From positions 1,116,001 to 1,180,000 of the forward strand of contig NZ_CP023777.1 of NCBI RefSeq assembly GCF_002557795.1: a stretch of DNA of 64,000 nucleotides, in the 5' to 3' direction. The notes below the pieces were generated by a model. The model ran no database searches. It worked only from the letters and a program-made list of their open reading frames with translations, and was not told where the DNA came from. This document shows positions 1 to 64,000 of this stretch, in pieces. This stretch comes from Chitinophaga caeni (GTDB lineage: Bacteria > Bacteroidota > Bacteroidia > Chitinophagales > Chitinophagaceae). The translations under genes and the position numbers were made by a program. The first letter of the stretch is position 1, and each line of letters opens with the position of its first letter.

Positions 1-436
1 GGCGGTTTTTGCCTTCCGTAAGTGTTAGGCTGATCCATGGCGCCGGGATGCTTTTACGGAAGCGGATCGGAGGATTCCTTTCCGGGACACCGGGCGCTTC
101 TTCAAATAATTTTGCCTTCGCGGGACGGGTATGGTGTGTTTTGCCGTCAACCTTTATATCAATCCCCTTATCCAAACCTTGTAATGCCTCTACTGTAATC
201 GCACCATCTACCTGTACCCAATATTCCCTTTCATGGGCAAACTTGGGATCCAATAAGCGGTGATTCAAGCTCTTGTCATTGGTTAAAATCAATAACCCTT
301 CACTGTCATAATCCAGCCTTCCCACGGGATAAACATCCTTGGGAACCTTAAAATAGTCGGCTAATACGGCCTTTTCTCCTTCCCGGCTAAACTGTGAAAG
401 AACCTGGTAAGGCTTATATATAATAAAATAATGCAA
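1..436 (-). CDS. 23S rRNA pseudouridine synthase, RsuA/RluE family (3' part cut by window edge)
   Basis: The reverse strand is open from about 436 down to the window edge and encodes an RsuA/RluE-type pseudouridine synthase, which isomerises uridine in rRNA. Visible motifs are the N-terminal YKPYQVLSQF block and the catalytic segment PVGRLDYDSEGLLILTND, whose Asp is the family's nucleophile. Further on there is a KTHHTRPA segment and a TLTEGKNR stretch at the edge. There is no in-frame ATG; TTG at 436 gives the usual N-terminus MHYFIIYKPYQ, and a GTG at 442 is the alternative. The gene is divergent from the Crp-like gene. The C-terminus lies outside the window. Family is certain; the exact target uridine is not. 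Confidence 0.85.
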   Translation of the reverse strand, partial: MHYFIIYKPYQVLSQFSREGEKAVLADYFKVPKDVYPVGRLDYDSEGLLILTNDKSLNHRLLDPKFAHEREYWVQVDGAITVEALQGLDKGIDIKVDGKTHHTRPAKAKLFEEAPGVPERNPPIRFRKSIPAPWISLTLTEGKNR

Positions 437-510
437 CGACACAACACTTGCTTTGGTTAAGGGACTGTAAATTAGTAATTTTGCGACATTCCCATTGGGA
501 AGACAGGTAC

Positions 511-1221
511 ATGAGTAAATTTTTTGATACACCACAGTGCCAATACTGTAACAAGAACTTGGGGGATATTTTTGCCGACACAAGCGAGCAACACGCAGCC
601 GACATTGCTGCTGTGAAGAAATGCGCCTTGTACAAGAAAGGGCAAACTATTTTCCACGAAGGCGCACAACCTTACGGTATTTACGTGATTAATACCGGCA
701 AGATCAAGTTGACCCATAGTGGCGATGATGGCCGGGAACAAATTATCCGGCTGGTTCGTCCAGGCGACTTAATCGGTTACAAAGCATTAATCAGCAACCA
801 AGCTTATACAGCTACCGCGACGGTATTGGAAGACAGCGCCGTTTGCTTCATTCCCAGGGATGTTTTCCTGAACGTATTGCTGAAAGACAATAGCCTTTCC
901 CTTAAAATGATGCGCATCTTAACCAGTGAGTTGAGGAGGGCGGAAGAGAAGATCACCAACTTAGCCCAAAAACCGGTACGGGAACGCCTGGCGGAAACGT
1001 TATTGACTTTAAAAGAAACTTACGGTTTGCAAAACGATCAGCAAACGATTAACGTGATGTTGTCGAGGGAAGAAATTGCCAACCTCGTCGGTACGGCAAC
1101 TGAATCGGCAATCAGGTTGCTATCGGAATTTAAAAAGGAAAAAGTAATCGATCTTACCGGGAAAAAAATCAAGATACTGCAACTACAACAGCTCATCAAG
1201 ATGGCTAACCTGCAAGACTAG
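511..1221 (+). CDS. Crp/Fnr family transcriptional regulator
   Basis: A 236-residue Crp/Fnr regulator. A cyclic-nucleotide-binding-type beta roll spans about residues 35-135 (KGQTIFHEGAQPYGIYVINTGKIK, then GDLIGYKALI). A C-terminal winged helix follows at about 165-225, with recognition segment LSREEIANLVGTATESAIRLL. ATG 511 is chosen because it follows a purine-rich stretch and removes an unlikely 21-residue extension. An N-terminal Cys-x-x-Cys (residues 10 and 13) is present, but the full FNR iron-sulfur Cys pattern is not evident. The gene reads away from the pseudouridine synthase, so the regulator probably shares that short divergent promoter region. The effector is unknown. Confidence 0.88.
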   Translation: MSKFFDTPQCQYCNKNLGDIFADTSEQHAADIAAVKKCALYKKGQTIFHEGAQPYGIYVINTGKIKLTHSGDDGREQIIRLVRPGDLIGYKALISNQAYTATATVLEDSAVCFIPRDVFLNVLLKDNSLSLKMMRILTSELRRAEEKITNLAQKPVRERLAETLLTLKETYGLQNDQQTINVMLSREEIANLVGTATESAIRLLSEFKKEKVIDLTGKKIKILQLQQLIKMANLQD

Positions 1222-1492
1222 TTCAGCAACTTTACTGTAACAACCCAACATATGAAAGAACAATTCCCCATTACCGGGTTGTTGACATGACACCTTTCCT
1301 CCATGGCAAGCAAATCCTTCTTTACCCCGTACCTTTAAACCGGGATAACTTTTCCAACCATAAACATCTAGGCTTGTAAAACAATATTCAACCAAGCATT
1401 TCAACAAAATTAAGATGAAAAGTGGCAAGCAATTAAAGAAGTGAGGTTTAATGAAACACTTTACTGTAGCGCATTCCAGGTATAGAATGAAA

Positions 1493-1522
1493 AAAGTCTG
1501 GAAGTTGTTACAACCAGACTTT
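1493..1522. terminator. Terminator-like hairpin
   Basis: Perfect 9-bp stem AAAGTCTGG / CCAGACTTT around a 12-nt loop. The U-run is better on the minus strand, although no minus-strand gene reads into it. It may instead end transcripts from the Crp-like gene about 270 nt upstream. Confidence 0.35.
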
Positions 1523-1619
1523 CTCGTTATGTGAATGGGTTAGTAAGTACAGGGAAACAAGATTCCCTACACAATATTAAAAAGAATTTCATCACAAAAG
1601 AAAAAATTTACAAAATATT

Positions 1620-1650
1620 TTATACACACAGCTAAGTTTTTTGTGGATAA
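1620..1650. other. Pair of inverted DnaA-box-like sites
   Basis: TTATACACA at 1620-1628 and TGTGGATAA (reverse complement TTATCCACA) at 1642-1650 both match the TTATnCACA DnaA-box consensus, inverted and 13 nt apart, in a very A/T-rich stretch. They could mark a DnaA-regulated site or part of a replication origin. Two boxes alone do not establish an origin. Confidence 0.4.
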
Positions 1651-1745
1651 CGATACTTTTCTTGTTCCAAAATGTGGAACAATTTCTTCCTTGCTTCCAA
1701 TTCATCGCTTCAAAAAATTGCTTTTCTTACACTAAGTATTACCAT

Positions 1746-1773
1746 TTTGCTTGGATGAATTACACTACCTTTG
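1746..1773 (+). promoter_or_regulatory. Candidate lpxD promoter
   Basis: TACCTTTG at 1766-1773 matches the Bacteroidota -7 box TAnnTTTG exactly, with TTTG at 1746-1749 as a possible -33 element. The spacing is slightly short. The box ends 22 nt before the lpxD start. Confidence 0.55.
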
Positions 1774-1795
1774 TTAGCATTCTAAAAGTATTCTT

Positions 1796-2737
1796 ATGAA
1801 GTTCGAAACACCGATCCCGGTTACCGAAATTGCTTCCATGATCGGGGCTAAATTAGTAGGTAATGCCGACTTGTTGGCAACCGGGCTAAACGAAATTCAC
1901 AAAGTGGAACCAGGCGATATTTCCTTCGTGGATTTTGAAAAATATTATAACGCTTCACTTAATTCAAAAGCTACCATTATCATTATTAACAAGGAAGTAG
2001 ATTGCCCCGAAGGGAAGGCGATCCTTGTTTTGGATGATCCCTTTAGCGCTTATGTGAGCTTGGTAAAAAAGTTCAGACCCTTCGTTCCCAGCACAAACAT
2101 GATCAGCGATACTGCCGTGGTGGGCGAGGGTACTATCCTGCAACCCAACGTGTTTATAGGACACCATGTTAGGATCGGCAAAAACTGCCTCATCCACCCA
2201 AACGTTACAATCTACGACCATTCGGTAATCGGTGATAACGTCATTATCCATGCAGGTACTATAATCGGCGCCGACGCGTTTTACTTTAAGAAAAGGGCAG
2301 AGCGTGAAGTGCAGTATGATAAGCTGGAAAGTTGCGGTAGGGTAGTGATTGAAGACAACGTGGAGATCGGTGCAAACTGCACTGTCGATAAAGGTGTTAG
2401 TGGCGATACGATCATAGGACGGGGAACAAAACTCGATAACCTGATCCATATCGGTCACGGCGCGGTGATTGGTAAAAACTGTTTGTTCGCCGCACAAGTT
2501 GGAATCGGTGGCAAAGCGATCATCGAAGATAACGTGATCCTATGGGGGCAGGTTGGCGTTTCAAAAGACCTGGTAATAGGAAAAGGAGCAATCGTTTTAG
2601 CACAAAGCGGCGTACCTAGTTCAATCGAAGGCGGCAAAACGTACTTCGGCACCCCGGTAGAAGATGCTCGCCATAAGAAAAGGGAACTAGCTTGGGTTAA
2701 ACGAATCCCCGAGATGTGGAATAAACTCAACAGTTAA
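1796..2737 (+). CDS. lpxD: UDP-3-O-acylglucosamine N-acyltransferase (LpxD family)
   Basis: LpxD transfers a 3-hydroxyacyl chain from ACP to the 2-amino group of UDP-3-O-acylglucosamine, the third step of lipid A synthesis in the cytoplasm. Residues 1-95 form the uridine-binding N-terminal domain (GLNEIHKVEPGDISFVD). From about 100 to 285 there is a left-handed beta helix of hexapeptide repeats (VVGEGTILQPNVFIG and onward). The catalytic His lies in LDNLIHIGHGAVIG. At 313 residues it is shorter than E. coli LpxD (341). It stands alone, not beside lpxA/lpxC, so it may be a secondary paralogue; Bacteroidota often carry two. Family is certain, the acyl chain used is unknown. Confidence 0.85.
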   Translation: MKFETPIPVTEIASMIGAKLVGNADLLATGLNEIHKVEPGDISFVDFEKYYNASLNSKATIIIINKEVDCPEGKAILVLDDPFSAYVSLVKKFRPFVPSTNMISDTAVVGEGTILQPNVFIGHHVRIGKNCLIHPNVTIYDHSVIGDNVIIHAGTIIGADAFYFKKRAEREVQYDKLESCGRVVIEDNVEIGANCTVDKGVSGDTIIGRGTKLDNLIHIGHGAVIGKNCLFAAQVGIGGKAIIEDNVILWGQVGVSKDLVIGKGAIVLAQSGVPSSIEGGKTYFGTPVEDARHKKRELAWVKRIPEMWNKLNS

Positions 2738-2803
2738 AATATTGATATGTACCGCGCGTAGATAGGCATCGCGTGGTACATGTTTCCATAAATTTTGCAG
2801 GCG

Positions 2804-3487
2804 ATGTTACGATTCTTCTTGTACAGCTTTGTTTGCCTTAGCTTATTAACTTTTAACAGCAGCTTCAGCGATCCCCAAGATATTTACCGCCCCAGCAATG
2901 AATGGCCCGTTGTAATAGCGGACGGATGGTTTTCGGCTAAAACATACACTATCGGTAAATACCAGGCAAGTTCTAAAACTAACGGCAGCAACCGAACCTC
3001 GATCTTCAGGACCTTTCCTTCTGCAAAGAATGTCTTTCACTATCAACTTACCAGTAACGCTAGTGAATACTTAATCACTTACGGCACCGTCGCAAGTATC
3101 TCGATCGATGAAAAAACATTACCCAAATATCTTCATAGCAAACATACGGGCAACGCAGACTTTTTCTATGCCGAATTAATCGATCAGAAAGATACTTCGC
3201 GGCCGCATTGGGAGATGATCATCCGTAAACCGCATTACCTTTCTTTGAATAAAAATAACATAACCGGTACTTTAAGGTCGGGCAACAGGAGTTTTATGAT
3301 TTCGGCACATAATAAGTTTAGTTTCACAAATTCTTATGAAAAAACCTGTTATGAATTTAAAAGCAAGAAAAAGATACTTGCTGCGGTTATGTTGGATAAG
3401 CAACCGAAGGTTTGGGTGGAAGAAGGCTTGGACAGCTACGAGAGCCAAGTATTTGCCGCTGCCGTCAGCTCGCTATTACAGCAATAA
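2804..3487 (+). CDS. Exported protein of unknown function
   Basis: About 227 residues. The N-terminus has a hydrophobic run (LRFFLYSFVCLSLLTFNSS) that reads as a signal peptide, so the product is probably periplasmic or outer-membrane associated. ATG 2804 is preferred over TTG 2795 because it puts the charged residue directly before the hydrophobic core. The mature part is rich in Ser, Asn, Lys and aromatics with alternating beta-type patterns and no motif I recognise. It is convergent with the epimerase gene, with only 10 nt between them. Confidence 0.55.
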   Translation: MLRFFLYSFVCLSLLTFNSSFSDPQDIYRPSNEWPVVIADGWFSAKTYTIGKYQASSKTNGSNRTSIFRTFPSAKNVFHYQLTSNASEYLITYGTVASISIDEKTLPKYLHSKHTGNADFFYAELIDQKDTSRPHWEMIIRKPHYLSLNKNNITGTLRSGNRSFMISAHNKFSFTNSYEKTCYEFKSKKKILAAVMLDKQPKVWVEEGLDSYESQVFAAAVSSLLQQ

Positions 3488-3497
3488 TATCTCATTC

Positions 3498-4481
3498 TCA
3501 TTGCCTGGCTTTAAATTGTTTAAAGTCCGAAGCAATCCTGCTAATTGTTGCTTCCAAGGGAGTGTAGGAAAAGCCGGGTAAGAATTTGGGCAACTTGGTA
3601 TTGTCGTAAAACACCTCTAATTGTGCTGTTCTTGCAGTCTCTCTAGTTATAAGTGGTTTTTTACCTGTGAACAACTGCTTCACTTTTTCCATTCTCCATA
3701 CAAGTGCAGCCATCCAGGGTTTCACGGAGATATGCGGAGGCTTTTTATCAAGTTGTTGCGCTATCGTGGTAAAAATATCTTTGTACGTCCAGTTGTCGGC
3801 GGAGAGGATGAACCTTTGTCCTGTTACATCGCTATTCATGAGCAACATCATGGATCGAACTACGTCCATTACATCTACAAAGCCATTGATACCGGTAGTA
3901 TAATACGGAAATTCTTTCCAAGCATTTTGAAAAAACTGCCCGGGACCTTCATCCCAATAATGGCTACCTAAAATTATGGAAGGGTTAACGATTGCAGCGG
4001 GCAAACCTTCTATCATTCCCCTCCATACTTCCATTTCACCGAGGTACTTGCTAATCGCGTATTGCGAGTTAGAGGAGCTTTCTACCCATTCTGCCTTTTC
4101 GGTAATCGTTTCATTTTCTTTTGCCCTGCCCAATGCAGCTACGGAGCTTACATGAACCAGCTTCTTTACACCTGCATCCAGGCACATATTTACCACGTTG
4201 GCAGTTCCTTCGATGTTAATCTTAAACAAACGCTCTTTAGCGCCCGGCTGGAAGCTAACGACCGCTGCACAATGGTATACCTGCTGTATTCCTACCAGGG
4301 CATCCTCTAATGAGAAGATGTCGGTTATATCACCTTTCACCCATTCCACCCGGTCTTTAATATCATCCAGTTGCGAAGGGATCTCCCGGCGGTACAATGC
4401 TCTTACGGGTTTGCCAGCCTGCACGAGTGCACGCAACAAGTTACTTCCCAAGAATCCGGTACCTCCAGTTACTAATATCAT
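3498..4481 (-). CDS. NAD(P)-dependent epimerase/dehydratase (extended SDR)
   Basis: A 327-residue extended short-chain dehydrogenase. The nucleotide-binding motif TGGTGFLGSNL lies at residues 5-15. An Asp follows strand 3 (KGDITD), there is a VSSVAALG serine segment, and the catalytic YAISK (Tyr-x-x-x-Lys) sits near residue 140. The family uses NAD(P) to reduce or epimerise sugars, steroids or dihydroflavonol-like substrates; the substrate cannot be read from the sequence. The neighbouring 3-hydroxybutyryl-CoA dehydrogenase is co-directional with about 75 nt between, so co-transcription is possible. Confidence 0.8.
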   Translation of the reverse strand: MILVTGGTGFLGSNLLRALVQAGKPVRALYRREIPSQLDDIKDRVEWVKGDITDIFSLEDALVGIQQVYHCAAVVSFQPGAKERLFKINIEGTANVVNMCLDAGVKKLVHVSSVAALGRAKENETITEKAEWVESSSNSQYAISKYLGEMEVWRGMIEGLPAAIVNPSIILGSHYWDEGPGQFFQNAWKEFPYYTTGINGFVDVMDVVRSMMLLMNSDVTGQRFILSADNWTYKDIFTTIAQQLDKKPPHISVKPWMAALVWRMEKVKQLFTGKKPLITRETARTAQLEVFYDNTKLPKFLPGFSYTPLEATISRIASDFKQFKARQ

Positions 4482-4555
4482 GAATACAACAGTGATTTAA
4501 AAAGATGCGTAAAGTTATAGAAAGCCTTTATTAGTTTAGAATCTTTCCGGGAATA

Positions 4556-5422
4556 TCATCGATTTTGATAATCATAAAAACCTTTTCCTGTTTTTCGGCC
4601 CAGTTCTCCAGCGGCCACCTTCTCTACTTGTAATGCCCCGGGTTTAAACCTTTCCGCTTTTCCGAAGGCATCGTATAAAGATTGTGAAACAGCCAGGTTA
4701 ACATCGTTCCCTATCAGGTCCATCAATTCGAAAGGGCCCATTTTGAAACCGAGGGAAACCATTAGCCGGTCGATACTTGCAATATCGGCAACACCTTGCC
4801 CGGCCACTTGCATCGCCTCCAGGTAATAATGCCTGGCCACGCGGTTCACGATAAAGCCGGGGGAATCTTTCACATGTACAGGTGTTTTACCGAATTGTTT
4901 CGCCAGCCCGTATATTTTTTCAGCGACTTCCGTTGCCGTCTGTTCCGCGCTCACCACCTCTACCAGTTTCATTACGGGAGCGGGGTTAAAAAAGTGCATC
5001 CCTACAACCCGTTCCGGCTGCGGCAGTCCGGCGGCAATTTCCTTTATGGGCAGCGATGAAGTATTTGAGCATAAGATTGTACCGGGATCATTGATTGCCG
5101 CCAATTTAGAGAATAATTCCACTTTCACGGCAACATTTTCCACGATAGCTTCAATGATAACTTCAGCTTTGCAGGATGAAATATCAGTAGTAAAACTTAA
5201 GTTGGATAATGTTTGGGCTTGTTGATCGGAGGAGATCTTTCCTTTATCCACCAATTTTTGTAATTGTTGACGGATCTTGTCCGCCGCCTTTTCTATCACG
5301 GCATCCTGAAGATCATACAAGATGGTTTTAAACCCTTTCCCAGCAGCTACCTGCGCTATACCGGCTCCCATGGTACCAGCACCGCATACTGCAACCGTAG
5401 AAATTTGATTGTTCATGGACAT
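4556..5422 (-). CDS. 3-hydroxybutyryl-CoA dehydrogenase
   Basis: 288 residues, the usual length for single-domain 3-hydroxyacyl-CoA dehydrogenases. The N-terminal Rossmann motif is CGAGTMGAGIAQ. The catalytic His is in GMHFFNPAPVMKLVEVV, and SPGFIVNRV leads into the helical dimerisation domain. The enzyme interconverts acetoacetyl-CoA (or longer 3-oxoacyl-CoA) and the 3-hydroxyacyl-CoA with NAD(P), in fatty-acid or butanoate metabolism. It lies downstream of pheS on the same strand, but pheS has its own terminator, so it probably has a separate promoter. Confidence 0.9.
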   Translation of the reverse strand: MSMNNQISTVAVCGAGTMGAGIAQVAAGKGFKTILYDLQDAVIEKAADKIRQQLQKLVDKGKISSDQQAQTLSNLSFTTDISSCKAEVIIEAIVENVAVKVELFSKLAAINDPGTILCSNTSSLPIKEIAAGLPQPERVVGMHFFNPAPVMKLVEVVSAEQTATEVAEKIYGLAKQFGKTPVHVKDSPGFIVNRVARHYYLEAMQVAGQGVADIASIDRLMVSLGFKMGPFELMDLIGNDVNLAVSQSLYDAFGKAERFKPGALQVEKVAAGELGRKTGKGFYDYQNR

Positions 5423-5525
5423 TGAATTGGTTCGCTTTCGATATTGATTCCGGCAATATCGTTATTCCGGGATAGAATACCAACATTACCGGCAGATATG
5501 GATGTTTTGTTCAGGTAGATAGCTT

Positions 5526-5558
5526 CAAAAAGAAAGGGCCGATGGTTACATCAGCCCT
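5526..5558 (-). terminator. Rho-independent terminator of pheS
   Basis: On the minus strand, directly after the pheS stop, AGGGC-x-GATG pairs with CATC-x-GCCCT around a 4-nt loop and is followed by a U-rich tract (TTTCTTTTT). Confidence 0.75.
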
Positions 5559-5562
5559 CAAT

Positions 5563-6591
5563 TTATAATGCAGTTTCAAATTGTTTCAGGAAACGCAGGT
5601 CGTTTTCCGAGAATAACCTCAAGTCCTTGATCTGGTACTTCAACATGGTGATCCGCTCAATACCCATACCGAAGGCAAAGCCCGTGTATTTCTCCGGGTC
5701 GATGCCACAATTCTTTAACACGTTCGGATGCACCATCCCGCAACCCAAGATCTCAACCCAACCGGTTTGTTTACAAACGGAGCAACCTTTCCCCCCGCAA
5801 ATAAAGCAAGTGATGTCCATCTCGGCACTCGGTTCCGTGAACGGGAAGTAGGAAGGACGGAAACGTACCTCGGTTTTCTCCCCGAACATTTCCTTCACGA
5901 AATGATATAATGTTTGCTTAAGATCGGCAAAAGATACATTCTCAGCTATATACAAGCCTTCCACCTGGTGAAAGAAGCAATGCGCCCTCGCAGAGATGGT
6001 TTCATTCCGGTATACGCGGCCCGGGCAGATAATCCTGATGGGCATCTGGCTAGACTCCATCGCGCGCACCTGCACGGAGGATGTATGTGTACGCAACAAC
6101 CAATCAGGGTTCTGATGTACGTAAAACGTATCTGTCATATCCCTGGCCGGGTGGTTCTCATGTAAGTTTAAAGCGGTAAAGTTATGCCAATCGTCCTCTA
6201 TTTCAGGGCCTTCAGCAATAGTAAAACCAAGCCGCTCGAAAATCCTGATGATCTTATTCCTCACGATACTGATCGGGTGCCGGGTGCCTAAGCGAATCGA
6301 TTCCGCCGGCAAGCTGAAATCGATATCATTCTGAACGGCCGCGGCGCCGTCTTTCAAGTGACTAAATGCTTCATACTTAGCTTCTGCCAATTGTTTAAAG
6401 GCATTCAGTACCTGCCCGAACTCCTTTTTACGCTCGTTCGGCACAGATTTCATCTCGCCGAACATTGCTTTCACGATTCCCTTGGTGCCCAGGAACTTGA
6501 TCCTGTATTGTTCCAATTCCTCGGCAGTGGCCGGGGAAAGAGCTTCAATCTCTTGTTTATAGGCGTCTATTTGCTGTACAATCTGCTCCAT
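5563..6591 (-). CDS. pheS: Phenylalanine-tRNA ligase alpha subunit
   Basis: PheS is the catalytic subunit of the alpha2-beta2 enzyme that charges tRNA-Phe. The N-terminal coiled coil covers about residues 1-85. The class II core follows: the motif 1 region RHPISIVRNKIIRIF, motif 2 (RIICPGRVYRNETISARAHCFFHQVEG), and motif 3 in FAFGMGIERITMLKYQI. A Cys cluster (CFICGGKGCSVC) typical of many bacterial PheS proteins lies between them. ATG 6591 (MEQIVQQI) gives the normal 342 residues; the open frame upstream is an artefact. pheT is not adjacent, which is common in this phylum. Confidence 0.95.
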   Translation of the reverse strand: MEQIVQQIDAYKQEIEALSPATAEELEQYRIKFLGTKGIVKAMFGEMKSVPNERKKEFGQVLNAFKQLAEAKYEAFSHLKDGAAAVQNDIDFSLPAESIRLGTRHPISIVRNKIIRIFERLGFTIAEGPEIEDDWHNFTALNLHENHPARDMTDTFYVHQNPDWLLRTHTSSVQVRAMESSQMPIRIICPGRVYRNETISARAHCFFHQVEGLYIAENVSFADLKQTLYHFVKEMFGEKTEVRFRPSYFPFTEPSAEMDITCFICGGKGCSVCKQTGWVEILGCGMVHPNVLKNCGIDPEKYTGFAFGMGIERITMLKYQIKDLRLFSENDLRFLKQFETAL

Positions 6592-6727
6592 AAGGCAACA
6601 AAGATAATTAATTAGGCAGATTCTTCCACTAGGGTAAATTTTGCTAGGAATTGTATAATTCCTATATTTTAGCCCGGGACACAACTGAAATCAACAATTA
6701 TTTTCTTAGGAATACTTAATTTCATAT

Positions 6728-8005
6728 ATGCCGCAAGCCATATATATAATTATTCTTGCTACTCTTTTATTGATTATTGCGGCATTGGGTGTGATGTTTT
6801 TCCGGGTACGGAGGCAATATAAAACCCAAGCCACTATCAATTATTTTACCACTTCCCTGTTTGGCAAAAACAGGGTGGATGAAATATTGTGGGATATTGC
6901 CAAGAACTGTATTTCCCAATTGCAATTTGAAGATTGCGTGATTTACCTTTTTAATGAGCAGGGGTCTAAACTCGTGCAAAAGGCAGCATACGGCGCAAAA
7001 AATCCAGAAAAGTTCGAAATATTAAACCCGATAGAAATTCCTTTAGGTACCGGTATCGTGGGATCAGTGGCGCTGTCGGGAAAATCGGAAATCATCCATG
7101 ACACCACGCAAGACAAACGCTATATCGTGGATGACCAGCAACGGTATTCAGAACTTACTGTTCCCATTTTCTACGAAGGGAAGGTGATCGGAATTATCGA
7201 TTCGGAACACCATAAGAAACATTTTTATACTGAACATCACAGGTTTATACTGGAACAAATCGCGGCAATTTGTTCAGCGAAGCTCGCCAAAACATTCGCG
7301 GAAACCAAGGCTAACTTGCAAGATATAGAGGTACAAAAACTACATAAGCAATTGGCGGAACTCCGCTTAATTACTTTAAAATCGCAGGTCAATCCCCATT
7401 TCTTATTCAACTGTTTAAACGGTATTTATAATTGTATTATCCAAGAACAGGTAGATAAAGCGGGGGCTTACGTCTCTCATTTTGCTAAATTATTGCGCAC
7501 GGTATTAATGCATGCCGAGAAGAATTTTATCTCCCTGCAAGAAGAAAACGAGATGATTGAATATTACCTCGGCCTGGAATCGTTGAGGGCTGACAACAAT
7601 TTTCAATATGAAATAAAGCTGGCAGACAATATCGACCCACACACTTTCTACGTCCCGGGTATGCTGATTCAACCTTTCCTAGAAAATGCCATCTGGCATG
7701 GCTTAATGAACAAAGAGGGCGACCGCAGGTTGAAAGTTCTTTGGCTACAGCCGGAAGATAACACCTTGCTATGTGAAATTACCGACAACGGCATCGGGAG
7801 GAAATTGGCGGGGCAAAACCGTACTCAAACGCTTAAGCATGATGCCTATAAATCCAAAGGCATGATGCTTTGCATGGAAAGGGTAGAATTGTATAAATCC
7901 TTGTTCAATACGGATTTCAGTATCGAAATAGAAGATCTTTATAATGATGAGATGCCTGCCGGCACCAAGGTTTCGATCAAGATATGCAGGAATGATTTCG
8001 AATAA
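6728..8005 (+). CDS. GAF-domain sensor histidine kinase, LytS/YehU type
   Basis: 425 residues. One N-terminal transmembrane helix (about 3-24) is followed by a GAF domain at about 35-195 (FEDCVIYLFNEQGSKLV ... GIVGSVALSGKSEIIHD). A His_kinase domain comes next, with the phospho-acceptor in SQVNPHFLFNCLNGIYN, and then a degenerate HATPase (LIQPFLENAIWHG, DNGIGRKL). The protein should sense a cytoplasmic signal through GAF and phosphorylate a LytTR-type response regulator. None is encoded next to it, so its partner is elsewhere. It is convergent with the efflux operon. Confidence 0.87.
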   Translation: MPQAIYIIILATLLLIIAALGVMFFRVRRQYKTQATINYFTTSLFGKNRVDEILWDIAKNCISQLQFEDCVIYLFNEQGSKLVQKAAYGAKNPEKFEILNPIEIPLGTGIVGSVALSGKSEIIHDTTQDKRYIVDDQQRYSELTVPIFYEGKVIGIIDSEHHKKHFYTEHHRFILEQIAAICSAKLAKTFAETKANLQDIEVQKLHKQLAELRLITLKSQVNPHFLFNCLNGIYNCIIQEQVDKAGAYVSHFAKLLRTVLMHAEKNFISLQEENEMIEYYLGLESLRADNNFQYEIKLADNIDPHTFYVPGMLIQPFLENAIWHGLMNKEGDRRLKVLWLQPEDNTLLCEITDNGIGRKLAGQNRTQTLKHDAYKSKGMMLCMERVELYKSLFNTDFSIEIEDLYNDEMPAGTKVSIKICRNDFE

Positions 8006-8027
8006 TCAAACCGGGTAAAAATAATTA

Positions 8028-8051
8028 GGCCGGGATAGGAATATCCCGGCC
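8028..8051. terminator. Bidirectional terminator-like hairpin
   Basis: Perfect 10-bp stem GGCCGGGATA / TATCCCGGCC with a 4-nt loop, followed by AUUU on the plus strand. It lies between the convergent kinase gene and the RND pump gene. Confidence 0.6.
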
Positions 8052-8129
8052 ATTTAGTTAAACCTACAACTGTTACACTGTTTGTAACACTTAATCTTTA
8101 TGCTGAACAGCTTTTACGCTGTGCCATTT

Positions 8130-11100
8130 TTAATTATAACTCAAGGGTTCCATATCTTTTTCCTTCACCGGCGCATACATCTTTTGACGGATGTATCGTT
8201 TGCTAGATTGTTTGCCCCATCCGAATTTCTGCATGATCCTATCCACGATAGCATATACAACAGGAACAACGATCAAGGTTAAGAACATCGAACTGATCAA
8301 ACCTCCGATGATAACCCAGGCCAAACCATTCTTAGTAGAGGCCGTACCACCCGTTGCTAACGCGATCGGCAACATACCGATCACCATCGCGATGGTAGTC
8401 ATCAGGATCGGGCGAAGACGGGCATTGTTCGCATGGATCAAGGCTTCATATGTGCTTTGTCCTTCTTCTTTCATCTGGTTCGTAAAGTCGACCAGGATGA
8501 TGGCATTCTTCGCCACGAGACCGATCAACATGATCACACCCAAGATCGTGAAGATGTTCAAAGTATTATTTGTTAATGCCAAGGCAAGCAAGGCCCCGAT
8601 AATGGATAGCGGGATCGAGAATAATACCACGAAAGGATAAATATAGTTATCATACAGGGCAACCATGATCAGGTATACCATGATGATGGAAATCAACAAG
8701 GCAGTACCCAAGGTGCTGAAGGAATCTCCTTGGTTTTCGGCATCACCGCCGAATACATAAGATACGCCAACAGGTTTGGACATGGTTTCCAAAGCCTTAG
8801 CGAACTCTGCCGTGATGGTACCGGACGGTCTGCCGATCGCTTGGGATTGTACGGAAACAGAAGTACTTTTATCCCGGCGCTCCAAGCGGCTCGGTCCTGA
8901 ACCCTCCGTTACTTCGGCAAACTGTGATAATTTCACCAACTCACCCTTGTTGTTCACGAAAGAAATATTTCTAACATCGTTGATATTTTTCCGATTGAAA
9001 TTATCAAAACGGATGTTGATGTCGTATTCATATTCACCTTGACGGAATTTCACTTTTGAATCGTCCGCCGTTCCGCTGAATGCGGTCTGCATAGTTCCTC
9101 CCACGGTTTCCAAGGTCAGTCCCAATGCACTCATCTTATCACGGTCAACCTGCACATTGATTTCAGGGTTACCGTCTTCAACCGATAATTTAACCTCGCT
9201 CGTACCTTCTATGGTTTGCAGTTTAGCCATGGCTTTCTTTGCGAAGCTCATTACCGTATCCAGGTCGTTACCCATCACAACCAACTCCACCGGCGCTCTT
9301 TGGGCAGTACCCAAGATACTCACGGGGGTTGTTTTAACCTTTACACCGGGAAGTTGCGCTGCCAACTCTTTCTTCACCTTGGTGGCGAAGATATCGGAAG
9401 CGTCATTACGATGTTTTTCATCGACCAACAGGACGGTGATTTCAGATTTATATACAGTAGCCTGCGAAGTACCGAAACCATCTTCACTCGTCTGACCAAC
9501 AGTCGTGATTAACGAAGTCACTTCAGGTTTTTTGCTTAATACCTGTTCGGCCTTCAAAGTGGCTTGGTTCGTTTGTTCCAGGGAAGCATCTTTCGGCAAT
9601 TCCAACATCACGATGAATTGACCGCGGTCACCTTGAGGAATGAACTCACCACCGATATAACCTTTCGCTAACAACATGAATGAAGCTACGAGCATCACGA
9701 TGGAGATAACGATGGTCATCAATTTATGTTTCAACGCCCATTTCAATAATCCGGTCATCCAAGCGGTGAATTTATCCAGTTGGCGTTCGAACCAGAGGAT
9801 GAATTTTTGGAAGATGTTTTTCCCGGTCATATGCTCCAGCTTACCGAAGCGGGAAGACAATAACGGTACGATGGTGAAAGAGGCGAGCAAACTTAACATC
9901 GTGGAAATCATCACCACCACGCAGAACTCTCTCAGGATCTTGGACACCAATTCATTGGTTAACGAGATCGGCAAGAATACCACCACGATTACCAGGGTGA
10001 TCGAAGTAACGGTGAAACCGATTTCCTTCACCCCGTCAAAAGCCGCACGTACCTTATTTTTACCCATCTCCATGTGGCGGTAAATATTCTCCAATACCAC
10101 GATGGCATCATCCACCAATATACCTACTACCAGGGAAAGGCCCAGCAAGCTCATCAGGTTCAGCGAGAAGCCCATGATCTTCATACCGATAAAGGTCGCG
10201 ATCAGGGATGCCGGGATCGAGATCATCACGAACAGGGCGCTTCTCAAACTGTGCAAGAATAACAACATCACGGCAGCCACCAACACGATCGCGATGATCA
10301 AGTCATGAATTACCGAATCTGCCGATTCTAAGGTAAAAGTAGAAGAGTCGTTCGCCACATCGATATGCAAATTACTGGCGGCATATTCCTTTTCCATTTG
10401 CGCGATGGCTTTGTGCATCTCTTCACTTACCACCACTGCGTTGGCATCTGTTTGTTTTTGTACGGATAACGCGATCGCGCTTTTACTGTCTACGCGGGCA
10501 ATCTTTTCGGCGTCTTTATGCGTGTCTTGTACATCGGCAACGTCACCGAGACGGATTTGTGTTCCATCGGGCGTAGTCGTCAGTACGAGATCACGTAATT
10601 GATCCACCGATTTATATTTACCGGCCAAGCGGATCAGGATTTGTTGATCCAAGGTTTTTACTTTACCCGTAGGGAAGTCAAGGTTGGCATTGGTAATGAT
10701 ATTTCTAACCTGTAAAATAGAGAGCTTATACGCTTCCAATTTTTTAGGATCGATATTAATTTGAACTTCCCTTTCTTCACCACCTGTCAATGATATCTGG
10801 GCCACACCCGGTAAACGGGATAATGCAGGTTGAATTTTTTTATCGACCAAGTCGTAAAAAGTCCTGGCATCCATGTTGGCCGTGGCGGCCAAGGTCATGA
10901 TGGGCAAATCATCCAGTGAGAATTTATTTAAGGATGGCGGTTTTGCATCCGTAGGTAAATCAGCCAAGATGGCGTTCACTTTCCGTTGAGCATCTTGCAA
11001 GCCGATATCTACATCGGCATCATTATTTAATTCCACGGTAACCACGGATAAGCTTTCTGAAGATTTAGAAGTAATCTTCTTAATCTTTTCCATGGAAGCC

Positions 11101-11312
11101 ACGGCATCCTCAATCTTTTTAGTGATGGTACTTTCCACTTCCTGCGGCGAGGCGCCGGGGTAAATCGTGGAGATGGTAACGATCGGGGAGGAGAACTTGG
11201 GCAACAATTCGTAGTTCAACGATTTGTAGCTGATAACCCCCAGCAACGTTAATATGGTAAACAACACCACGACGATGGTGGGCCGTTTAATGGATATTTC
11301 TGTAATCTTCAT
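8130..11312 (-). CDS. RND multidrug efflux transporter (AcrB/HAE-1 type)
   Basis: 1060 residues, full length for an inner-membrane RND pump. The N-terminus MKITEISIKRPTIVVVLF is the usual first transmembrane helix. Two large periplasmic loops alternate with two six-helix blocks. Transmembrane helix 4 carries the proton-relay pair in VGILVDDAIVVLENI, and the second half contains GVIMLIGLVAKNAIILVDF. It exports amphiphilic compounds by proton antiport together with the adaptor and channel encoded just upstream. Last gene of the tetR-tetR-tolC-adaptor-pump operon. Substrates are unknown. Confidence 0.95.
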   Translation of the reverse strand: MKITEISIKRPTIVVVLFTILTLLGVISYKSLNYELLPKFSSPIVTISTIYPGASPQEVESTITKKIEDAVASMEKIKKITSKSSESLSVVTVELNNDADVDIGLQDAQRKVNAILADLPTDAKPPSLNKFSLDDLPIMTLAATANMDARTFYDLVDKKIQPALSRLPGVAQISLTGGEEREVQINIDPKKLEAYKLSILQVRNIITNANLDFPTGKVKTLDQQILIRLAGKYKSVDQLRDLVLTTTPDGTQIRLGDVADVQDTHKDAEKIARVDSKSAIALSVQKQTDANAVVVSEEMHKAIAQMEKEYAASNLHIDVANDSSTFTLESADSVIHDLIIAIVLVAAVMLLFLHSLRSALFVMISIPASLIATFIGMKIMGFSLNLMSLLGLSLVVGILVDDAIVVLENIYRHMEMGKNKVRAAFDGVKEIGFTVTSITLVIVVVFLPISLTNELVSKILREFCVVVMISTMLSLLASFTIVPLLSSRFGKLEHMTGKNIFQKFILWFERQLDKFTAWMTGLLKWALKHKLMTIVISIVMLVASFMLLAKGYIGGEFIPQGDRGQFIVMLELPKDASLEQTNQATLKAEQVLSKKPEVTSLITTVGQTSEDGFGTSQATVYKSEITVLLVDEKHRNDASDIFATKVKKELAAQLPGVKVKTTPVSILGTAQRAPVELVVMGNDLDTVMSFAKKAMAKLQTIEGTSEVKLSVEDGNPEINVQVDRDKMSALGLTLETVGGTMQTAFSGTADDSKVKFRQGEYEYDINIRFDNFNRKNINDVRNISFVNNKGELVKLSQFAEVTEGSGPSRLERRDKSTSVSVQSQAIGRPSGTITAEFAKALETMSKPVGVSYVFGGDAENQGDSFSTLGTALLISIIMVYLIMVALYDNYIYPFVVLFSIPLSIIGALLALALTNNTLNIFTILGVIMLIGLVAKNAIILVDFTNQMKEEGQSTYEALIHANNARLRPILMTTIAMVIGMLPIALATGGTASTKNGLAWVIIGGLISSMFLTLIVVPVVYAIVDRIMQKFGWGKQSSKRYIRQKMYAPVKEKDMEPLSYN

Positions 11313-11349
11313 TGTTCAATGTTTTGAATCATGCTGTCAAACCCTTAGC

Positions 11350-12423
11350 TTATTTAGCTTCTGCTGTTTGTAAGCTCACCTTGGAGCCATCCACCAGGTT
11401 AATTTGTCCGCTGGTAATTACGGTATCACCTTCGTTCAATCCTTCACGAATTTCAACCCTGTCACCGTAAATATTTCCGGCAACAACTTTTTTCAACTTA
11501 GCGATGCCTTTTTCCATAACGAACACCTGGTTGCTTTTCACACCACCCACGAAAGCATTGCGGGAGATGATGATAGCAGGCTGCATTTGAGGCATTTCAA
11601 AATTGGCAGAACCGTACATTCCGGCTTTCAACGTTTTGCCGGATACGTTATCAACCACCATTTCAACAGGATAATTCAAGGTATTATCCCCTTTAGAAGC
11701 GATGAAAGTAATTACACCGGTATATGAAGTTTCTGGGAATACATTCGTTGTGATTTTCACTTGATCACCCTTATCGAGGTGAATCACCTGGGCTTCGGGC
11801 ACAGACACTACCAACTTCAACTTGGAAACATCCACGATATCAAACATCTTGTTACCGGGGGAGAGGTAAGTACCGAGCTCCACGTACTTGGCATTGATGA
11901 CACCGGATATCGGCGCTTTCACGTAAGTATCGTTTACCCTGCGTTGAGCAGCATCCAACCTGGCTTGCGCCAATTTATATTCAGTTTTTGAATCGTCTAA
12001 TTGTTTTTGAGTAACCCCGCCGGTTTCAAATGCCTTTTCATTCCTTTGCTTATCCAGCGTAATTTTATCTAGGTTTACTTTAGCTTGTTGCAATTCGGTA
12101 TTGAGCAACTCGTCATCCACCCTTACCAATAATTGGCCTTTAGAAACGACGCTACCTTCTTTTACGAGTAATTGGGTAATTCTGCCGGACACCTCGCTGG
12201 AGAAAGTCAGTTCCCTGATCGGTTCGAAATTACCGTTCGCGGTAAAGTTGCGATCAAATTCTACTTTAGCCACTTTTTCCACCAACACGGGTATAACCCC
12301 GTTATTACTTTCCTTTACGAAATCCGTTTTTTCGATATTGGCAGCTTTATTAGCATTCAGTTTCCACATAATGAAAGCCAAAGCACCAATAGTAAGAACG
12401 CCGTAGATGATAATTTTCTTCAT
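11350..12423 (-). CDS. RND efflux periplasmic adaptor (membrane fusion protein)
   Basis: 357 residues with an N-terminal membrane anchor (IIIYGVLTIGALAFIMW). A split lipoyl/biotinyl-like domain is visible: SSEVSGRITQLLVKEGSVVSKGQLLVRVDD before the coiled-coil hairpin (about 100-160), then YVKAPISGVINAKYVELGTYL after it. Beta-barrel and membrane-proximal domains follow. The adaptor links the RND pump to the TolC-like channel across the periplasm. It starts 9 nt after the stop of the channel gene and is followed 37 nt later by the pump, consistent with one transcript. Confidence 0.93.
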   Translation of the reverse strand: MKKIIIYGVLTIGALAFIMWKLNANKAANIEKTDFVKESNNGVIPVLVEKVAKVEFDRNFTANGNFEPIRELTFSSEVSGRITQLLVKEGSVVSKGQLLVRVDDELLNTELQQAKVNLDKITLDKQRNEKAFETGGVTQKQLDDSKTEYKLAQARLDAAQRRVNDTYVKAPISGVINAKYVELGTYLSPGNKMFDIVDVSKLKLVVSVPEAQVIHLDKGDQVKITTNVFPETSYTGVITFIASKGDNTLNYPVEMVVDNVSGKTLKAGMYGSANFEMPQMQPAIIISRNAFVGGVKSNQVFVMEKGIAKLKKVVAGNIYGDRVEIREGLNEGDTVITSGQINLVDGSKVSLQTAEAK

Positions 12424-12432
12424 GGCTATAGA

Positions 12433-13788
12433 TTAGTTTAAGAGTGTTTTAAGGTTACCGTTAGATTTAATAAGATCAATTTCAGCGAGCTTGTATTGTA
12501 ACAAGGCTTCATTGTAGCTGCGTTGTGCTTCCGCCATGGAAGTTTCCGCGTTGAGCAATTCGGTGAGATCTGTCAAACCCAACTCGTAATTGCTCTTGGT
12601 AGAAGTATAAACCTCTTCGGCCAACTCCACGTTTTCCCTTTGTGAACGGATGGTGTTAAGGTTATTGCTCAATTTCAACTTGGCATTAGCATAATCTGTT
12701 GCCAATGATAATTGGGATTCAGATTTGGCCATATCGAGTTGCTTGATGGTAGCTTCCGCCTGTTGAACGCGGGAGCGGCGGGCAAATCCATCGAAAATGG
12801 GTATTTTAACATTCAAACCTACGGAAGCCATACCGAACCAATTGGCGGTTGAGTTTCCTTTGAACAGGTCGAACTTATTACTCATCCCGTTGTAAGAATA
12901 ATTGCCCTTGAGAGAAACGGTGGGGTAATACTCAGCGATGTAAGCCTTTCTTTGCAATTGCTGTAATTCTTGTTCCTTTTCTATCAGTTTATATTCCGTC
13001 CTGTTTCCAAAATTAAATACACCCCAATCTATATTACCCTCCGTTGCCTTCTCAATATCTTCCAAGGTAACGACCGGGAAAGTCAACGAAGCATCGTTAG
13101 GCATCCCCATTACCTGTTTCAATAAATTTGTTTGTTCTTCTACTGTATTCAGCAGGTTATTTTTCTCAGTTGTAGCGTTTACTAAGTTTACCTTGATCCT
13201 GTCGAGGTCGATCCTTCTAGCCAAGCCATTTTCAAATTGCGTAGTGGTTGTTTTTACAAGTTGTTTAAACTTGTCGATGTTCGATTCCACCACTTTAATT
13301 TTCTGGTTAGTTAATAATACGGTGAAGTAAGACCTGGCTACATTGTAGATCACGTCTTCCTCGGATTTAGCCGTTTGCAAAGCATAGTAAGCTTCCCCGC
13401 TCTTGGCAGCTTTCAAGCCGGTAAACACGCTGGCATTGTAGAGCTGCTGGGTCAAGTCGCCGGAAAGGGTACTATTATAAGTGGTACCGGCTTCGATGAT
13501 GGTAGTTTCCCCGGGCTTGCCTTGCAGTTCGCCGGGAAGCACTAATTTCTGTTTGAGTAAATTATCGGTGAGACTAGCATTACCATTGATTTGCGGTAAA
13601 GCCTGGGCTTTCACTTCTTTAGTTTTCAGCTTACCGATTTCTTCATTGACACGGGTTTGTTGTAGCCGCTGGTTGTTTTTAAGCGCGTATTGCAAACATT
13701 CTTTCAATGTGAGCGGTTGTTCTTGCGCTTTGACCTGCGAAACACCTAATCCAATGAGTAGAATTAAGGATAATTTCAACCTTTTCAT
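12433..13788 (-). CDS. TolC-family outer-membrane efflux channel
   Basis: 451 residues with a signal peptide (LKLSLILLIGLGVSQVKA) and two repeated OEP domains rich in long heptad-like helices. The start of repeat 1 is QPLTLKECLQYALKNNQRLQQTRV. The conserved C-terminal region contains YELGLTDLTELLNAETSMAEAQRSYNEALLQYKLA, the standard TolC signature. It forms the trimeric outer-membrane channel of the tripartite pump. It sits between the second tetR gene (26-nt gap) and the adaptor gene (9-nt gap). Confidence 0.93.
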   Translation of the reverse strand: MKRLKLSLILLIGLGVSQVKAQEQPLTLKECLQYALKNNQRLQQTRVNEEIGKLKTKEVKAQALPQINGNASLTDNLLKQKLVLPGELQGKPGETTIIEAGTTYNSTLSGDLTQQLYNASVFTGLKAAKSGEAYYALQTAKSEEDVIYNVARSYFTVLLTNQKIKVVESNIDKFKQLVKTTTTQFENGLARRIDLDRIKVNLVNATTEKNNLLNTVEEQTNLLKQVMGMPNDASLTFPVVTLEDIEKATEGNIDWGVFNFGNRTEYKLIEKEQELQQLQRKAYIAEYYPTVSLKGNYSYNGMSNKFDLFKGNSTANWFGMASVGLNVKIPIFDGFARRSRVQQAEATIKQLDMAKSESQLSLATDYANAKLKLSNNLNTIRSQRENVELAEEVYTSTKSNYELGLTDLTELLNAETSMAEAQRSYNEALLQYKLAEIDLIKSNGNLKTLLN

Positions 13789-13814
13789 GAGTAACGTTTA
13801 TTGCGTATTGTGTT

Positions 13815-14438
13815 TTATTCTTCTTCGTTGATGTTTAAATATTTATTCACCAGTTTATGTCCTTTCAAGGTGGCAATGCCATGGATATAATGCGCGGCCA
13901 CCTGGTATAAAACTTCGTGTAAATCGAACTTGGCTACCGGGAAATGTTGCGGGTTAAAAGCGCTGTCTAGCTGTAGCAATCGCATATGCCTGATCACCGG
14001 GATATTGATATTTTTCCTATACAGCCCTTCTTCCATTCCCCTTTCCAAGTTCTTGCTTAAATAATCGGCCAAGAACCCTTCTTTAAATTCCATTATCACT
14101 TTCCATGAGGAGGGGAAATATTTTTCAACCTCGTACAGCAAAACCGGGTTGACGGTTTTCACCATTTTTTCGGTGTGCTCGAGGCCAAACACCAATTCTT
14201 CAATTGCATTCTTCGCCTGGCCATTAGTAGTCATAATATCATCTAAATGGCATTTCAACATGAAGGTGATGGCCTCTTGCACTAGTTCATTCTTATCTTC
14301 AAAATGTTCGTACAAGGTTTTCTTCGAGATGCCGCATTCCCTTGAAATATCATTCATGGTAATACTTTTAGCACCGTAAGTCATAAACATGCGCAATGCT
14401 ACATCTAAGATTCTCTCTTGTGTTCCTGTTTGTTGCAT
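13815..14438 (-). CDS. TetR-family regulator, second of a tandem pair
   Basis: 207 residues. The N-terminal HTH is at about 9-55 (ILDVALRMFMTYGAKSITMNDISRECGISKKTLYEHFEDKNELV), followed by an all-helical ligand-binding domain without recognisable motifs. It probably controls the efflux operon it belongs to. Its start is only 2 nt after the stop of the other tetR gene, so both are translated from one transcript. The two proteins share the HTH layout but differ strongly in the ligand domain, so they are not a recent duplication. Confidence 0.88.
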   Translation of the reverse strand: MQQTGTQERILDVALRMFMTYGAKSITMNDISRECGISKKTLYEHFEDKNELVQEAITFMLKCHLDDIMTTNGQAKNAIEELVFGLEHTEKMVKTVNPVLLYEVEKYFPSSWKVIMEFKEGFLADYLSKNLERGMEEGLYRKNINIPVIRHMRLLQLDSAFNPQHFPVAKFDLHEVLYQVAAHYIHGIATLKGHKLVNKYLNINEEE

Positions 14439-14440
14439 GG

Positions 14441-15055
14441 CTATTTTTTAAGTCCTTCTACGAATATTTTTAATAATTGTTTCTGCCTATGTACGAGCAC
14501 CTTGGCTTGTTCTTCGTCCAGGTCCTCGGTAATTTTCGTAGACATATCCTGGATGAAGCAATAACGTAACCCTATCCACGCGTGAAACAGCAGGTTGGCC
14601 GTTTCTTCCGGATCTACTGCTTTAAACTCACCCTTTTCAATGCCCTTGGAGATGATTTTAACGATGACCGCCATTTCACGTTTCTTCGCTTCCTTGATTT
14701 CCTCGTGGAACACCTTAATCGCTTCATCATTGATCAGCTTGAACAACTCAAGCCTGCAAAAGCGCTGGATAAATTCGTTCCTGATAGCGATCACATTCTC
14801 CAGCGATGCCACGGCCGATTCTACCTTCCCGGCTTCCTTCTCCAAGGCAGCTAAGTAATAATCCCCGATTTTTGAGATCACTGCTAAGTGTACACTTTTT
14901 TTATCCGGGAAATAATAATATAAAGACGCCTTGGAGCAACTGAGATCCTCCGCGATTTCCGTCATAGTGGTTTTGGATGCACTATAATGGGTGAATCTTC
15001 TTAGGGCGGCCTCGATGATCCTTTCTCTCATTTCGTCTTTATTCTCTGTATGCAT
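14441..15055 (-). CDS. TetR-family regulator, first gene of the efflux operon
   Basis: 204 residues. The HTH lies at about 10-57 (RIIEAALRRFTHYSASKTTMTEIAEDLSCSKASLYYYFPDKKSVH) and is followed by a helical effector domain (NEFIQRFCRLELFKL, LLFHAWIGLRYCF). It is the promoter-proximal gene of the operon, directly downstream of palindromes that overlap a -7 box. Autorepression of the whole efflux operon, relieved by a pump substrate, is therefore the likeliest role. The effector is unknown. Confidence 0.88.
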   Translation of the reverse strand: MHTENKDEMRERIIEAALRRFTHYSASKTTMTEIAEDLSCSKASLYYYFPDKKSVHLAVISKIGDYYLAALEKEAGKVESAVASLENVIAIRNEFIQRFCRLELFKLINDEAIKVFHEEIKEAKKREMAVIVKIISKGIEKGEFKAVDPEETANLLFHAWIGLRYCFIQDMSTKITEDLDEEQAKVLVHRQKQLLKIFVEGLKK

Positions 15056-15061
15056 TCAGTA

Positions 15062-15100
15062 TTTGACTTTTTTAGTTACAAAGTCAAAAGTATAACTTTT
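15062..15100 (-). promoter_or_regulatory. Efflux-operon promoter with overlapping palindromic operators
   Basis: The plus strand shows TTTGACTTT (15062-15070) and AAAGTCAAA (15080-15088), a perfect 9-bp inverted repeat, and AAAAGT-ATA-ACTTTT at 15086-15100. On the minus strand TACTTTTG (15092-15085) is an exact TAnnTTTG -7 box lying inside these palindromes, about 30 nt before the first tetR start. This arrangement fits TetR autorepression. Confidence 0.5.
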
Positions 15101-15519
15101 TTGAAATTTGGTAACATAAGTTGACCTTTTTTCAGGGATTTAACATTTCCTTCACAGTCTTAAATATGATAAAAACAGGGTGGGTTTCCAAAAAAACATA
15201 TTGAAAATCAATTTTTTATAAACACTTTGTAAACTTTTATAAGTACAGTAGTTTCCGTTCACGGAAAATGTCGATTTTAACAGAAGATAACATTTGGTGG
15301 CTTTTTTAGGTTGTTGTTTGTGGAGTGATGGATACTGACTATTTGGGTCGAAAAGTCAAAAATATCACGGATTTTTTGGGATTTAGGGATTTCACGGATG
15401 CTTTTTTGCGGATGATTTTTTGCGGATGATATTGGCGAGATAGTTAGTGGGGTGATGGTTAGTGGGGGAGACGGGAGTAGATAATTGAGGGGTGCGGTGG
15501 ATACGAGGTATTATTAAGC
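15101..15519. other. Gene-free region upstream of the efflux operon, with short repeats
   Basis: No coding frame of note. Around 15366-15400 there is a degenerate repetition of TCACGGAT / GGGATTT units. At 15402-15429 a 14-bp unit TTTTTTGCGGATGA is repeated exactly twice in tandem. It may be a decayed copy of an interspersed repeat; other copies are not present in this window. Confidence 0.45.
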
Positions 15520-15546
15520 ATTAAGCCGGCTGGGAGCCGGCTTAAT
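15520..15546. terminator. Terminator hairpin after the aminotransferase gene
   Basis: Perfect 12-bp stem ATTAAGCCGGCT / AGCCGGCTTAAT with a 3-nt loop, 30 nt downstream of the aminotransferase stop. The A/T flanks can serve either direction. Confidence 0.7.
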
Positions 15547-15575
15547 TTTATGTTTGCAATGTGTTGTTTTTATTT

Positions 15576-16835
15576 TTAGTTTAATTTTTCCAGGGCGGCT
15601 TGCAGGGCGGATAACATGGCGGGTATTTCTTCTTTTACGCATGTTCCCACGCTCAGGCGATACCAGGGAGAGGTTTTCGCTGCACCAAAGGCATTAAATG
15701 GTACAATGCCCAGTTTCGCTTCGTTCAAGATGTAGGATGTTACCGCGGCTTGATCTTTTAATTCGGTTCCATCGGCTGTTTTCTTGCCCACAAGATCCAG
15801 TTTTATAGTTAGGTAGATGGCTGCTTGTGGGGCGATGGCATCTACTTGGTGGCCGGCGGCTTTTAATTTATTGAACCCTTCATAGATTTTTACAAGGCGC
15901 TCCTCGATCTCACTTTTGAAGTGGGAGAGGTATTTATCCACGTTTTCCCTTTGAACCAGGTAGCGGGCGGCAGCTTTTTGCTCTGCCATCGGGCTCCAGG
16001 CTCCCACATGCGAAAGGATCGCTTTCATTTTTCCAATCACGTTGGCTGGTCCTAAGGCCCATCCAACCCTTACACCTGTCGAGGCAAAGGCCTTACTCAT
16101 ACCGTCGATGAAAATGGTGTATTTCTTCATTTCGGGACGCAATGAAACCGGGTTGTAATGCACTGTATCTCCAAATGTCAATACCCAGTACATTTGGTCA
16201 AACATTACGAATAAAGGCTTTTCATCGTCACCGCGGGATTTATTTTCCTCCAGCACCAGGTCACAGATCTCTTCCAATTGTTGTTTGCCGAAAGTAGTTC
16301 CCGTAGGATTTTGGGGAGAACATAAAGCCAATAAGGTAGCCCCCTTCAACAAGGGTTTAAGTTCTGCCGCCGTCGGCATAAAATTATTTCCAGGGGTAGT
16401 TTCCAAAACTACGTGTTCTGCTTCCAGGAAATGTGTATAGTGGTTATTATTCCAAGAAGGGGTAGCGTATATCACTTTCTCGCCGCGGTCTACCAGTGTC
16501 CGGTAAGTTGCATAAATGATCGGGCGACCGCCACAAGAAATAACAATTTCACTGGTAGGATCGTAGTTTAACCCTTCCCTTTCATGAATGAAGCCTCCTA
16601 CGGCTTTCCGCAATTCAAGGATGCCGTCAGCAGGAGGATAATTCGTATAATGCTCTTGGTAAGCCTTCGTGATTTCTTGCTCAAACTCAACGGGGATGGG
16701 GAACACCTTGGGATCAAAATCACCGATCGTAAAGTTGTATATTTTTTCACCCTTGGCCATCTTCTCCTTAATCTCACCGGCCAATTTAATAATTTCAGAT
16801 CCAATAAGCGTTTCGGCTAAATGAGATAGTTTCAT
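15576..16835 (-). CDS. Class I/II PLP-dependent aminotransferase (aspartate-aminotransferase-like)
   Basis: 419 residues, fold type I. Substrate and PLP segments are recognisable: NFTIGDFDPKVFPIP near the N-terminus, VISCGGRPIIYATYRTL, CSPQNPTGTTF, and the PLP-binding Lys in FIDGMSKAFASTGVRVGWALGP. It transfers amino groups between an amino acid and a 2-oxo acid; the substrate is probably aspartate or an aromatic amino acid, but this cannot be fixed from sequence. ATG 16835 (MKLSHLAETL) is the natural start; the 31-residue upstream extension does not resemble the family. Confidence 0.85.
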   Translation of the reverse strand: MKLSHLAETLIGSEIIKLAGEIKEKMAKGEKIYNFTIGDFDPKVFPIPVEFEQEITKAYQEHYTNYPPADGILELRKAVGGFIHEREGLNYDPTSEIVISCGGRPIIYATYRTLVDRGEKVIYATPSWNNNHYTHFLEAEHVVLETTPGNNFMPTAAELKPLLKGATLLALCSPQNPTGTTFGKQQLEEICDLVLEENKSRGDDEKPLFVMFDQMYWVLTFGDTVHYNPVSLRPEMKKYTIFIDGMSKAFASTGVRVGWALGPANVIGKMKAILSHVGAWSPMAEQKAAARYLVQRENVDKYLSHFKSEIEERLVKIYEGFNKLKAAGHQVDAIAPQAAIYLTIKLDLVGKKTADGTELKDQAAVTSYILNEAKLGIVPFNAFGAAKTSPWYRLSVGTCVKEEIPAMLSALQAALEKLN

Positions 16836-17161
16836 AACCAAGATTTTTTTAATGTGATTATTAGTTTTTTGCGCCCGCAAAACTAACCCTATTCCATATA
16901 TTCTCAAAAAACGAAGCGATTCATTCAAATATTTTAAAACAATTCTAACATTAATTAAAAATCGTCAATAAACGATTCTAAAACTGTCAAAATATTCAAG
17001 TGCGGTTAGCAATTTTAATATAGCCCTGGCATGGGGCCGGACTATATTGTTAACACACGATCGTTGAAAGAGTGTTAATAAATAAGTGGGTACGGGTTAC
17101 GGTGAATTACAATTCTTTCTATCTTTGTTTGCATTAAACATAACTTATAGCAAGTAACCTT
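16836..17161. other. Intergenic region between aminotransferase and dnaN
   Basis: Divergent promoters. No ORF. TTAACAC (17050-17056) and GTGTTAA (17072-17078) form an inverted repeat, and AATCGT-caataa-ACGATT lies near 16960. TATCTTTG at 17120-17127 is an exact -7 box for dnaN. Confidence 0.5.
17120..17127 (+). promoter_or_regulatory. dnaN promoter -7 box
   Basis: TATCTTTG matches TAnnTTTG exactly and lies 34 nt before the dnaN ATG. No clear -33 TTG was found at the usual distance. Confidence 0.5.
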
Positions 17162-18280
17162 ATGAAGTTTATCGTTTCGTCTTCTACTTTGTTGAAACAA
17201 TTACAACAGATCAGTGGTGTTATTAACTCGAATACCGTTTTACCGATTTTGGAAGATTTCCTCTTCTCGATCGAAAAAAACGAGCTCACGGTAGTGGCTA
17301 CCGACCTGGAAACAGTGATGAAGGTCAAATTAGAGGTGGAAGCGAAAGAAAACGGGCGTATTTGTATCCCGGCAAAAATCCTGATGGATTCCCTGAAGAA
17401 CTTGCCGGATCAACCACTTACTTTCAACATCGACCTAAATTCTTACGCGGTGGAAATCACTTCCGACAACGGTAAGTACAAGGTGATGGGCGAAAACCCT
17501 GAGAACTTCCCGAAAGAACCGGCTGCCGAAGATGCAACTTCTTTCACGATGACTGCCACCGGCCTGATTACCGCGATCAACAAATGCATTTTCGCAGTGA
17601 GTAACGATGATCTTCGCCCTGCTATGACCGGCGTTTACTTCGAGCTGGCGCCAACGAGCTTAACTTTCGTTGCTACCGATGCCCACCGCTTGGTCAAATA
17701 CGTGAAAACTGATGTTCAATGCCCGCAGAGCGATAGCTTCATCGTTCCCAAAAAGCCGTTGAACTTACTTAAAGCTGCCATTCCTGATAACGATACCGAG
17801 ATCAGGATCGCTTACAGCAAAAATCACTTCTTCGTAACGCACGATAATGCGCAGATGATTTGCCGCCTAATCGATGCACGGTTCCCGGATTATAAAGTAG
17901 TAATACCCAAGGAAAATCCTTACCGCTTGGTAGTTAATAAAACCGACTTCCAGAACGCATTAAAAAGGGTAGGGGTATTCGCTAATAAAAGTACCAACCA
18001 GGTAGCATTGTCAATTACGGGTAGCGAATTACAATTATCGGCCCAGGATGTTGACTTCTCATTCGAAGGAAACGAACGCATGAGTTGCCAATATAGCGGC
18101 GAGGATATGCAGATCGCCTTCAATGCTAAATTCTTGATCGAGATGTTACACGCCGCTGAAGGAGACGAGATATCGATGGAATTATCCACTCCTACGAAAG
18201 CAGGTATTATCAAACCATCAGAGCAAGAAGCGAATGAAGACCTTTTAATATTGGTAATGCCTTTAATGCTGAACAACTAA
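17162..18280 (+). CDS. dnaN: DNA polymerase III sliding clamp (beta subunit)
   Basis: 372 residues, the normal length for the beta clamp, with three successive clamp domains. Characteristic pieces are MKFIVSSSTLLKQLQQISGVINSNTVLPILEDFLF at the start, DDLRPAMTGVYFEL in domain 2, RLVKYVKTD, and the C-terminal VMPLMLNN, equivalent to the MPMRL-type end. The dimeric ring tethers DNA polymerase III to its template. It is monocistronic here, with its own promoter and a strong terminator, and is not beside dnaA, as is usual in this phylum. Confidence 0.97.
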   Translation: MKFIVSSSTLLKQLQQISGVINSNTVLPILEDFLFSIEKNELTVVATDLETVMKVKLEVEAKENGRICIPAKILMDSLKNLPDQPLTFNIDLNSYAVEITSDNGKYKVMGENPENFPKEPAAEDATSFTMTATGLITAINKCIFAVSNDDLRPAMTGVYFELAPTSLTFVATDAHRLVKYVKTDVQCPQSDSFIVPKKPLNLLKAAIPDNDTEIRIAYSKNHFFVTHDNAQMICRLIDARFPDYKVVIPKENPYRLVVNKTDFQNALKRVGVFANKSTNQVALSITGSELQLSAQDVDFSFEGNERMSCQYSGEDMQIAFNAKFLIEMLHAAEGDEISMELSTPTKAGIIKPSEQEANEDLLILVMPLMLNN

Positions 18281-18307
18281 TTAAGATAATAAGAGTATAA
18301 TTATTTT

Positions 18308-18335
18308 AAGCAACCTCCCAGGGGGTTGCTTTTTT
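18308..18335 (+). terminator. Rho-independent terminator of dnaN
   Basis: Stem AAGCAACC(TCC) / (GGG)GGTTGCTT followed by TTTTTT, 27 nt after the dnaN stop. Confidence 0.85.
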
Positions 18336-18952
18336 GTTTTGAATAACCCCAAACACCGGTAGTATGTAACTCCTTGGTTTTTAAAATACAATTAAACACA
18401 CGCTGACAAGTAATGATAATGTCTAATAAGTAAGATTCTCTGTATTAACTAATATTGACATATTAGTAATTTTATCAATTTAAATTACTTTGAATAATTC
18501 ATTACTTTAAAGTTACATATAAAGTAATTTAATTGTGAATCGCTTGTTAAGCGGCAATGAAAAAACATGTTAATTTACTTCCGACTTATACAAAAAGATT
18601 CTAATTTTATATTGTAAAAGATGCTATAAAGCGCATCTAGAAATTTACCCCATTTATCCCTTTTGGCCATCTCCTCTGCAAAAACGCATTTTATAGTGTG
18701 CAAGGAGTATTTAATTATCCAGGCCGTTTTTCAAAATGCATGCAGCAGGATTAAAGGATTGTCACTAACCGAGTTCTTTAAAGATCTACGTTAGTCGAAA
18801 TATCAGCAGGGATTCCTATGTCTTACCTATTTAAAATTGAAGATTCCTAATGGATTGAGTATTAGTCTGGCAGTTTCCGCTAACTGGAATCTTTGAAGTA
18901 TTGATTGGATTATATAACAATAAAAATAGTTTAAATAGATAAACATTTACGT
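18336..18952. other. 617-bp AT-rich gene-free region
   Basis: No coding frame. It contains an inverted repeat, CAATTTAAATTACTTT (18476-18491) against AAAGTAATTTAATTG (18521-18535), with a smaller one (ATTACTTT / AAAGTAAT) nested inside. There is also a small AGATGC / GCATCT hairpin at 18619-18638. No tRNA or known RNA was recognised. Confidence 0.4.
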
Positions 18953-19207
18953 ATGCTACACTCAATAACATCATCCCGCATAGCCGGTGCTATCGCGTTT
19001 ATTTTAGGGTTTACTATCTTGGTATTCTCATTCTTCCTGTATAATTCAAGCGCCCTGATAATTATGGGTGGTTCTGCTTTGCTTATTGGCATTGCTTCTA
19101 CGATATTATCTCGTAGAACAACATTTGATTTACAATTATCTGTTGCAGGAATCATTTTCGCTTGCATCACTATTATCCTGGGCATTGGAATTTTAGGTGG
19201 TCAATAA
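18953..19207 (+). CDS. Small hydrophobic membrane protein
   Basis: 84 residues with three hydrophobic segments at about 10-30, 33-50 and 60-82 (IAGAIAFILGFTILVFSFFLY, ALIIMGGSALLIGIA, LSVAGIIFACITIILGIGIL). Only a short polar link (LSRRTTFDLQ) separates the last two. It is probably an inner-membrane protein of unknown function. There is no adjacent partner; the downstream lipoprotein gene is convergent. Confidence 0.55.
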   Translation: MLHSITSSRIAGAIAFILGFTILVFSFFLYNSSALIIMGGSALLIGIASTILSRRTTFDLQLSVAGIIFACITIILGIGILGGQ

Positions 19208-19233
19208 GTGTATTGTAAGCTTTAAAATATATT

Positions 19234-19279
19234 AAATACCCGCTTTGCTTGTTCTTTTGAATAAGTGAGCGGGCTATTT
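19234..19279 (-). terminator. Imperfect terminator overlapping a lipoprotein stop codon
   Basis: AAATA-CCCGCT pairs with AGCGGG-x-TATTT across a long loop and overlaps the end of the minus-strand lipoprotein gene. Confidence 0.35.
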
Positions 19280-19756
19280 CTTTTTACCCTTGGCGCCTTC
19301 ACGGTGATAAATCTCGAAATAACCGGCGGCGGCATTGTGGGGAAATAAAACCATCACGGAGTCGTTAACATTCCTAACCAATAATGTGTCGATTAACCGT
19401 GTCGTATCTTCTCCTGATACCATATCACTCCAAAGCATCAAGGTGTCGGATACAATTTCCCATTTCTCGTAAATCAAGGCCGGCATATTCAGTCCTTTTA
19501 TTTTTCCCCCTTTCATTAAATGAAATCCCTGTTGCTCTTCTTCCTTGCCTGGAACCGGTTGCCACCATCTGCCTGGCACTAATGTTAGGTCGATACTATC
19601 CCTTTGCAGTGTATCCGTCACAGCAACAGGGGGCGTATAAATTGTATCTACGTATTCTATCAAACTATCAGGGTAAGAGCTAATGGCTTCACGTTTCGTT
19701 TGCTGGCATGCCGACAAAACCAGGGAAATGAATATAATATATGCGGAGTGCTTCAT
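19274..19756 (-). CDS. Lipocalin-like lipoprotein of unknown function
   Basis: 160 residues. The start MKHSAYIIFISLVLSACQQ is a type II signal peptide with lipobox LSAC, so the mature protein is probably anchored by a lipid at Cys. The mature region contains LVPGRWWQPVPGKEEEQQGFHLMKGGKIKGL and WEIVSDTLMLW, the pattern of the lipocalin-like small lipoproteins common in Bacteroidota. The ligand is unknown. ATG 19756 is chosen because it starts the signal peptide. Confidence 0.65.
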   Translation of the reverse strand: MKHSAYIIFISLVLSACQQTKREAISSYPDSLIEYVDTIYTPPVAVTDTLQRDSIDLTLVPGRWWQPVPGKEEEQQGFHLMKGGKIKGLNMPALIYEKWEIVSDTLMLWSDMVSGEDTTRLIDTLLVRNVNDSVMVLFPHNAAAGYFEIYHREGAKGKKK

Positions 19757-19897
19757 GGTGATTGTTTTTGGATGAATAAATGCCCTGCATCCCTTGGCCT
19801 GCATTTAGAGCGTACAAGATAATACAAATATGATGCTATAAAATTTACATCGAATAAATTTCGTTATTCCAACGAATCTTTCTTAGTTTTACAGCAC

Positions 19898-19988
19898 TTT
19901 AGGGGTGTTCCGGTATACATACCGGAACTGAGATGATACCCTCAGTACCTGATGCAGTTCATACTGTCGTAGGAAAAAGTTATACTGA
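19898..19988 (+). promoter_or_regulatory. TPP riboswitch (THI element)
   Basis: The thi-box signature is plain: AGGGGTG at 19901, a GC-rich side hairpin (TTCCGGTAT / ATACCGGAA), CTGAGATGATACCC, then ACCTGATGCAGTT and a CGTAGG segment. It lies about 60 nt upstream of thiS, so thiamine pyrophosphate should shut down expression of the thi operon in cis. Confidence 0.92.
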
Positions 19989-20045
19989 ACTCTCTCATCT
20001 ATCACGCATCCTTAAAGTTTATTGTTCAATTAAATCTCCAATCTC

Positions 20046-20249
20046 ATGGAAATTCATGTAAACAATAAACTTTATGCAGTGGAGCAGGGCGCAACGCTTG
20101 CTACACTCTTACAGTTTATTCAAATTCCTTCTACAAAGGGTATCGCTATCGCGGTCAATGATCAAGTTATTCCTAAACGAAGTTGGGATAATGTTTCCCT
20201 AAGCCCATCAGACCAGGTTACCATTATTCGGGCAACCCAGGGAGGCTAA
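20046..20249 (+). CDS. thiS: Sulfur carrier protein ThiS
   Basis: 67 residues with a ubiquitin-like fold (MEIHVNNKLYAVEQGATLATLLQFI). It ends in Gly-Gly, the C-terminus that is adenylated and converted to thiocarboxylate. It donates sulfur for the thiazole ring on ThiG. First gene of the TPP-controlled operon. Its activating partner ThiF is not encoded in this operon. Confidence 0.93.
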   Translation: MEIHVNNKLYAVEQGATLATLLQFIQIPSTKGIAIAVNDQVIPKRSWDNVSLSPSDQVTIIRATQGG

Positions 20250-20283
20250 TACCATGATATAAATAAATAATTGTACTCGCTAG

Positions 20284-22236
<1,953 letters not shown>

Positions 22237-22237
22237 G

Positions 22238-22837
22238 ATGATCTGGATTTTCTCTGCACCGGAATTCATGGATACTGAACATCTACAAATCCAGGCTTTA
22301 TTGAACGCCGGCTTGCAAAAGTTCGTCGTCCGTAAACCCGGGAAATCTAGGGATGAATACCTGGCATTCTTATCACTATTCTCCCCGGGAGATCGAAAAA
22401 AAATGATCTTGGCTGATTTTCCGGAAATAGCAACCGGGATGGGATTAGGCGGTATCCATTTCAGTACCCAGTTGAGGACTCATTATACTTTGCAGCAAAT
22501 CCTGTCTTGGCGACAAGGGGGAATGACCTGCACGACTTCAACACATGGAATGAAAGAGTTTGAAAGCCTAGAAGAAGATTTTGATTACCTGTTTGCCGGC
22601 CCCCTGTTTGAAAGTATTTCCAAACCGGGATATCAACCCAAAACACGGCATCAATTTGAATATTCATCCAACAAATTGATAGCATTGGGCGGGATACAAG
22701 CATCCGTTGTAGAAGTGGCCAGGGAGCTGGGAATTAAAAATATAGCCTTGTTGGGAGCCGTATGGTCAAACCCGGGAAAGGCAGTTGAAAATTACCTGGA
22801 AATAGCAAAATTATGGCGGCAAGGAAATATGTTATGA
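22238..22837 (+). CDS. ThiE/TenI-like thiamine phosphate synthase paralogue
   Basis: 199 residues, a TIM-barrel protein related to ThiE and TenI. Recognisable pieces are KFVVRKPGKSRDEY, GIHFSTQ, FAGPLFESISKPGYQP and LIALGGI. The canonical QLRxK and TxTK segments are altered relative to the true ThiE encoded further on. It may be a TenI-type thiazole tautomerase or a degenerate synthase serving the same pathway. It overlaps thiD (thiD ATG 22813, or an ATGA overlap at 22834). Confidence 0.75.
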   Translation: MIWIFSAPEFMDTEHLQIQALLNAGLQKFVVRKPGKSRDEYLAFLSLFSPGDRKKMILADFPEIATGMGLGGIHFSTQLRTHYTLQQILSWRQGGMTCTTSTHGMKEFESLEEDFDYLFAGPLFESISKPGYQPKTRHQFEYSSNKLIALGGIQASVVEVARELGIKNIALLGAVWSNPGKAVENYLEIAKLWRQGNML

Positions 22838-23565
22838 GTATTGCAGGCTTTGATCCCAGCGGCGGTGCCGGGGTATTAGCCGATATCAAAACATTTGAAC
22901 AATTAAATGTTTACGGTTTCGGCGTTTGTTCGGCTTTGACGGTTCAAACCGATTCGGAGTTTTTATCGGTTGAATGGATGAGCGTTTCCCAGGTCATCGA
23001 CCAAGCAATCCCATTAATAAGGAAGTTCCCCCTTCAGTTTCTCAAGCTGGGTTTAATGAAAGATGTTGACAGTTGTTTGGAAATCGTCCGAAGGTTGAAG
23101 CGGGAGCAACCGCATTTGCATATTACTTGGGATCCGGTACTTAAATCTTCCAGCGGGTTTACTTTTTATGATCCGCTGCTTTCAGGGCCACTGGAATCTT
23201 TATTACGCGAGTGTTTTTTAATTACACCCAATTACCTGGAAGCTGGATTATTAACGAGTAACGGTAACATTGAATTGGCCATGGGAGAACTGCAATCCTT
23301 GGCGAACGTATTATTAAAAGGCGGGCACCACCCAACGATGCCCGGGCATGACTTCCTTTATTTAAAAAACGGGCCTATAAAGCAATTCATGCCAAGAGAA
23401 AGCAATGCCTCGGGAAAACACGGTTCCGGTTGCGTATTAAGCGCCGCTATCGTTGCTTACCTCTCCCAAGGATTCGATTTAACAGAAGCTTGTTATAAGG
23501 CAAAAAAATACGCTTATCAATTTTTGATAAGTAATGATTCATTATTAGGATATCATCATGGATAA
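22813..23565 (+). CDS. thiD: Hydroxymethylpyrimidine / phosphomethylpyrimidine kinase
   Basis: 250 residues, ribokinase-like. It phosphorylates HMP and HMP-P to HMP-PP for coupling to the thiazole. The signature SIAGFDPSGGAGVLADIKTFEQL is at the N-terminus, TWDPVLKSSSG in the middle, and the anion-hole and catalytic Asp-type segment appears as GKHGSGCVLSAAI. ATG 22813 gives the family-like length before the first beta strand. ATG 22834, overlapping the preceding stop as ATGA, is the alternative. The 3' end overlaps thiE by 8 nt. Confidence 0.93.
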   Translation: MAARKYVMSIAGFDPSGGAGVLADIKTFEQLNVYGFGVCSALTVQTDSEFLSVEWMSVSQVIDQAIPLIRKFPLQFLKLGLMKDVDSCLEIVRRLKREQPHLHITWDPVLKSSSGFTFYDPLLSGPLESLLRECFLITPNYLEAGLLTSNGNIELAMGELQSLANVLLKGGHHPTMPGHDFLYLKNGPIKQFMPRESNASGKHGSGCVLSAAIVAYLSQGFDLTEACYKAKKYAYQFLISNDSLLGYHHG

Positions 23566-24193
23566 GATTATTTATATATCGCAAGGTTATCTTCCGGTTG
23601 ACCATATTGAGCATATCAAGAAAGCATGTAATGCCGGATGCAAAAACATTCAACTGCGGCTGAAACATACGGAGTTACCGGAATGGTTAGCTACCGCGTA
23701 CAAGGCAAAGGAGTTATGCGATACATTCGGTGCAAAATTATTTATTAATGATGCTCCGCAAATAGCGGCTACAGTTAATGCCTACGGGATACATGTTGGT
23801 AAAGAAGATATGCCTTTAGCGAAAGTAAAGCAGGATTTCAAACCGTTCGTAACAGGAGCTACTGCTAATACTTTTGAAGACATTCAACGCCATGCGGTAC
23901 ATCAACCGGATTATATCGGGCTGGGACCATTACGGTTCACGGAAACTAAACAGAAACTTAGCCCTATACTTGGCTTGGAAGGCTATCGATCCATCCTGCA
24001 AAAGATGCAATTACACGGTATTCAGATCCCGGTATTTGCCATTGGAGGAATCGGCCTGGAAGATATCCCGGGATTGATGAAAGCGGGAGTTTACGGCATC
24101 GCGGTATCAGGACTTATCACCCGATCTGCAAAAGCGGAAAAAATCGTCACTCAATTACAACAATTACTGCATCATGAATATACAACCACTTAA
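23558..24193 (+). CDS. thiE: Thiamine phosphate synthase ThiE
   Basis: 211 residues. It couples HMP-PP with thiazole phosphate to give thiamine phosphate. All core motifs are present: [45 protein letters not shown] and GIAVSGLI. It overlaps thiD by 8 nt and thiG by 20 nt, indicating translational coupling. It is the better candidate for the operon's real ThiE activity, compared with the paralogue at 22238. Confidence 0.93.
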
Positions 24194-24956
24194 AATAGCA
24201 GGAAAAACATTCCATTCGCGGCTGTTCACGGGAACGGGGAAATTCGGTTCGCATTTACAGATGAAAGAAGCATTGGAAGCCAGCGATACGGAACTGGTAA
24301 CCGTAGCTTTGAAAAGAATTGACCTGGAACAACCGGCAGAGGATATGCTGCAATATCTATCCTCCCCAAAGTTTGAATTATTGCCGAATACATCCGGCGC
24401 CAGAACGGCAAAGGAAGCAGTTTACGCTTGTCAAATGGCAAGGGAGGCCCTGGATACCAACTGGGTGAAATTAGAAATTCATCCCGATCCCAGGTATTTA
24501 TTACCGGATCCTATCGAAACATTGATTGCTGCGGAAGCATTGGTAAAAGATGGTTTCGTGGTATTGCCTTACATCCATGCCGATCCCGTTTTATGTAAAC
24601 GCCTGGAAGAAGTAGGCGTTGCTGCCGTCATGCCGCTAGGAGCGCCGATCGGTAGTAATAAAGGTTTAAAAACGGCCGACTTCCTTTCCATTATTATAGA
24701 GCAAAGCCAGGTGCCTGTAATTATCGATGCCGGGATCGGAGCGCCCAGCGATGCAACTAAGGCAATGGAAATGGGTGCAGACGCCGTCCTGGTGAATACG
24801 GCTATTGCAACCGCGGCCCATCCATTGAATATGGCCATTGCTTTTAAGGATGCTGTCATCGCGGGACGGATGGCTTACGAAGCGGGGCTACCTTCCGTAC
24901 GCACACAAGCTGCGGCTTCCAGTCCTTTAGTTTCATTTTTAGAAAACTTGGCATAA
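24174..24956 (+). CDS. thiG: Thiazole synthase ThiG
   Basis: 260 residues, TIM barrel. It forms the thiazole ring from deoxyxylulose phosphate, dehydroglycine and ThiS thiocarboxylate. The start ([19 protein letters not shown]) matches the family. The Schiff-base Lys is in [11 protein letters not shown], and [14 protein letters not shown] and [28 protein letters not shown] are diagnostic. The gene overlaps thiE and abuts thiH, with the stop and start sharing one base at 24956. Confidence 0.96.
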
Positions 24957-26074
24957 TGCAACATTCATTCTTATCAACATTTCTTCAATACGATTGGGAT
25001 AGGCAAAAGCAAAACATTTATCAATTTACGGCGGGCGATGTATTAAAAGCTTTGCAGATGGAAAACCGCGGATTGAAAGAATTTCAAGCCCTGATTTCCC
25101 CGGCGGCAGTTCCATTCCTTGCCCAGATGGCGGGATTAAGCGAGCAATTAACCCGGCAAAGATTTGGCAATACCGTGCAGATGTATGTTCCTTTATATTT
25201 ATCCAACGAATGTCAAAATATATGCACTTATTGCGGGTTTAGCTATAACAATCCCATGCACAGAAGAACGTTGACAGGCGCGGAAATGTTGCAAGAAGTA
25301 AACGTGATAAAGCAAATGGGCTTCGATCATGTTTTACTGGTTACCGGCGAAGCTAATAAAACCGTGGGCTTGGATTATTTCAAGAACGCCTTGCAAATTT
25401 TACAGCCGCACTTTGCCAACATCTCCATGGAAGTACAACCGATGGATGAAGAAGATTACAAGATTTTAAAACCCCTGGGATTACATGCCGTACTCGTGTA
25501 CCAGGAAACCTACCACGGGAGTGATTATAAAAAACATCACCCTAAAGGCAAAAAATCCAATTTTGAATACCGCCTCGAAACACCGGATCGCCTGGGTAGA
25601 GCAGGGATTCATAAAATAGGTTTAGGTGTTTTGATAGGCTTGGAAGACTGGAGAACTGATTCCTTTTTTACAGCGTTACATTTACAGTATTTACAAAAGA
25701 CTTACTGGAAATCGCGCTATAGCATTTCGTTTCCAAGATTACGGCCATTCTCCGGTGGATTAGCGCCCAAGGTTGAAATGACGGATAAAGAATTAGTGCA
25801 ATTAATCTGTGCTTACCGCCTCTGTTTCCCGGAAGTGGAACTCAGCTTATCGACCCGCGAAGAAACCAATATGCGGGACAATTTATTCAAGCTGGGCATC
25901 ACCGCGATGAGCGCAGCTTCCAAAACGAACCCCGGTGGCTACGCCGTAGAAAAAGAAAGCCTGGAGCAATTTGAAATTTCTGATGAAAGATCTGCCGAAG
26001 AAATTGCCCGAATGCTGCGGAAGTCCGGATATGAACCGGTTTGGAAAGATTATGAAAGATCGTTTGTCGATTAA
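24956..26074 (+). CDS. thiH: 2-iminoacetate synthase ThiH
   Basis: 372 residues. This radical-SAM tyrosine lyase supplies dehydroglycine (2-iminoacetate) to ThiG under low oxygen. The iron-sulfur ligands are in SNECQNICTYCGFSYNN (Cys-x3-Cys-x2-Cys). VLLVTGEANKTVG and a C-terminal segment AASKTNPGGYAVEK are also typical. Use of ThiH rather than the glycine oxidase ThiO suits anaerobic or facultative growth. Last gene of the riboswitch operon. Confidence 0.95.
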   Translation: MQHSFLSTFLQYDWDRQKQNIYQFTAGDVLKALQMENRGLKEFQALISPAAVPFLAQMAGLSEQLTRQRFGNTVQMYVPLYLSNECQNICTYCGFSYNNPMHRRTLTGAEMLQEVNVIKQMGFDHVLLVTGEANKTVGLDYFKNALQILQPHFANISMEVQPMDEEDYKILKPLGLHAVLVYQETYHGSDYKKHHPKGKKSNFEYRLETPDRLGRAGIHKIGLGVLIGLEDWRTDSFFTALHLQYLQKTYWKSRYSISFPRLRPFSGGLAPKVEMTDKELVQLICAYRLCFPEVELSLSTREETNMRDNLFKLGITAMSAASKTNPGGYAVEKESLEQFEISDERSAEEIARMLRKSGYEPVWKDYERSFVD

Positions 26075-26079
26075 GAATC

Positions 26080-26108
26080 CAAAGCGATGTTATGATTGCA
26101 TCGCTTTG
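26080..26108. terminator. Hairpin between convergent thiH and barrel-protein genes
   Basis: 10-bp perfect stem CAAAGCGATG / CATCGCTTTG, 9-nt loop, directly after the thiH stop. U-runs are poor on both strands. Confidence 0.5.
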
Positions 26109-26119
26109 CAACGAAAAAT

Positions 26120-27316
26120 TTAAAATGCTTCACCGATCGACAAATAAAAACCCTGTTGTCTTTTTTCACCGGGAGCTTTTTCTCCCCAACCGTAATCAAT
26201 GCGGATAGATAAGCGGGAGTTTTCATCGTAGAAATAACGAAGCCCTAAGCCGTAATTAGGTTTTAACTTGTCTAATGCAATATTATGATTCGTGAAAACG
26301 GCACCCGTTCCACCGAAAACTGCCAAGGCAAATTTTGGTTGAAGATTGAATGACCATAATTGTAATCCCAACTTAGGATCAATTAAAAACCGGTATTCAG
26401 CCTGTATCCCGGCAAAATTTTGGTCGCGGTAACGACCGGGATAATACCCGCGCATAATATAATCACTCCCTAATTCCGATAGCATATAAAATGGTAAAGC
26501 ATCGCCCTGCACACTATTCAATTGACCATTGATGCCGACCGTACTCTTTTTAGATATTGCGAAGAAATGACTGGCCTTTCCTTCCAGCTTCCAGAACGGC
26601 CGGGTGCTTAAAAAATCTAAAGCATATGCCGCGTTCGCCCTCAGGAATGAGCCCCGGGTCGTATAATTTTGATTATTCCTATTATCATATATAGCCGAAA
26701 CGCCCAGGAAAGTGCTGTGGCCGCCATTCTTATCCACTAGGTTCATTTGGGGATAAATCCCTTTATCTTCAGCCGCACTGTATTCATCATATTGATATTG
26801 CAGGGAAAGGCCGGCATAAAACTGGGGGAGTAGCCTACGCTCAACCTCCGCTAGGAACTTGAAGCGTTTATTATCCAGCAAAGTTTTATCCGCTTCCCTG
26901 GTATCACTGCCGATCCCGTAAAAGTTAATAGGAAAATCGTGATAACGTAGTTGTCCCTTGTAATGCCATAGGTTTCCCGGCGACCAAAAATCGGCCTTGA
27001 TATCTGCTTTATATTGATGTTCCGTAGTTAGGCTCGGGATGAAAATAATAGTAGAGTTCCGGGTTCCGGCTACGGGATTTTCCTTATCCAGGTAAAAAGA
27101 ATACAGCACCGCGGCGCCTATTTCCAAGCCTTTTTCCGGGGCATAGCCCAAAACGGGAATAGGCAGGAAGCGGCTTTTCCGTAAAAGCGAAGAATCTTTT
27201 CCCGGCGCAGTCTTCAGCGTATCCTGCGAATGACGGGTATTATAAATCCTGATTTGTGCATTTGCCGAGAAGAGCAACAAACCACCAGCCAAAGTCGTGA
27301 TAAATTTTTTCAACAT
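26120..27316 (-). CDS. Omp85-family outer-membrane beta-barrel protein without POTRA domains
   Basis: 398 residues with a signal peptide (KKFITTLAGGLLLFSANAQ). The rest is a 16-strand-type barrel with alternating aromatic patterns. The segment SDYIMRGYYPGRYRDQN carries the (V/M)RG(F/Y) loop-6 motif of Omp85 proteins. Its length leaves no room for periplasmic POTRA repeats, unlike BamA or TamA. Such short Omp85 members are common in Bacteroidota; their role, possibly lipid or protein export, is unsettled. Confidence 0.78.
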   Translation of the reverse strand: MLKKFITTLAGGLLLFSANAQIRIYNTRHSQDTLKTAPGKDSSLLRKSRFLPIPVLGYAPEKGLEIGAAVLYSFYLDKENPVAGTRNSTIIFIPSLTTEHQYKADIKADFWSPGNLWHYKGQLRYHDFPINFYGIGSDTREADKTLLDNKRFKFLAEVERRLLPQFYAGLSLQYQYDEYSAAEDKGIYPQMNLVDKNGGHSTFLGVSAIYDNRNNQNYTTRGSFLRANAAYALDFLSTRPFWKLEGKASHFFAISKKSTVGINGQLNSVQGDALPFYMLSELGSDYIMRGYYPGRYRDQNFAGIQAEYRFLIDPKLGLQLWSFNLQPKFALAVFGGTGAVFTNHNIALDKLKPNYGLGLRYFYDENSRLSIRIDYGWGEKAPGEKRQQGFYLSIGEAF

Positions 27317-27375
27317 AATTACTACAAAGGTGCAAAAGAACAGGCAATCCCTTTCGCAAAAAGCGTACTAGTTTT

Positions 27376-28803
27376 TTAAGGGCACATCGCGCGTTGCCTG
27401 ATTTCTTCAAAACTATGTTCCACGACTAATTCACCATCTTCAAAAACTGTTACCAACAAATCATCCAATTCGGGCGACTCATCCTCTTTCAAAGTTTCCA
27501 ATTTTCCATCGGGCAGGCGTACTAACTTCAGTTTTCCCGCTTTAGATTTCTTGAAGGAAGTCCTCATTTTTCCCTGGGAGTCCAACTCTACCGGGGATTT
27601 CATCACATCGATACCTTTTCCGTTAATCTCTGCATAAGAGCACTTCAAAGCAAACTCCTGGGTATCTCGATTCACTTTTTGCAAAAGGGCGCCACCCATG
27701 CCCAGCACCAGGTTTTCAGCGCTGATACCGGCCTTTTTCAAGGCGGCATAAATCGTGTGGATAGAGCTATAGCTAATTCCATCACCTTGAATCACCCTTA
27801 CTTGCGGTGGCAGCACTTTATACCCCTTCTCATTTGTCGTGAATCCGAATTTATCAAACAGGATGTCAAACACCGTCAAAAGTGTTAAAACCGGATCACC
27901 GGAATCGGGCCTTATAACCAAAGTCCCGTCTCTTTTCATTACTTCATCTTTCAAATCCGTTCCCCAGTATTGTTCACACGCCCTGAAGATGTTGTAAGAA
28001 TCGGAAACACAGGCGACAGTCCCTGTGGGGAAGGTAGCGAGTACATGTTTAAAGACGGTTAATTCTCCGCTTTCCCCTAACAAGGTACAAATGGAATGCT
28101 CGGTAGCAGGTATAGATAAACCGGCAGCCTTTGGCGCCTTATAATAACGGGAAGCGAAGGTAGAAGCCGCGATTGTATCGCTACCTGAGAAGTTTACCAG
28201 GTGGGCGCTGCCGCCCAGTCCGGCGCTTTCGACAGAGCTGACACCACGGAAACCAAAGTCGTTCAACACGAAATCTATCCCCGCTTGAGCCGCATCGCTG
28301 GCAGTCTCTTTATAATATTGTTTTACAACTTTTTTAACCTCCCGGCTTAATGTTGCCACGGTACAAGGATACCATGATTGCATCAACAAGGTTTCCAAGA
28401 AGTTCGTTAACCAGTAACAGTCCGGATCGGTATTCTCGATGGTCATCATTACATTTTTAACCGGCACTACCGTTCCTTCGGGAACCGCCTTGATTCTAAC
28501 CGGCAACTTTCCCCCGTGTTTTTCAACGATATAATCGAATTTACTACGATCGAAAACATCATTTCTCCCGAATACTTCTAATAAAGTTTCTGCTGCTTCA
28601 TCAATTTTTTCCTTGGTAATAACCGCCCCTTGCAAATAGTGCTTAAGAAAATATTGCAAGCCGTAAAACACGGTTTCGCTAAATTTCCCCCCGCGGCTTT
28701 CCATATAAGAATAAACGAACTGCGTTCCGGGCATATACAATTTATGGTGGGAGTATTTATAAGCATCGGCTAATAGGACTAGGTTCATGTCGGTCATATC
28801 CAA
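27376..28803 (-). CDS. nadV: Nicotinamide phosphoribosyltransferase (NAMPT type)
   Basis: 475 residues, close to the vertebrate NAMPT length and clearly longer than PncB proteins. It makes nicotinamide mononucleotide from nicotinamide and PRPP, salvaging NAD. Conserved pieces are NLVLLADAYKYSHHKLYMPGT, YSYMESRGG, NDFGFRGVSSVESAGLGG, the catalytic His in LSIPATEHSI, and VIRPDSGDP with IQGDGISY in the PRPP and base pocket. A NrtR-like NUDIX regulator is encoded about 1.6 kb upstream on the same strand. Confidence 0.93.
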   Translation of the reverse strand: MDMTDMNLVLLADAYKYSHHKLYMPGTQFVYSYMESRGGKFSETVFYGLQYFLKHYLQGAVITKEKIDEAAETLLEVFGRNDVFDRSKFDYIVEKHGGKLPVRIKAVPEGTVVPVKNVMMTIENTDPDCYWLTNFLETLLMQSWYPCTVATLSREVKKVVKQYYKETASDAAQAGIDFVLNDFGFRGVSSVESAGLGGSAHLVNFSGSDTIAASTFASRYYKAPKAAGLSIPATEHSICTLLGESGELTVFKHVLATFPTGTVACVSDSYNIFRACEQYWGTDLKDEVMKRDGTLVIRPDSGDPVLTLLTVFDILFDKFGFTTNEKGYKVLPPQVRVIQGDGISYSSIHTIYAALKKAGISAENLVLGMGGALLQKVNRDTQEFALKCSYAEINGKGIDVMKSPVELDSQGKMRTSFKKSKAGKLKLVRLPDGKLETLKEDESPELDDLLVTVFEDGELVVEHSFEEIRQRAMCP

Positions 28804-29330
28804 GAGTTTTAAGTTTCAATATACCAATCATCCCAACAAAAAAACGGTTGTTCTGTTTGGCCCGAGGAAAAAAATTATTTCCCGTGTTAACTTCTTAAGG
28901 GAATTAAATCGATTTAAAGCAAAACGAATAGCAATCACCATTAGAAGTATCATTTGCGTAATTATAACACAAATATAAAAACTCTTACGAATTAAAAAAA
29001 TATTTTATTGTTGAAAATACGCAAAACAAATTAACTTATTAGTAATCAATAGATTAATGGATTTAAATGTAAATAATAAGGGGCAGCTATTGCAATTTTA
29101 CGGTTGTAGAGAGATACAAAAGAAAGTAGTTGCAAAGGGAGTATAAGGGGTGAGCAAATCCATTATGGAGTAGATTTTCCATACATTTTTAAGCCTCTTT
29201 ATACAATTCATCCGGCAAGATAATATCAAAGAGAACCTAATACAGCCATAAGCTTTTCTCCAATGAACCAGGAAGAAAATATAGCCATGGTGAATATTTT
29301 TTGAAGAAAATACAAATATGGTTAGCTAGA
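28804..29330. other. 527-bp gene-free region upstream of nadV
   Basis: Very A/T-rich. No convincing ORF; the frames found are under about 30 codons or overlap the nadV start on the other strand. A minus-strand TATATTTG (28977-28970) is a possible -7 box for nadV, with a 166-nt leader. ATTTG-N13-CAAAT spans 28951-28975. Confidence 0.4.
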
Positions 29331-29366
29331 TAAAAAAAACTCCTCGCTATAATAGAAGCAAGGAGT
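29331..29366 (-). terminator. Rho-independent terminator of the HAD gene
   Basis: On the minus strand ACTCCTTGCT / AGCGAGGAGT (one mismatch) with an 8-nt loop and a run of seven or more U, directly after the stop. Confidence 0.75.
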
Positions 29367-29376
29367 CAATCCTTTA

Positions 29377-29838
29377 TTATTCAGAACTTTGACCGGCTCT
29401 AACTGATTTAATCTTTTGTGCAAGCTCTACTGTTAAGCCGATATGTGAACTAGTTTGAAATAATCTTTCTTTAAAAGAAAACGGAAGTTCATTCAAAGAC
29501 TTATCATCATCAATAATGACGAAGTCTTCATGCTGCATCTCACTATTTAGCCAATTGACTATTTCATCCTTCCTGCTTAAATGATCCGAGTTTTCAGGTA
29601 GGGATCTAAGATGATCGATATGAATCCCTCGATTTTGGAAAATTTGCTTCCATTTTTTAAGGGTATACTTAGATTTATGGGATGTTGTAAGCACGATGGT
29701 ATCGTCCCCAGTAATTAAGATCTGAAGAGCATGGGTAGCCTTACTACTAAAGGCAGGAAAGCCATCCTTCAAAATTTCAGGACGTTTCCAACTCGTAGCG
29801 GGAACCATTACACCATCTATGTCTAATAAGTATAACAT
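29377..29838 (-). CDS. HAD-like phosphatase domain protein
   Basis: 153 residues. The N-terminus MLYLLDIDGVMVPA is the HAD motif I (Asp-x-Asp-Gly). LTTSHKSKY fits motif II (Thr/Ser), and FVIIDDDKSL fits motif IV (Asp-Asp). The pattern resembles the small HAD domains associated with RNA-repair proteins, an attribution I hold only weakly. The substrate is unknown. ATG 29838 is preferred; a TTG lies three codons earlier. It follows the ParB-like gene by 17 nt, so the pair is probably one transcript inserted between nadV and the NrtR-like gene. Confidence 0.6.
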   Translation of the reverse strand: MLYLLDIDGVMVPATSWKRPEILKDGFPAFSSKATHALQILITGDDTIVLTTSHKSKYTLKKWKQIFQNRGIHIDHLRSLPENSDHLSRKDEIVNWLNSEMQHEDFVIIDDDKSLNELPFSFKERLFQTSSHIGLTVELAQKIKSVRAGQSSE

Positions 29839-29855
29839 CGCATACAAAGGTACAA

Positions 29856-30233
29856 TTATTCTAATAATCGGTTGAAATCTTCTATAGACATATTGTTCAA
29901 TTCAGCATTTAGACGGTTATGCATTTCTATATCTTCCTTCGTATCCCAGTCTTCTGTTTCAAAAATCACTGATTTCCAATCAGTAATATTTGGATTGCTC
30001 GAAGTCTCACCAGGAACTCTTTCTACTGTTCGGTCAGAAAGAAGGGAAGCAATATATCTATGATGTCCTTGACAGATCAACTCACCTTTAACCTTTATTC
30101 CAGGTAGTCGAATGTCTTTTAACATTTTCCTATGGATCCTACCGATGATAGGCACACATAGTTTAGGCTGCGTAGGTTTTAACTCGATTTCGTTTTCTCG
30201 AATCAACTTTTCAATCTTTTCTCTTGTAACCAT
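29856..30233 (-). CDS. Small ParB/Srx-like nuclease-fold protein (putative)
   Basis: 125 residues. The centre reads GELICQGHHRYIASLLSD, resembling the (D/C)GxHR motif of ParB/sulfiredoxin-like nucleotide-binding domains. The N-terminal VPIIGRIHRKML may be the strand before it. The acidic C-terminus (EDWDTKEDIEMHNRLNAELNNMS) is helical. There is no HTH, so it is not a chromosomal ParB. It is encoded just before the HAD-like gene, suggesting a two-gene unit. Function unknown. Confidence 0.5.
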   Translation of the reverse strand: MVTREKIEKLIRENEIELKPTQPKLCVPIIGRIHRKMLKDIRLPGIKVKGELICQGHHRYIASLLSDRTVERVPGETSSNPNITDWKSVIFETEDWDTKEDIEMHNRLNAELNNMSIEDFNRLLE

Positions 30234-30356
30234 TTCATTCGTTTTTCATTTAATTAAGTTAACGAATTTATATTGTTGGATTACACGATCAGTGAGAAAA
30301 TTTAATGAGTAATGTAGCTTCGGTTTTTGAATAGTGAAGACTATAAAAACAACTCT

Positions 30357-31043
30357 TTACACCTCGAAAAAAATCCCTTCCTTTTTCAAGGCATGGTATT
30401 TCTTCTCATCGAAACTATACAACTGCGCCGGGCGGCCTTGTTGCGGATGCTTTTGTTTTTCAGGTAAGGTCTTTAAAAATCCGAAGGATAAGATCTTCTT
30501 CTGGAAATTCCTTCGATCAACCGATCTTCCTAATAGATGCGTATATAAGCTTTCCAACTCGGCCATCGAAAATTTCTTTCCCAGCAACTCGAAGCCGATC
30601 GGCTCATAGCGGATTTTATTCCTTAGTCGCTCCTGCGCCAAGGCAATGATTTCTTTATGGTCGAAAGCCAGGAAAGGAAGTTCGTCGATCGGGCACCATT
30701 GTGCTGCTTCAGCATCGGTATCAGGCGCCAGTTTAAAGTTGGATGGATCCACTAATGCATAATATGCGATAGAAATAATCCTACCGCGGGGATCCCTCTC
30801 CGGTGCTCCGAAGGTATACAGTTGTTCCAGGTAATTAATGGTAATGCCGGCTTCTTCACGTAGTTCCCGCTTGATGCCGTCTTCGAAGCTTTCATCATTG
30901 TGCACGAAACCACCGGGCAAAGCCCACTTGAATATATGTGGCGGTATTTTTCGCTTTATCAGTAGCACGGAAATACCTTGCTTGGCAGAATAACCAAACA
31001 CAACGGCATCTACCGTTACCCTGATATGCTGTTGGATCAACAA
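30357..31043 (-). CDS. NrtR-like NUDIX transcriptional regulator
   Basis: 228 residues. The N-terminal NUDIX domain (about 8-140) carries the box GGFVHNDESFEDGIKRELREEAGI. The C-terminal winged helix (about 150-228) contains FSMAELESLYTHLLGRSVDRRNFQKKIL, the NrtR-type DNA-binding part. NrtR proteins sense ADP-ribose and control NAD-salvage genes. The nearby nadV makes that role likely here, but no operator was identified. The NUDIX box is intact, so residual hydrolase activity is possible. It begins 3 nt after the stop of the small lipoprotein gene. Confidence 0.82.
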   Translation of the reverse strand: MLIQQHIRVTVDAVVFGYSAKQGISVLLIKRKIPPHIFKWALPGGFVHNDESFEDGIKRELREEAGITINYLEQLYTFGAPERDPRGRIISIAYYALVDPSNFKLAPDTDAEAAQWCPIDELPFLAFDHKEIIALAQERLRNKIRYEPIGFELLGKKFSMAELESLYTHLLGRSVDRRNFQKKILSFGFLKTLPEKQKHPQQGRPAQLYSFDEKKYHALKKEGIFFEV

Positions 31044-31046
31044 TGA

Positions 31047-31448
31047 TTATGGTTTAAAGTATTTTTCTAACTGGGTAACCCCTTTCCGTGGGTTGATGAA
31101 TAACGGGTTCTTCAAGGGATCGAATACAATTATGGTGTTAGCTTCCCAGGCATCTTGCGGAACGGGGAGCACGATCGCCACTTCTTGCCCGTTAGCGCGG
31201 CGGAACAGCAAACTATCATTCTGTACTACTTTTTCCGGGAATTGCTGCGCCTTTAAATATTCGATGATCTGCGTCTTTATCTTCAATACGCTGTCTTGCA
31301 GGCTATCATTAAACGGCTTATTACGAACGATGAAGCATTTCTCGCTAATAACTTCGTAACCTTCTTCAGACATCCCTTTCCGCTTATTGTTACATGCCAG
31401 CAGCAAGCTAAAACATACACATAAACTACTAGAGATAAATAGGCGCAT
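31047..31448 (-). CDS. Small lipoprotein of unknown function
   Basis: 133 residues. The signal peptide MRLFISSSLCVCFSLLLACNN has lipobox LLAC. The mature domain is compact and mixed (CFIVRNKPFNDSLQDSVLKI, VAIVLPVPQDAWEANTIIVFDPLKNP). No motif was recognised. It is part of a minus-strand run from the M28 peptidase to the NrtR-like gene; a second ATG two codons upstream is equally possible. Confidence 0.6.
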   Translation of the reverse strand: MRLFISSSLCVCFSLLLACNNKRKGMSEEGYEVISEKCFIVRNKPFNDSLQDSVLKIKTQIIEYLKAQQFPEKVVQNDSLLFRRANGQEVAIVLPVPQDAWEANTIIVFDPLKNPLFINPRKGVTQLEKYFKP

Positions 31449-31516
31449 CGTCATCGTTTATATAAATTTATCCTGCAAGATAGTCAAATCACGCGGGAAG
31501 GTCAAACCCTCAACGA

Positions 31517-33139
31517 TCATTGAAAAGAAACAGGGAATTTCTTCTCTTCATTACCCCTCTTGATGATTACTTCTGTTTGATCACCGGATTTGAACTTGCC
31601 CAGGGCCGACATATAGCTTTCCATATCCTTTATATCGTAATTGCCCAGCTTTACAACAACGTCTCCCACCTGCAAACCCGCTTTCTCTGCAACTTTACCG
31701 GGCGATATGCCGTCAATCCTCACACCGCCGGCGCTGTACGTATAATCAGGCATAATGCCCAAGGTTACTGAGAACTTGCCCGTCGACATTTTCGGCTCTT
31801 TTGTTCTGGCAAAAGCCAACTTGGGTTCATCTTCGCTATGCTCTATGATTTCGTAAATGATTTTCATCACGGTTAGTTCACCGGTGTAATTAATCTTATC
31901 GGCATCATCCGTCGGTTTATGATAATCTGTATGCGTGCCGGTAAAGAAGAAAAGTACCGGGATATCTTTCAAATAAAAAGAAGTATGATCGGAAGGTCCG
32001 ATGCCGGAAGAATCATATGTGATCTTTAGGTTTTTGGGTAAACTTTCAGCGATTATTCCCGGCCAAGCGGGGGAGGTACCGATCCCTCCAATTTGTAAGC
32101 CCTTATCATTCGTTAACCTTCCTACCATATCCATGTTAATCATGAAATTGGCGGTGTTTAAAGGTACCGGGCTATGCTCCACGAAGTATTTAGAACCGAA
32201 TAGTCCAAGCTCTTCCCCCGAGAATGCGGCGAAGAGGTAGTTAAATTTCTTCAGCTCGCTATCTTTTAACATACGCGCCAATTCGAGCATGGCGGCGGTT
32301 CCGCTGGCGTTGTCGTCGGCGCCGTTATGAATGGCTGATCCTCCCGGCGACAGTGAATTATGATCTTCACCATGACCGAGGTGATCGTAATGCGCACCGA
32401 TGATTACTGTTTGTGCCGCACCGTTATCGATATAACCGACTACGTTCGTTCCGCTGCGTTTTTCAGTTACACGATCTACGGAGCAGTCTACTTTAAAGCT
32501 GGTAACATTTTCATCTTCAAAAATGGAACTGCTTGCTTTGGGGAAATACAATACCGGAACGGGTAACAAATCCAGTTTTTCAAACTTCCATTTTTTTACG
32601 AGCGCAGCGGGTATATCGCCATTATAAAAAATCACGCCCTTTGCCCCGTTCGCGATAGCTTCATCAGCTCTAGCTTTATACCTGGCCAATGGATCAGCAT
32701 GGGGATTATCAACTTTTTCCCAGTCTGCTACATTCAATATCCATACATTTTCAGGTTCATTTACCAGCAATATGACATCGCCTTTAGCTGATTTATTTCC
32801 GCTGAAAGGCATGATTTCATAGTCATTACCGGGATGCATCTTTTTATCATTTAACAATAGGTGCGTATTTTTTCCCGGCAACCAGGCCTCGCTTACTTCG
32901 AAAGTCTGTAAATAGCCTTCCGTACCTTTCGCCGCCAGCCCGCTGGCTTTCATTTGATCCGCGATATAAGTATAAGCGAGCTTTTCCCCGGCAGTACCGG
33001 TTCTCCTGCCTTCCAACTTATCATCGGCCAAATAAGCCACGTGGCTTTGCAGGTTACTGATCGTTTTACGATCTGCTTTCTTTTGGGCATGTACCGCGCA
33101 AGAAAATGCCAGCGGCAGCAAGAGTAGGTAAGTTTTCAC
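31517..33139 (-). CDS. Secreted M28-family metallopeptidase with PA and PDZ domains
   Basis: 540 residues with a signal peptide (YLLLLPLAFSCAVHAQ). A PA-type inserted domain covers about 90-225. The M28 catalytic core has the zinc ligands in VIIGAHYDHLG, GADDNASGTAAMLE, AAFSGEELGLFGS (general-base Glu pair), NMDMVGR, and FTGTHTDYHKPTDDADKI. A C-terminal PDZ domain (about 450-540: ISPGKVAEKAGLQVGDVVVKLG) follows. It probably removes N-terminal amino acids from peptides in the periplasm or outside the cell. Confidence 0.9.
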   Translation of the reverse strand: MKTYLLLLPLAFSCAVHAQKKADRKTISNLQSHVAYLADDKLEGRRTGTAGEKLAYTYIADQMKASGLAAKGTEGYLQTFEVSEAWLPGKNTHLLLNDKKMHPGNDYEIMPFSGNKSAKGDVILLVNEPENVWILNVADWEKVDNPHADPLARYKARADEAIANGAKGVIFYNGDIPAALVKKWKFEKLDLLPVPVLYFPKASSSIFEDENVTSFKVDCSVDRVTEKRSGTNVVGYIDNGAAQTVIIGAHYDHLGHGEDHNSLSPGGSAIHNGADDNASGTAAMLELARMLKDSELKKFNYLFAAFSGEELGLFGSKYFVEHSPVPLNTANFMINMDMVGRLTNDKGLQIGGIGTSPAWPGIIAESLPKNLKITYDSSGIGPSDHTSFYLKDIPVLFFFTGTHTDYHKPTDDADKINYTGELTVMKIIYEIIEHSEDEPKLAFARTKEPKMSTGKFSVTLGIMPDYTYSAGGVRIDGISPGKVAEKAGLQVGDVVVKLGNYDIKDMESYMSALGKFKSGDQTEVIIKRGNEEKKFPVSFQ

Positions 33140-33159
33140 AACAAAGTTGATTTACAAGA

Positions 33160-33167
33160 CAAAATTA
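33160..33167 (-). promoter_or_regulatory. -7 box of the M28 peptidase gene
   Basis: Minus-strand TAATTTTG matches TAnnTTTG and lies 20 nt before the start codon. Confidence 0.35.
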
Positions 33168-33340
33168 GTCGATTAAAGATCACGAAACCGCCAGTCAAAC
33201 AAATACATATTTCGATAATATGTGTAACCTGGCTTCATTACCAAACAATAATCATACAAAAGGACAGTAAAATCGCCCGATCAATACACGCAAGCGTCAA
33301 CAATTATTGCACCAATTTCACCCCAACAGAAATTAAATCC

Positions 33341-33348
33341 TATTTTTG
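33341..33348 (+). promoter_or_regulatory. gcvT promoter -7 box
   Basis: TATTTTTG fits TAnnTTTG, 71 nt before the gcvT start. No TTG at the usual -33 distance, and no glycine riboswitch was recognised. Confidence 0.4.
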
Positions 33349-33419
33349 CCGGGCTGTTAATATAAGATAACAGCTTATTTCCAATCAATAAACCAATATA
33401 TTATTAATTTTTTCTTTTT

Positions 33420-34508
33420 ATGAAAAATACACCCTTTACAGCAAAGCATTTGGCACTTGGCGCGAAAATGGCTCCTTTTGCTGGTTATAATATGCCCATT
33501 TCTTATACTGGGATCAATGATGAGCACCTTGCCGTGCGCAAGAATGCCGGAGTTTTCGATGTTAGCCATATGGGTGAATTTATTTTGAAAGGCGAAAATG
33601 CCCTGGATCTGATCCAAAGGGTAACGACTAACGATGCTTCTAAGCTTACTGCCGGGAAAGCGCAATACAGTTGCCTGACCAACAAGGAAGGCGGCATCGT
33701 GGATGATCTGTTGGTTTACTGTATCGAGGAAAATAAAACATATATGCTGGTAGTTAATGCCAGCAATATCGAGAAAGACTGGAACTGGATCTCTCAATTC
33801 AACAGCAAGAATGTTGAAATGCAGAACATCTCCGACAAAACTTGCTTATTAGCTGTACAAGGCCCGAATGCCACCAGCATCTTGCAGCCTTTAACCGACT
33901 TGGATTTAGTAAATATGAAATATTACACCTTCGTGAAAGGCACTTTCGCAGGTGTAGAAAACGTGTTGATCAGCGCGACCGGGTATACCGGAAGCGGCGG
34001 TGTGGAAATCTATTTTGAAGATAAAGACGGCGCCGCCGAAAAAATCTGGGATGCGATCTTTGAAGCGGGTGGCCCCAAGGGATTAAAACCGATCGGTTTA
34101 GGCGCCCGTGACACCCTTCGCCTGGAAATGGGCTTTAACCTTTACGGTAATGATATTGACGATCGTACTTCCCCATTGGAAGCCGGCTTGAGCTGGATCA
34201 CCAAGTTTACCAAGGACTTTACCGCCAGGGAAATATTGGAAAAACAGAAAGCCGAAGGCATCCAACAAAAATTGGTGGGCTTCGAAATGATCGACAAAGG
34301 TATTCCCCGCCATGATTATGAAATCAAGGATGCACAAGGAAATGTTATCGGAAGGGTAACTTCGGGTACACAAGGCCCCACTATTCAAAAAGCCGTTGGC
34401 TTAGGATATGTAAAAACACCTTTTGCCGCTTTAGATACGGAGATATTCATTGCCGTTAGGGATAAAAGCCTGAAAGCCAAAGTGGTAAAAGTACCATTCT
34501 TGGGCTAA
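33420..34508 (+). CDS. gcvT: Glycine cleavage system T protein (aminomethyltransferase)
   Basis: 362 residues. GcvT transfers the methylene group from the aminomethyl-lipoyl H protein to tetrahydrofolate, releasing ammonia. Typical segments are [34 protein letters not shown] at the start, [26 protein letters not shown], and the folate-pocket region [20 protein letters not shown]. Start and length match the family. gcvH and gcvP are not in the window, so the cleavage system is dispersed, as in many Bacteroidota. Confidence 0.95.
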
Positions 34509-34611
34509 TTTTCCCAGGAACACAAAATTTATTGCCCGGTGAAACGTTAGAGGATAGCATTGCCCGAACCATATCATACATTTTATTGAAAGATTTTTAA
34601 TTTTAATCGCT

Positions 34612-35085
34612 ATGCCTACTATTCACCTGACCACTGTCATTCATGCCCCCATTGAAAGGGTATTCGACTTGAGCCGTAGTGTTACCATGCACAAGAAAAG
34701 CATGCAACACAACGGGGAAGAAGCAGTGAGAGGTCGCACCAGCGGACTGATGGAACTTAATGAAACCGTTACTTGGCGAGCTAAGCACATCCGTAAAGTG
34801 AGGGAACTAACAACCAAGATCACGGCCATGCAGAGAAGTCATTTTTTTGCCGATGAAATGACGGAAGGTGATTTTAAATTTCTCAAGCATGAACATCATT
34901 TCAAAGCAATTGAAAATGGTACGATCATGATTGATCTTTTTGAATTTGGCACCCCCTACGGCAGGATGGGCCGTTGGTTTGAAAAGTTGTACCTCGCCCG
35001 GTATATGAAAAATCTCTTGAAAGCCCGCAATAAAGCAATCAAGGAATATGCTGAAAGCGACAAGTGGCGCGTGGTTTTATCTTAA
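34612..35085 (+). CDS. SRPBCC-family protein
   Basis: 157 residues, START/Bet v1-like fold typical of bacterial ligand-binding or cyclase-like proteins. The first strand TIHLTTVIHAPIERVFDLSRSVTMHKKSM and the C-terminal helix (MGRWFEKLYLARYMKNLLKARNKAIKEYAE) are diagnostic. The ligand is unknown. The start is the first ATG after a 103-nt gap behind gcvT. comB follows after 14 nt, so the two are probably co-transcribed. Confidence 0.75.
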   Translation: MPTIHLTTVIHAPIERVFDLSRSVTMHKKSMQHNGEEAVRGRTSGLMELNETVTWRAKHIRKVRELTTKITAMQRSHFFADEMTEGDFKFLKHEHHFKAIENGTIMIDLFEFGTPYGRMGRWFEKLYLARYMKNLLKARNKAIKEYAESDKWRVVLS

Positions 35086-35099
35086 TATAATAATATTGA

Positions 35100-35825
35100 A
35101 TGAGCGTAGAATCCAATAAACCGAAGTTAGAAGTATGCCTTTCCCCGGCATTGTTGCACTTGTTTGATGTGAAGAATAGCATCGTGGTAATTATCGATGT
35201 TTTAAGGGCTACTTCAACGATCTGCACCGCTTTGCATAACGGCGCTGCCAAGGTGATCCCGGTGGCATCCGTAGAGGAGTGTGTAAATATCGGCAAACAA
35301 TTAAACGCCATTACCGCCGGGGAGCGCGATGGTCAAATTGCAGCGGGTTTAGAGCACGGTAATTCTCCTTTTGAATATTCCCGTGACTTTATCGAGGGTA
35401 AAGTGTTGGTGCTAACAACGACCAACGGTACCAAGTTGCTGCATATGGCTACGGATGCCATCCAGATCGTAACGGGGTCATTCCCTAATATCAGCGCTGT
35501 TTGCGATTACCTGGTGGCGGAAGGGAAGAATGTCATCTTGGGATGTGCCGCATGGAAGGATCGCGTCAATATGGAAGATACTTTATTCGCGGGTGCGGTA
35601 GTATCCAGGATCAAGGAACATTTCGCGGTAGATTGCGATTCCGCGATCGGTGCGGAGAATTTATACGCCGCTGCCAAAGATGATCTTTTCGAGTTTATGA
35701 AAGGAGCTTCCCACTTCCAACGTTTGGCTAGATTTGGTTTGGAAGAAGATATTAAATATTGCCTTACGCCCGATGGCGCCAACGTTTTACCATTGTTTAA
35801 AAATGGTGAGCTGATTGCGGGGTAA
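35100..35825 (+). CDS. comB: 2-phosphosulfolactate phosphatase family protein
   Basis: 241 residues of the ComB family. The Mg-binding acidic segment IDVLRATSTICTAL, the block GERDGQIAAGLEHGNSPFEY, TTTNGTKLL and LGCAAWKDRVNMEDTLFAGAVV are all family hallmarks. ComB removes phosphate from 2-phosphosulfolactate in coenzyme M synthesis. Bacteroidota lack that route, so the physiological role here is more likely sulfolactate-type sulfonate or sulfonolipid metabolism, or something else. Confidence 0.85.
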   Translation: MSVESNKPKLEVCLSPALLHLFDVKNSIVVIIDVLRATSTICTALHNGAAKVIPVASVEECVNIGKQLNAITAGERDGQIAAGLEHGNSPFEYSRDFIEGKVLVLTTTNGTKLLHMATDAIQIVTGSFPNISAVCDYLVAEGKNVILGCAAWKDRVNMEDTLFAGAVVSRIKEHFAVDCDSAIGAENLYAAAKDDLFEFMKGASHFQRLARFGLEEDIKYCLTPDGANVLPLFKNGELIAG

Positions 35826-35829
35826 AAAT

Positions 35830-35867
35830 AAAAAGTAGCGGAATAAGTAACTTCTCCGCTACTTTTT
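35830..35867. terminator. Bidirectional rho-independent terminator
   Basis: 13-bp perfect stem AAAAAGTAGCGGA / TCCGCTACTTTTT with a 12-nt loop, between convergent comB and the next gene, with A/U runs on both sides. Confidence 0.85.
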
Positions 35868-35873
35868 ATTCTT

Positions 35874-36566
35874 TTATAACAATGCCCCTATTTTCTGATA
35901 GATATTCTTCACTTCAGAAGTTGGCTCAATATTGTCTTCATAATCAAATTGAATCGTAGTAACTGCTTGATTAATTGGATAATCAAATATCAAAGCCAAA
36001 ACCCTTCCTTTAAATTTCTCGGAAATACTCTTCAACGGTACAGGACATGATTTATCGGGATCTATAATTATTTTTGTCGGCGCAGCTTCCATTGATTCCC
36101 CGGAAAATATATAATGAACTAACTGCAATTTTTTATCGTTAATGACCGTATCGGAAACGGTATATTTTTGGCCAACATAATAGGGAAATGTAAGTTTCAT
36201 CCCGACCATTTTCTTCTGAATCGGCTCCCAATTCACTTTTCCCGGGTCTAATTCCTCAATTGATTTAAATTTGAAATAATTAAACTTCTTCAGATCAAGT
36301 AAATGATAGCCGGTACGGATAACTTCCTGGCTCATGGTGGAATTGACTTCCACGGTATGCCTGGCGCTATTTAATTCGACACCGATAGAGCCGTTATAAT
36401 AAATGGTATCTGTTGGGATGATTACAATAGGCTTCGGCCTTCCCGGTTGTTCCTGTATACAAGTTATTTTCACAAGGCCTATGTCAACGATACCATTTAC
36501 CGGGGATACATTACCACGGACTGTTAGCAACGAGACAAAAAAGAAAATTGTTTTTATGTAGATCAT
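35874..36566 (-). CDS. Exported protein of unknown function
   Basis: 230 residues. A short N-terminal hydrophobic stretch (IYIKTIFFFVSLLTVRG) suggests a signal peptide. The rest contains many Lys, Ile and Thr, with features such as VKITCIQEQPGRPKPIVIIPTDTIYYNG and MVGMKLTFPYYVGQKYTVSDTVIN. I recognise no domain. It stands alone, convergent with comB across a shared terminator. Confidence 0.55.
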   Translation of the reverse strand: MIYIKTIFFFVSLLTVRGNVSPVNGIVDIGLVKITCIQEQPGRPKPIVIIPTDTIYYNGSIGVELNSARHTVEVNSTMSQEVIRTGYHLLDLKKFNYFKFKSIEELDPGKVNWEPIQKKMVGMKLTFPYYVGQKYTVSDTVINDKKLQLVHYIFSGESMEAAPTKIIIDPDKSCPVPLKSISEKFKGRVLALIFDYPINQAVTTIQFDYEDNIEPTSEVKNIYQKIGALL

Positions 36567-36687
36567 TATTATCTATTATGCGTAAAGCAATCTGTACATA
36601 CAATTAACAGCTTTTACCTTATTATAACAAATAACTATTAAAAATCTACCGCTTCTGGCCTTCCGTTTCTTCTCCAACAAAAAAACA

Positions 36688-37095
36688 TTACCCCAATCTC
36701 CTCGCATCCAAAGAATAACGCCCGCTGCCACCGACAGCAAAAAATATCATGATGATTAACATCGTCAACGGGCTGGCAACGCCTGCAAGCGTTCCGTCAA
36801 AATTGATTTTTACTAATACGGCTACAATCATCGTGAACAGCAATAATATCGCCCCGATTCTCGTATAAAGTCCTAATAATAAGCTGATTCCGCCGATTAA
36901 TTCCGTTAAAGATGCCACGATGCCCCAAAATTTCGGAGCTGCCGAAATGCCTACGAGCTGCATAGAGCCGCCCACGGCTTCCCAGGTAGCGCTGCCACCC
37001 GCCAACTTCATAATGCCGAAAACGATGAATAAAGTTCCGATCCCGATGCGTAGCAACAATAGGGCTACATTTTGTTTTTTCTGAATACTTTCCAT
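36688..37095 (-). CDS. DoxX-family membrane protein
   Basis: 135 residues with four transmembrane helices (about 10-30, 55-75, 80-100, 108-128) and the DoxX hallmarks LLLRIGIGTLFIVFGIMKL and FWGIVASLTELIGGISLLLGLYTR. DoxX-like proteins are quinone- or redox-associated membrane subunits, often stress related; the specific role here is not evident. Monocistronic. Confidence 0.85.
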   Translation of the reverse strand: MESIQKKQNVALLLLRIGIGTLFIVFGIMKLAGGSATWEAVGGSMQLVGISAAPKFWGIVASLTELIGGISLLLGLYTRIGAILLLFTMIVAVLVKINFDGTLAGVASPLTMLIIMIFFAVGGSGRYSLDARRLG

Positions 37096-37468
37096 ATGAT
37101 TTTGTTGAGATAAGGCATGCCTTACCCATACTCACAGTCGCCTTACCTTCACATACATACCTCGATTTTTATGCAAATTTATCATGGAAATGAAGCGGGA
37201 GGAATAGACAGTTTTTCATTTTTATTGGACTTTTTTTAGGATTTTTTTTGATCCGGGCAGATCAACGATGCGGTTTAGAGTATAAGGCAGGCGGCGAAGG
37301 AACAAGTTTGGCCTCCACTCTACCACGCGAAAGCCCGATTTTAATCCTTACATTTTCCACAAATTCTGCTTACCTTTGTGGATTGCCTTTTCACGAGCCT
37401 AGGATTTTTCTAATGTTTTAATGTGTGTTACCCAGGCAAGTGCCAAAAGAAAGGCAGAGGTTTGAAAT
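37096..37468. other. Divergent intergenic region between doxX-like gene and SNF2 gene
   Basis: No ORF. It contains A/T-rich runs and TACCTTTG at 37371-37378, a perfect -7 box about 90 nt before the SNF2 start. No -33 TTG at the usual spacing. Confidence 0.45.
37371..37378 (+). promoter_or_regulatory. SNF2 gene promoter -7 box
   Basis: TACCTTTG, exact TAnnTTTG match. Confidence 0.4.
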
Positions 37469-40400
37469 ATGTCATTACCCCATCTGTTAAAATACATATA
37501 CAATAACGGGACCGACGAGGTGATCCGTAGGGGTAAGCGCATATTTGCATCCGGTGGCGTAGAACTAATTGAAGCAGATCCTGTTCTGAAATCAGCCTCC
37601 TTCCGTGTAAAAAGCGATACCCATGCTAACTATTACCGGGTTTCAGTGAATAAATATCACGATTCCTCGGCTATTAGCGTGCGTTGCCAATGCCCGTATA
37701 ACTTAGGAGAAATTTGTCGGCACGAAGCCGCAGCCTTGTTTCAACTGCAAGAAATGCTCGACAAAAACCATTTTGAGAACTTCGATTCTCAATATGATCA
37801 ACAGCATACGGTAATCAAGATGCGTACAATCGACTTGAAAACCATTAAGTTGTTGACTTCCAGCAATATTTTTGCCGATGCGGAAAAGCTATTGCGGAAG
37901 TATCATCCTACTATCGTATCTGCAAAAGACGAGAAGGTAGAAGCCATGTTGGAATTGCCCAATGAAACTTACCAGCTCATTATTCAGAAAAACGAGGAAA
38001 GGAATTTCGATACCCATTGCCAATGTGATGAACATGAATTTGCATTGTGCGTGCACAAAACCGCCCTGTTTTTACATTTGTTAAACCAGTACGGCCCGTA
38101 TTATTTCGACTCCCTACGCAATTGGGATAAAGAAAAGAATAAATTATTGTCTTTATACGGCTATTCCCTGGAGGATAACCTGGATGGCAAGTTTGCGTTC
38201 TCTTATAATAACGGTAAACCTTTCCTTCGCGTTCTTGATCCAAGTATCAAGAAAGTGGAATCGGCCATGCCTTCTCCCAAGGAAGAACCGCCAACCCAAA
38301 CAATTGCGCCGAGCAAGAGAATAGGGGTGGTGCTGAATGCCAATGAAACGTTATATCCTTATTTCTCCGTTGATCTCATCACCGGCGAAGCCAACGAAGA
38401 GGGTGATGCATTCGTAACGCTGATCAGCAAACTTGATCTCACGAAGTATATCGATTACTATCAATTCAAGGAGCAGGATCGCGAAGTCATTGCCCCTACC
38501 AGGAAATTGCAGCAATCGGAAATCAACAAGTTCCTGAATAAAAATTCTCCCTTTGCCGGGATTTGGGATAATATCATCCACGAGTCGGGCGATTCTCTTC
38601 CCACCGATACGAAGGAGCTGATATTGGAATATTTACATCCCAAGTTGGTGAAATATTTCAACCAACTCAGCGAGCAACCGCTCGTATTCATATTAAAAGA
38701 AAGACAGGCTTTTAAAACCAAGAGCTTGTTGCCGGTCAATATCACGGGCGAGCTGTTGCAGATCAGCCTGCACACCAAAGTGGAAGGCGACCAGGTGATC
38801 ATTACCGCCTCCGTTCAAATCGAAGACGAAGAAGTGAATCTTGCCGATAACGAATGGAGCAGCCCCATGGTCTTTATCCATAATTCGGATGCTTACCTGT
38901 TTAAAATTCCTTTCGATGCGCTACAGGCCGAACTCTATCAAAATCAAGGCAACGTAAAAGTACCTTTATCCGGATGGGGGCAATATTTGAACGAAAATTT
39001 ATTGCCTTTAGGTAAGGATTATCCCATTTCTTTTGATCCGGCTTTAATGGCTGAAGTGAGTGGCGAAATACCGGAATACAGGGTGCAGTTAAAGGAAATC
39101 GGTGATACTTTCGTTATTCAACCCACTTTCAATTACCGCGGTCATGATGTGGAGTGGAACAATGAAACCCAGATCACGATCCAGGAAGATAACAAGGTGC
39201 TGGTGATTCACCGCAACAAGGAAGCCGAAGAAGAATTTATCCAGAAGCTGCGTGGTTTGCATACCAGCTTTGCTGCACCGACAAACTTTAATTACTTCTA
39301 TTTAAGATCTAAAGAAGCGCTGGTGAATAACTGGTTTTTCAACTTCTTCGACACGTTGAAGGAGATGAATGTCCGCGTATTCGGCTTTGACAACCTCCGC
39401 AATTTTAGATTCAATACGCATAAACCCGTTACCAATTTACAGGTAAGCTCCGGCATCGATTGGTTCGATGCGCAGGTAGAGGTTGTGTACGGGGACCAAA
39501 AGGTTAGCATCAAGGATATTAAGAAAGCCTTGGCTAACAAGCAGAACTATGTTCAGTTGGCCGATGGCACCCTGGGTTTATTGCCGGAAGAATGGCTGAA
39601 GAAATATTCTTTACTGTTCAAAATCGGTGAGGAAAAAGACAAGGGCGGCCTGAAACTATCTAAGTACAACTTCAACGTCATCGATGAATTGTACGAGTTT
39701 ATCGATGATGAACAAGTGCTGCGCGAACTGGATGAAAAAAGAACGAAACTGGTGCAATTCGACGAGATCCGTCACCAGCCGCTACCCGGTAATGTGAACG
39801 CCAGCTTACGTCCCTACCAGGAGAGTGGTTTCCAATGGTTAAATTATCTCGATGAAGTGAAATGGGGCGGTATCCTGGCAGATGATATGGGTTTGGGTAA
39901 AACCATTCAAACGCTCACCTTCATTCAACATTATAAAAATAAGCACGGCAGATGCTTGACCCTCGTGGTTTGTCCTACTACGTTGATCTATAACTGGGAA
40001 AACGAGATCAAGAAGTTTACGCCAACGATCGTGCATCATATACATCACGGTCCCGCAAGGATCAAGTCGCCGGAAGCATTGCGGCCATTCGACGTGATCA
40101 TCACTACCTATGGTACATTGCGCAGCGACATCCAGATGTTTATGAAGCTCGAATTTGATTACGTGATACTGGATGAATCACAAGCGATCAAGAATCCGCA
40201 ATCGAAAGTTACGAAAGCGGCGCAATTATTACATACCAAGAATAGGTTAGCGCTGAGTGGTACGCCGATGCAAAACAACACTTTCGATATTTACGCGCAG
40301 ATGAACTTCTTAAATCCGGGCATGTTGGGTAGCATTGATTTCTTCAGGAATGAATTTGCCACACCGATCGATAAGTTCCAGGATGAAGAACGGAAAGATC

Positions 40401-41194
40401 ACCTGCGTAAACTGATATATCCATTTATACTCAGGAGAACGAAAGAGCAAGTGGCGAAAGACCTGCCGGAAAAAATCGAAACGGTCATCTTCTGCGAAAT
40501 GGATCACGAGCAAAGGCAGATTTACGATGCCTACCGCAATACTTACCGTTCCAAGATACTCGGCGTCATAGAAGAGCAAGGGATGGAGCGTTCGCAATTA
40601 ACGATCTTGCAAGGTTTAATGAAGCTGCGCCAGATATGTGACTCTCCCGCGATTTTGAACGAAACGGAGCAGTACCCGAACCATTCAGTCAAGCTGCACG
40701 AGTTGACCCGCGAGATGTCAGAAAACATCAGCAATCACAAGGTACTCGTATTTTCGCAGTTCCTCGGCATGCTGGGTTTAATCAAGGAGAAATTGATTGC
40801 TCAAAAAATACCGTTCGAATACTTTGATGGCAGCACTTCCACAACGGAAAGGGAACGCGCGATACAGAACTTCCAGCAGAACAGCGAATGCCGCGTATTC
40901 CTCATCTCGCTGAAAGCGGGTGGTGTCGGTTTGAACTTGACGGCTGCCGATTATGTTTACATTGTCGATCCTTGGTGGAACCCGGCAGTAGAGCAACAAG
41001 CCATTGACCGTACGCACCGTATCGGGCAAACGAAAAATATTTTCGCGTACCGCATGATCTGTAAAGACACGGTTGAAGAGAAGATATTGGAATTACAGGA
41101 ACGTAAGAAATCCTTGGTAAAAGAAATTGTTGCCGATGAAAATGGTTTCGTGAAGAAGTTGACAAAAGAAGATGTGATGTACCTATTCAGTTAA
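37469..41194 (+). CDS. SWIM zinc-finger SNF2-family helicase/ATPase
   Basis: 1241 residues. Two Cys-x-Cys-xn-Cys-x-His SWIM-type sites are visible near residues 75 and 190 (CQCPYNLGEICRH and CQCDEHEFALCVH). A long middle region follows. The SNF2 ATPase starts at about 775: Walker A ADDMGLGKTIQTL, DExH-type LDESQAIKN, motif III ALSGTPMQNN, and helicase C motifs FDGSTSTTERERAIQNFQ and IVDPWWNPAVEQQAIDRTHRIGQT. The enzyme is expected to translocate on double-stranded DNA and remodel protein-DNA complexes. Its native terminator appears to have been separated from it by a transposon. Confidence 0.93.
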   Translation: MSLPHLLKYIYNNGTDEVIRRGKRIFASGGVELIEADPVLKSASFRVKSDTHANYYRVSVNKYHDSSAISVRCQCPYNLGEICRHEAAALFQLQEMLDKNHFENFDSQYDQQHTVIKMRTIDLKTIKLLTSSNIFADAEKLLRKYHPTIVSAKDEKVEAMLELPNETYQLIIQKNEERNFDTHCQCDEHEFALCVHKTALFLHLLNQYGPYYFDSLRNWDKEKNKLLSLYGYSLEDNLDGKFAFSYNNGKPFLRVLDPSIKKVESAMPSPKEEPPTQTIAPSKRIGVVLNANETLYPYFSVDLITGEANEEGDAFVTLISKLDLTKYIDYYQFKEQDREVIAPTRKLQQSEINKFLNKNSPFAGIWDNIIHESGDSLPTDTKELILEYLHPKLVKYFNQLSEQPLVFILKERQAFKTKSLLPVNITGELLQISLHTKVEGDQVIITASVQIEDEEVNLADNEWSSPMVFIHNSDAYLFKIPFDALQAELYQNQGNVKVPLSGWGQYLNENLLPLGKDYPISFDPALMAEVSGEIPEYRVQLKEIGDTFVIQPTFNYRGHDVEWNNETQITIQEDNKVLVIHRNKEAEEEFIQKLRGLHTSFAAPTNFNYFYLRSKEALVNNWFFNFFDTLKEMNVRVFGFDNLRNFRFNTHKPVTNLQVSSGIDWFDAQVEVVYGDQKVSIKDIKKALANKQNYVQLADGTLGLLPEEWLKKYSLLFKIGEEKDKGGLKLSKYNFNVIDELYEFIDDEQVLRELDEKRTKLVQFDEIRHQPLPGNVNASLRPYQESGFQWLNYLDEVKWGGILADDMGLGKTIQTLTFIQHYKNKHGRCLTLVVCPTTLIYNWENEIKKFTPTIVHHIHHGPARIKSPEALRPFDVIITTYGTLRSDIQMFMKLEFDYVILDESQAIKNPQSKVTKAAQLLHTKNRLALSGTPMQNNTFDIYAQMNFLNPGMLGSIDFFRNEFATPIDKFQDEERKDHLRKLIYPFILRRTKEQVAKDLPEKIETVIFCEMDHEQRQIYDAYRNTYRSKILGVIEEQGMERSQLTILQGLMKLRQICDSPAILNETEQYPNHSVKLHELTREMSENISNHKVLVFSQFLGMLGLIKEKLIAQKIPFEYFDGSTSTTERERAIQNFQQNSECRVFLISLKAGGVGLNLTAADYVYIVDPWWNPAVEQQAIDRTHRIGQTKNIFAYRMICKDTVEEKILELQERKKSLVKEIVADENGFVKKLTKEDVMYLFS

Positions 41195-41228
41195 AGCTAA
41201 TTTTTAAGCGGTAACGGGATAAGAATAA

Positions 41229-41236
41229 TAAATAAT
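41229..41236 (+). repeat. Left target-site duplication TAAATAAT
   Basis: Identical to 47303-47310 on the far side of the transposon; the two copies flank the terminal inverted repeats directly. Confidence 0.9.
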
Positions 41237-41262
41237 GGCAACTATATACTTGTTAAACCCAT
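41237..41262 (+). repeat. Left terminal inverted repeat of the IS1595-type transposon
   Basis: 26 bp; 24 positions match the reverse complement of 47277-47302. Similarity continues weakly inward (TTAAATA). Confidence 0.92.
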
Positions 41263-41277
41263 ATCTTAAATATGGGG
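41262..41277 (-). terminator. Weak hairpin after the first XRE gene
   Basis: Stem CCCATAT / ATATGGG (41258-41276) overlaps the inner edge of the left terminal repeat and follows the XRE stop on the minus strand; a short TTTAAC follows. Confidence 0.3.
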
Positions 41278-41281
41278 AAAA

Positions 41282-41521
41282 TTAAGACAATTCATTTCCG
41301 TAAGGAATAATATCATTTGGCGTAAGGTTTAGGGCTATCATTAGTTTGATAACAGTAGTGATTTGGAGGTTGGATTCTCCCTTTTCAAGTTTTTGGACTT
41401 GATTATACTCCATATCAGCCATTAGAGCTAGTTTCCTTTGGCTTAATCCCTGCTTAGTTCTTGCCTCCTTGAATTTAACAGCAATAGCGCCTAATATCTG
41501 CTTATCCAGTAAGTTATTCAT
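41282..41521 (-). CDS. XRE-family transcriptional regulator (transposon passenger)
   Basis: 79 residues, a single Cro/CI-type helix-turn-helix. The HTH reads FKEARTKQGLSQRKLALMADMEYNQVQKLEKGESNLQITTVIKLMIALNL. ATG 41521 (MNNLLDKQ) is preferred over an upstream in-frame codon. A perfect 11-bp palindrome (41551-41574) lies between this gene and the divergent transposase gene, so the protein probably represses itself and the transposase. It sits just inside the left transposon end. Confidence 0.85.
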   Translation of the reverse strand: MNNLLDKQILGAIAVKFKEARTKQGLSQRKLALMADMEYNQVQKLEKGESNLQITTVIKLMIALNLTPNDIIPYGNELS

Positions 41522-41536
41522 ACCTGAAATTTCAGC

Positions 41537-41544
41537 CAAAAATA
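41537..41544 (-). promoter_or_regulatory. -7 box of the first XRE gene
   Basis: Minus-strand TATTTTTG matches TAnnTTTG, 16 nt before the start. The palindrome begins 7 nt upstream of it. Confidence 0.4.
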
Positions 41545-41550
41545 TGAATT

Positions 41551-41574
41551 ATTGACGTATAAATATACGTCAAT
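41551..41574. promoter_or_regulatory. Candidate XRE operator palindrome
   Basis: ATTGACGTATA-AA-TATACGTCAAT, perfect over 24 bp, between the divergent XRE and transposase genes. An isolated half site ATTGACGT recurs at 42883-42890, just upstream of the DUF2158 gene. Confidence 0.65.
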
Positions 41575-41588
41575 TCAATAAATTTTCG

Positions 41589-41596
41589 TACTTTTG
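41589..41596 (+). promoter_or_regulatory. -7 box for the IS1595-type transposase
   Basis: TACTTTTG matches TAnnTTTG, 76 nt before the transposase ATG and 15 nt beyond the palindrome. Confidence 0.4.
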
Positions 41597-41671
41597 TGTA
41601 GCAAAGGCTTCCAAGCCCCGCAAAAATGGTTAGTCCATGATATATAAGAATGGAAATAATCAAATCATTTA

Positions 41672-42625
41672 ATGGATTTAATAGAAGTTATGCACTGTAA
41701 CAATTTATTAGATATAGCGGAAACATTCAGGGATAAAAACGTTTGTCTGGATTACTTAGCTTCAAAGCGGTGGAATGGTAGCGTGTATTGCGTTTTTTGT
41801 GGTTGTAATAATGTGTATACCTTGAAGGGTAAATACAGACGATATAAATGTGGAGATTGTCGCAAACAGTTTTCAGCTATCAAAGGAACTATATTCGAAA
41901 ATAGCCCTATTCATTTGCAGAAATGGTTTATGGCGATTTTCTTGATAACTACTCATAAGAAGGGTATTAGTTCTGTTCAATTAGCGAGTAGTTTAGGGGT
42001 TACCCAAAAGACCGCGTGGTTTATGGCTCAAAGAATACGGTATGCTCTAAAAGTGAAGTCCTTTGACAAAAAGCTGGATGGAGTGATTCAATGCGACGAA
42101 ACATTTGTTGGAGGTAAAAATAAGAACCGTCATGCTCATAAGAAAGTTGCAAATTCACAAGGAAGGAGCTTTAAGGATAAAACACCTGTATTAGGTATGT
42201 TGCATACTGGTGGTCATTTGAGATTAATTGTTATGCCAGATACAGCATCAGCATCTATTCAACCAGCCATAAAGGAACATATTGCAGAAGGTTCAATCAT
42301 AGTGTCAGATGAATGGCTAGGATATAATGGGTTAGATAAAAAGTACTTTCATATTGTTATGGATCACCAACAGAAGGAATTTGTAAGAGGTGCTTTTCAT
42401 ACCAACAGTATAGAAGGATTTTGGGGGTTATTTAAACGCGGTATAATTGGAGTTTATCATTATCTAAGCAGGAAGCATTTACAAAGATATTGTGATGAAT
42501 TTTCTTTTAGATATAACAATAGGTCTATACCCAATAGTTACAAGTTTGAAAGTTGTTTAAATAGTGTGAATTGCAGGCTAACTTATAAGGAGTTGATCAA
42601 TAAAAATCAACCTGCAATTCAGTGA
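41672..42625 (+). CDS. IS1595-family (ISXO2-like) transposase
   Basis: 317 residues. An N-terminal zinc ribbon (CVFCGCNNVYTLKGKYRRYKCGDCRKQF) is followed by an HTH (GISSVQLASSLGVTQKTAWFMAQRIR). The ISXO2 catalytic core has acidic residues in IQCDETFVGGKN and IIVSDEWLGYNG, and the HTNSIEGFWGLFKRGIIG block that provides the Asn and Lys of the DDNK-type active site. It is intact and full length. It should recognise the 26-bp ends at 41237 and 47302 and mobilise the whole 6-kb element. The promoter region carries an XRE-type palindrome. Confidence 0.92.
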   Translation: MDLIEVMHCNNLLDIAETFRDKNVCLDYLASKRWNGSVYCVFCGCNNVYTLKGKYRRYKCGDCRKQFSAIKGTIFENSPIHLQKWFMAIFLITTHKKGISSVQLASSLGVTQKTAWFMAQRIRYALKVKSFDKKLDGVIQCDETFVGGKNKNRHAHKKVANSQGRSFKDKTPVLGMLHTGGHLRLIVMPDTASASIQPAIKEHIAEGSIIVSDEWLGYNGLDKKYFHIVMDHQQKEFVRGAFHTNSIEGFWGLFKRGIIGVYHYLSRKHLQRYCDEFSFRYNNRSIPNSYKFESCLNSVNCRLTYKELINKNQPAIQ

Positions 42626-42658
42626 AAAGCTCTTTGAAATAAGGGAGGATATGAAATT

Positions 42659-42871
42659 TCAATCCTCATCCATGCTTATTAAGGATTCTTCTATGAATGG
42701 TTCGGTATTCTTTCTATGCCCATCAAACCAAGTACACATATATGTACCAGTAAACGATTCTGCAAGAAAATGTGATTTAAGTGATGTAATAGTCATGTTA
42801 GGGCCACCTGATTTAAGTGCCACAATATCTCCTAGCTTAAATTTTGGATTGGTATAGTTGTTATCTGTCAT
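42659..42871 (-). CDS. DUF2158 / YodC-family small protein
   Basis: 70 residues. FKLGDIVALKSGGPNMTI and YMCTWFDGHRKNTEPFIEESL are the two halves of the DUF2158 (YodC-like) fold, an SH3-like small domain of unknown function. It is encoded convergently with the transposase, 33 nt apart. An ATTGACGT half site lies 12 nt upstream of its start, so the first XRE protein may control it too. Genes of this family recur next to ISXO2-type transposases as far as I recall, but this was not checked. Confidence 0.8.
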   Translation of the reverse strand: MTDNNYTNPKFKLGDIVALKSGGPNMTITSLKSHFLAESFTGTYMCTWFDGHRKNTEPFIEESLISMDED

Positions 42872-42882
42872 AATAGCAATAA

Positions 42883-42890
42883 ATTGACGT
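42883..42890 (-). promoter_or_regulatory. Half site of the XRE operator upstream of DUF2158 gene
   Basis: ATTGACGT, identical to each arm of the palindrome at 41551-41574; the other arm is missing. Confidence 0.35.
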
Positions 42891-43061
42891 TAAGATAATT
42901 TAAAAAATAGAATCCTTATCACTATTTAAAAGGTACAGAATTATAATTAATGGTAGTACTTATAGAGAACAATAGTGATATTCAGGAGAAAAGATACAAT
43001 ACTATAGTTTTAAATGATAAGACTGATACAATTGTCATCAATACTCCCAAAGGAGAAGTGT

Positions 43062-43069
43062 GTTTTACA
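43062..43069 (+). repeat. Left target duplication of the nested IS256-type element (GTTTTACA)
   Basis: Repeated exactly at 44400-44407 on the other side of the IS. Confidence 0.88.
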
Positions 43070-44399
43070 GACACTATCTCAAAAACTGTGTAAATTATAA
43101 AAATCGGGGTTTCACTCCGATTTTTTAATTTTAAAGTATATACAGTTTTATGAAGACAGAAGATTTTTTATCAGACGACTTTCTGAAGCAGTTTAAAACG
43201 GCCGATCAACTAAACAATTTCCTGGCCCAGATTCAGAAGCGGGGCATTGAAAAGATGCTGGAAGGCGAACTTGATAGCCATTTAGGCTATGATAAGCATG
43301 AGCCCAATGAAAGTAACAATAGCCGTAATGGGTACGGTAAAAAGAAGATTAAGACCAGCTATGGTGAATCTGAAATAAAAGTTCCCAGGGATCGTGATGC
43401 CAGTTTTAACCCTATGATAGTACCTAAACGCGAAGGAATGGTTCAGGGGCTGGAAGAGATAATAGTGTCTTTTTATGCCAAGGGGATGAGCGTATCTGAC
43501 ATAGAAGAGCAAATAAGGGAAGCCTATAAATTTGACGTTTCCACGGCCACTATCAGCCGCATCACCAGCCGTGTGACTGAAGATATTGTCGCCTGGCAAA
43601 ACCGACCGTTAGAACCGGTTTATCTCATCGTTTGGATGGATGGCATTGTGTTCAAGGTACGGGAGAACAGCAAAGTAGTGAATAAAACCGTCTATATCGC
43701 TGTGGGCCTGAAGCGGGATGGCCTCAAAGAAGTGCTAGGGATGTGGCTGGGTAAGAATGAGTCAGCCGCTTATTGGATGACTGTACTTACTGATCTGAAG
43801 GCCCGTGGCTTGGAAGATATTCTAATAACGGCCACCGATAATCTTAATGGCTTCACTCAGACTATCAAATCAGTGTTCCCTCAGTCTGCCACCCAGGTTT
43901 GTGTCGTACACCAGGTTCGTAACAGCTGCCGCTATGTTGCCTGGAAAGATAAAAAGGAATTTACCGCAGACATGAAAGATGTTTATGCCGCACCGACCAG
44001 GCAAGCTGCGATGGCGGCTCTTGATGCCCTGGATGCTAAGTGGAGCGCAAAGTATGCCTACGCCATCAAAAGCTGGCGTGAAAACTGGGAGGAACTGACT
44101 GTCTTTTTTGACTTCCCCCTGGAGATCAGGCAGATCATCTACACAACAAATCTCATCGAAAATCTAAACGGTAAGATTAGAAAATATACCAAAAACAAGC
44201 TATCCTTCCCTACAGATGAAGCCGTGCTTAAATCCGTATACCTGGCTTTGCGGGAAGTATCAAAAAAATGGACCATGCCCATTAGAAACTGGGGCATGAT
44301 CCTGAATCAGTTTTTAACTATTTTTGATAAAAGGGTGAGAATCTAATTATTACTCTGATTCCCCGATTTTTAAGTTTACACACTTATTGAAATAGTCCC
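43070..44399 (+). mobile_element. Nested IS256-family insertion sequence
   Basis: 1330 bp. The terminal inverted repeats are 43070-43094 and 44375-44399, 20 of 25 positions matching. They are flanked by perfect 8-bp duplications GTTTTACA. A single intact transposase gene runs left to right. It inserted into a passenger gene of the larger transposon, so it is the younger event. Its base composition is closer to the chromosome than to the A/T-rich host transposon. Confidence 0.92.
43150..44346 (+). CDS. IS256-family transposase
   Basis: 398 residues, the normal length for IS256 transposases (mutator type). The N-terminal region has [38 protein letters not shown]-type acidic residues are in [21 protein letters not shown], and the Glu in [19 protein letters not shown]. 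The reading frame is intact, so it is probably active. The gene starts 80 nt inside the left IS end. Confidence 0.95.
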
Positions 44400-44407
44400 G
44401 TTTTACA
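44400..44407 (+). repeat. Right target duplication of the nested IS256-type element
   Basis: GTTTTACA, identical to 43062-43069. Confidence 0.88.
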
Positions 44408-44534
44408 TTAGAGCAGTTAATGAAATATGCTACTAAATTCGCCCAAACTTTCCATCATTGCGAGCTTAAGTCCTATAAATTCAACGTTTATAAAAGATAT
44501 GATACTGATTTGAAAGCAACTGTTTATGGATGCT

Positions 44535-44879
44535 TTAGTCATTGATAGTTGACATTAAAGACTCAAAATCTGCCTCATATCCTTTATTTTCCTTCCATTG
44601 AATAAGTGGTTGCCTTTCTTTATTCTTTTTTATCTCACAAAGGGAATAGAAAATAATATTTTCCAACTTAGATTTGGGATTAGTCAATATAAACCAAAGT
44701 TCGTCATGAGTTTTATCCGAAATAACTAAAAAAGAGGTTTCTTCATTAGAACGAATGTCGCAACCAGCAGAAAGAAAGAGTTTAACCAAATTCTTCCGTA
44801 TCAAAAAAAGTTCATCTAATTTATTAATTCTAGTATAAGAAAAGAAGAAAAAGTTCTTGTCTTTATTTGCATTAGCCAT
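44535..44879 (-). CDS. Transposon passenger protein of unknown function
   Basis: 114 residues starting MANANKDKNFFFFSYTRINKLDELFLIRKNLVKLF, with a conserved-looking middle SFLVISDKTHDELWFILTNPKS and an acidic C-terminal tail. An open frame continues upstream to 45056, but that extension runs antisense through the small gene at 44947-45120, so ATG 44879 is preferred. No domain is recognised. It overlaps the interrupted gene's end by 11 nt. Confidence 0.5.
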   Translation of the reverse strand: MANANKDKNFFFFSYTRINKLDELFLIRKNLVKLFLSAGCDIRSNEETSFLVISDKTHDELWFILTNPKSKLENIIFYSLCEIKKNKERQPLIQWKENKGYEADFESLMSTIND

Positions 44880-44946
44880 ATAGAGTAAAATAGGTTTTAA
44901 ATACCTTAAATTAGCAAAAAAAACCGGGATACCAAACAAATAATGA

Positions 44947-45120
44947 ATGCCTAGTAAATCAAAACATACCAAACCTTCAAATGCTGATAATAGTGAGAAT
45001 AAAGACAATTTCTCCCTGTTTGAGGAAGCTATAAAGAAGATAGCCAATACTCCCAAAGAGGACGTAGAAAAGGCTGTAAAAGAGGATAAAAAAAAGGAAA
45101 GGAATAAAAAGAATGGCTAG
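44947..45120 (+). CDS. Very small lysine-rich passenger protein (57 residues)
   Basis: MPSKSKHTKPSNADNSENKD is followed by NFSLFEEAIKKIANTPKEDV and a Lys/Glu-rich tail. The amphipathic middle and strongly charged ends look like real coding sequence, and the TPKxDV pattern is familiar from small conserved Bacteroidota proteins of unknown function. The frame is open from its ATG to TAG and sits between two minus-strand genes with almost no spare sequence. It is too short for most ORF callers. Confidence 0.6.
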   Translation: MPSKSKHTKPSNADNSENKDNFSLFEEAIKKIANTPKEDVEKAVKEDKKKERNKKNG

Positions 45121-45126
45121 TAAAAG

Positions 45127-45942
45127 CTATCCCCGTAGAAAAACATTCTTTTTAACCCATAAACAGAAATAAAATATCGGCCATGCTACTAAATAGCAAA
45201 TAATACTGCTAACTGTAGTAACCCATACCGCCCAACTAACAGAAGGTGAATAAATTATGATGGGATACAAGGAAATCATGAAAATTGTGCAGGAAATAAT
45301 ACCAATCCACAATTTTCTTAATTGTATGCGTTGTTCGTCTGCTTGTTCATAAATAGTTTCAATGCCTTTCTTTTGGGGTGTTACGACCATTGATGGCTCT
45401 CCGTTCCGGGAATCTATTAAAAAGGAAAATTCCAATTTTGCTTTTCTATTTAAATAAGGAACTTCATAAATCCTATTTCTAGTAATATAATCTATCCCAT
45501 TTTGTAATGCTCTTTGTTCAGCAGGACTTCTTTCTCTTGTAACATCGGAAAAATCAGTAAAAACGGCATTGAAGGTATTGTTAAATTCTTTCTCGAATTT
45601 CAATGCTCTATATGTATTATTCTGCAATAATTGAGCAGAGTTCTCAAAAATAGTAGCACCTTCATTGACGGTAAGATGTATTGAAAAAGCATCCAAATCT
45701 ACGTTATTATCATTTTTCAATTCGAGATACACAGAATATAAATTGTTACTTACTTGACCATTGTATAATATTTGAATATTTCCCCCTGGTACTTGTCCTC
45801 CCAATGCTACATGACGAACAATGAGCTTTTCCCGTAAAAAAATAAGCCTATTTTTATATCGCTCGAAGAATAATCCACTAATAATTCCCAAAAAGAAAGT
45901 GAGTATTGGTGCAATTAAGGGAATCGGAATGTTAATATTCAT
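45127..45942 (-). CDS. Membrane protein of unknown function (transposon passenger)
   Basis: 271 residues. One N-terminal transmembrane helix (IPIPLIAPILTFFLGIISGLFF, about 5-25) is followed by a soluble beta-rich domain (about 35-200; IQILYNGQVSNNLYSVYLELKNDNNVDLDAFSIHLTV). Two C-terminal helices (IGIISCTIFMISLYPIIIY and WAVWVTTVSSIICYLVAWPIFYFCLW) complete it. The soluble part looks immunoglobulin-like but no family is recognised. ATG 45942 is preferred over the upstream in-frame start. It is the largest cargo gene and a candidate for the element's selectable or defensive function. Confidence 0.6.
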   Translation of the reverse strand: MNINIPIPLIAPILTFFLGIISGLFFERYKNRLIFLREKLIVRHVALGGQVPGGNIQILYNGQVSNNLYSVYLELKNDNNVDLDAFSIHLTVNEGATIFENSAQLLQNNTYRALKFEKEFNNTFNAVFTDFSDVTRERSPAEQRALQNGIDYITRNRIYEVPYLNRKAKLEFSFLIDSRNGEPSMVVTPQKKGIETIYEQADEQRIQLRKLWIGIISCTIFMISLYPIIIYSPSVSWAVWVTTVSSIICYLVAWPIFYFCLWVKKNVFLRG

Positions 45943-45991
45943 AGTGGGGTATTTAAATCCTTGCAATTATATAAAAGAAATAACAATTAAC

Positions 45992-46022
45992 AAAAAAGCC
46001 GTTAAACTAATAACGGCTTTTT
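45992..46022 (-). terminator. Strong terminator after the 82-aa gene
   Basis: Stem AAAAAGCCGTTA / TAACGGCTTTTT with a 6-nt loop and a U6 run on the minus strand, directly downstream of the stop at 46025. Confidence 0.85.
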
Positions 46023-46024
46023 GC

Positions 46025-46273
46025 TTAGTTGCTAAAAATCCCTACTCTGAATTGATACATTAGATACAGCATGTTGATACATGTTAATATCCAACCAGCT
46101 ATCCTTAATCCTTTACCCTTTAGGTTTTCATTTTCCTTTAACCGATAGTAAGAAACGATTCCGGTGATAAAACCTACAGGAATAAACAGAATAGGAAGAA
46201 TAGCAAACCCTCCTAAACCAGCCGCAAATGTCATAATTGCAAATGGGTCTGTTTTTTTCTGCTCTTGTTCCAT
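46025..46273 (-). CDS. Small DUF4190-like membrane protein
   Basis: 82 residues with two membrane helices (about 12-40 and 60-78). KTDPFAIMTFAAGLGGFAILPILFIPVGFITGIVSYYRLKEN resembles the N-terminal part of DUF4190 proteins, which often flank other membrane modules. It ends in a strong terminator. Start and stop fit tightly between neighbours (3 nt to the preceding 55-aa gene), so the two are co-transcribed. Confidence 0.6.
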   Translation of the reverse strand: MEQEQKKTDPFAIMTFAAGLGGFAILPILFIPVGFITGIVSYYRLKENENLKGKGLRIAGWILTCINMLYLMYQFRVGIFSN

Positions 46274-46276
46274 AGA

Positions 46277-46444
46277 TTAGTTGATTTTAGAAACAGTTCT
46301 AACACTAGCATCTGGATATTGGGCTTGTGCGATCCTCTTAGCTTCAAGATCAGATGTAGCTTCAATGATTGGGGTAATGGTACGGGAAATGCCGTGGTTA
46401 TCCTTAATTACCACCATTACGGAGAATTTGTGCGTGGTTGCCAT
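46277..46444 (-). CDS. Very small passenger protein (55 residues)
   Basis: MATTHKFSVMVVIKDNHGIS then RTITPIIEATSDLEAKRIAQ and AQYPDASVRTVSKIN. The reading frame is open from ATG 46444 to TAA and has a clear beta-beta-alpha-beta pattern (VMVVI, TITPIIEA, AKRIAQAQ, VRTVSK). It is tightly coupled to the following membrane gene. Its promoter (TATATTTG, 46472-46465 on the minus strand) faces the second XRE gene across a palindrome. Confidence 0.65.
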   Translation of the reverse strand: MATTHKFSVMVVIKDNHGISRTITPIIEATSDLEAKRIAQAQYPDASVRTVSKIN

Positions 46445-46474
46445 ATGTAAGAGATTTTATCTTCCAAATATAAT

Positions 46475-46492
46475 ACACATACCTGTATGTGT
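46475..46492. promoter_or_regulatory. Candidate operator palindrome between the 55-aa gene and second XRE gene
   Basis: ACACATAC-CT-GTATGTGT, perfect 8-bp arms, two nucleotides upstream of the minus-strand TATATTTG -7 box. It is likely bound by the adjacent XRE protein. Confidence 0.55.
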
Positions 46493-46520
46493 GAAATATT
46501 TTTTCAGATGAAGATTCTTT

Positions 46521-46540
46521 GTGGTACTAAAAAGTACCAC
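46521..46540 (+). promoter_or_regulatory. Second palindrome upstream of the XRE start
   Basis: GTGGTACT-AAAA-AGTACCAC, perfect 8-bp arms with a 4-nt loop, ending 2 nt before the XRE start codon. It could be a second operator or an RNA hairpin over the ribosome site. Confidence 0.5.
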
Positions 46541-46542
46541 CA

Positions 46543-46785
46543 ATGGCCGAAACCTTGCATAGCCCAATAGAACAGTATGTAATCGATAAAGTAAAAGAGA
46601 AAAGAATAGAAAAAGGCTATTCCCAAAAGGAACTAGCCTATATGCTTGATGTTTCAGTAGGATTTATTGGTGATGTAGAGAACCCTAAGTATAGAGCTAA
46701 ATATAACCTCAATCACCTTAATGAACTTGCCAAGATATTTGAATGCTCTCCTAAAGATTTTCTTCCTGACAATCCTATTGTATGA
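46543..46785 (+). CDS. Second XRE-family regulator (transposon passenger)
   Basis: 80 residues, one Cro/CI-type HTH (VKEKRIEKGYSQKELAYMLDVSVGFIGDVENPKYRAKYNLNHLNELAKIFECSPKDFLP). Two different palindromes lie directly upstream, which suggests autoregulation and control of the divergent 55-aa/82-aa genes. It is unrelated in detail to the first XRE gene of this element. The start follows the second palindrome by 2 nt, so translation control is possible. Confidence 0.85.
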   Translation: MAETLHSPIEQYVIDKVKEKRIEKGYSQKELAYMLDVSVGFIGDVENPKYRAKYNLNHLNELAKIFECSPKDFLPDNPIV

Positions 46786-46834
46786 TATTTTAATCACATA
46801 TAAATCATATACGGGAATGTAGTATATTTATTAA

Positions 46835-47137
46835 ATGAAAAATAATAACATACTCGCAAAGATTCGTATTCAGCATACACAAGGCGCTGTGATAGCTTCT
46901 TTTACCGATTTTGAGATTTTTAAAGAAATTTCTCTTAAAGAAAACAAAGAGTTTAATAATTGGGAAATTGGTGTAAATGATAAAATCGGAATAGAAGGAA
47001 AAGAATATACGGTTAAATCGATTTTTACAATAATCCATAATGAAACAGTCAAAAATTCTGGTCAATATGGAATGAGTGCAGTTGTAGTTGATGAAAGGAA
47101 TGAATACAATTTTGAGATTGTATATTACGTTGAATGA
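46835..47137 (+). CDS. Passenger protein of unknown function (100 residues)
   Basis: A beta-rich sequence (NILAKIRIQHTQGAVIASFTDFEIFKEISLKENKEFNNWEIGVNDKIGIEGKEYTVKSIFTIIHNETV and onward). The acidic, strand-rich pattern and DKIGIEGKEYTVKSIF segment suggest a small SH3- or OB-like fold, but no family is assigned. It follows the second XRE gene on the same strand by 49 nt and is the last cargo gene before the right transposon end. Confidence 0.55.
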   Translation: MKNNNILAKIRIQHTQGAVIASFTDFEIFKEISLKENKEFNNWEIGVNDKIGIEGKEYTVKSIFTIIHNETVKNSGQYGMSAVVVDERNEYNFEIVYYVE

Positions 47138-47237
47138 TTCAAGCTATTTCTTTTTACAAAAGTGGCTAAATGAAAATAAGGATGGAATTAAGTGGAGCTA
47201 ATTAGAAAAGCAGTATTAACTATTTATTATAAATACT

Positions 47238-47269
47238 AAATGGACTGATACATTCAGTCCATTTTTTTA
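47238..47269 (+). terminator. Rho-independent terminator inside the right transposon end
   Basis: Stem AAATGGACTGA / TCAGTCCATTT with a 5-nt loop and a T8 run, 8 nt before the right terminal repeat. It insulates cargo transcription from the chromosome. Confidence 0.85.
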
Positions 47270-47276
47270 TTTAATG

Positions 47277-47302
47277 ATGGGTTAAACAAGTATATAGTTA
47301 CC
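47277..47302 (-). repeat. Right terminal inverted repeat of the IS1595-type transposon
   Basis: 26 bp; reverse complement matches 41237-41262 at 24 positions. Confidence 0.92.
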
Positions 47303-47310
47303 TAAATAAT
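47303..47310 (+). repeat. Right target-site duplication TAAATAAT
   Basis: Identical to 41229-41236; lies between the transposon end and the displaced hairpin. Confidence 0.9.
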
Positions 47311-47311
47311 T

Positions 47312-47377
47312 AAAAAACCATCTTGTTTGCTGATTACGAACTTGTAAATTCGTAAGCGGTTCTCAAGATGGTTTTTT
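47312..47377 (+). terminator. Displaced SNF2 terminator, now upstream of the rhomboid gene
   Basis: Outer stem AAAAAACCATCTTG (47312-47325) pairs with CAAGATGGTTTTTT (47364-47377); an inner stem TTACGAA / TTCGTAA sits in the loop. The U-run fits a terminator. If the transposon and one TSD are removed, this hairpin starts about 44 nt after the SNF2 stop, a normal terminator position. It now ends 15 nt before the rhomboid ATG. Confidence 0.7.
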
Positions 47378-47392
47378 ATTCAATAGTAAAAT

Positions 47393-48514
47393 ATGCCTAT
47401 CAATCTATCACCCAAAGTATATACCCGGTTTCGACTGGATCCCAGTGCAAGACAATTATTCCTGGCGGCATGCCTGGAAGCGGCCAAACATTTACAGTGG
47501 GACGTTACGTATTTATCGGCCAACAGCTTTATAGCAAGGGACAGGGGAGACATTACCGGGGAAATACATGAAGTAATATTTCATATTATCGGTGAATCGG
47601 GGGAAATCATCAGCAGAACTATTACCAATAATAATTCCAAGGCCGACCGGGAAGAAAACTCACAGGTCATTAGGGCGATCAGCCAAGAGTTTAACCATGT
47701 TTGGAATAGCCACAATACACCCGGAGGGCAAACACACCTGGTAGCTCAATGGCAAGAGGCCATTGCCCATTACAAAAGTATAGGCAAAGATAAAACCGCG
47801 CGCAACAATGATTTCTTCAAGAACATTTTAGGGATATTTATTCCCGGGAAAGGTTATGAAGTAACGCCGGTAATCATAGGCTTGAACGTATTAGTATATA
47901 TATTAATGGTAATAACCGGGACCAATCCCATTGACCCTAGCGTGGCAGACGTAGTGAAGTGGGGCGCGAATAACAGGGAATTGGTAATGTCGGGACAATG
48001 GTGGCGATTAATTACATCGGCGTTTTTACACGGTGGCATCATTCACTTATTATTCAACATGTATGCCTTCGTTTATATCGGTGTTATGCTAGAACCGATC
48101 TTAGGCAGGCTAAGATTTATTATCGCCTATGTTCTCGCCGCACTTTTAGCGTCCATTGCCAGTATTTGGTACCACGATGTTTCATCGGTAGGAGTGGGGG
48201 CATCCGGGGCCATCTTCGGCATGTATGGCGTATTCTTGGCCTTATTAACAACAAATTTCATCGACAAACATGTTCGTAAAGGCTTGTTAAGCAGTATCGG
48301 TTTGTTCGTGGTATTTAACCTGGCCATCGGCGCCGGTGGAAATATAGACAACTCTGCACACATCGGGGGATTGATCGGCGGTTTGATTTGCGGGTATATT
48401 TTCTACCTAAGCCTGAAAAAACCGGATAATAAATCCCTTTTTGCCAATACTAATTTCTTGGCATGCCTCGTAATTTTGGCAGTTTGTTGGTTCTTATTAA
48501 GATCAATACATTAA
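47393..48514 (+). CDS. Rhomboid-family intramembrane serine protease
   Basis: 373 residues. About 155 N-terminal residues precede the first transmembrane helix (VTPVIIGLNVLVYILMVITG), forming a cytoplasmic soluble extension. The rhomboid core has WWRLITSAFLHGGIIHLLFNMYAF (oxyanion His and Asn), the catalytic Ser in GVGASGAIFGMYG, and the catalytic His in NSAHIGGLIGGLI. Rhomboids cleave membrane-anchored substrates within the bilayer. The ATG lies only 15 nt after a terminator-like hairpin, so promoter placement and native leader are unclear. Confidence 0.9.
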   Translation: MPINLSPKVYTRFRLDPSARQLFLAACLEAAKHLQWDVTYLSANSFIARDRGDITGEIHEVIFHIIGESGEIISRTITNNNSKADREENSQVIRAISQEFNHVWNSHNTPGGQTHLVAQWQEAIAHYKSIGKDKTARNNDFFKNILGIFIPGKGYEVTPVIIGLNVLVYILMVITGTNPIDPSVADVVKWGANNRELVMSGQWWRLITSAFLHGGIIHLLFNMYAFVYIGVMLEPILGRLRFIIAYVLAALLASIASIWYHDVSSVGVGASGAIFGMYGVFLALLTTNFIDKHVRKGLLSSIGLFVVFNLAIGAGGNIDNSAHIGGLIGGLICGYIFYLSLKKPDNKSLFANTNFLACLVILAVCWFLLRSIH

Positions 48515-48850
48515 TTTATTCCTTTCTCAAGTGGGAATTTAAATCCTGATTTAGTTCTAATTTTACCTTTTAGTGGGAAAAAATCATAAAATTTGGAGTT
48601 CTGAACTCCGAAATCGGTGTTCAGAACTCCTAGTTCGGGGTTATTTACACCAACGCCGGGGTGCGTAACACCGGCTTCGCAGCCCTGGACTTCTCCGTCG
48701 GAGTTCTGAACTTCAACGATGGAGTTATTTACTCCAAATATGTCGATTTCTGCTGTTTCTTAGTATTGAATCCTGAATGTTCGAGATCAAAATACTTGTA
48801 AAGCCAGGCACTAATGATCTGAATGATTGGATCAGCAAATTCACATAGTT
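48515..48850. other. Gene-free region carrying a 21-nt repeat array
   Basis: No usable ORF. The repeat array occupies 48595-48735. The remaining sequence is A/T-rich without further structure that I can name. Confidence 0.6.
48595..48735. repeat. Seven degenerate 21-nt tandem repeats with palindromic cores
   Basis: Units start at 48595, 48616, 48637, 48658, 48679, 48700 and 48721 (the last is 15 nt). Each is a 15-nt core such as GGAGTTCTGAACTCC or GGAGTTATTTACTCC plus a 6-nt spacer. Most cores are self-complementary. Read on the minus strand the array gives seven-residue repeats of the form xGVxNSx, but there is no start codon, so it is treated as non-coding. Confidence 0.85.
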
Positions 48851-49726
48851 TTACTTCAATTGCTGCTTATAAATGCTCCCCTTTACCATTAAAGGAATCC
48901 ATAATGAATGATTCTTTTGATCATACCAACAGTCAGCAGGGCCCGCTAAAACAGGTGTTTCAAGAGCGGTAGTTTTACCGGTTTTCAAATCCACGGCAAT
49001 AGCCTTTCCGCTCGGGGTATTAAAGTCAACCCAGTCCGTCAATACAACGCGATGATCATCAATGAATTGCATACCATCGAAGATGCCGTTAACACCATCA
49101 ATAGCTTTTAAGTTCATAGGACTGCTATTGACATCTAAAATAAATAACTTGCCAAATGGCGGGGTACCGGCGCCCATGCTATTAATGGCGAGCTTGGCAT
49201 TTTTAGCATCATAATCCAAGCCGTTTATACCGGGAATATTAGGGATATCCAATGCCTTTATTTGCCTTCCGGGAGATAAACTTACTTCATAGACCTTCCC
49301 CTGGTCCGTAGCGGATACGTAAAGAGTACGATTATCTTTTGCAACGATATCATTCAAAAACATGGCGCCCACCGGACTAAAATCAATACTATCTGCCACT
49401 TCGCCTGATGCTAGATTGATGATCCTAATACAATCTATATCAGCAACATACAGTACCCCGTCAATAATAGCAGAGCCTTTAGGCGCATTGACCGGCGACT
49501 TACAAATGTTGCTATCCAGTATTTCACCGGTAAGGCTCATCTTCACGATTCTGCCATCGCCATCCTTATCGGTCGGGGTCAGATTTTTACCGACATCGGA
49601 AATATAGAGGTTGTTACCTTCGCCAACGATGCTTTCGGGTTTTGATAAGCCTTCGATTATTTGTACTTGTGGCTTTGTGCTGCAAGCGCTGATTAGGATA
49701 CACAAGCAAACGATACGGAATTTCAT
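48851..49726 (-). CDS. Lipoprotein with six-bladed beta-propeller (SMP-30/NHL-like)
   Basis: 291 residues. The signal peptide ends in lipobox LISAC, giving a lipid-anchored protein. The mature part shows regular beta-propeller blades: GLSKPESIVGEGNNLYISDVGKN, DGDGRIVKMSLTGEI, APKGSAIIDGVLYVADIDCIRIINLASGE and ADCWYDQKNHSLWIPLM. It resembles SMP-30/gluconolactonase or NHL-type propellers, so it may bind or hydrolyse a small ligand; no catalytic metal site can be assigned. Monocistronic. Confidence 0.75.
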   Translation of the reverse strand: MKFRIVCLCILISACSTKPQVQIIEGLSKPESIVGEGNNLYISDVGKNLTPTDKDGDGRIVKMSLTGEILDSNICKSPVNAPKGSAIIDGVLYVADIDCIRIINLASGEVADSIDFSPVGAMFLNDIVAKDNRTLYVSATDQGKVYEVSLSPGRQIKALDIPNIPGINGLDYDAKNAKLAINSMGAGTPPFGKLFILDVNSSPMNLKAIDGVNGIFDGMQFIDDHRVVLTDWVDFNTPSGKAIAVDLKTGKTTALETPVLAGPADCWYDQKNHSLWIPLMVKGSIYKQQLK

Positions 49727-49796
49727 ATAACATTATTTTTAGCAAAATTAAATCTCGCGGAATTGGCGGGATCGTCAAATTAGTTCATTTTATAGT

Positions 49797-50624
49797 CTAA
49801 TTCGTCCTAGCAGCTTTCGGGGTATGACCAAACTGCGCTTTATATATTCTTATAAAATGGGAAACATTTTCAAATCCGCATTCATAAGCTACTTGCGCCA
49901 CGCCCGCGTTCGTATGTTGAAACAAATTGTGTGCATGTGTCAACCGCTGGATATTAATCCAACGTTTTGGAGGCATCCCGTAGATGGCTTGAAACTCGCG
50001 TTTGAATGCTGATAAACTCCTGCCGCATAAAGCCGCCAACTGTTCGATGGTAATAGGTTCAAACAAATGTTGATGCATAACAAACTCGATACTGATAACA
50101 TTTTGGTCAACAATACTTTTTAGCACGGGTGTGATCTGCCCGGCCTGATCCCCTGAAGTTAATAACAAGAATAATTCCTCTAACTTCAATTGCAGCAGGG
50201 GCTTCACGGCATTTCCGCTCTCGTGGTAATACTGCAAATACTGATCCTGGAATCCGGCTAACAATTTATTTCCTTCGATCATAATTATGGCGCGACCGGG
50301 TTCGGGTAATGAATTGGAAAAATGATGCTGCGGGTATTTTGCAAAGAAATTACGAACAAATTCGTCCGTGAACTTAATCATCAACACTTCGTATATACCA
50401 TCATCGGAAATAAACTCGCTCATCGCGTATAAACCGCGTTTAAAGAGAACCGCGTTGCCTCCAGGTATTTCTAATGTTTTGCCTTGATAATATATATGCT
50501 TTTTACCTTTCAGGATAAAAACCAATTGATGTTCCGATAGGAAAATATGTTTCCTTTTACCGGAGTGATCCTGTTTATATAACGCAAAATTGGTGATCCC
50601 GAAAGAAGGTGTCGATGAAAGCAT
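49797..50624 (-). CDS. AraC-family transcriptional regulator
   Basis: 275 residues. An N-terminal cupin-like sensing domain (HQLVFILKGKKHIYYQGKTLEIPGGNAVLFKRGLY, about 25-70) precedes a C-terminal double HTH (about 175-273). The HTH contains TIEQLAALCGRSLSAFKREFQAIYGMPPKRWINIQRLTHAHNLF and VAQVAYECGFENVSHFIRIYKAQFGHTPKAAR. It probably activates a nearby or distant operon on binding a small ligand. The lipoprotein gene downstream is a plausible target. Confidence 0.88.
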   Translation of the reverse strand: MLSSTPSFGITNFALYKQDHSGKRKHIFLSEHQLVFILKGKKHIYYQGKTLEIPGGNAVLFKRGLYAMSEFISDDGIYEVLMIKFTDEFVRNFFAKYPQHHFSNSLPEPGRAIIMIEGNKLLAGFQDQYLQYYHESGNAVKPLLQLKLEELFLLLTSGDQAGQITPVLKSIVDQNVISIEFVMHQHLFEPITIEQLAALCGRSLSAFKREFQAIYGMPPKRWINIQRLTHAHNLFQHTNAGVAQVAYECGFENVSHFIRIYKAQFGHTPKAARTN

Positions 50625-50645
50625 ATGCTTACCTTTTATAAATTA

Positions 50646-51335
50646 TTATATTTTTTTCCTAATATCATCGACGGCCTTAGCTTCGTTACCCTCGTGTCGT
50701 GCAAGACAATTCCAATAAAGTTGTCCGATTTCCCAATCTTCAATCATCATTTTACTCTTCGTACCTTTGCAATCGAGCAAAACGTAAGAAAATTTGTACG
50801 GAAGTTTCAGTACAACTTCAAACAAGTCTTCTTCTTCTTGGGCAAATAAATTACTGCTCCTGTCTTGTTTTAACTTTTCGAGCTTCTTTTCATCCCATTC
50901 TCTTTCTACAAGTTCAATAGTAAAATCAACGATTTCAGTTGGTTTGAATACAGCAAGAGAAGTCAGAATCTCCTTGTTCTTGGCATCTGAAATGAGTTCA
51001 CTAATGTCTTTGTAAACTTTATTTTTGAACACAATTTTTTTTCGTAATAACCAATTACTTTTTGTATCTAAGTGATCTAAAATCTTTATTTCAGTATCGT
51101 AAGAAACAGGTCGGTAGCTTCCTTTTCTGAAATCGCCAGTATTTTTCACAAGGTCGATTTCTATCCAATCGTATTATTTGTATTGTTCATCAAACGATTT
51201 TTTTCGGAATTGAATAGGGTAAATTCTAATCCAACTTCCGTCTTCAAGAAAGCCTGCCGTACAAACCAATTCATCATACTTACTCTAAATGGCAGGATAA
51301 GTTTTTACAGTGATTAAAACTTTGGTCTTTGCCAT
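50646..51335 (-). pseudogene. Nonsense-disrupted conserved gene
   Basis: A 229-residue reading frame begins at ATG 51335 (MAKTKVLITVKTYPAI) but is cut by TAG at codon 17 (51285-51287) and TAA at codon 54 (51174-51176). Read through, the sequence is continuous and coherent (DELVCTAGFLEDGSWIRIYPIQFRKK, then YDWIEIDLVKNTGDFRKGSYRPV) down to 50646. A shorter frame of 167 codons from GTG 51149 remains open. Two independent stops in the same frame indicate decay. The family is familiar as a bacterial protein of unknown function. Confidence 0.75.
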
Positions 51336-51499
51336 TTTAAATATGCTTTACTTCGTATTCAAAATTAGGCAAGCCTTATTAAATTTAAATGTTTTACTGT
51401 ACATATTATGTTCCAACCTTCAAGTTTGTCAAATGATGTTGTGAAATCGCGAACTTTATTTAGACAAAGCCAGATAACCCGAATATTATTTTCCCCCAA

Positions 51500-51531
51500 T
51501 AAAAATCACAGGTCGTTGAACCTGTGATTTT
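51500..51531 (-). terminator. Terminator of the AhpD-like gene
   Basis: 12-bp stem AAAATCACAGGT / ACCTGTGATTTT, 6-nt loop, with a U5 run on the minus strand just past the stop at 51546. Confidence 0.8.
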
Positions 51532-51545
51532 CAATTATGGTTGCC

Positions 51546-51998
51546 TTATGCAAGGCTTTGTCCTATCATGAGGTGTGTGCTTAGTACTACTCTATTCCAA
51601 ATATTGATGGTAATTACTGAAGTTATAATATCTGCTATTTGGGTTTCGCTAAAAAATTTTAAGGCGTTAGAATAGGTCTCATCTGATAATCCATTTTGAT
51701 GGATTAGTGTCATCTCTTCCGTTATTGCTAACACCACTTTTTCTTCTTCCGTAAAAACACCTTCAGTTTCTCTCCAGGCACCCAATAGAAAAATACGCTG
51801 ATTTGTTTCGCCATTTTTAATTGCGTCTTGAGTGTGAATATTGATACAATATGCACAACCGTTGACTTGCGAAGCACGGATCTTTATAAGTTCTTTGGTC
51901 GTTTTTGATATAGAAGCCTTTGAAAGATAGGTTTCTAAACCAATCATCGCTTTTAGTGCATTTGGTGCAACTTCTTTAATGTTTAATCGTTTTTGCAT
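51546..51998 (-). CDS. Carboxymuconolactone decarboxylase / AhpD-like protein
   Basis: 150 residues. The segment IRASQVNGCAYCINIHTQDAIKNGE holds the Cys-x-x-Cys and His of AhpD-type alkylhydroperoxidases, which form redox-active disulfides; the family fold is all helical and usually multimeric. It follows a Crp-like regulator gene on the same strand by 68 nt, a common pairing in Bacteroidota, and may be controlled by it. Substrate unknown. Confidence 0.85.
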   Translation of the reverse strand: MQKRLNIKEVAPNALKAMIGLETYLSKASISKTTKELIKIRASQVNGCAYCINIHTQDAIKNGETNQRIFLLGAWRETEGVFTEEEKVVLAITEEMTLIHQNGLSDETYSNALKFFSETQIADIITSVITINIWNRVVLSTHLMIGQSLA

Positions 51999-52066
51999 TT
52001 TGTTATTCTTTTAAATTAGTTTGATGCAAAATTGGAGAATAACAAAATAAAAATTCTTAAACTAGT

Positions 52067-52642
52067 TTAAGAAAGAAGCCTCTTTCGAATTTCGCTTAAA
52101 TATTCGGGAGTGAATCCCAGGTATGAAGCGATTAAATATTGAGGAACACGTTGTACAAATTCGGGATGATTTTTAACCGCTTGGAAATAAAATTCCTCTT
52201 TTGAAAACGAAAAAAGAAATTTGATCCGCTTTTGAGCCGCAGCATAAGCCCGCTGATAAACAAAACGAAAATAGCGTTCCATTACAGGAAACTCCTCTAG
52301 TAGCTTTTCTTGTTTCTGTTGAGTGATATAAAGTATCATAGATTTTTCTACTGCCTGGATATAAAACTCAGTAGGCACCTGGTGTTCGTAAGCAAAGTTA
52401 TCTGTAAGCCACCAAGTTTCTATGGCAAATTCAGTGGTTTGTTCAATACCTTTTTCATTGATGTAAAACTTTCGCAACAAGCCATTCAAAACAAAATAAT
52501 GATGTCTGCAAACCTGCCCTTCCTCTAGTAGGTTTTCCTTTTTGGCCACCACTTTCGTGTCAAAGAATTTTTTAATTTCTTCAAATTCATTGTCTGAAAC
52601 TTGTGCGAATTTGGTTATATGTTTTTTGAATATATCCAACAT
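52067..52642 (-). CDS. Crp/Fnr-like transcriptional regulator
   Basis: 191 residues. A cNMP-binding-type beta roll (KKENLLEEGQVCRHHYFVLNGLLRKFYINEKGIEQT, about 30-120) is followed by a short C-terminal helical part with SYLGFTPEYLSEIRKRLLS, a reduced HTH typical of the Bacteroidota Crp-like proteins. It probably regulates the AhpD-like gene just downstream. A minus-strand TATATTTG -7 box lies at 52693-52686. Confidence 0.82.
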   Translation of the reverse strand: MLDIFKKHITKFAQVSDNEFEEIKKFFDTKVVAKKENLLEEGQVCRHHYFVLNGLLRKFYINEKGIEQTTEFAIETWWLTDNFAYEHQVPTEFYIQAVEKSMILYITQQKQEKLLEEFPVMERYFRFVYQRAYAAAQKRIKFLFSFSKEEFYFQAVKNHPEFVQRVPQYLIASYLGFTPEYLSEIRKRLLS

Positions 52643-52976
52643 CTGGATTAAAAGGGTTTTGCTTTTTTTGAATGCAGGTTATTTCCAAATATACGCAATA
52701 ATCATCTGTATTCAAGTATGCCATATATCACTATGTACTCCAATAAATAGTTGATTTTAAGCACCTTGTATCGGCACCTCCAGGTTTTACATGTTGCGCA
52801 TTTTGTACATCTCTCTTAGATTTACTATAGTAGTTAGTACAAAATAACCAAGTAGGGAGCTTGCAGTTTTGGGGCTATAAAATCCTCAAAAAAAATTCCA
52901 AGGGCAATGCTACCAAGTATATAACGCGAAATGCAACGGAAGGTGCTATATTGTACCTTAATAAATCTTACGAAAG
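52643..52976. other. Divergent intergenic region, no features beyond a promoter box
   Basis: No ORF of coding character. TATATTTG on the minus strand (52693-52686) fits the Crp-like gene. I see no RNA or repeat. Confidence 0.4.
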
Positions 52977-53681
52977 ATGATCAGACCGATACCGCTTCTC
53001 ATCCTGCTATGCTTTTTCATTGGATGTAATGTAGCGCCCCGATACAATTCCCTGGTAGAAAGCAGGTTGGAAGGGCCCGTGAAAAAGGAAAGCATAAAAA
53101 CGTATTATATTGATAGCTTAGGCACAACTACGGATTCGCTTCTGAATAGCAGTGTTATTACCTATTCCCCGGAAGGCTGGGTCAAAACGATACATTTTGA
53201 ATTGAATGATGAAAGTCAATATGCCCATACTTATACTTATAGATGGAAAAATGATTCGGCAGAGGTCAGTTACCTGGAAACTTCGCATGATTCTGTAATT
53301 AATGAAATGAAAGGTTTCCGTTATTGGCTGGATCCCCACTCTTATGAAACCAGGCTCTATAATGATAACAGGCTCGAAGAAACCTTTACCGTTAAATTAA
53401 ATCACGATTTCAATATCACCGTGTACGAAACCATGCACTATGCCAAATACGGGAGCCGTCTTTATTCAACCAAAAGCACATCCTATTATCAAGATAAAAG
53501 TCAAAGATTGCCCAATCTTACGGTTTTTAAAGTTTATTATGATGATTCTGACGGGATTAAAATAGATACGCTCCGGCAAAAAGTAATTGAAACCGACAAA
53601 TATGGAAACGTGATAAAGGTCAGCATAGATTATAACCATCAACGCAGGGAATCGCGCTCAACTTATGAATATTACGATTGA
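52977..53681 (+). CDS. Lipoprotein of unknown function
   Basis: 234 residues. The signal peptide PIPLLILLCFFIGC ends in lipobox FIGC. The rest is a repetitive beta-rich sequence (IKTYYIDSLGTTTDSLLNSSVITYSPEGWVKTIHFELNDE and similar strands) ending in RRESRSTYEYYD. The pattern is like the RHS/YD-type or YARHG-like surface lipoproteins of Bacteroidota, but no domain is certain. Monocistronic. Confidence 0.55.
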   Translation: MIRPIPLLILLCFFIGCNVAPRYNSLVESRLEGPVKKESIKTYYIDSLGTTTDSLLNSSVITYSPEGWVKTIHFELNDESQYAHTYTYRWKNDSAEVSYLETSHDSVINEMKGFRYWLDPHSYETRLYNDNRLEETFTVKLNHDFNITVYETMHYAKYGSRLYSTKSTSYYQDKSQRLPNLTVFKVYYDDSDGIKIDTLRQKVIETDKYGNVIKVSIDYNHQRRESRSTYEYYD

Positions 53682-53761
53682 TATAAATAGAATCCATTGA
53701 AAAAGGTTGGGAATTTCCTGGTAATGCGCTAACTTGCCCCCAGTTTCAAAATCGTATTTAT

Positions 53762-53890
53762 ATGTTACAATTGCTCGTATCCACATTCTACCAAGTAGGC
53801 GACAAAATAGGTTATGTATTGAGCCGTGCTTTTATCGTGTTGTTCCTGCTGATGCTGCTGTATGCAACAATAAAATACGTAAAAGAGTAG
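53762..53890 (+). CDS. Tiny membrane protein (42 residues)
   Basis: MLQLLVSTFYQVGDKIGYVL is followed by SRAFIVLFLLMLLYATIKYV and KE. One predicted transmembrane helix spans about 22-38, with an amphipathic N-terminal part. Frame is open from ATG to TAG and is followed 31 nt later by a strong terminator, which supports a real transcript. Bacteria often encode such single-helix small proteins; function unknown. Confidence 0.5.
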   Translation: MLQLLVSTFYQVGDKIGYVLSRAFIVLFLLMLLYATIKYVKE

Positions 53891-53921
53891 AATTCAACGC
53901 TTTAGGCGTTAATATAACTTT

Positions 53922-53953
53922 AAGTCATGCCTCCGAAAGGCATGGCTTTTTTT
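53922..53953 (+). terminator. Terminator after the 42-residue gene
   Basis: Stem AAGTCATGCCT / AGGCATGGCTT, 5-nt loop, then T7. Confidence 0.8.
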
Positions 53954-53986
53954 ATGTTCGATGCCGATGCACAGACGGCTTCGGCA

Positions 53987-54020
53987 CAAAAAAGATGGGC
54001 CGCCCAATGAGCGACCCATC
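53987..54020 (-). terminator. Terminator of the TlpA-like gene
   Basis: On the minus strand GATGGG-x-CGC pairs with GCG-x-CCCATC, then TTTTTTG, 25 nt past the TlpA-like stop. Confidence 0.7.
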
Positions 54021-54045
54021 CTTTTCTTGCTTATAAAACCAAAAA

Positions 54046-55410
54046 CTATTTAGCCAATTCGCTCTCTAACAACTTCTTAAGATCGGGAGTAGAGGGGCGC
54101 GGGGCATCGATCGTTACCACGTTACCTTTCTTGTCGAACACCAAGAAACGCGGAATACCTTTGATATCATAGTATTTTGTGATATCGTTCCAACCGCCGG
54201 CAAATAGCTGAACGCCGCCCAATTGCTCCTTTTTCACAAAGTCGATCCATTTTTGTTTGTCTTTTTCAACATCCACGGAAACGCTTACAAACTCAACGTC
54301 TTTTCCGTGCATTTCCTCTTCAAGCTTTTTCAGATAAGGGATTTGTTGCTTGCAAGGTCCGCACCAGGTAGCCCAAACATCGATAACAACAACTTTACCT
54401 TTAAAATCAGAGAAAGCCACTTTCTTACCTTCAACATTTTCGTAGCTGAAATTCAATCCCGGCTTACCTTTTTCAAAGGAACGTAAAGCTTTTTCAGCCT
54501 CTTTGTATTTATTAATTTGATAATCTGTAACCAGGTATTGTTTTACCGGAGTTACGGCTTCAACAAACGCTTCGTAAGTTTTATGGGAACTGAGACCATC
54601 TGCGATATAATCACCGATCACGCGCTCATCACCAAAAATCTTGGCGGCAACTTGGTTAAATTCAGCTGGCTTGGGCCTTGTTTCCTTTGACATCATATCA
54701 TACAAGAAATACATCCGCAAGTAATCCATACCGTCGCCCATTTCAAGCACCTTGTCGTCATTAAATTTCTTATCCTTCAGGATGGTGCCGTAATAGGCAG
54801 GGTAATCCTCTTTCAAAGGATGTTTGGAGCGCGGGGTGTAAATAAATTTCATCGCGGCATATTCCACATCTGCATCCACCAAGAACTTCATCAATTCATT
54901 GAAGTTCTTATTAGAGGTCTTAATACCGGATTTAAACTTTTCAGCTTTCGGTATAAAATCTACCATCACCGGGAAATACTCATCATAAGTGTAATTCCCT
55001 TTCATGAACATGTGGGCCGGATAGGTAATAGGCAATACCATTTCGTTCCATTGGAACATGGTTTTGTTTTCCTTGGAGCCTTTCACCAATTCGGCGCCCT
55101 TATCATGAATAATGAATTCCAGCGCGTCCTTAGGCTTTAAATAGAAACGGACATATTCCTGGCCATTGTCGCTAACATAATACAAACCTTCTTTGACGCT
55201 TGTTAAAGCAAATGCGAAACGATGTTGATCGTCCACGGGAGCCGTTGCGATTTTTTGATAATGACCTTCATTTACCGAGTAGAGGTTCATCGATGTTGTA
55301 GTTTCGCGATCAGTTTTCCCTTGGATGAGCGTGGGTTGATCCTTCTTTGCATACACCGTACTTGAACCCCATACGGCTACTGCTAAAAGCAGGTAGCGGA
55401 GCTTTTTCAT
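54046..55410 (-). CDS. TlpA-family thioredoxin-like exported protein
   Basis: 454 residues with a signal peptide (RYLLLAVAVWGSSTVYA). About 300 residues of helical and beta sequence precede a C-terminal TlpA/AhpC-TSA thioredoxin domain with catalytic WATWCGPCKQQIPYL (Cys-x-x-Cys), FSDFKGKVVVIDVWA and IPRFLVFDKKGNVV. Such proteins act as periplasmic disulfide reductases or oxidases for cytochrome or cell-wall enzymes. The long N-terminal part is typical of Bacteroidota TlpA-like proteins. Monocistronic. Confidence 0.88.
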   Translation of the reverse strand: MKKLRYLLLAVAVWGSSTVYAKKDQPTLIQGKTDRETTTSMNLYSVNEGHYQKIATAPVDDQHRFAFALTSVKEGLYYVSDNGQEYVRFYLKPKDALEFIIHDKGAELVKGSKENKTMFQWNEMVLPITYPAHMFMKGNYTYDEYFPVMVDFIPKAEKFKSGIKTSNKNFNELMKFLVDADVEYAAMKFIYTPRSKHPLKEDYPAYYGTILKDKKFNDDKVLEMGDGMDYLRMYFLYDMMSKETRPKPAEFNQVAAKIFGDERVIGDYIADGLSSHKTYEAFVEAVTPVKQYLVTDYQINKYKEAEKALRSFEKGKPGLNFSYENVEGKKVAFSDFKGKVVVIDVWATWCGPCKQQIPYLKKLEEEMHGKDVEFVSVSVDVEKDKQKWIDFVKKEQLGGVQLFAGGWNDITKYYDIKGIPRFLVFDKKGNVVTIDAPRPSTPDLKKLLESELAK

Positions 55411-55545
55411 TTTGCGTTTTTTAATGGTGGTAATAAATGTGACTACTAGTTAATGACTGCAATTTAACAATAGCCCCCCGAAAAACCGGCTAAAAATGTT
55501 TAGCGGTTAAAAAATCAGAAAAATGGTAACAGATGGATTATACAA

Positions 55546-55579
55546 TTGTCGGAAACTAATACAGACTTCACTAACTTTG
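55546..55579 (+). promoter_or_regulatory. Promoter of the MFS gene
   Basis: TTG at 55546-55548 and TAACTTTG at 55572-55579, 23 nt apart, match the Bacteroidota -33/-7 pattern. The ATG at 55584 is only 4 nt past the -7 box, so the transcript is probably leaderless. Confidence 0.6.
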
Positions 55580-55583
55580 CGCC

Positions 55584-56798
55584 ATGAAACCGCAGCAGGG
55601 GTCTATCTACACTTTACAATTTATTTTACTATGCCTGAGTAATGCACTTTTTTCGGCGAGCTTCAACATGATGATCCCCGAATTACCGGCTTACCTCACA
55701 CAGTTGGGTGGCGCCGATTACAAGGGATATATTATCGGTTTATTTACTTTGATGGCGGGCTTGTCCAGGCCATTCAGCGGTAAATTATCCGATACGGTTG
55801 GCCGTGTACCGGTAATGGTATTCGGCTCATTAGTCTGTGTAATATGTAGTTTGCTGTACCCCCTGGTTAGTTCCGTGTTTGCTTTCCTGCTGCTCCGTTT
55901 CTTCCATGGATTTTCTACAGGATTCAAACCTACCGGCACCTCTGCCTATGTTGCGGATATTGTTCCGTTCAACAGGAGGGGGGAAGCAATGGGCATCGTG
56001 GGGCTGTTCAGTACCATCGGCATGTCGTTGGGGCCGTCGATCGGCGGACTGATTTCCAATCTATGGGGTGTGCAAACGATGTTCCAGTCTTCGGCCATGT
56101 TCGCTTTGCTGTCGGTCGTAATATTAGTCGGCAGCATGCGTGAAACCTTGGAAAACAAGCAACGCTTTTCATTTAAATTATTAAAAGTATCGAAGAACGA
56201 GATATTCGAACCCCTGGTAATTGCCCCGATGGTTGTGACTTGCCTGACCTATGTAAGTTACGGTGCGCTATTAACCATCATCCCGGATTTTAGTGAGCAT
56301 CTCGGTGTGGCCAACAAGGGATTATTTTTTACATTTTTCACGGCTAGTTCAATCGGGATAAGACTTTTGGCCGGGAAAGCATCTGATAAATACGGCCGCG
56401 TGCCCGTATTAAAAATCGCTGCAACGGTAATGGCTTTATCCATGTTAATGCTGGCCTATGCCAATTCTGCTACTTTGCTATTGGCAGCCGCACTCGTGTA
56501 TGGTATGGCCTTGGGACTCACGGCGCCAACCACGGCCGCCTGGACGATCGACCTCGGCAACCCGCAACATAAAGGAAGGGCCTTGGCAAGTATGTATATA
56601 GCATTGGAAGTAGGTATCGGCTTCGGGGCATATTTAAGCGCCTTTATTTTCCATAATGACCCGAAATATTTTACACTAACATTCTTGGTGAATGCCGTAA
56701 TTAATATTGCTGCCAGTATTTACCTGGTGGCTATCCGCCCGACAAAATACACGAAAGCCGCGTTCAGGTACGTGAGCAATAAAGATAAGATGAAATAG
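55584..56798 (+). CDS. Major facilitator superfamily transporter
   Basis: 404 residues with about 12 transmembrane helices. The loop 2-3 motif appears as FSGKLSDTVGRVPVMVFGSL, and FHGFSTGFKPTGTSAYVADIVPFNRRGEAMGIVGLFSTIGMSLGPSIGGLI is characteristic of drug/proton-type MFS exporters; the repeat in the second half is AGKASDKYGRVPVL. It probably exports or imports a small solute by proton coupling; substrate unknown. Translation appears to start almost at the transcription start. Confidence 0.9.
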   Translation: MKPQQGSIYTLQFILLCLSNALFSASFNMMIPELPAYLTQLGGADYKGYIIGLFTLMAGLSRPFSGKLSDTVGRVPVMVFGSLVCVICSLLYPLVSSVFAFLLLRFFHGFSTGFKPTGTSAYVADIVPFNRRGEAMGIVGLFSTIGMSLGPSIGGLISNLWGVQTMFQSSAMFALLSVVILVGSMRETLENKQRFSFKLLKVSKNEIFEPLVIAPMVVTCLTYVSYGALLTIIPDFSEHLGVANKGLFFTFFTASSIGIRLLAGKASDKYGRVPVLKIAATVMALSMLMLAYANSATLLLAAALVYGMALGLTAPTTAAWTIDLGNPQHKGRALASMYIALEVGIGFGAYLSAFIFHNDPKYFTLTFLVNAVINIAASIYLVAIRPTKYTKAAFRYVSNKDKMK

Positions 56799-56811
56799 GG
56801 GCATGGTTTGC

Positions 56812-57192
56812 CTATGCCTGCAATCCTCTTTCAAACATGATTTTATTTAAGAAGATGGCCGCGATAGAAGCAGCGCGATGTTTTGCCAGGCTGGCTTTCT
56901 CACCATCAAAATGGTCATCAATAGTTTGAACGAACAGGCTGATCCAGCGTTCAAAATGATCTTCTCCAACGGGGAGGTGCCTGTGATGGGCAAAAGGATT
57001 CCCTACGTATTCAGAATTTCCAAATAAGATTCCCTGCCAGAATTTGTACATCTTGGCCAGGTGGGCAGGCCATTGATCTGCTGCTATTTTACTGTTAAAG
57101 ATCGGGCCGATCAGGTCATCTTTTTGCACGCGGCCATAGAAGGCATTTACAAACGTTTCCACATCGGCCTTAGTCAAAATATCACCTTTCAT
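56812..57192 (-). CDS. Group III truncated hemoglobin
   Basis: 126 residues. The 2/2 globin fold shows FVNAFYGRVQKDDLIGPIFN, the proximal-His region FWQGILFGNSEYVGNPFAHHRHLP, and HFERWISLFVQTIDDHFDG. Group III truncated globins bind oxygen, NO or sulfide and are linked to nitrosative stress. ATG 57192 (MKGDILTK) is preferred over the upstream in-frame start. It is convergent with the MFS gene. Confidence 0.87.
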   Translation of the reverse strand: MKGDILTKADVETFVNAFYGRVQKDDLIGPIFNSKIAADQWPAHLAKMYKFWQGILFGNSEYVGNPFAHHRHLPVGEDHFERWISLFVQTIDDHFDGEKASLAKHRAASIAAIFLNKIMFERGLQA

Positions 57193-57251
57193 GGTACAAA
57201 TTTCCGGCAATAGCTCCGCTTGGGAAATGATTTACATCAATAATGGCAAAT

Positions 57252-57758
57252 TTATGGCTTAAGATGACGGGCAAAACCAATCTCATCACGGTTCTCATTG
57301 AGCCATTGCAGGATTTCGTCGAGAAATTTCTCCACGTGATTGTTAATCGTCTGATCATCAATCTCTTCCGGCTCCAAGGTTTCCAAAGTTTGATTTTGAG
57401 CCGGCCCTTCTTCCAAACCTTCGATCAAAGGCATTGAAATCCAAGCAACAATCTGCCCATTGCGGGTTTGAGAGAATGATAAGAAGCCGCCGATCTGCAT
57501 TTTATTGATAACATTAATCGGGGACTTTTCCATGATACCGCTCGGGATCGGGTTAAAGCTGATAAATACCGATTCCAGGTTGACTAACATATCATTCAAG
57601 TTCACCGACCAATCTAGCTTAATCTTCTCCGTAATTTCCTGTAACTTATTCATTAACAAAGGTTTTGTCGCCGTTTGCCACGATTGTCTACGCTGTTCAA
57701 CCTTTTCAAATGACCCGGCTAATTCGGCCGCTAATTTTTCAATAGATTCTGTTGCCAT
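57252..57758 (-). CDS. Conserved cytoplasmic protein of unknown function
   Basis: 168 residues, start MATESIEKLAAELAGSFEKVEQRRQSW. A helical N-terminal part is followed by a beta-rich block (VFISFNPIPSGIMEKSPINVINKMQIGGFLSFSQTRNGQIVAWISMPLIEG) and an acidic helical tail. No domain recognised. No signal peptide. It lies upstream of the globin gene on the same strand, 59 nt apart, so they may share a transcript. Confidence 0.55.
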   Translation of the reverse strand: MATESIEKLAAELAGSFEKVEQRRQSWQTATKPLLMNKLQEITEKIKLDWSVNLNDMLVNLESVFISFNPIPSGIMEKSPINVINKMQIGGFLSFSQTRNGQIVAWISMPLIEGLEEGPAQNQTLETLEPEEIDDQTINNHVEKFLDEILQWLNENRDEIGFARHLKP

Positions 57759-57933
57759 AGATGCTGATGTATTAGTTAAGAACATTCTATTCTATTCAAT
57801 TTAGTTATTCTACCAAACAAATGATACTTATTTTTAAGCCCTAGCTCTAAATACCTGGAGAGGAACAAAGGTAGTGGAAATCAGAAGTTTAATTTAAATC
57901 ATAAATAGTAATTATCTTTTGCAAAAATTCTAT

Positions 57934-58362
57934 ATGCGAATCAAGGTGATATTATTATTGGCCTGCTGCTTTTTTACAGCCCGTTCTTTTGCGCAGCATC
58001 CGGAAGAAGCCAAGATCAAATCGATCTTACAAGTGCAAAATGTTGCCTGGAATAAAGGCGATATCGATGCTTTCATGGAGCCGTATTGGCATTCAGATTC
58101 CCTGATGTTTATCGGGAAAAGCGGCGTTACTTACGGTTGGCAAGCCACCTTGGACAACTACAAACGTTCCTATCCCGATGCTGATGCCATGGGAAAACTG
58201 ACGTTCACTTTCGTGCAATTCAAGCCCTTGGATAGCAAGCACTATTTCGTAGTTGGCAAATGGCACCTGGCCCGATCTATCGGTGATGTGGGCGGACATT
58301 TTACCTTGTTATGGGAAAAAATTAACGGGCGCTGGGTCATTATTGCGGATCATAGCAGCTAA
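57934..58362 (+). CDS. Exported SnoaL/NTF2-like protein (DUF4440 type)
   Basis: 142 residues. The signal peptide is RIKVILLLACCFFTARSFAQ. The mature domain IKSILQVQNVAWNKGDIDAFMEPYWHSDSLMFIG and FTLLWEKINGRWVIIADHSS is the DUF4440 / NTF2-like cone fold, which binds small hydrophobic ligands. ATG 57934 starts the signal peptide; the upstream TTG is discarded. Its end overlaps the convergent holin-like gene by 4 nt. Confidence 0.8.
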   Translation: MRIKVILLLACCFFTARSFAQHPEEAKIKSILQVQNVAWNKGDIDAFMEPYWHSDSLMFIGKSGVTYGWQATLDNYKRSYPDADAMGKLTFTFVQFKPLDSKHYFVVGKWHLARSIGDVGGHFTLLWEKINGRWVIIADHSS

Positions 58363-58718
58363 AATTCTTCATCATTCTTAGCCCCCGGGCCCAATGAATA
58401 TAGGAAACTGCTTATTAAAGTTTGAACAAGGCTAAACAACAAGGCCCACCAAAAGCCGTCCACGCGGAAACCATCTATTAATTCGCTGGCAATCAAGATG
58501 ATAATAGCGTTAATAACGAAAATGAATAGCCCCAACGTAAAAACAGTTATCGGCAGCGTGAGTATCAATAAAACGGGTTTCACCAAGAGATTTAATATCG
58601 CCAATACGAAGGCAAGCAATAAGGCTGTTATGAATGAATCCAATTCTACACCGGGAAGTATATATTGCGTTATAAGTGCCGCCAAGGCTGATATTAGGAT
58701 ACGTAACAAGAAATTCAT
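58359..58718 (-). CDS. Phage-holin-IV-like small membrane protein
   Basis: 119 residues with four transmembrane helices: FLLRILISALAALITQYILPG, FITALLLAFVLAILNLLVKPVLL, LTLPITVFTLGLFIFVINAIIILIA and FWWALLFSLVQTLISSFLYSLG. This is the mycobacterial/holin superfamily IV pattern (DUF-type, chromosomal), which is not evidence of phage. ATG 58718 is preferred over the 85-codon upstream extension. Confidence 0.75.
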   Translation of the reverse strand: MNFLLRILISALAALITQYILPGVELDSFITALLLAFVLAILNLLVKPVLLILTLPITVFTLGLFIFVINAIIILIASELIDGFRVDGFWWALLFSLVQTLISSFLYSLGPGAKNDEEF

Positions 58719-59040
58719 AAACAATATATTTTTGCGATTGTAGCCCGGGATCATGATCCATTGCTGTTCGAAACCGGGTTGTTCGTGTTTGGGCTTTAGA
58801 ATATTATTTCGAAATAACCTGAAACACTTGCTAGTTCGAGTTTCCAAGCTCGGCCCCCCATGTGGAACAACATTCAACTGATAGAACATCTTGTTCAGCA
58901 GCATTCGGATTCCAACAATTGGCAGTTCGTGGTGCAAGGAGTAAATACTATTTCGTTTCCTGTGCAATTGCAACTGTCCTCAATCGTGCGTTGATCCGGG
59001 CTTGGAAAAACCTTTGGATTACAATCCCGGGCAACCGGAA
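58719..59040. other. Gene-free region between the holin-like gene and the M16 gene
   Basis: No convincing ORF: the open frame on the minus strand (to 58973) lacks coding character. The only structure noticed is a palindrome GGATCATGATCC near 58747. No tRNA. Confidence 0.4.
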
Positions 59041-60327
59041 TTAAACAACAATCAATTCATAAAAATCTGTTTTATTTAAATATTGTTGTGCTAATTGCTG
59101 GATTTCTTCAGCGGTAATATTCTTAATTACCTCGATATTTTTATAAAAATAATTCTCATCTAAATCATTCAATATCAAGTTTTTCCATCGCTGAATCACT
59201 TGAAAGGCGCCATCTAAATCACCCAGGGTCAGCCCTAGCATATAATTTCTCACCAGGCTCAGCTCGTCTTCCGGCACCAGCTCGGTTTTCATTCTTTCCA
59301 TTTCATGGTACACTTCCGTGATGGTGGCTTCACATACATCGCGACCGGCTTCGGTAGAAATATTCAACGCGCCGATTTGCCTGAAGTTATAAACCTGCGA
59401 ATGAATACCGTAAGTATATCCTTTATCCTCGCGGATGTTACTCATCAACCTGGAACCGAAATACCCGCCGAATATCGTATTCATGAAGCGGATTTTAAAG
59501 AAATCGGGATGGTAACGATTCGGCATTGGGCGTGCGATCCTAACGGCGCCCTGTACGCCATTTTCATCATTTACAACCCGGTACAACTTCTCTTGTGCCG
59601 GCTGGATGGGTAGATCTTTACGAACGATCTCCGATTTTCCGTTCCACTGGTCGGCACCGAAAAATTCGTTGAGCAGTGCGATAAAATTAGCGGGGAAGTT
59701 CCCGGCTAAAAAGATTTTACAATTGTTGTACGTATAATGTTGCTTGTAAAAGGCTTTCAGCGTTTCGCTCTGCAAAGCGTCATAAGCCTCCACGCTGCTC
59801 ACGCGTCCATAAGGGTGGAAGCTACCGAACAAGTATTGATCGATATACCTATTGGCCAGGAAATCGCATTTCTGCAAACTAACGGCCAAGCGCTGCTTCA
59901 TGATCTGTTTAAAGATGACTAATTCATCTTCCGGGAACACGGGGTCCAGGATCACTTCTTGCAGGATGGGCATTAAATCGGCAAAATGCTTGGTCATGCA
60001 ATGCAGGGAATAGGTACCGTGTTCATGATGCAGGCTCCTGTTGAGGTAAGCGCCGTAATATTCAATATTTTCATTAATGTCTAAAGCGGTATGCTTGCTG
60101 CTACCGTTTTTCATCAGGTAGTTGGTAGCAAAAGCTTGTTGTCCTTGGGTTTCAAACCAACTACCACCGGGAAACACCAACTCCATCTGGATGGTGTCTT
60201 GTTCTTTAGATGGAACCACGTATACGGGAATTCCATTATCCAAAGTATATTTCTCGTATGGTTTCAGCGTCAGTTCAAAGTCTACTGCATCTTTAAACGC
60301 AGGTGCTTGGCTTCTATTTAGCGTCAT
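59041..60327 (-). CDS. M16-family peptidase-like protein without zinc site
   Basis: 428 residues. It has two M16 domains but the catalytic HxxEH at the first helix is absent; the equivalent position reads QQAFATNYLMKNGSSK. The R/Y pair of the second domain is kept (GSRLMSNIREDKGYTYGIHS). That combination is the non-catalytic subunit of an M16B heterodimer. It follows the catalytic partner on the same strand by 39 nt, so they are probably co-expressed. Confidence 0.85.
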   Translation of the reverse strand: MTLNRSQAPAFKDAVDFELTLKPYEKYTLDNGIPVYVVPSKEQDTIQMELVFPGGSWFETQGQQAFATNYLMKNGSSKHTALDINENIEYYGAYLNRSLHHEHGTYSLHCMTKHFADLMPILQEVILDPVFPEDELVIFKQIMKQRLAVSLQKCDFLANRYIDQYLFGSFHPYGRVSSVEAYDALQSETLKAFYKQHYTYNNCKIFLAGNFPANFIALLNEFFGADQWNGKSEIVRKDLPIQPAQEKLYRVVNDENGVQGAVRIARPMPNRYHPDFFKIRFMNTIFGGYFGSRLMSNIREDKGYTYGIHSQVYNFRQIGALNISTEAGRDVCEATITEVYHEMERMKTELVPEDELSLVRNYMLGLTLGDLDGAFQVIQRWKNLILNDLDENYFYKNIEVIKNITAEEIQQLAQQYLNKTDFYELIVV

Positions 60328-60366
60328 TATAATTTCCTTTCATTAAAATTTATCCATCAACAAAAA

Positions 60367-61614
60367 CTAGCTAATGGAGCCATCGGCATAATAATACAAC
60401 GTGTTGGTATTGTTGGGGTTGAAAATAATTTTAGATTGTTCGAGGATATCTTCCACGGTAACTTTCTCATAATTTTCGAACTCGTTGTTCATCAGGTTGA
60501 TATCACCTAGTAATTCGTAGAACGCCAGGTTATTGGCCCGGCTCATCAGGCTCATGTCTTCAAAAGCCAACATGCTTTCCACGCGGTTTTTCACCTTGTT
60601 CAATTCCCTTTCCGGGATGATGGTTTCCTGCAATTTTTGCAGTTCCGCATTGAGCGCTTTCTCGGCATCTTCCATCTTCACACCTTTTACCAATTTACCT
60701 TCAATGAGAAATAGCCCGGCATCGTTTGAACCGTAATGGTAGGCTTCTATATTACTGAAAAGTTGCTGTTCTTTTACAAGGGATTGATGCAAACGGGAAG
60801 AGGAGCCGCCGCTTAATACATCAGAAACCAGGTCGGCCGCGTAATACCTCGGGTCCAGCCTAGAATAAATATGAAAAGCTTTGTACAAGGCGTCCAGTGG
60901 CACTTTCGCTTTCATTTCCTTGCTTCTCGGCGCAGTTTGCGTTGGCTCTTGCGGTAAATGGCGTTCGTATTTTTCCCCTGCGGGAATATCCCCAAACCAT
61001 TTTTCTGCCAGTTGTTTTACCTGTTCGGTGGTAACATTCCCGGCAACACAAAGCACGGCATTTACAGGGCGGTAATGTTTGAAGAAGAAATCCTTGACAT
61101 CCTGCAACCTGGCATTTTCAATATGCGAGAGCTCCTTACCGATCGTCATCCACTTATAGGGGTGCGTTGTATAAGCCAATGCTCTCAAGTTAGCATGTAC
61201 ATCCCCGTAAGGTTTATTGATATAATGCTCCTTGAACTCTTCACAAACGACTTTCCTTTGTACTTCCAGGCTCTTTTCGGAGAATGCCAAAGAAAGCATC
61301 CGGTCACTTTCCAACCAGAAGGCGGTTTCAATATTTTCTGCCGGGAGCTGGATATAGTAATTGGTAAAATCGTTGGTGGTATAGGCGTTGTTTTCTCCTC
61401 CGGCCATTTGCAGCGGTTCGTCATATTCAGGGATATTGATCGAGCCGCCGAACATTAAATGTTCAAAAAGGTGCGCGAAGCCCGTTTTTTCCGGGTTTTC
61501 ATCGCGGGCGCCTACGTCATACATCACATCTAAAACGGCCATTGGCGTGGTATGGTCTTCGTGTACAATCACCCTCAAGCCATTATCCAAAGTAAATTTA
61601 TTAAAGTGAATCAT
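60367..61614 (-). CDS. M16-family zinc metallopeptidase, catalytic subunit
   Basis: 415 residues. The N-terminal domain has VMYDVGARDENPEKTGFAHLFEHLMFGGS, containing the inverted zinc motif HxxEH (HLFEH), and later a Glu as third ligand. The second half carries VLSGGSSSRLHQSLVKEQQLFSNIEAYHYG. M16B peptidases degrade small peptides or process pro-peptides in the periplasm or cytoplasm; there is no signal peptide here. The partner with a lost zinc site is encoded directly downstream. Confidence 0.92.
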   Translation of the reverse strand: MIHFNKFTLDNGLRVIVHEDHTTPMAVLDVMYDVGARDENPEKTGFAHLFEHLMFGGSINIPEYDEPLQMAGGENNAYTTNDFTNYYIQLPAENIETAFWLESDRMLSLAFSEKSLEVQRKVVCEEFKEHYINKPYGDVHANLRALAYTTHPYKWMTIGKELSHIENARLQDVKDFFFKHYRPVNAVLCVAGNVTTEQVKQLAEKWFGDIPAGEKYERHLPQEPTQTAPRSKEMKAKVPLDALYKAFHIYSRLDPRYYAADLVSDVLSGGSSSRLHQSLVKEQQLFSNIEAYHYGSNDAGLFLIEGKLVKGVKMEDAEKALNAELQKLQETIIPERELNKVKNRVESMLAFEDMSLMSRANNLAFYELLGDINLMNNEFENYEKVTVEDILEQSKIIFNPNNTNTLYYYADGSIS

Positions 61615-61741
61615 ATTTGATAATCGTTCAAATTCATGAGCAAATACATCCTAACAAAGCTATATATCCTTATTTTTCAGCCATTTCCGGCCAATTCATC
61701 CTATAAAAATAAGAACAATTATCCTTAACAAACAAATTGCC

Positions 61742-62965
61742 CTACAGGATACTCTTAATAAACAATTTTATCAGCATTAATTCCCCATCTCTCCTGATGA
61801 GCAGGGTTGGTTTTGAACCGACATGCTTCAGTTGATCCCGGTAGGTCTGTAGATTATTACTAAAATTATTGTTAACCGCTAAAACGAGATCGCCTCTTTT
61901 AAACCCTGCTTTTTCTGCCGGCGAGCCCTTGATGATATCCGTGACCACGATATTATCATCGATCAGGTAAATGATTAATCCCGTGTAAGAATAATCAAAT
62001 GGATCCCGGAAGTGTGTATTGGGCAAAAGATATATTTCCTTCTTGTCGTAATTGATCGTAAGGTTAAAGCGGCGGAGCAAGTCATTTCCCAACATACCGG
62101 CCAGGAAAGGGTACGCGGTGATATTCGTTACATCGTTGAATAAGTATGTAGGGATATTCCTGAAAGTGTAAGGCCCCACTTTTATCTCCTTCATGGTTGT
62201 TAAAAACATGCTCATTTTTCCGCCCAGGCCTTGCGCTTCGGTGGGAATCAGTTTTTTCTTCTTCTTCGGTAACAGCATACTATCGGTTACAAAATCCATA
62301 CTCATCAATAAACACATCCCGGCGCCGGTATCGAAATAGAACCTCCCCCGGACATCCCGTTTCGAATTTCTCAGCGGGGCATATACTATCGGGATAAAGT
62401 TGATGGCTGGCTTCAGTAAATAGCCGCCCCGTTCGTATTCAAATTTCCCCTTGTTAAATATCCTGATCTCCTCCTTATCATAATCAACTTCCACGATATA
62501 CCGGCTCAACAGGCTGTAACCCATGATCCCGTCTACCCGTATACCGTAAACCTGGCTGATCAATTCGTAGTCATTAACATGAAAATCCAAGCTGTCTACG
62601 TCTAAACCCGGCAAATGCAAGGTTTGATTCTCAGCAAACCAAACGTTCTTTGATGCCACCAGGCCCCTGACAATCTTATCAGAAGGGTGGAGGGGAACAC
62701 CGAGCCTTACGGCCGTAAAGGTATCCAGCGAGATCCCTGCGCTACCGGTATCGAGGATAAATTGCAAGGTGTCATTATAATTGCTCAGCTTGGCAAATAT
62801 CACGACGACCCCGCCGTAAAATTGTTTGAACTTGAACTTTGTTATCAACTGGGCATCTTGCTGTGGCGTTGAGGGCGTTTGGGATTTACATAGGTAAGGC
62901 ATAAACACCAGTAAGACCAAGGCGCAGCCGGTTAGTACCAGTCGTTGTAGTTTTTTATAACGCAT
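61742..62965 (-). CDS. Exported aspartyl-protease (retropepsin-like) protein with PDZ domain
   Basis: 407 residues. Signal peptide at residues about 8-28 (RLVLTGCALVLLVFMPYLC). Two retropepsin-like lobes carry the catalytic motifs FILDTGSAGISL (about 70) and FYFDTGAGMCLL (about 215), each a hydrophobic-x-x-DTG(S/A). A C-terminal PDZ domain (about 325-405, IIKGSPAEKAGFKRGDLVLAVNN) follows. This aspartyl-protease plus PDZ architecture is a known Bacteroidota family whose substrate is unsettled. Confidence 0.88.
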   Translation of the reverse strand: MRYKKLQRLVLTGCALVLLVFMPYLCKSQTPSTPQQDAQLITKFKFKQFYGGVVVIFAKLSNYNDTLQFILDTGSAGISLDTFTAVRLGVPLHPSDKIVRGLVASKNVWFAENQTLHLPGLDVDSLDFHVNDYELISQVYGIRVDGIMGYSLLSRYIVEVDYDKEEIRIFNKGKFEYERGGYLLKPAINFIPIVYAPLRNSKRDVRGRFYFDTGAGMCLLMSMDFVTDSMLLPKKKKKLIPTEAQGLGGKMSMFLTTMKEIKVGPYTFRNIPTYLFNDVTNITAYPFLAGMLGNDLLRRFNLTINYDKKEIYLLPNTHFRDPFDYSYTGLIIYLIDDNIVVTDIIKGSPAEKAGFKRGDLVLAVNNNFSNNLQTYRDQLKHVGSKPTLLIRRDGELMLIKLFIKSIL

Positions 62966-63117
62966 AAGGAAGCACGAATTTCGTCGTGTTACATAAATTT
63001 AACATTTATGTAATAGCAAAACATCAATTTATCAAATAAAAACAGATTTGTATGTCAATTAATTTATTCTAATCGGGTTCGCTATTATCGACCCTGTACA
63101 TATTAAAAATAACTTGC

Positions 63118-63149
63118 TTGTAATTACTCCTGCTAAAACCCTACCTTTG
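63118..63149 (+). promoter_or_regulatory. mqnC promoter
   Basis: TTG at 63118-63120 and TACCTTTG at 63142-63149 with a 21-nt spacer fit the Bacteroidota -33/-7 consensus, 20 nt before the start. Confidence 0.65.
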
Positions 63150-63169
63150 TTGATATTAAGGTTCAAAGG

Positions 63170-64000
63170 ATGAAACTGGAAGAATTATATCGCAAGGCAC
63201 AAAACTTCGAGTTTTTGTCGGCAGAAGAAGGAATATACTTGTTTCAACATGCCCCTTTAGCGCAGTTAATGCAAGTTGCCGATGAATTGCGGAAAAAACA
63301 GGTGCCGCATGGTAAAGTAACCTGGCAAATAGACAGGAACGTAAATACTACCAACGTTTGCATTGCCAATTGTAAGTTTTGTAACTTCTACCGCATACCG
63401 GGACACCCGGAGGCTTATATTACCGGTTTAGATGAATATAAAGTCAAGATCGAGGAAACCTTGAAATACGGCGGAGATCAATTGCTGCTGCAAGGCGGCC
63501 ACCACCCGGAACTAGGTTTATCTTTCTATGTAGATACGTTCAAGCAGCTCAAACAGTTGTATCCCAATGTGAAATTGCACGCCCTCGGTCCCCCGGAAGT
63601 GGCACATATCACCAAACTGGAGAAGAGTACGCATACCGAGGTGCTGAAAGCATTGCAGGAAGCAGGTTTGGATAGTTTGCCGGGAGCGGGCGCCGAAATC
63701 CTCAACGATAGGGTAAGGCGGCTGGTGTCGAAAGGGAAATGCGGTGCACAAGAATGGTTGGACGTGATGCGTGCAGCCCATAAGTTGAATATCCCGACAA
63801 GCGCCACCATGATGTTCGGCCACGTGGAAACCCTGGAAGAACGGTTTCAACATTTCGTGGATATCCGGCAGGTTCAAAGTGAAAAACCGGAAGGTCATTA
63901 CGGCTTCACGGCATTCATCCCCTGGACTTTCCAAGATGTAGATACTTTGCTCGCCCGGATCCGCGGCGTACATAATATGACTACCGCCGAAGAATATATC
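63170..64000 (+). CDS. mqnC: Cyclic dehypoxanthinyl futalosine synthase (MqnC), 5' part
   Basis: 277 codons are present before the window ends. A radical-SAM core: VNTTNVCIANCKFCNFYRIPGH holds the Cys-x3-Cys-x2-Cys cluster ligands. LQGGHHPELGLSFYVDTF, LDSLPGAGAEILNDRVRRLVSKGK and HYGFTAFIPWTFQ are typical of the MqnC/MqnE/CofH group. FYRIPGH favours MqnC over MqnE. It closes the ring in the futalosine route of menaquinone synthesis. The 3' end is outside the window. Confidence 0.85.
   Translation, partial: MKLEELYRKAQNFEFLSAEEGIYLFQHAPLAQLMQVADELRKKQVPHGKVTWQIDRNVNTTNVCIANCKFCNFYRIPGHPEAYITGLDEYKVKIEETLKYGGDQLLLQGGHHPELGLSFYVDTFKQLKQLYPNVKLHALGPPEVAHITKLEKSTHTEVLKALQEAGLDSLPGAGAEILNDRVRRLVSKGKCGAQEWLDVMRAAHKLNIPTSATMMFGHVETLEERFQHFVDIRQVQSEKPEGHYGFTAFIPWTFQDVDTLLARIRGVHNMTTAEEYI

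Follow-up and report, generated by a model that had tools for sequence, protein, structure and literature searches.

The IS1595 family, which combines a DDE_Tnp_IS1595 domain with an N-terminal zinc ribbon, reportedly goes back to Siguier et al. in 2009. Members carrying passenger genes are already known. In the searched passages of PMC8101967, family members usually have a single transposase gene and are flanked by 8-bp duplications, and the zinc ribbon is N-terminal in all IS1595 groups but IS1016. MTnSag1 and tISCpe8 are presented in passages of PMC5704250 as integrative mobilizable elements with an IS1595-family transposase, 25-bp ends, and 8-bp duplications; tISCpe8 carries lincomycin resistance. 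Excerpts of PMC9330008 and PMC7986276 describe a transporter IS (tIS) as an IS-type transposase with passenger genes between its ends.

Here, we describe a locus at positions 41229–47310 of a 64,000-nucleotide stretch of Chitinophaga caeni DNA (the window). The locus is a genuine IS1595-type transposon with approximately ten small passenger genes, mostly of unknown function and several of them under purifying selection. Since these genes lie between the ends, it is a unit transposon or tIS and not a strict insertion sequence, which encloses transposition genes only. It very probably belongs to a Chitinophaga family of passenger-carrying unit transposons with a skeleton-and-slot structure. The element resembles the IS1595 family in its transposase domains, GG-ended repeats, 8-bp duplications, and A/T-rich targets. 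However, the family as portrayed in the source passages usually has a single transposase gene, whereas every member of the present branch that could be sized is too long for that gene alone. The element shares an IS1595-family transposase, 8-bp duplications, and the carriage of further genes with MTnSag1 and tISCpe8 but differs from them, as outlined in those passages, in the lack of a matched resistance gene or relaxase family and in cargo that is modular. Passenger genes between the ends are common to the tIS of the excerpts and the window element, which is set apart by a conserved skeleton, exchange slots, and regulator-palindrome swaps.

Ends, target duplication and transposase

The transposon is delimited by 26-bp terminal inverted repeats, located by end comparison and a genome pattern search. 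The left repeat (GGCAACTATATACTTGTTAAACCCAT; 41237–41262, forward strand) and the right repeat (47277–47302, reverse strand) are inverted copies matching at 24 of 26 positions (92% complementary over 26 nt), and both begin with GG, continued as GGC on one end and GGT on the other. The sequence TAAATAAT directly abuts both repeats, at 41229–41236 and 47303–47310, as an 8-bp target duplication. With the third base left open and up to three mismatches allowed, the end pattern occurs at exactly two sites in the 5.28-Mb genome, and a control pattern at none. The ends and the duplication are present as a sequence-only reading of the locus had described them, and the ends have no other match in the genome. 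A chance origin of ends and duplications was ruled out by the empty genome-wide control and by mismatched-flank controls of their detection, positive in 1/394 and 0/394 pairs. The outer limits of the 6.07-kb transposon proposed in that reading hold, but they enclose a separate 1330-bp insertion. The transposon proper measures approximately 4.73 kb because this IS256-family insertion sits inside it.

The transposase is a 317-residue protein encoded on the forward strand at 41672–42625. It contains a full-length DDE_Tnp_IS1595 domain (Pfam, 2.2e-41) and an N-terminal Zn_ribbon_IS1595 domain (PF12760; 2.4e-8, 34.2 bits, cut-off 25.4), and scores 206 bits against NCBIfam model NF033547 (cut-off 75). 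Residues D142, D213, N245, E248, and K255 are kept; in an alignment of 58 sequences, including that from the window, each is conserved in at least 97%. The transposase, previously noted as intact and ISXO2-like, is an intact IS1595 transposase with a full-length DDE domain and conserved catalytic residues (D142, D213, and E248). Purifying selection acts on the transposase, the regulators, and three passenger genes, p55, p57, and the gene of an 82-aa protein (dN/dS no higher than 0.174 for finite dS). We propose that this single DDE transposase recognizes the GG-ended repeats, and that the whole unit was inserted into A/T-rich DNA via an 8-bp staggered cut; the ends and duplications are observed, and the chemistry would be that of the family.

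The transposase family and 8-bp duplications, together with the 25-bp ends known from MTnSag1 and tISCpe8, could also fit an integrative mobilizable element of their kind, moving from cell to cell with a conjugative element acting in trans on its oriT. This alternative is highly improbable, since the window proteins scanned include no relaxase or resistance family, and weak HTH matches to the MobT model lie far below its cut-off.

Nested IS256 element

A 1330-bp insertion sequence of the IS256 family, absent from the sequence-only reading, is nested in the transposon at 43070–44399 on the forward strand. IS256 elements are flanked by duplications of 8–9 bp, and the 8-bp duplication GTTTTACA of the nested element (43062–43069 and 44400–44407) fits this range. 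The transposase (43150–44346, forward strand), assigned by Pfam and NCBIfam, is of the Mutator type and reaches 419 bits against NF033543 (cut-off 150). A second full-length copy elsewhere in the genome was reported as 100% identical. The insertion separates two pieces of a small passenger gene on the forward strand. The left piece (42950–43069) matches a 69-aa protein of locus L144 at 53% over 38 columns, and the right piece (44402–44545) weakly matches (7/20) the stretch that comes next in that protein. The IS256 element, family-typical in transposase and duplication, is a separate insertion that does not belong to the transposon proper; it arrived later and broke one passenger gene.

Regulators and passenger genes

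XRE-type regulator 1 (79 aa from ATG; 41282–41521, reverse strand; Pfam HTH_3, 2e-11) is divergent from the transposase. The palindrome ATTGACGTATA-AA-TATACGTCAAT, with 11-bp arms and a 2-bp center, is positioned between the two genes at 41551–41574; only 3/400 simulated stretches have arms of at least 10. We infer that regulator 1 binds this palindrome and would thereby hold transposition down. Its dN/dS is 0.015–0.100 where dS is finite. XRE-type regulator 2 (80 aa; 46543–46785, forward strand), identified by an HTH match and cross-element comparison, is divergent from the p55 gene, from which it is separated by the palindrome ACACATAC-CT-GTATGTGT (46475–46492). The operators at both regulators are putative, known as palindromes only.

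The 70-aa DUF2158 protein (42659–42871, reverse strand; Pfam, 9.6e-15) has a relative in locus L145 (42%). Two repressors and a DUF2158 protein had been noted in the cargo, and Pfam finds both HTH regulators and one DUF2158 protein, but no other family. The 57-aa skeleton protein p57 (44947–45120, forward strand) has a relative in all five Chitinophaga elements compared, with a dN/dS of 0.058–0.095 among three. Its divergent partner, recognized by cross-element comparison, is a 114-aa protein (44535–44879, reverse strand), to which two proteins of the C. niastensis element are distantly related; it was modelled as a predicted ferredoxin-like fold and compared with Cas2 and other folds. The variable 271-aa protein (45127–45942, reverse strand) has hydrophobic stretches at both ends according to its hydropathy. 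Used as queries in protein searches, this protein and the 114-aa one each retrieved nothing but themselves.

The 55-aa skeleton protein p55 (46277–46444, reverse strand), recognized by element comparison and modelled with a pLDDT of 90, is followed in this element by a variable gene (46025–46273, reverse strand) that encodes an 82-aa protein containing a single long hydrophobic stretch. A 93% identical relative of the 82-aa protein is encoded in genome G044. A terminator-like hairpin (45993–46022, reverse strand) is located 3' of the 82-aa gene; palindrome search and core count give its core, GCCGTTA..TAACGGC, a single occurrence in the window, and the loci of three other elements likewise have one copy apiece. 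The 100-aa protein (46835–47137, forward strand) occupies a variable slot at the right end, and neither Pfam nor NCBIfam assigns it to a family.

Relatives in Chitinophaga genomes

Relatives occur in four further Chitinophaga genomes. Every one of them is bounded by two matching ends and has an 8-bp duplication of its own that consists of A and T only (ATTATTTT, AAAAATAA, AATTTTAA, and TTTAATTA). The pairing of the duplication is indirect in genome G011 because its element is divided between two contig ends. Five elements with five different duplications strongly support the cargo-carrying IS1595 transposon of the sequence-only reading; on the other side stand a solo end in C. terrae and p55 genes in three genomes without detected ends, a regulator being adjacent in two of them. 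All genomes in which p55 was found belong to Chitinophaga.

The five elements share a skeleton composed of a regulator facing the transposase (4/5), the 57-aa gene with a variable partner, and the 55-aa gene, which has both a variable gene and regulator 2 as neighbors. Regulator 1 adjoins the transposase in the four elements that have it, and its palindrome is kept in all four, imperfectly in one. The cargo between the skeleton parts differs from element to element. A search for ends of the same type around different cargo, suggested earlier, was answered by four more elements with a fixed framework and exchanged genes. The cargo very probably forms a skeleton with exchange slots. One slot holds the divergent partner of p57, and another holds gene X, which comes after p55; on its other side, p55 faces regulator 2 across the second palindrome. 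The X protein has hydrophobic stretches, is TPR-like, or is lipoprotein-like, depending on the element; in that of C. niastensis, no stretch is hydrophobic enough to pass the threshold. Regulator 2 and its operator-like palindrome are replaced together between elements.

In a comparison of synonymous divergence between the window and C. niastensis, aimed at mosaicism, third codon positions are 43–55% identical in all three genes compared; module exchange is therefore argued from gene content. That content indicates that the family keeps a fixed framework and exchanges its cargo genes, the cargo being modular. The Chitinophaga elements provide a small comparable set in which the skeleton can be separated from the exchangeable genes.

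It is quite improbable that the passengers are chance-acquired, decaying genes of no coherent function, with the transposase as the sole selected part. IS256 has split one passenger gene, the protein search matched the 271-aa and 114-aa proteins only to themselves, and p55 is frameshifted in G044, as decay would have it. However, wherever dS is finite, purifying selection is strong on p55, p57, the 82-aa protein, and the two regulators; p55 is also under such selection in G033, a genome without detected ends, and the palindrome changes with its regulator.

Another unlikely alternative is that the cargo is an addiction load resembling toxin-antitoxin systems. Either p57 with its divergent partner or p55 with the following gene would kill or slow cells losing the element, and the XRE regulators would be antitoxin-type repressors. 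The pairing of small genes, accompanied by XRE regulators and palindromes, has this look, a GNAT-domain protein is encoded behind a 52-aa gene in the C. terrae element, and a Panacea-domain (SocA-like antitoxin) gene is located near p55 in G033. The window proteins matched no toxin family. However, p55 and p57 match no Pfam, NCBIfam, or PADLOC family, and the matches of the regulators to NCBIfam antitoxin models are below curated cut-offs. Furthermore, hydrophobic stretches or a lipobox-like motif are encoded by several variable genes, features that most type II toxins lack.

Insertion sites

No genome was found to have these genes here in the absence of the transposase; the place itself is not comparable, because the right-hand neighbor lacks a close ortholog in the 39 other genomes searched. 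This neighbor, rhomboid-type by its look, reaches at most 45% identity among the matches listed outside its own genome (40 genomes searched, including its own). The same search showed no empty site for the window insertion. The right-hand neighbor of the G011 element is matched in 67/79 genomes, and no empty site was found among 15 loci compared, one being its own and the other 14 lacking the left-hand neighbors within approximately 1 kb. An empty site, which the sequence-only reading had proposed to look for, was shown for neither insertion.

Wider transposase branch and possible roles of the cargo

Ends and a target duplication were detected in 55/80 genome relatives (the best 80 of 566 confirmed loci) and in 45/80 viral-contig relatives (the best 80 of 132). 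All relatives sized in this way are at least 1485 bp long; the earlier remark that a cargo-carrying element is unusual, most IS1595 members being about 1 kb, fails for the sized members of this branch. These lengths suggest that passenger carriage is the rule in this one branch; for the family at large, a single transposase gene is described as usual. No description of this branch or of the Chitinophaga family was found in the literature listings, abstract openings, and passages searched.

For the cargo comparison, the element list omits locus L102, whose best pairs lacked family-like ends; the other 79 loci gave 58 with ends. Cargo proteins of at least 100 aa numbered 150, the window excluded, and 128 representatives were scanned, with the 25 commonest families listed. 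Clusters named methyltransferase/restriction, P63C, KilA-N, RhuM, or DUF6036 nucleotidyltransferase contribute a gene to 30/59 elements, a share inflated because ten of the 59, all among these 30, are similar Streptococcus elements. Each cluster is named from one scanned representative; the P63C cluster includes a 152-aa protein without a P63C match, and the large Streptococcus gene of L060 has no Pfam match. The other 29/59 elements, including the window element and its relatives L024 and L025, have none of these clusters. Restriction, phage-type regulator, or nucleotidyltransferase classes are represented in the cargo of approximately half of the sized elements.

We consider it plausible, if somewhat short of probable, that the small regulated cassettes of the Chitinophaga elements serve element persistence or host protection of an exclusion or defence type. 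This reading rests on analogy with the wider branch, because no function was found for the 271-, 114-, 100-, 82-, 57-, and 55-aa proteins in Pfam, NCBIfam, PADLOC, or PHROGs. PADLOC gave only HTH cross-matches and weak DUF2158 matches for ten window proteins. Together with their partners, p55 and p57 are testable candidates for a new element-borne system. We speculate, with low confidence, that they are docking points or triggers of an undescribed plug-in system, in which effectors are interchangeable, the regulator of each p55 cassette is exchanged with its operator, and the transposon spreads an exclusion or defence arsenal. The effectors would include TPR-like and lipoprotein-like proteins, proteins with hydrophobic stretches, and the ferredoxin-fold protein, which might be a Cas2-like nuclease. 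The predicted fold of p55 is most like ribosomal protein LX/eL20 and, further down the ranking, the epsilon subunit of RNA polymerase and Gp2 of phage T7, none of them significantly; because of these resemblances, p55 may act via the host RNA polymerase or ribosome.

Structure of the IS1595-type transposon

The transposon at 41229–47310 is delimited by 26-nt ends (41237–41262 and 47277–47302) with a complementarity of 92%, each flanked immediately on its outer side by the 8-bp duplication TAAATAAT. From end to end, its length is 6066 bp, including a nested IS256-family element. With the third base left open and up to three mismatches allowed, the end pattern matches only these two positions in the 5.28-Mb single-contig genome, in which a control pattern has no match. 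The 317-residue transposase (41672–42625, + strand) contains a full-length IS1595 DDE domain as well as a zinc ribbon. In an alignment of 58 sequences, one of them that of the window, residues D142, D213, N245, E248 and K255 are each kept in 97% or more. The transposase gene is present in one copy in the genome; the other match is 23% identical over a partial length only. The sequence-only reading had proposed matching ends, an 8-bp target duplication and an ISXO2-like (IS1595) transposase, and all three are borne out by the end comparison, genome-wide pattern search and domain matches. It is nearly certain that 41229–47310 is a transposon. An imperfect inverted repeat with 33-nt arms (79%), ending in T, lies immediately 3' of the right target duplication (47311–47378) and is perhaps the terminator of a neighbouring gene.

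The nested insertion sequence (43070–44399, 1330 bp) belongs to the IS256 family; its two ends resemble each other, and it is flanked on either side by the 8-bp duplication GTTTTACA. A second full-length copy elsewhere in the genome spans exactly these 1330 bases (reported identity 100%), and shorter pieces are likewise present. A stretch of about 11 kb on this chromosome (G000:C1:4927017–4937799) holds three partial copies. The IS256 element interrupts a small passenger gene. The left part of this gene shows a 53% match across 38 columns to a 69-aa protein from a different genome (locus L144), and its right part has a weak match (7/20) to the next part of the same protein. The transposon minus the IS256 element and the extra duplication measures 4728 bp.

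Related elements in Chitinophaga

Transposase matches occur in 29 of 60 Chitinophaga genomes, the window's own included; besides the latter, one match exceeds 60% (89%) and one is at 58%. The transposases of C. terrae and C. niastensis are 95% and 58% identical to that of the window, respectively. A check for related copies with differing cargo, suggested in the sequence-only reading, yielded four more Chitinophaga elements with ends, their own target duplications and different cargo. Both ends are present in C. terrae (4946 bp, ATTATTTT), C. niastensis (5254 bp, AAAAATAA) and genome G084 (3271 bp, AATTTTAA). In genome G011 the element is split between two contigs: C9 carries the left end close to its terminus and C1 the right end close to its beginning, and each end is flanked on the outside by TTTAATTA. 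An end-pattern search of seven genomes detected two ends each in G011, G026 and G084, two and a solo end in C. terrae, and no such ends in G033, G044 and G021, which have p55. The solo end (G093:C49:6511–6534, one mismatch, no partner) may be a remnant or a decayed element. We are highly confident of the transposon's identity and of the family structure in Chitinophaga, cargo function not included.

The five elements share a skeleton, with relatives of the 57-aa protein p57 and the 55-aa protein p55 (46277–46444, − strand) in all five. The XRE-type regulator 1 (41282–41521, − strand) adjoins the transposase in all except C. niastensis, and the window-type regulator 2 (XRE-type, 46543–46785, + strand) is present in all except C. 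terrae. The head-to-head partner of p57 varies: 114 aa in the window, 115 aa in C. terrae (with a relative in G011), 105 aa in C. niastensis, and a DUF2158 protein in G084. The gene after p55 varies too. In the window its product is 82 aa long and contains a hydrophobic stretch; in C. terrae and C. niastensis the products, each about 300 aa, are related to each other; in G084 and G011 they measure 100 aa, carry a lipobox-like motif and are 75% identical to one another. The C. terrae protein has a TPR match below the cut-off and hydrophobic stretches; that of C. niastensis has neither above threshold. At the right end, the slot is filled by a 100-aa protein in the window; other elements have in this place a 52-aa protein paired with a GNAT protein, a 99-aa protein related to the 114-aa protein of the window, or a frame of 114 aa. 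No such gene fits in G084. The 64-kb window and the loci of C. terrae, G084 and G011 each contain a single occurrence of the terminator core GCCGTTA..TAACGGC, which follows p55 and its variable neighbor wherever gene order is readable.

In G044 (L147:7662–8410 and 9423–10985), a serine recombinase gene (Resolvase 4.2e-30) is found 1–2 kb from p55, which is accompanied there by the 82-aa gene and regulator 2. In G021 (L148:7998–8162 and 9778–10194), p55 is 1–2 kb from a serine recombinase fragment (match below cut-off). Therefore, the p55 module may also travel on other mobile elements. Near p55 of G033, a Panacea-domain (SocA-like antitoxin) gene and its 168-aa neighbor (L144:6592–7603) form a possible toxin-antitoxin pair.

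Selection and probable regulation

The dN/dS values are 0.025–0.059 for the transposase, 0.015–0.100 for regulator 1 (one pair with saturated dS left out), 0.058–0.095 for p57, 0.063–0.174 for p55 (two such pairs left out), 0.026–0.044 for regulator 2 (eight of ten pairs left out) and 0.039 for the 82-aa protein. Judging by these values, the small frames appear to be genuine genes under constraint.

The gap between regulator 1 and the transposase contains a palindrome with 11-bp arms (41551–41574); arms of at least 10 arose in 3 of 400 simulated stretches. It is present in all four elements having regulator 1, in imperfect form in G084. The gap between p55 and regulator 2 contains the palindrome ACACATACCTGTATGTGT (46475–46492; arms of at least 8 in 4 of 400 simulated stretches), kept with at most one change in all five loci having window-type regulator 2. 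C. terrae and G033 have a different regulator (88% identical between them; 31% over 59 residues for C. terrae versus the window), and GTTGTCTTAAAAGACAAC stands in place of ACACATACCTGTATGTGT. Since each palindrome goes with its own regulator type, regulator 2 and its palindrome have been swapped as a unit. We infer that XRE proteins bind these putative operators, and the two proteins likely regulate the element.

The wider IS1595 branch and its cargo

Elements were called from ends of at least 16/22 and an exact 8-bp duplication. These were found in 55 of 80 genome relatives (the best 80 of at least 566 loci), compared with 1 of 394 mismatched flank pairs, and in 45 of 80 viral-contig relatives (the best 80 of 132), compared with 0 of 394. 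The genome elements span 2014–7063 bp and the viral ones 1485–5946 bp, none being below 1300 bp and six viral ones below 1700 bp; these sizes cover loci with ends, and the remaining 25 genome and 35 viral loci could include short members. The duplications are 93% (genome) and 76% (viral) A/T, and a recently described 712-bp IS1595-family element is likewise reported to prefer A/T-rich 8-bp duplications.

Members of the IS1595 family are described as typically carrying one transposase gene, flanked by 8-bp duplications, and, except in IS1016, a zinc ribbon (PMC8101967). Since IS1595-family elements that carry additional genes, as the window transposon does, have been published (MTnSag1 and tISCpe8; PMC5704250), as has the transporter IS (tIS) concept (PMC9330008, PMC7986276), this type of element is already known. 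The portions of the literature searched contained no description of a Chitinophaga family with exchange slots.

A cargo census with a wider end search covered 58 loci and the window (59 elements, 2014–8997 bp), ten of them similar Streptococcus elements. Thirty encode a protein of the P63C, RhuM, KilA-N, N6 or D12 methyltransferase, or DUF6036 nucleotidyltransferase clusters, named after their scanned representatives; 29, including the window and its relatives L024 and L025, have no protein of these clusters. We tentatively favor a cargo that would serve persistence or defence. That the cargo is an addiction load is rather unlikely, and a cargo without coherent function is less probable still.

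The ten Streptococcus elements (L059, L060, L066, L071, L076, L080, L081, L082, L091, L101) share a P63C-cluster protein, a 95-aa protein and a DUF6036-cluster protein. Nine also have large opposite-strand frames; in eight of these nine the frames belong to the restriction/methyltransferase cluster, with two or three frames in some.
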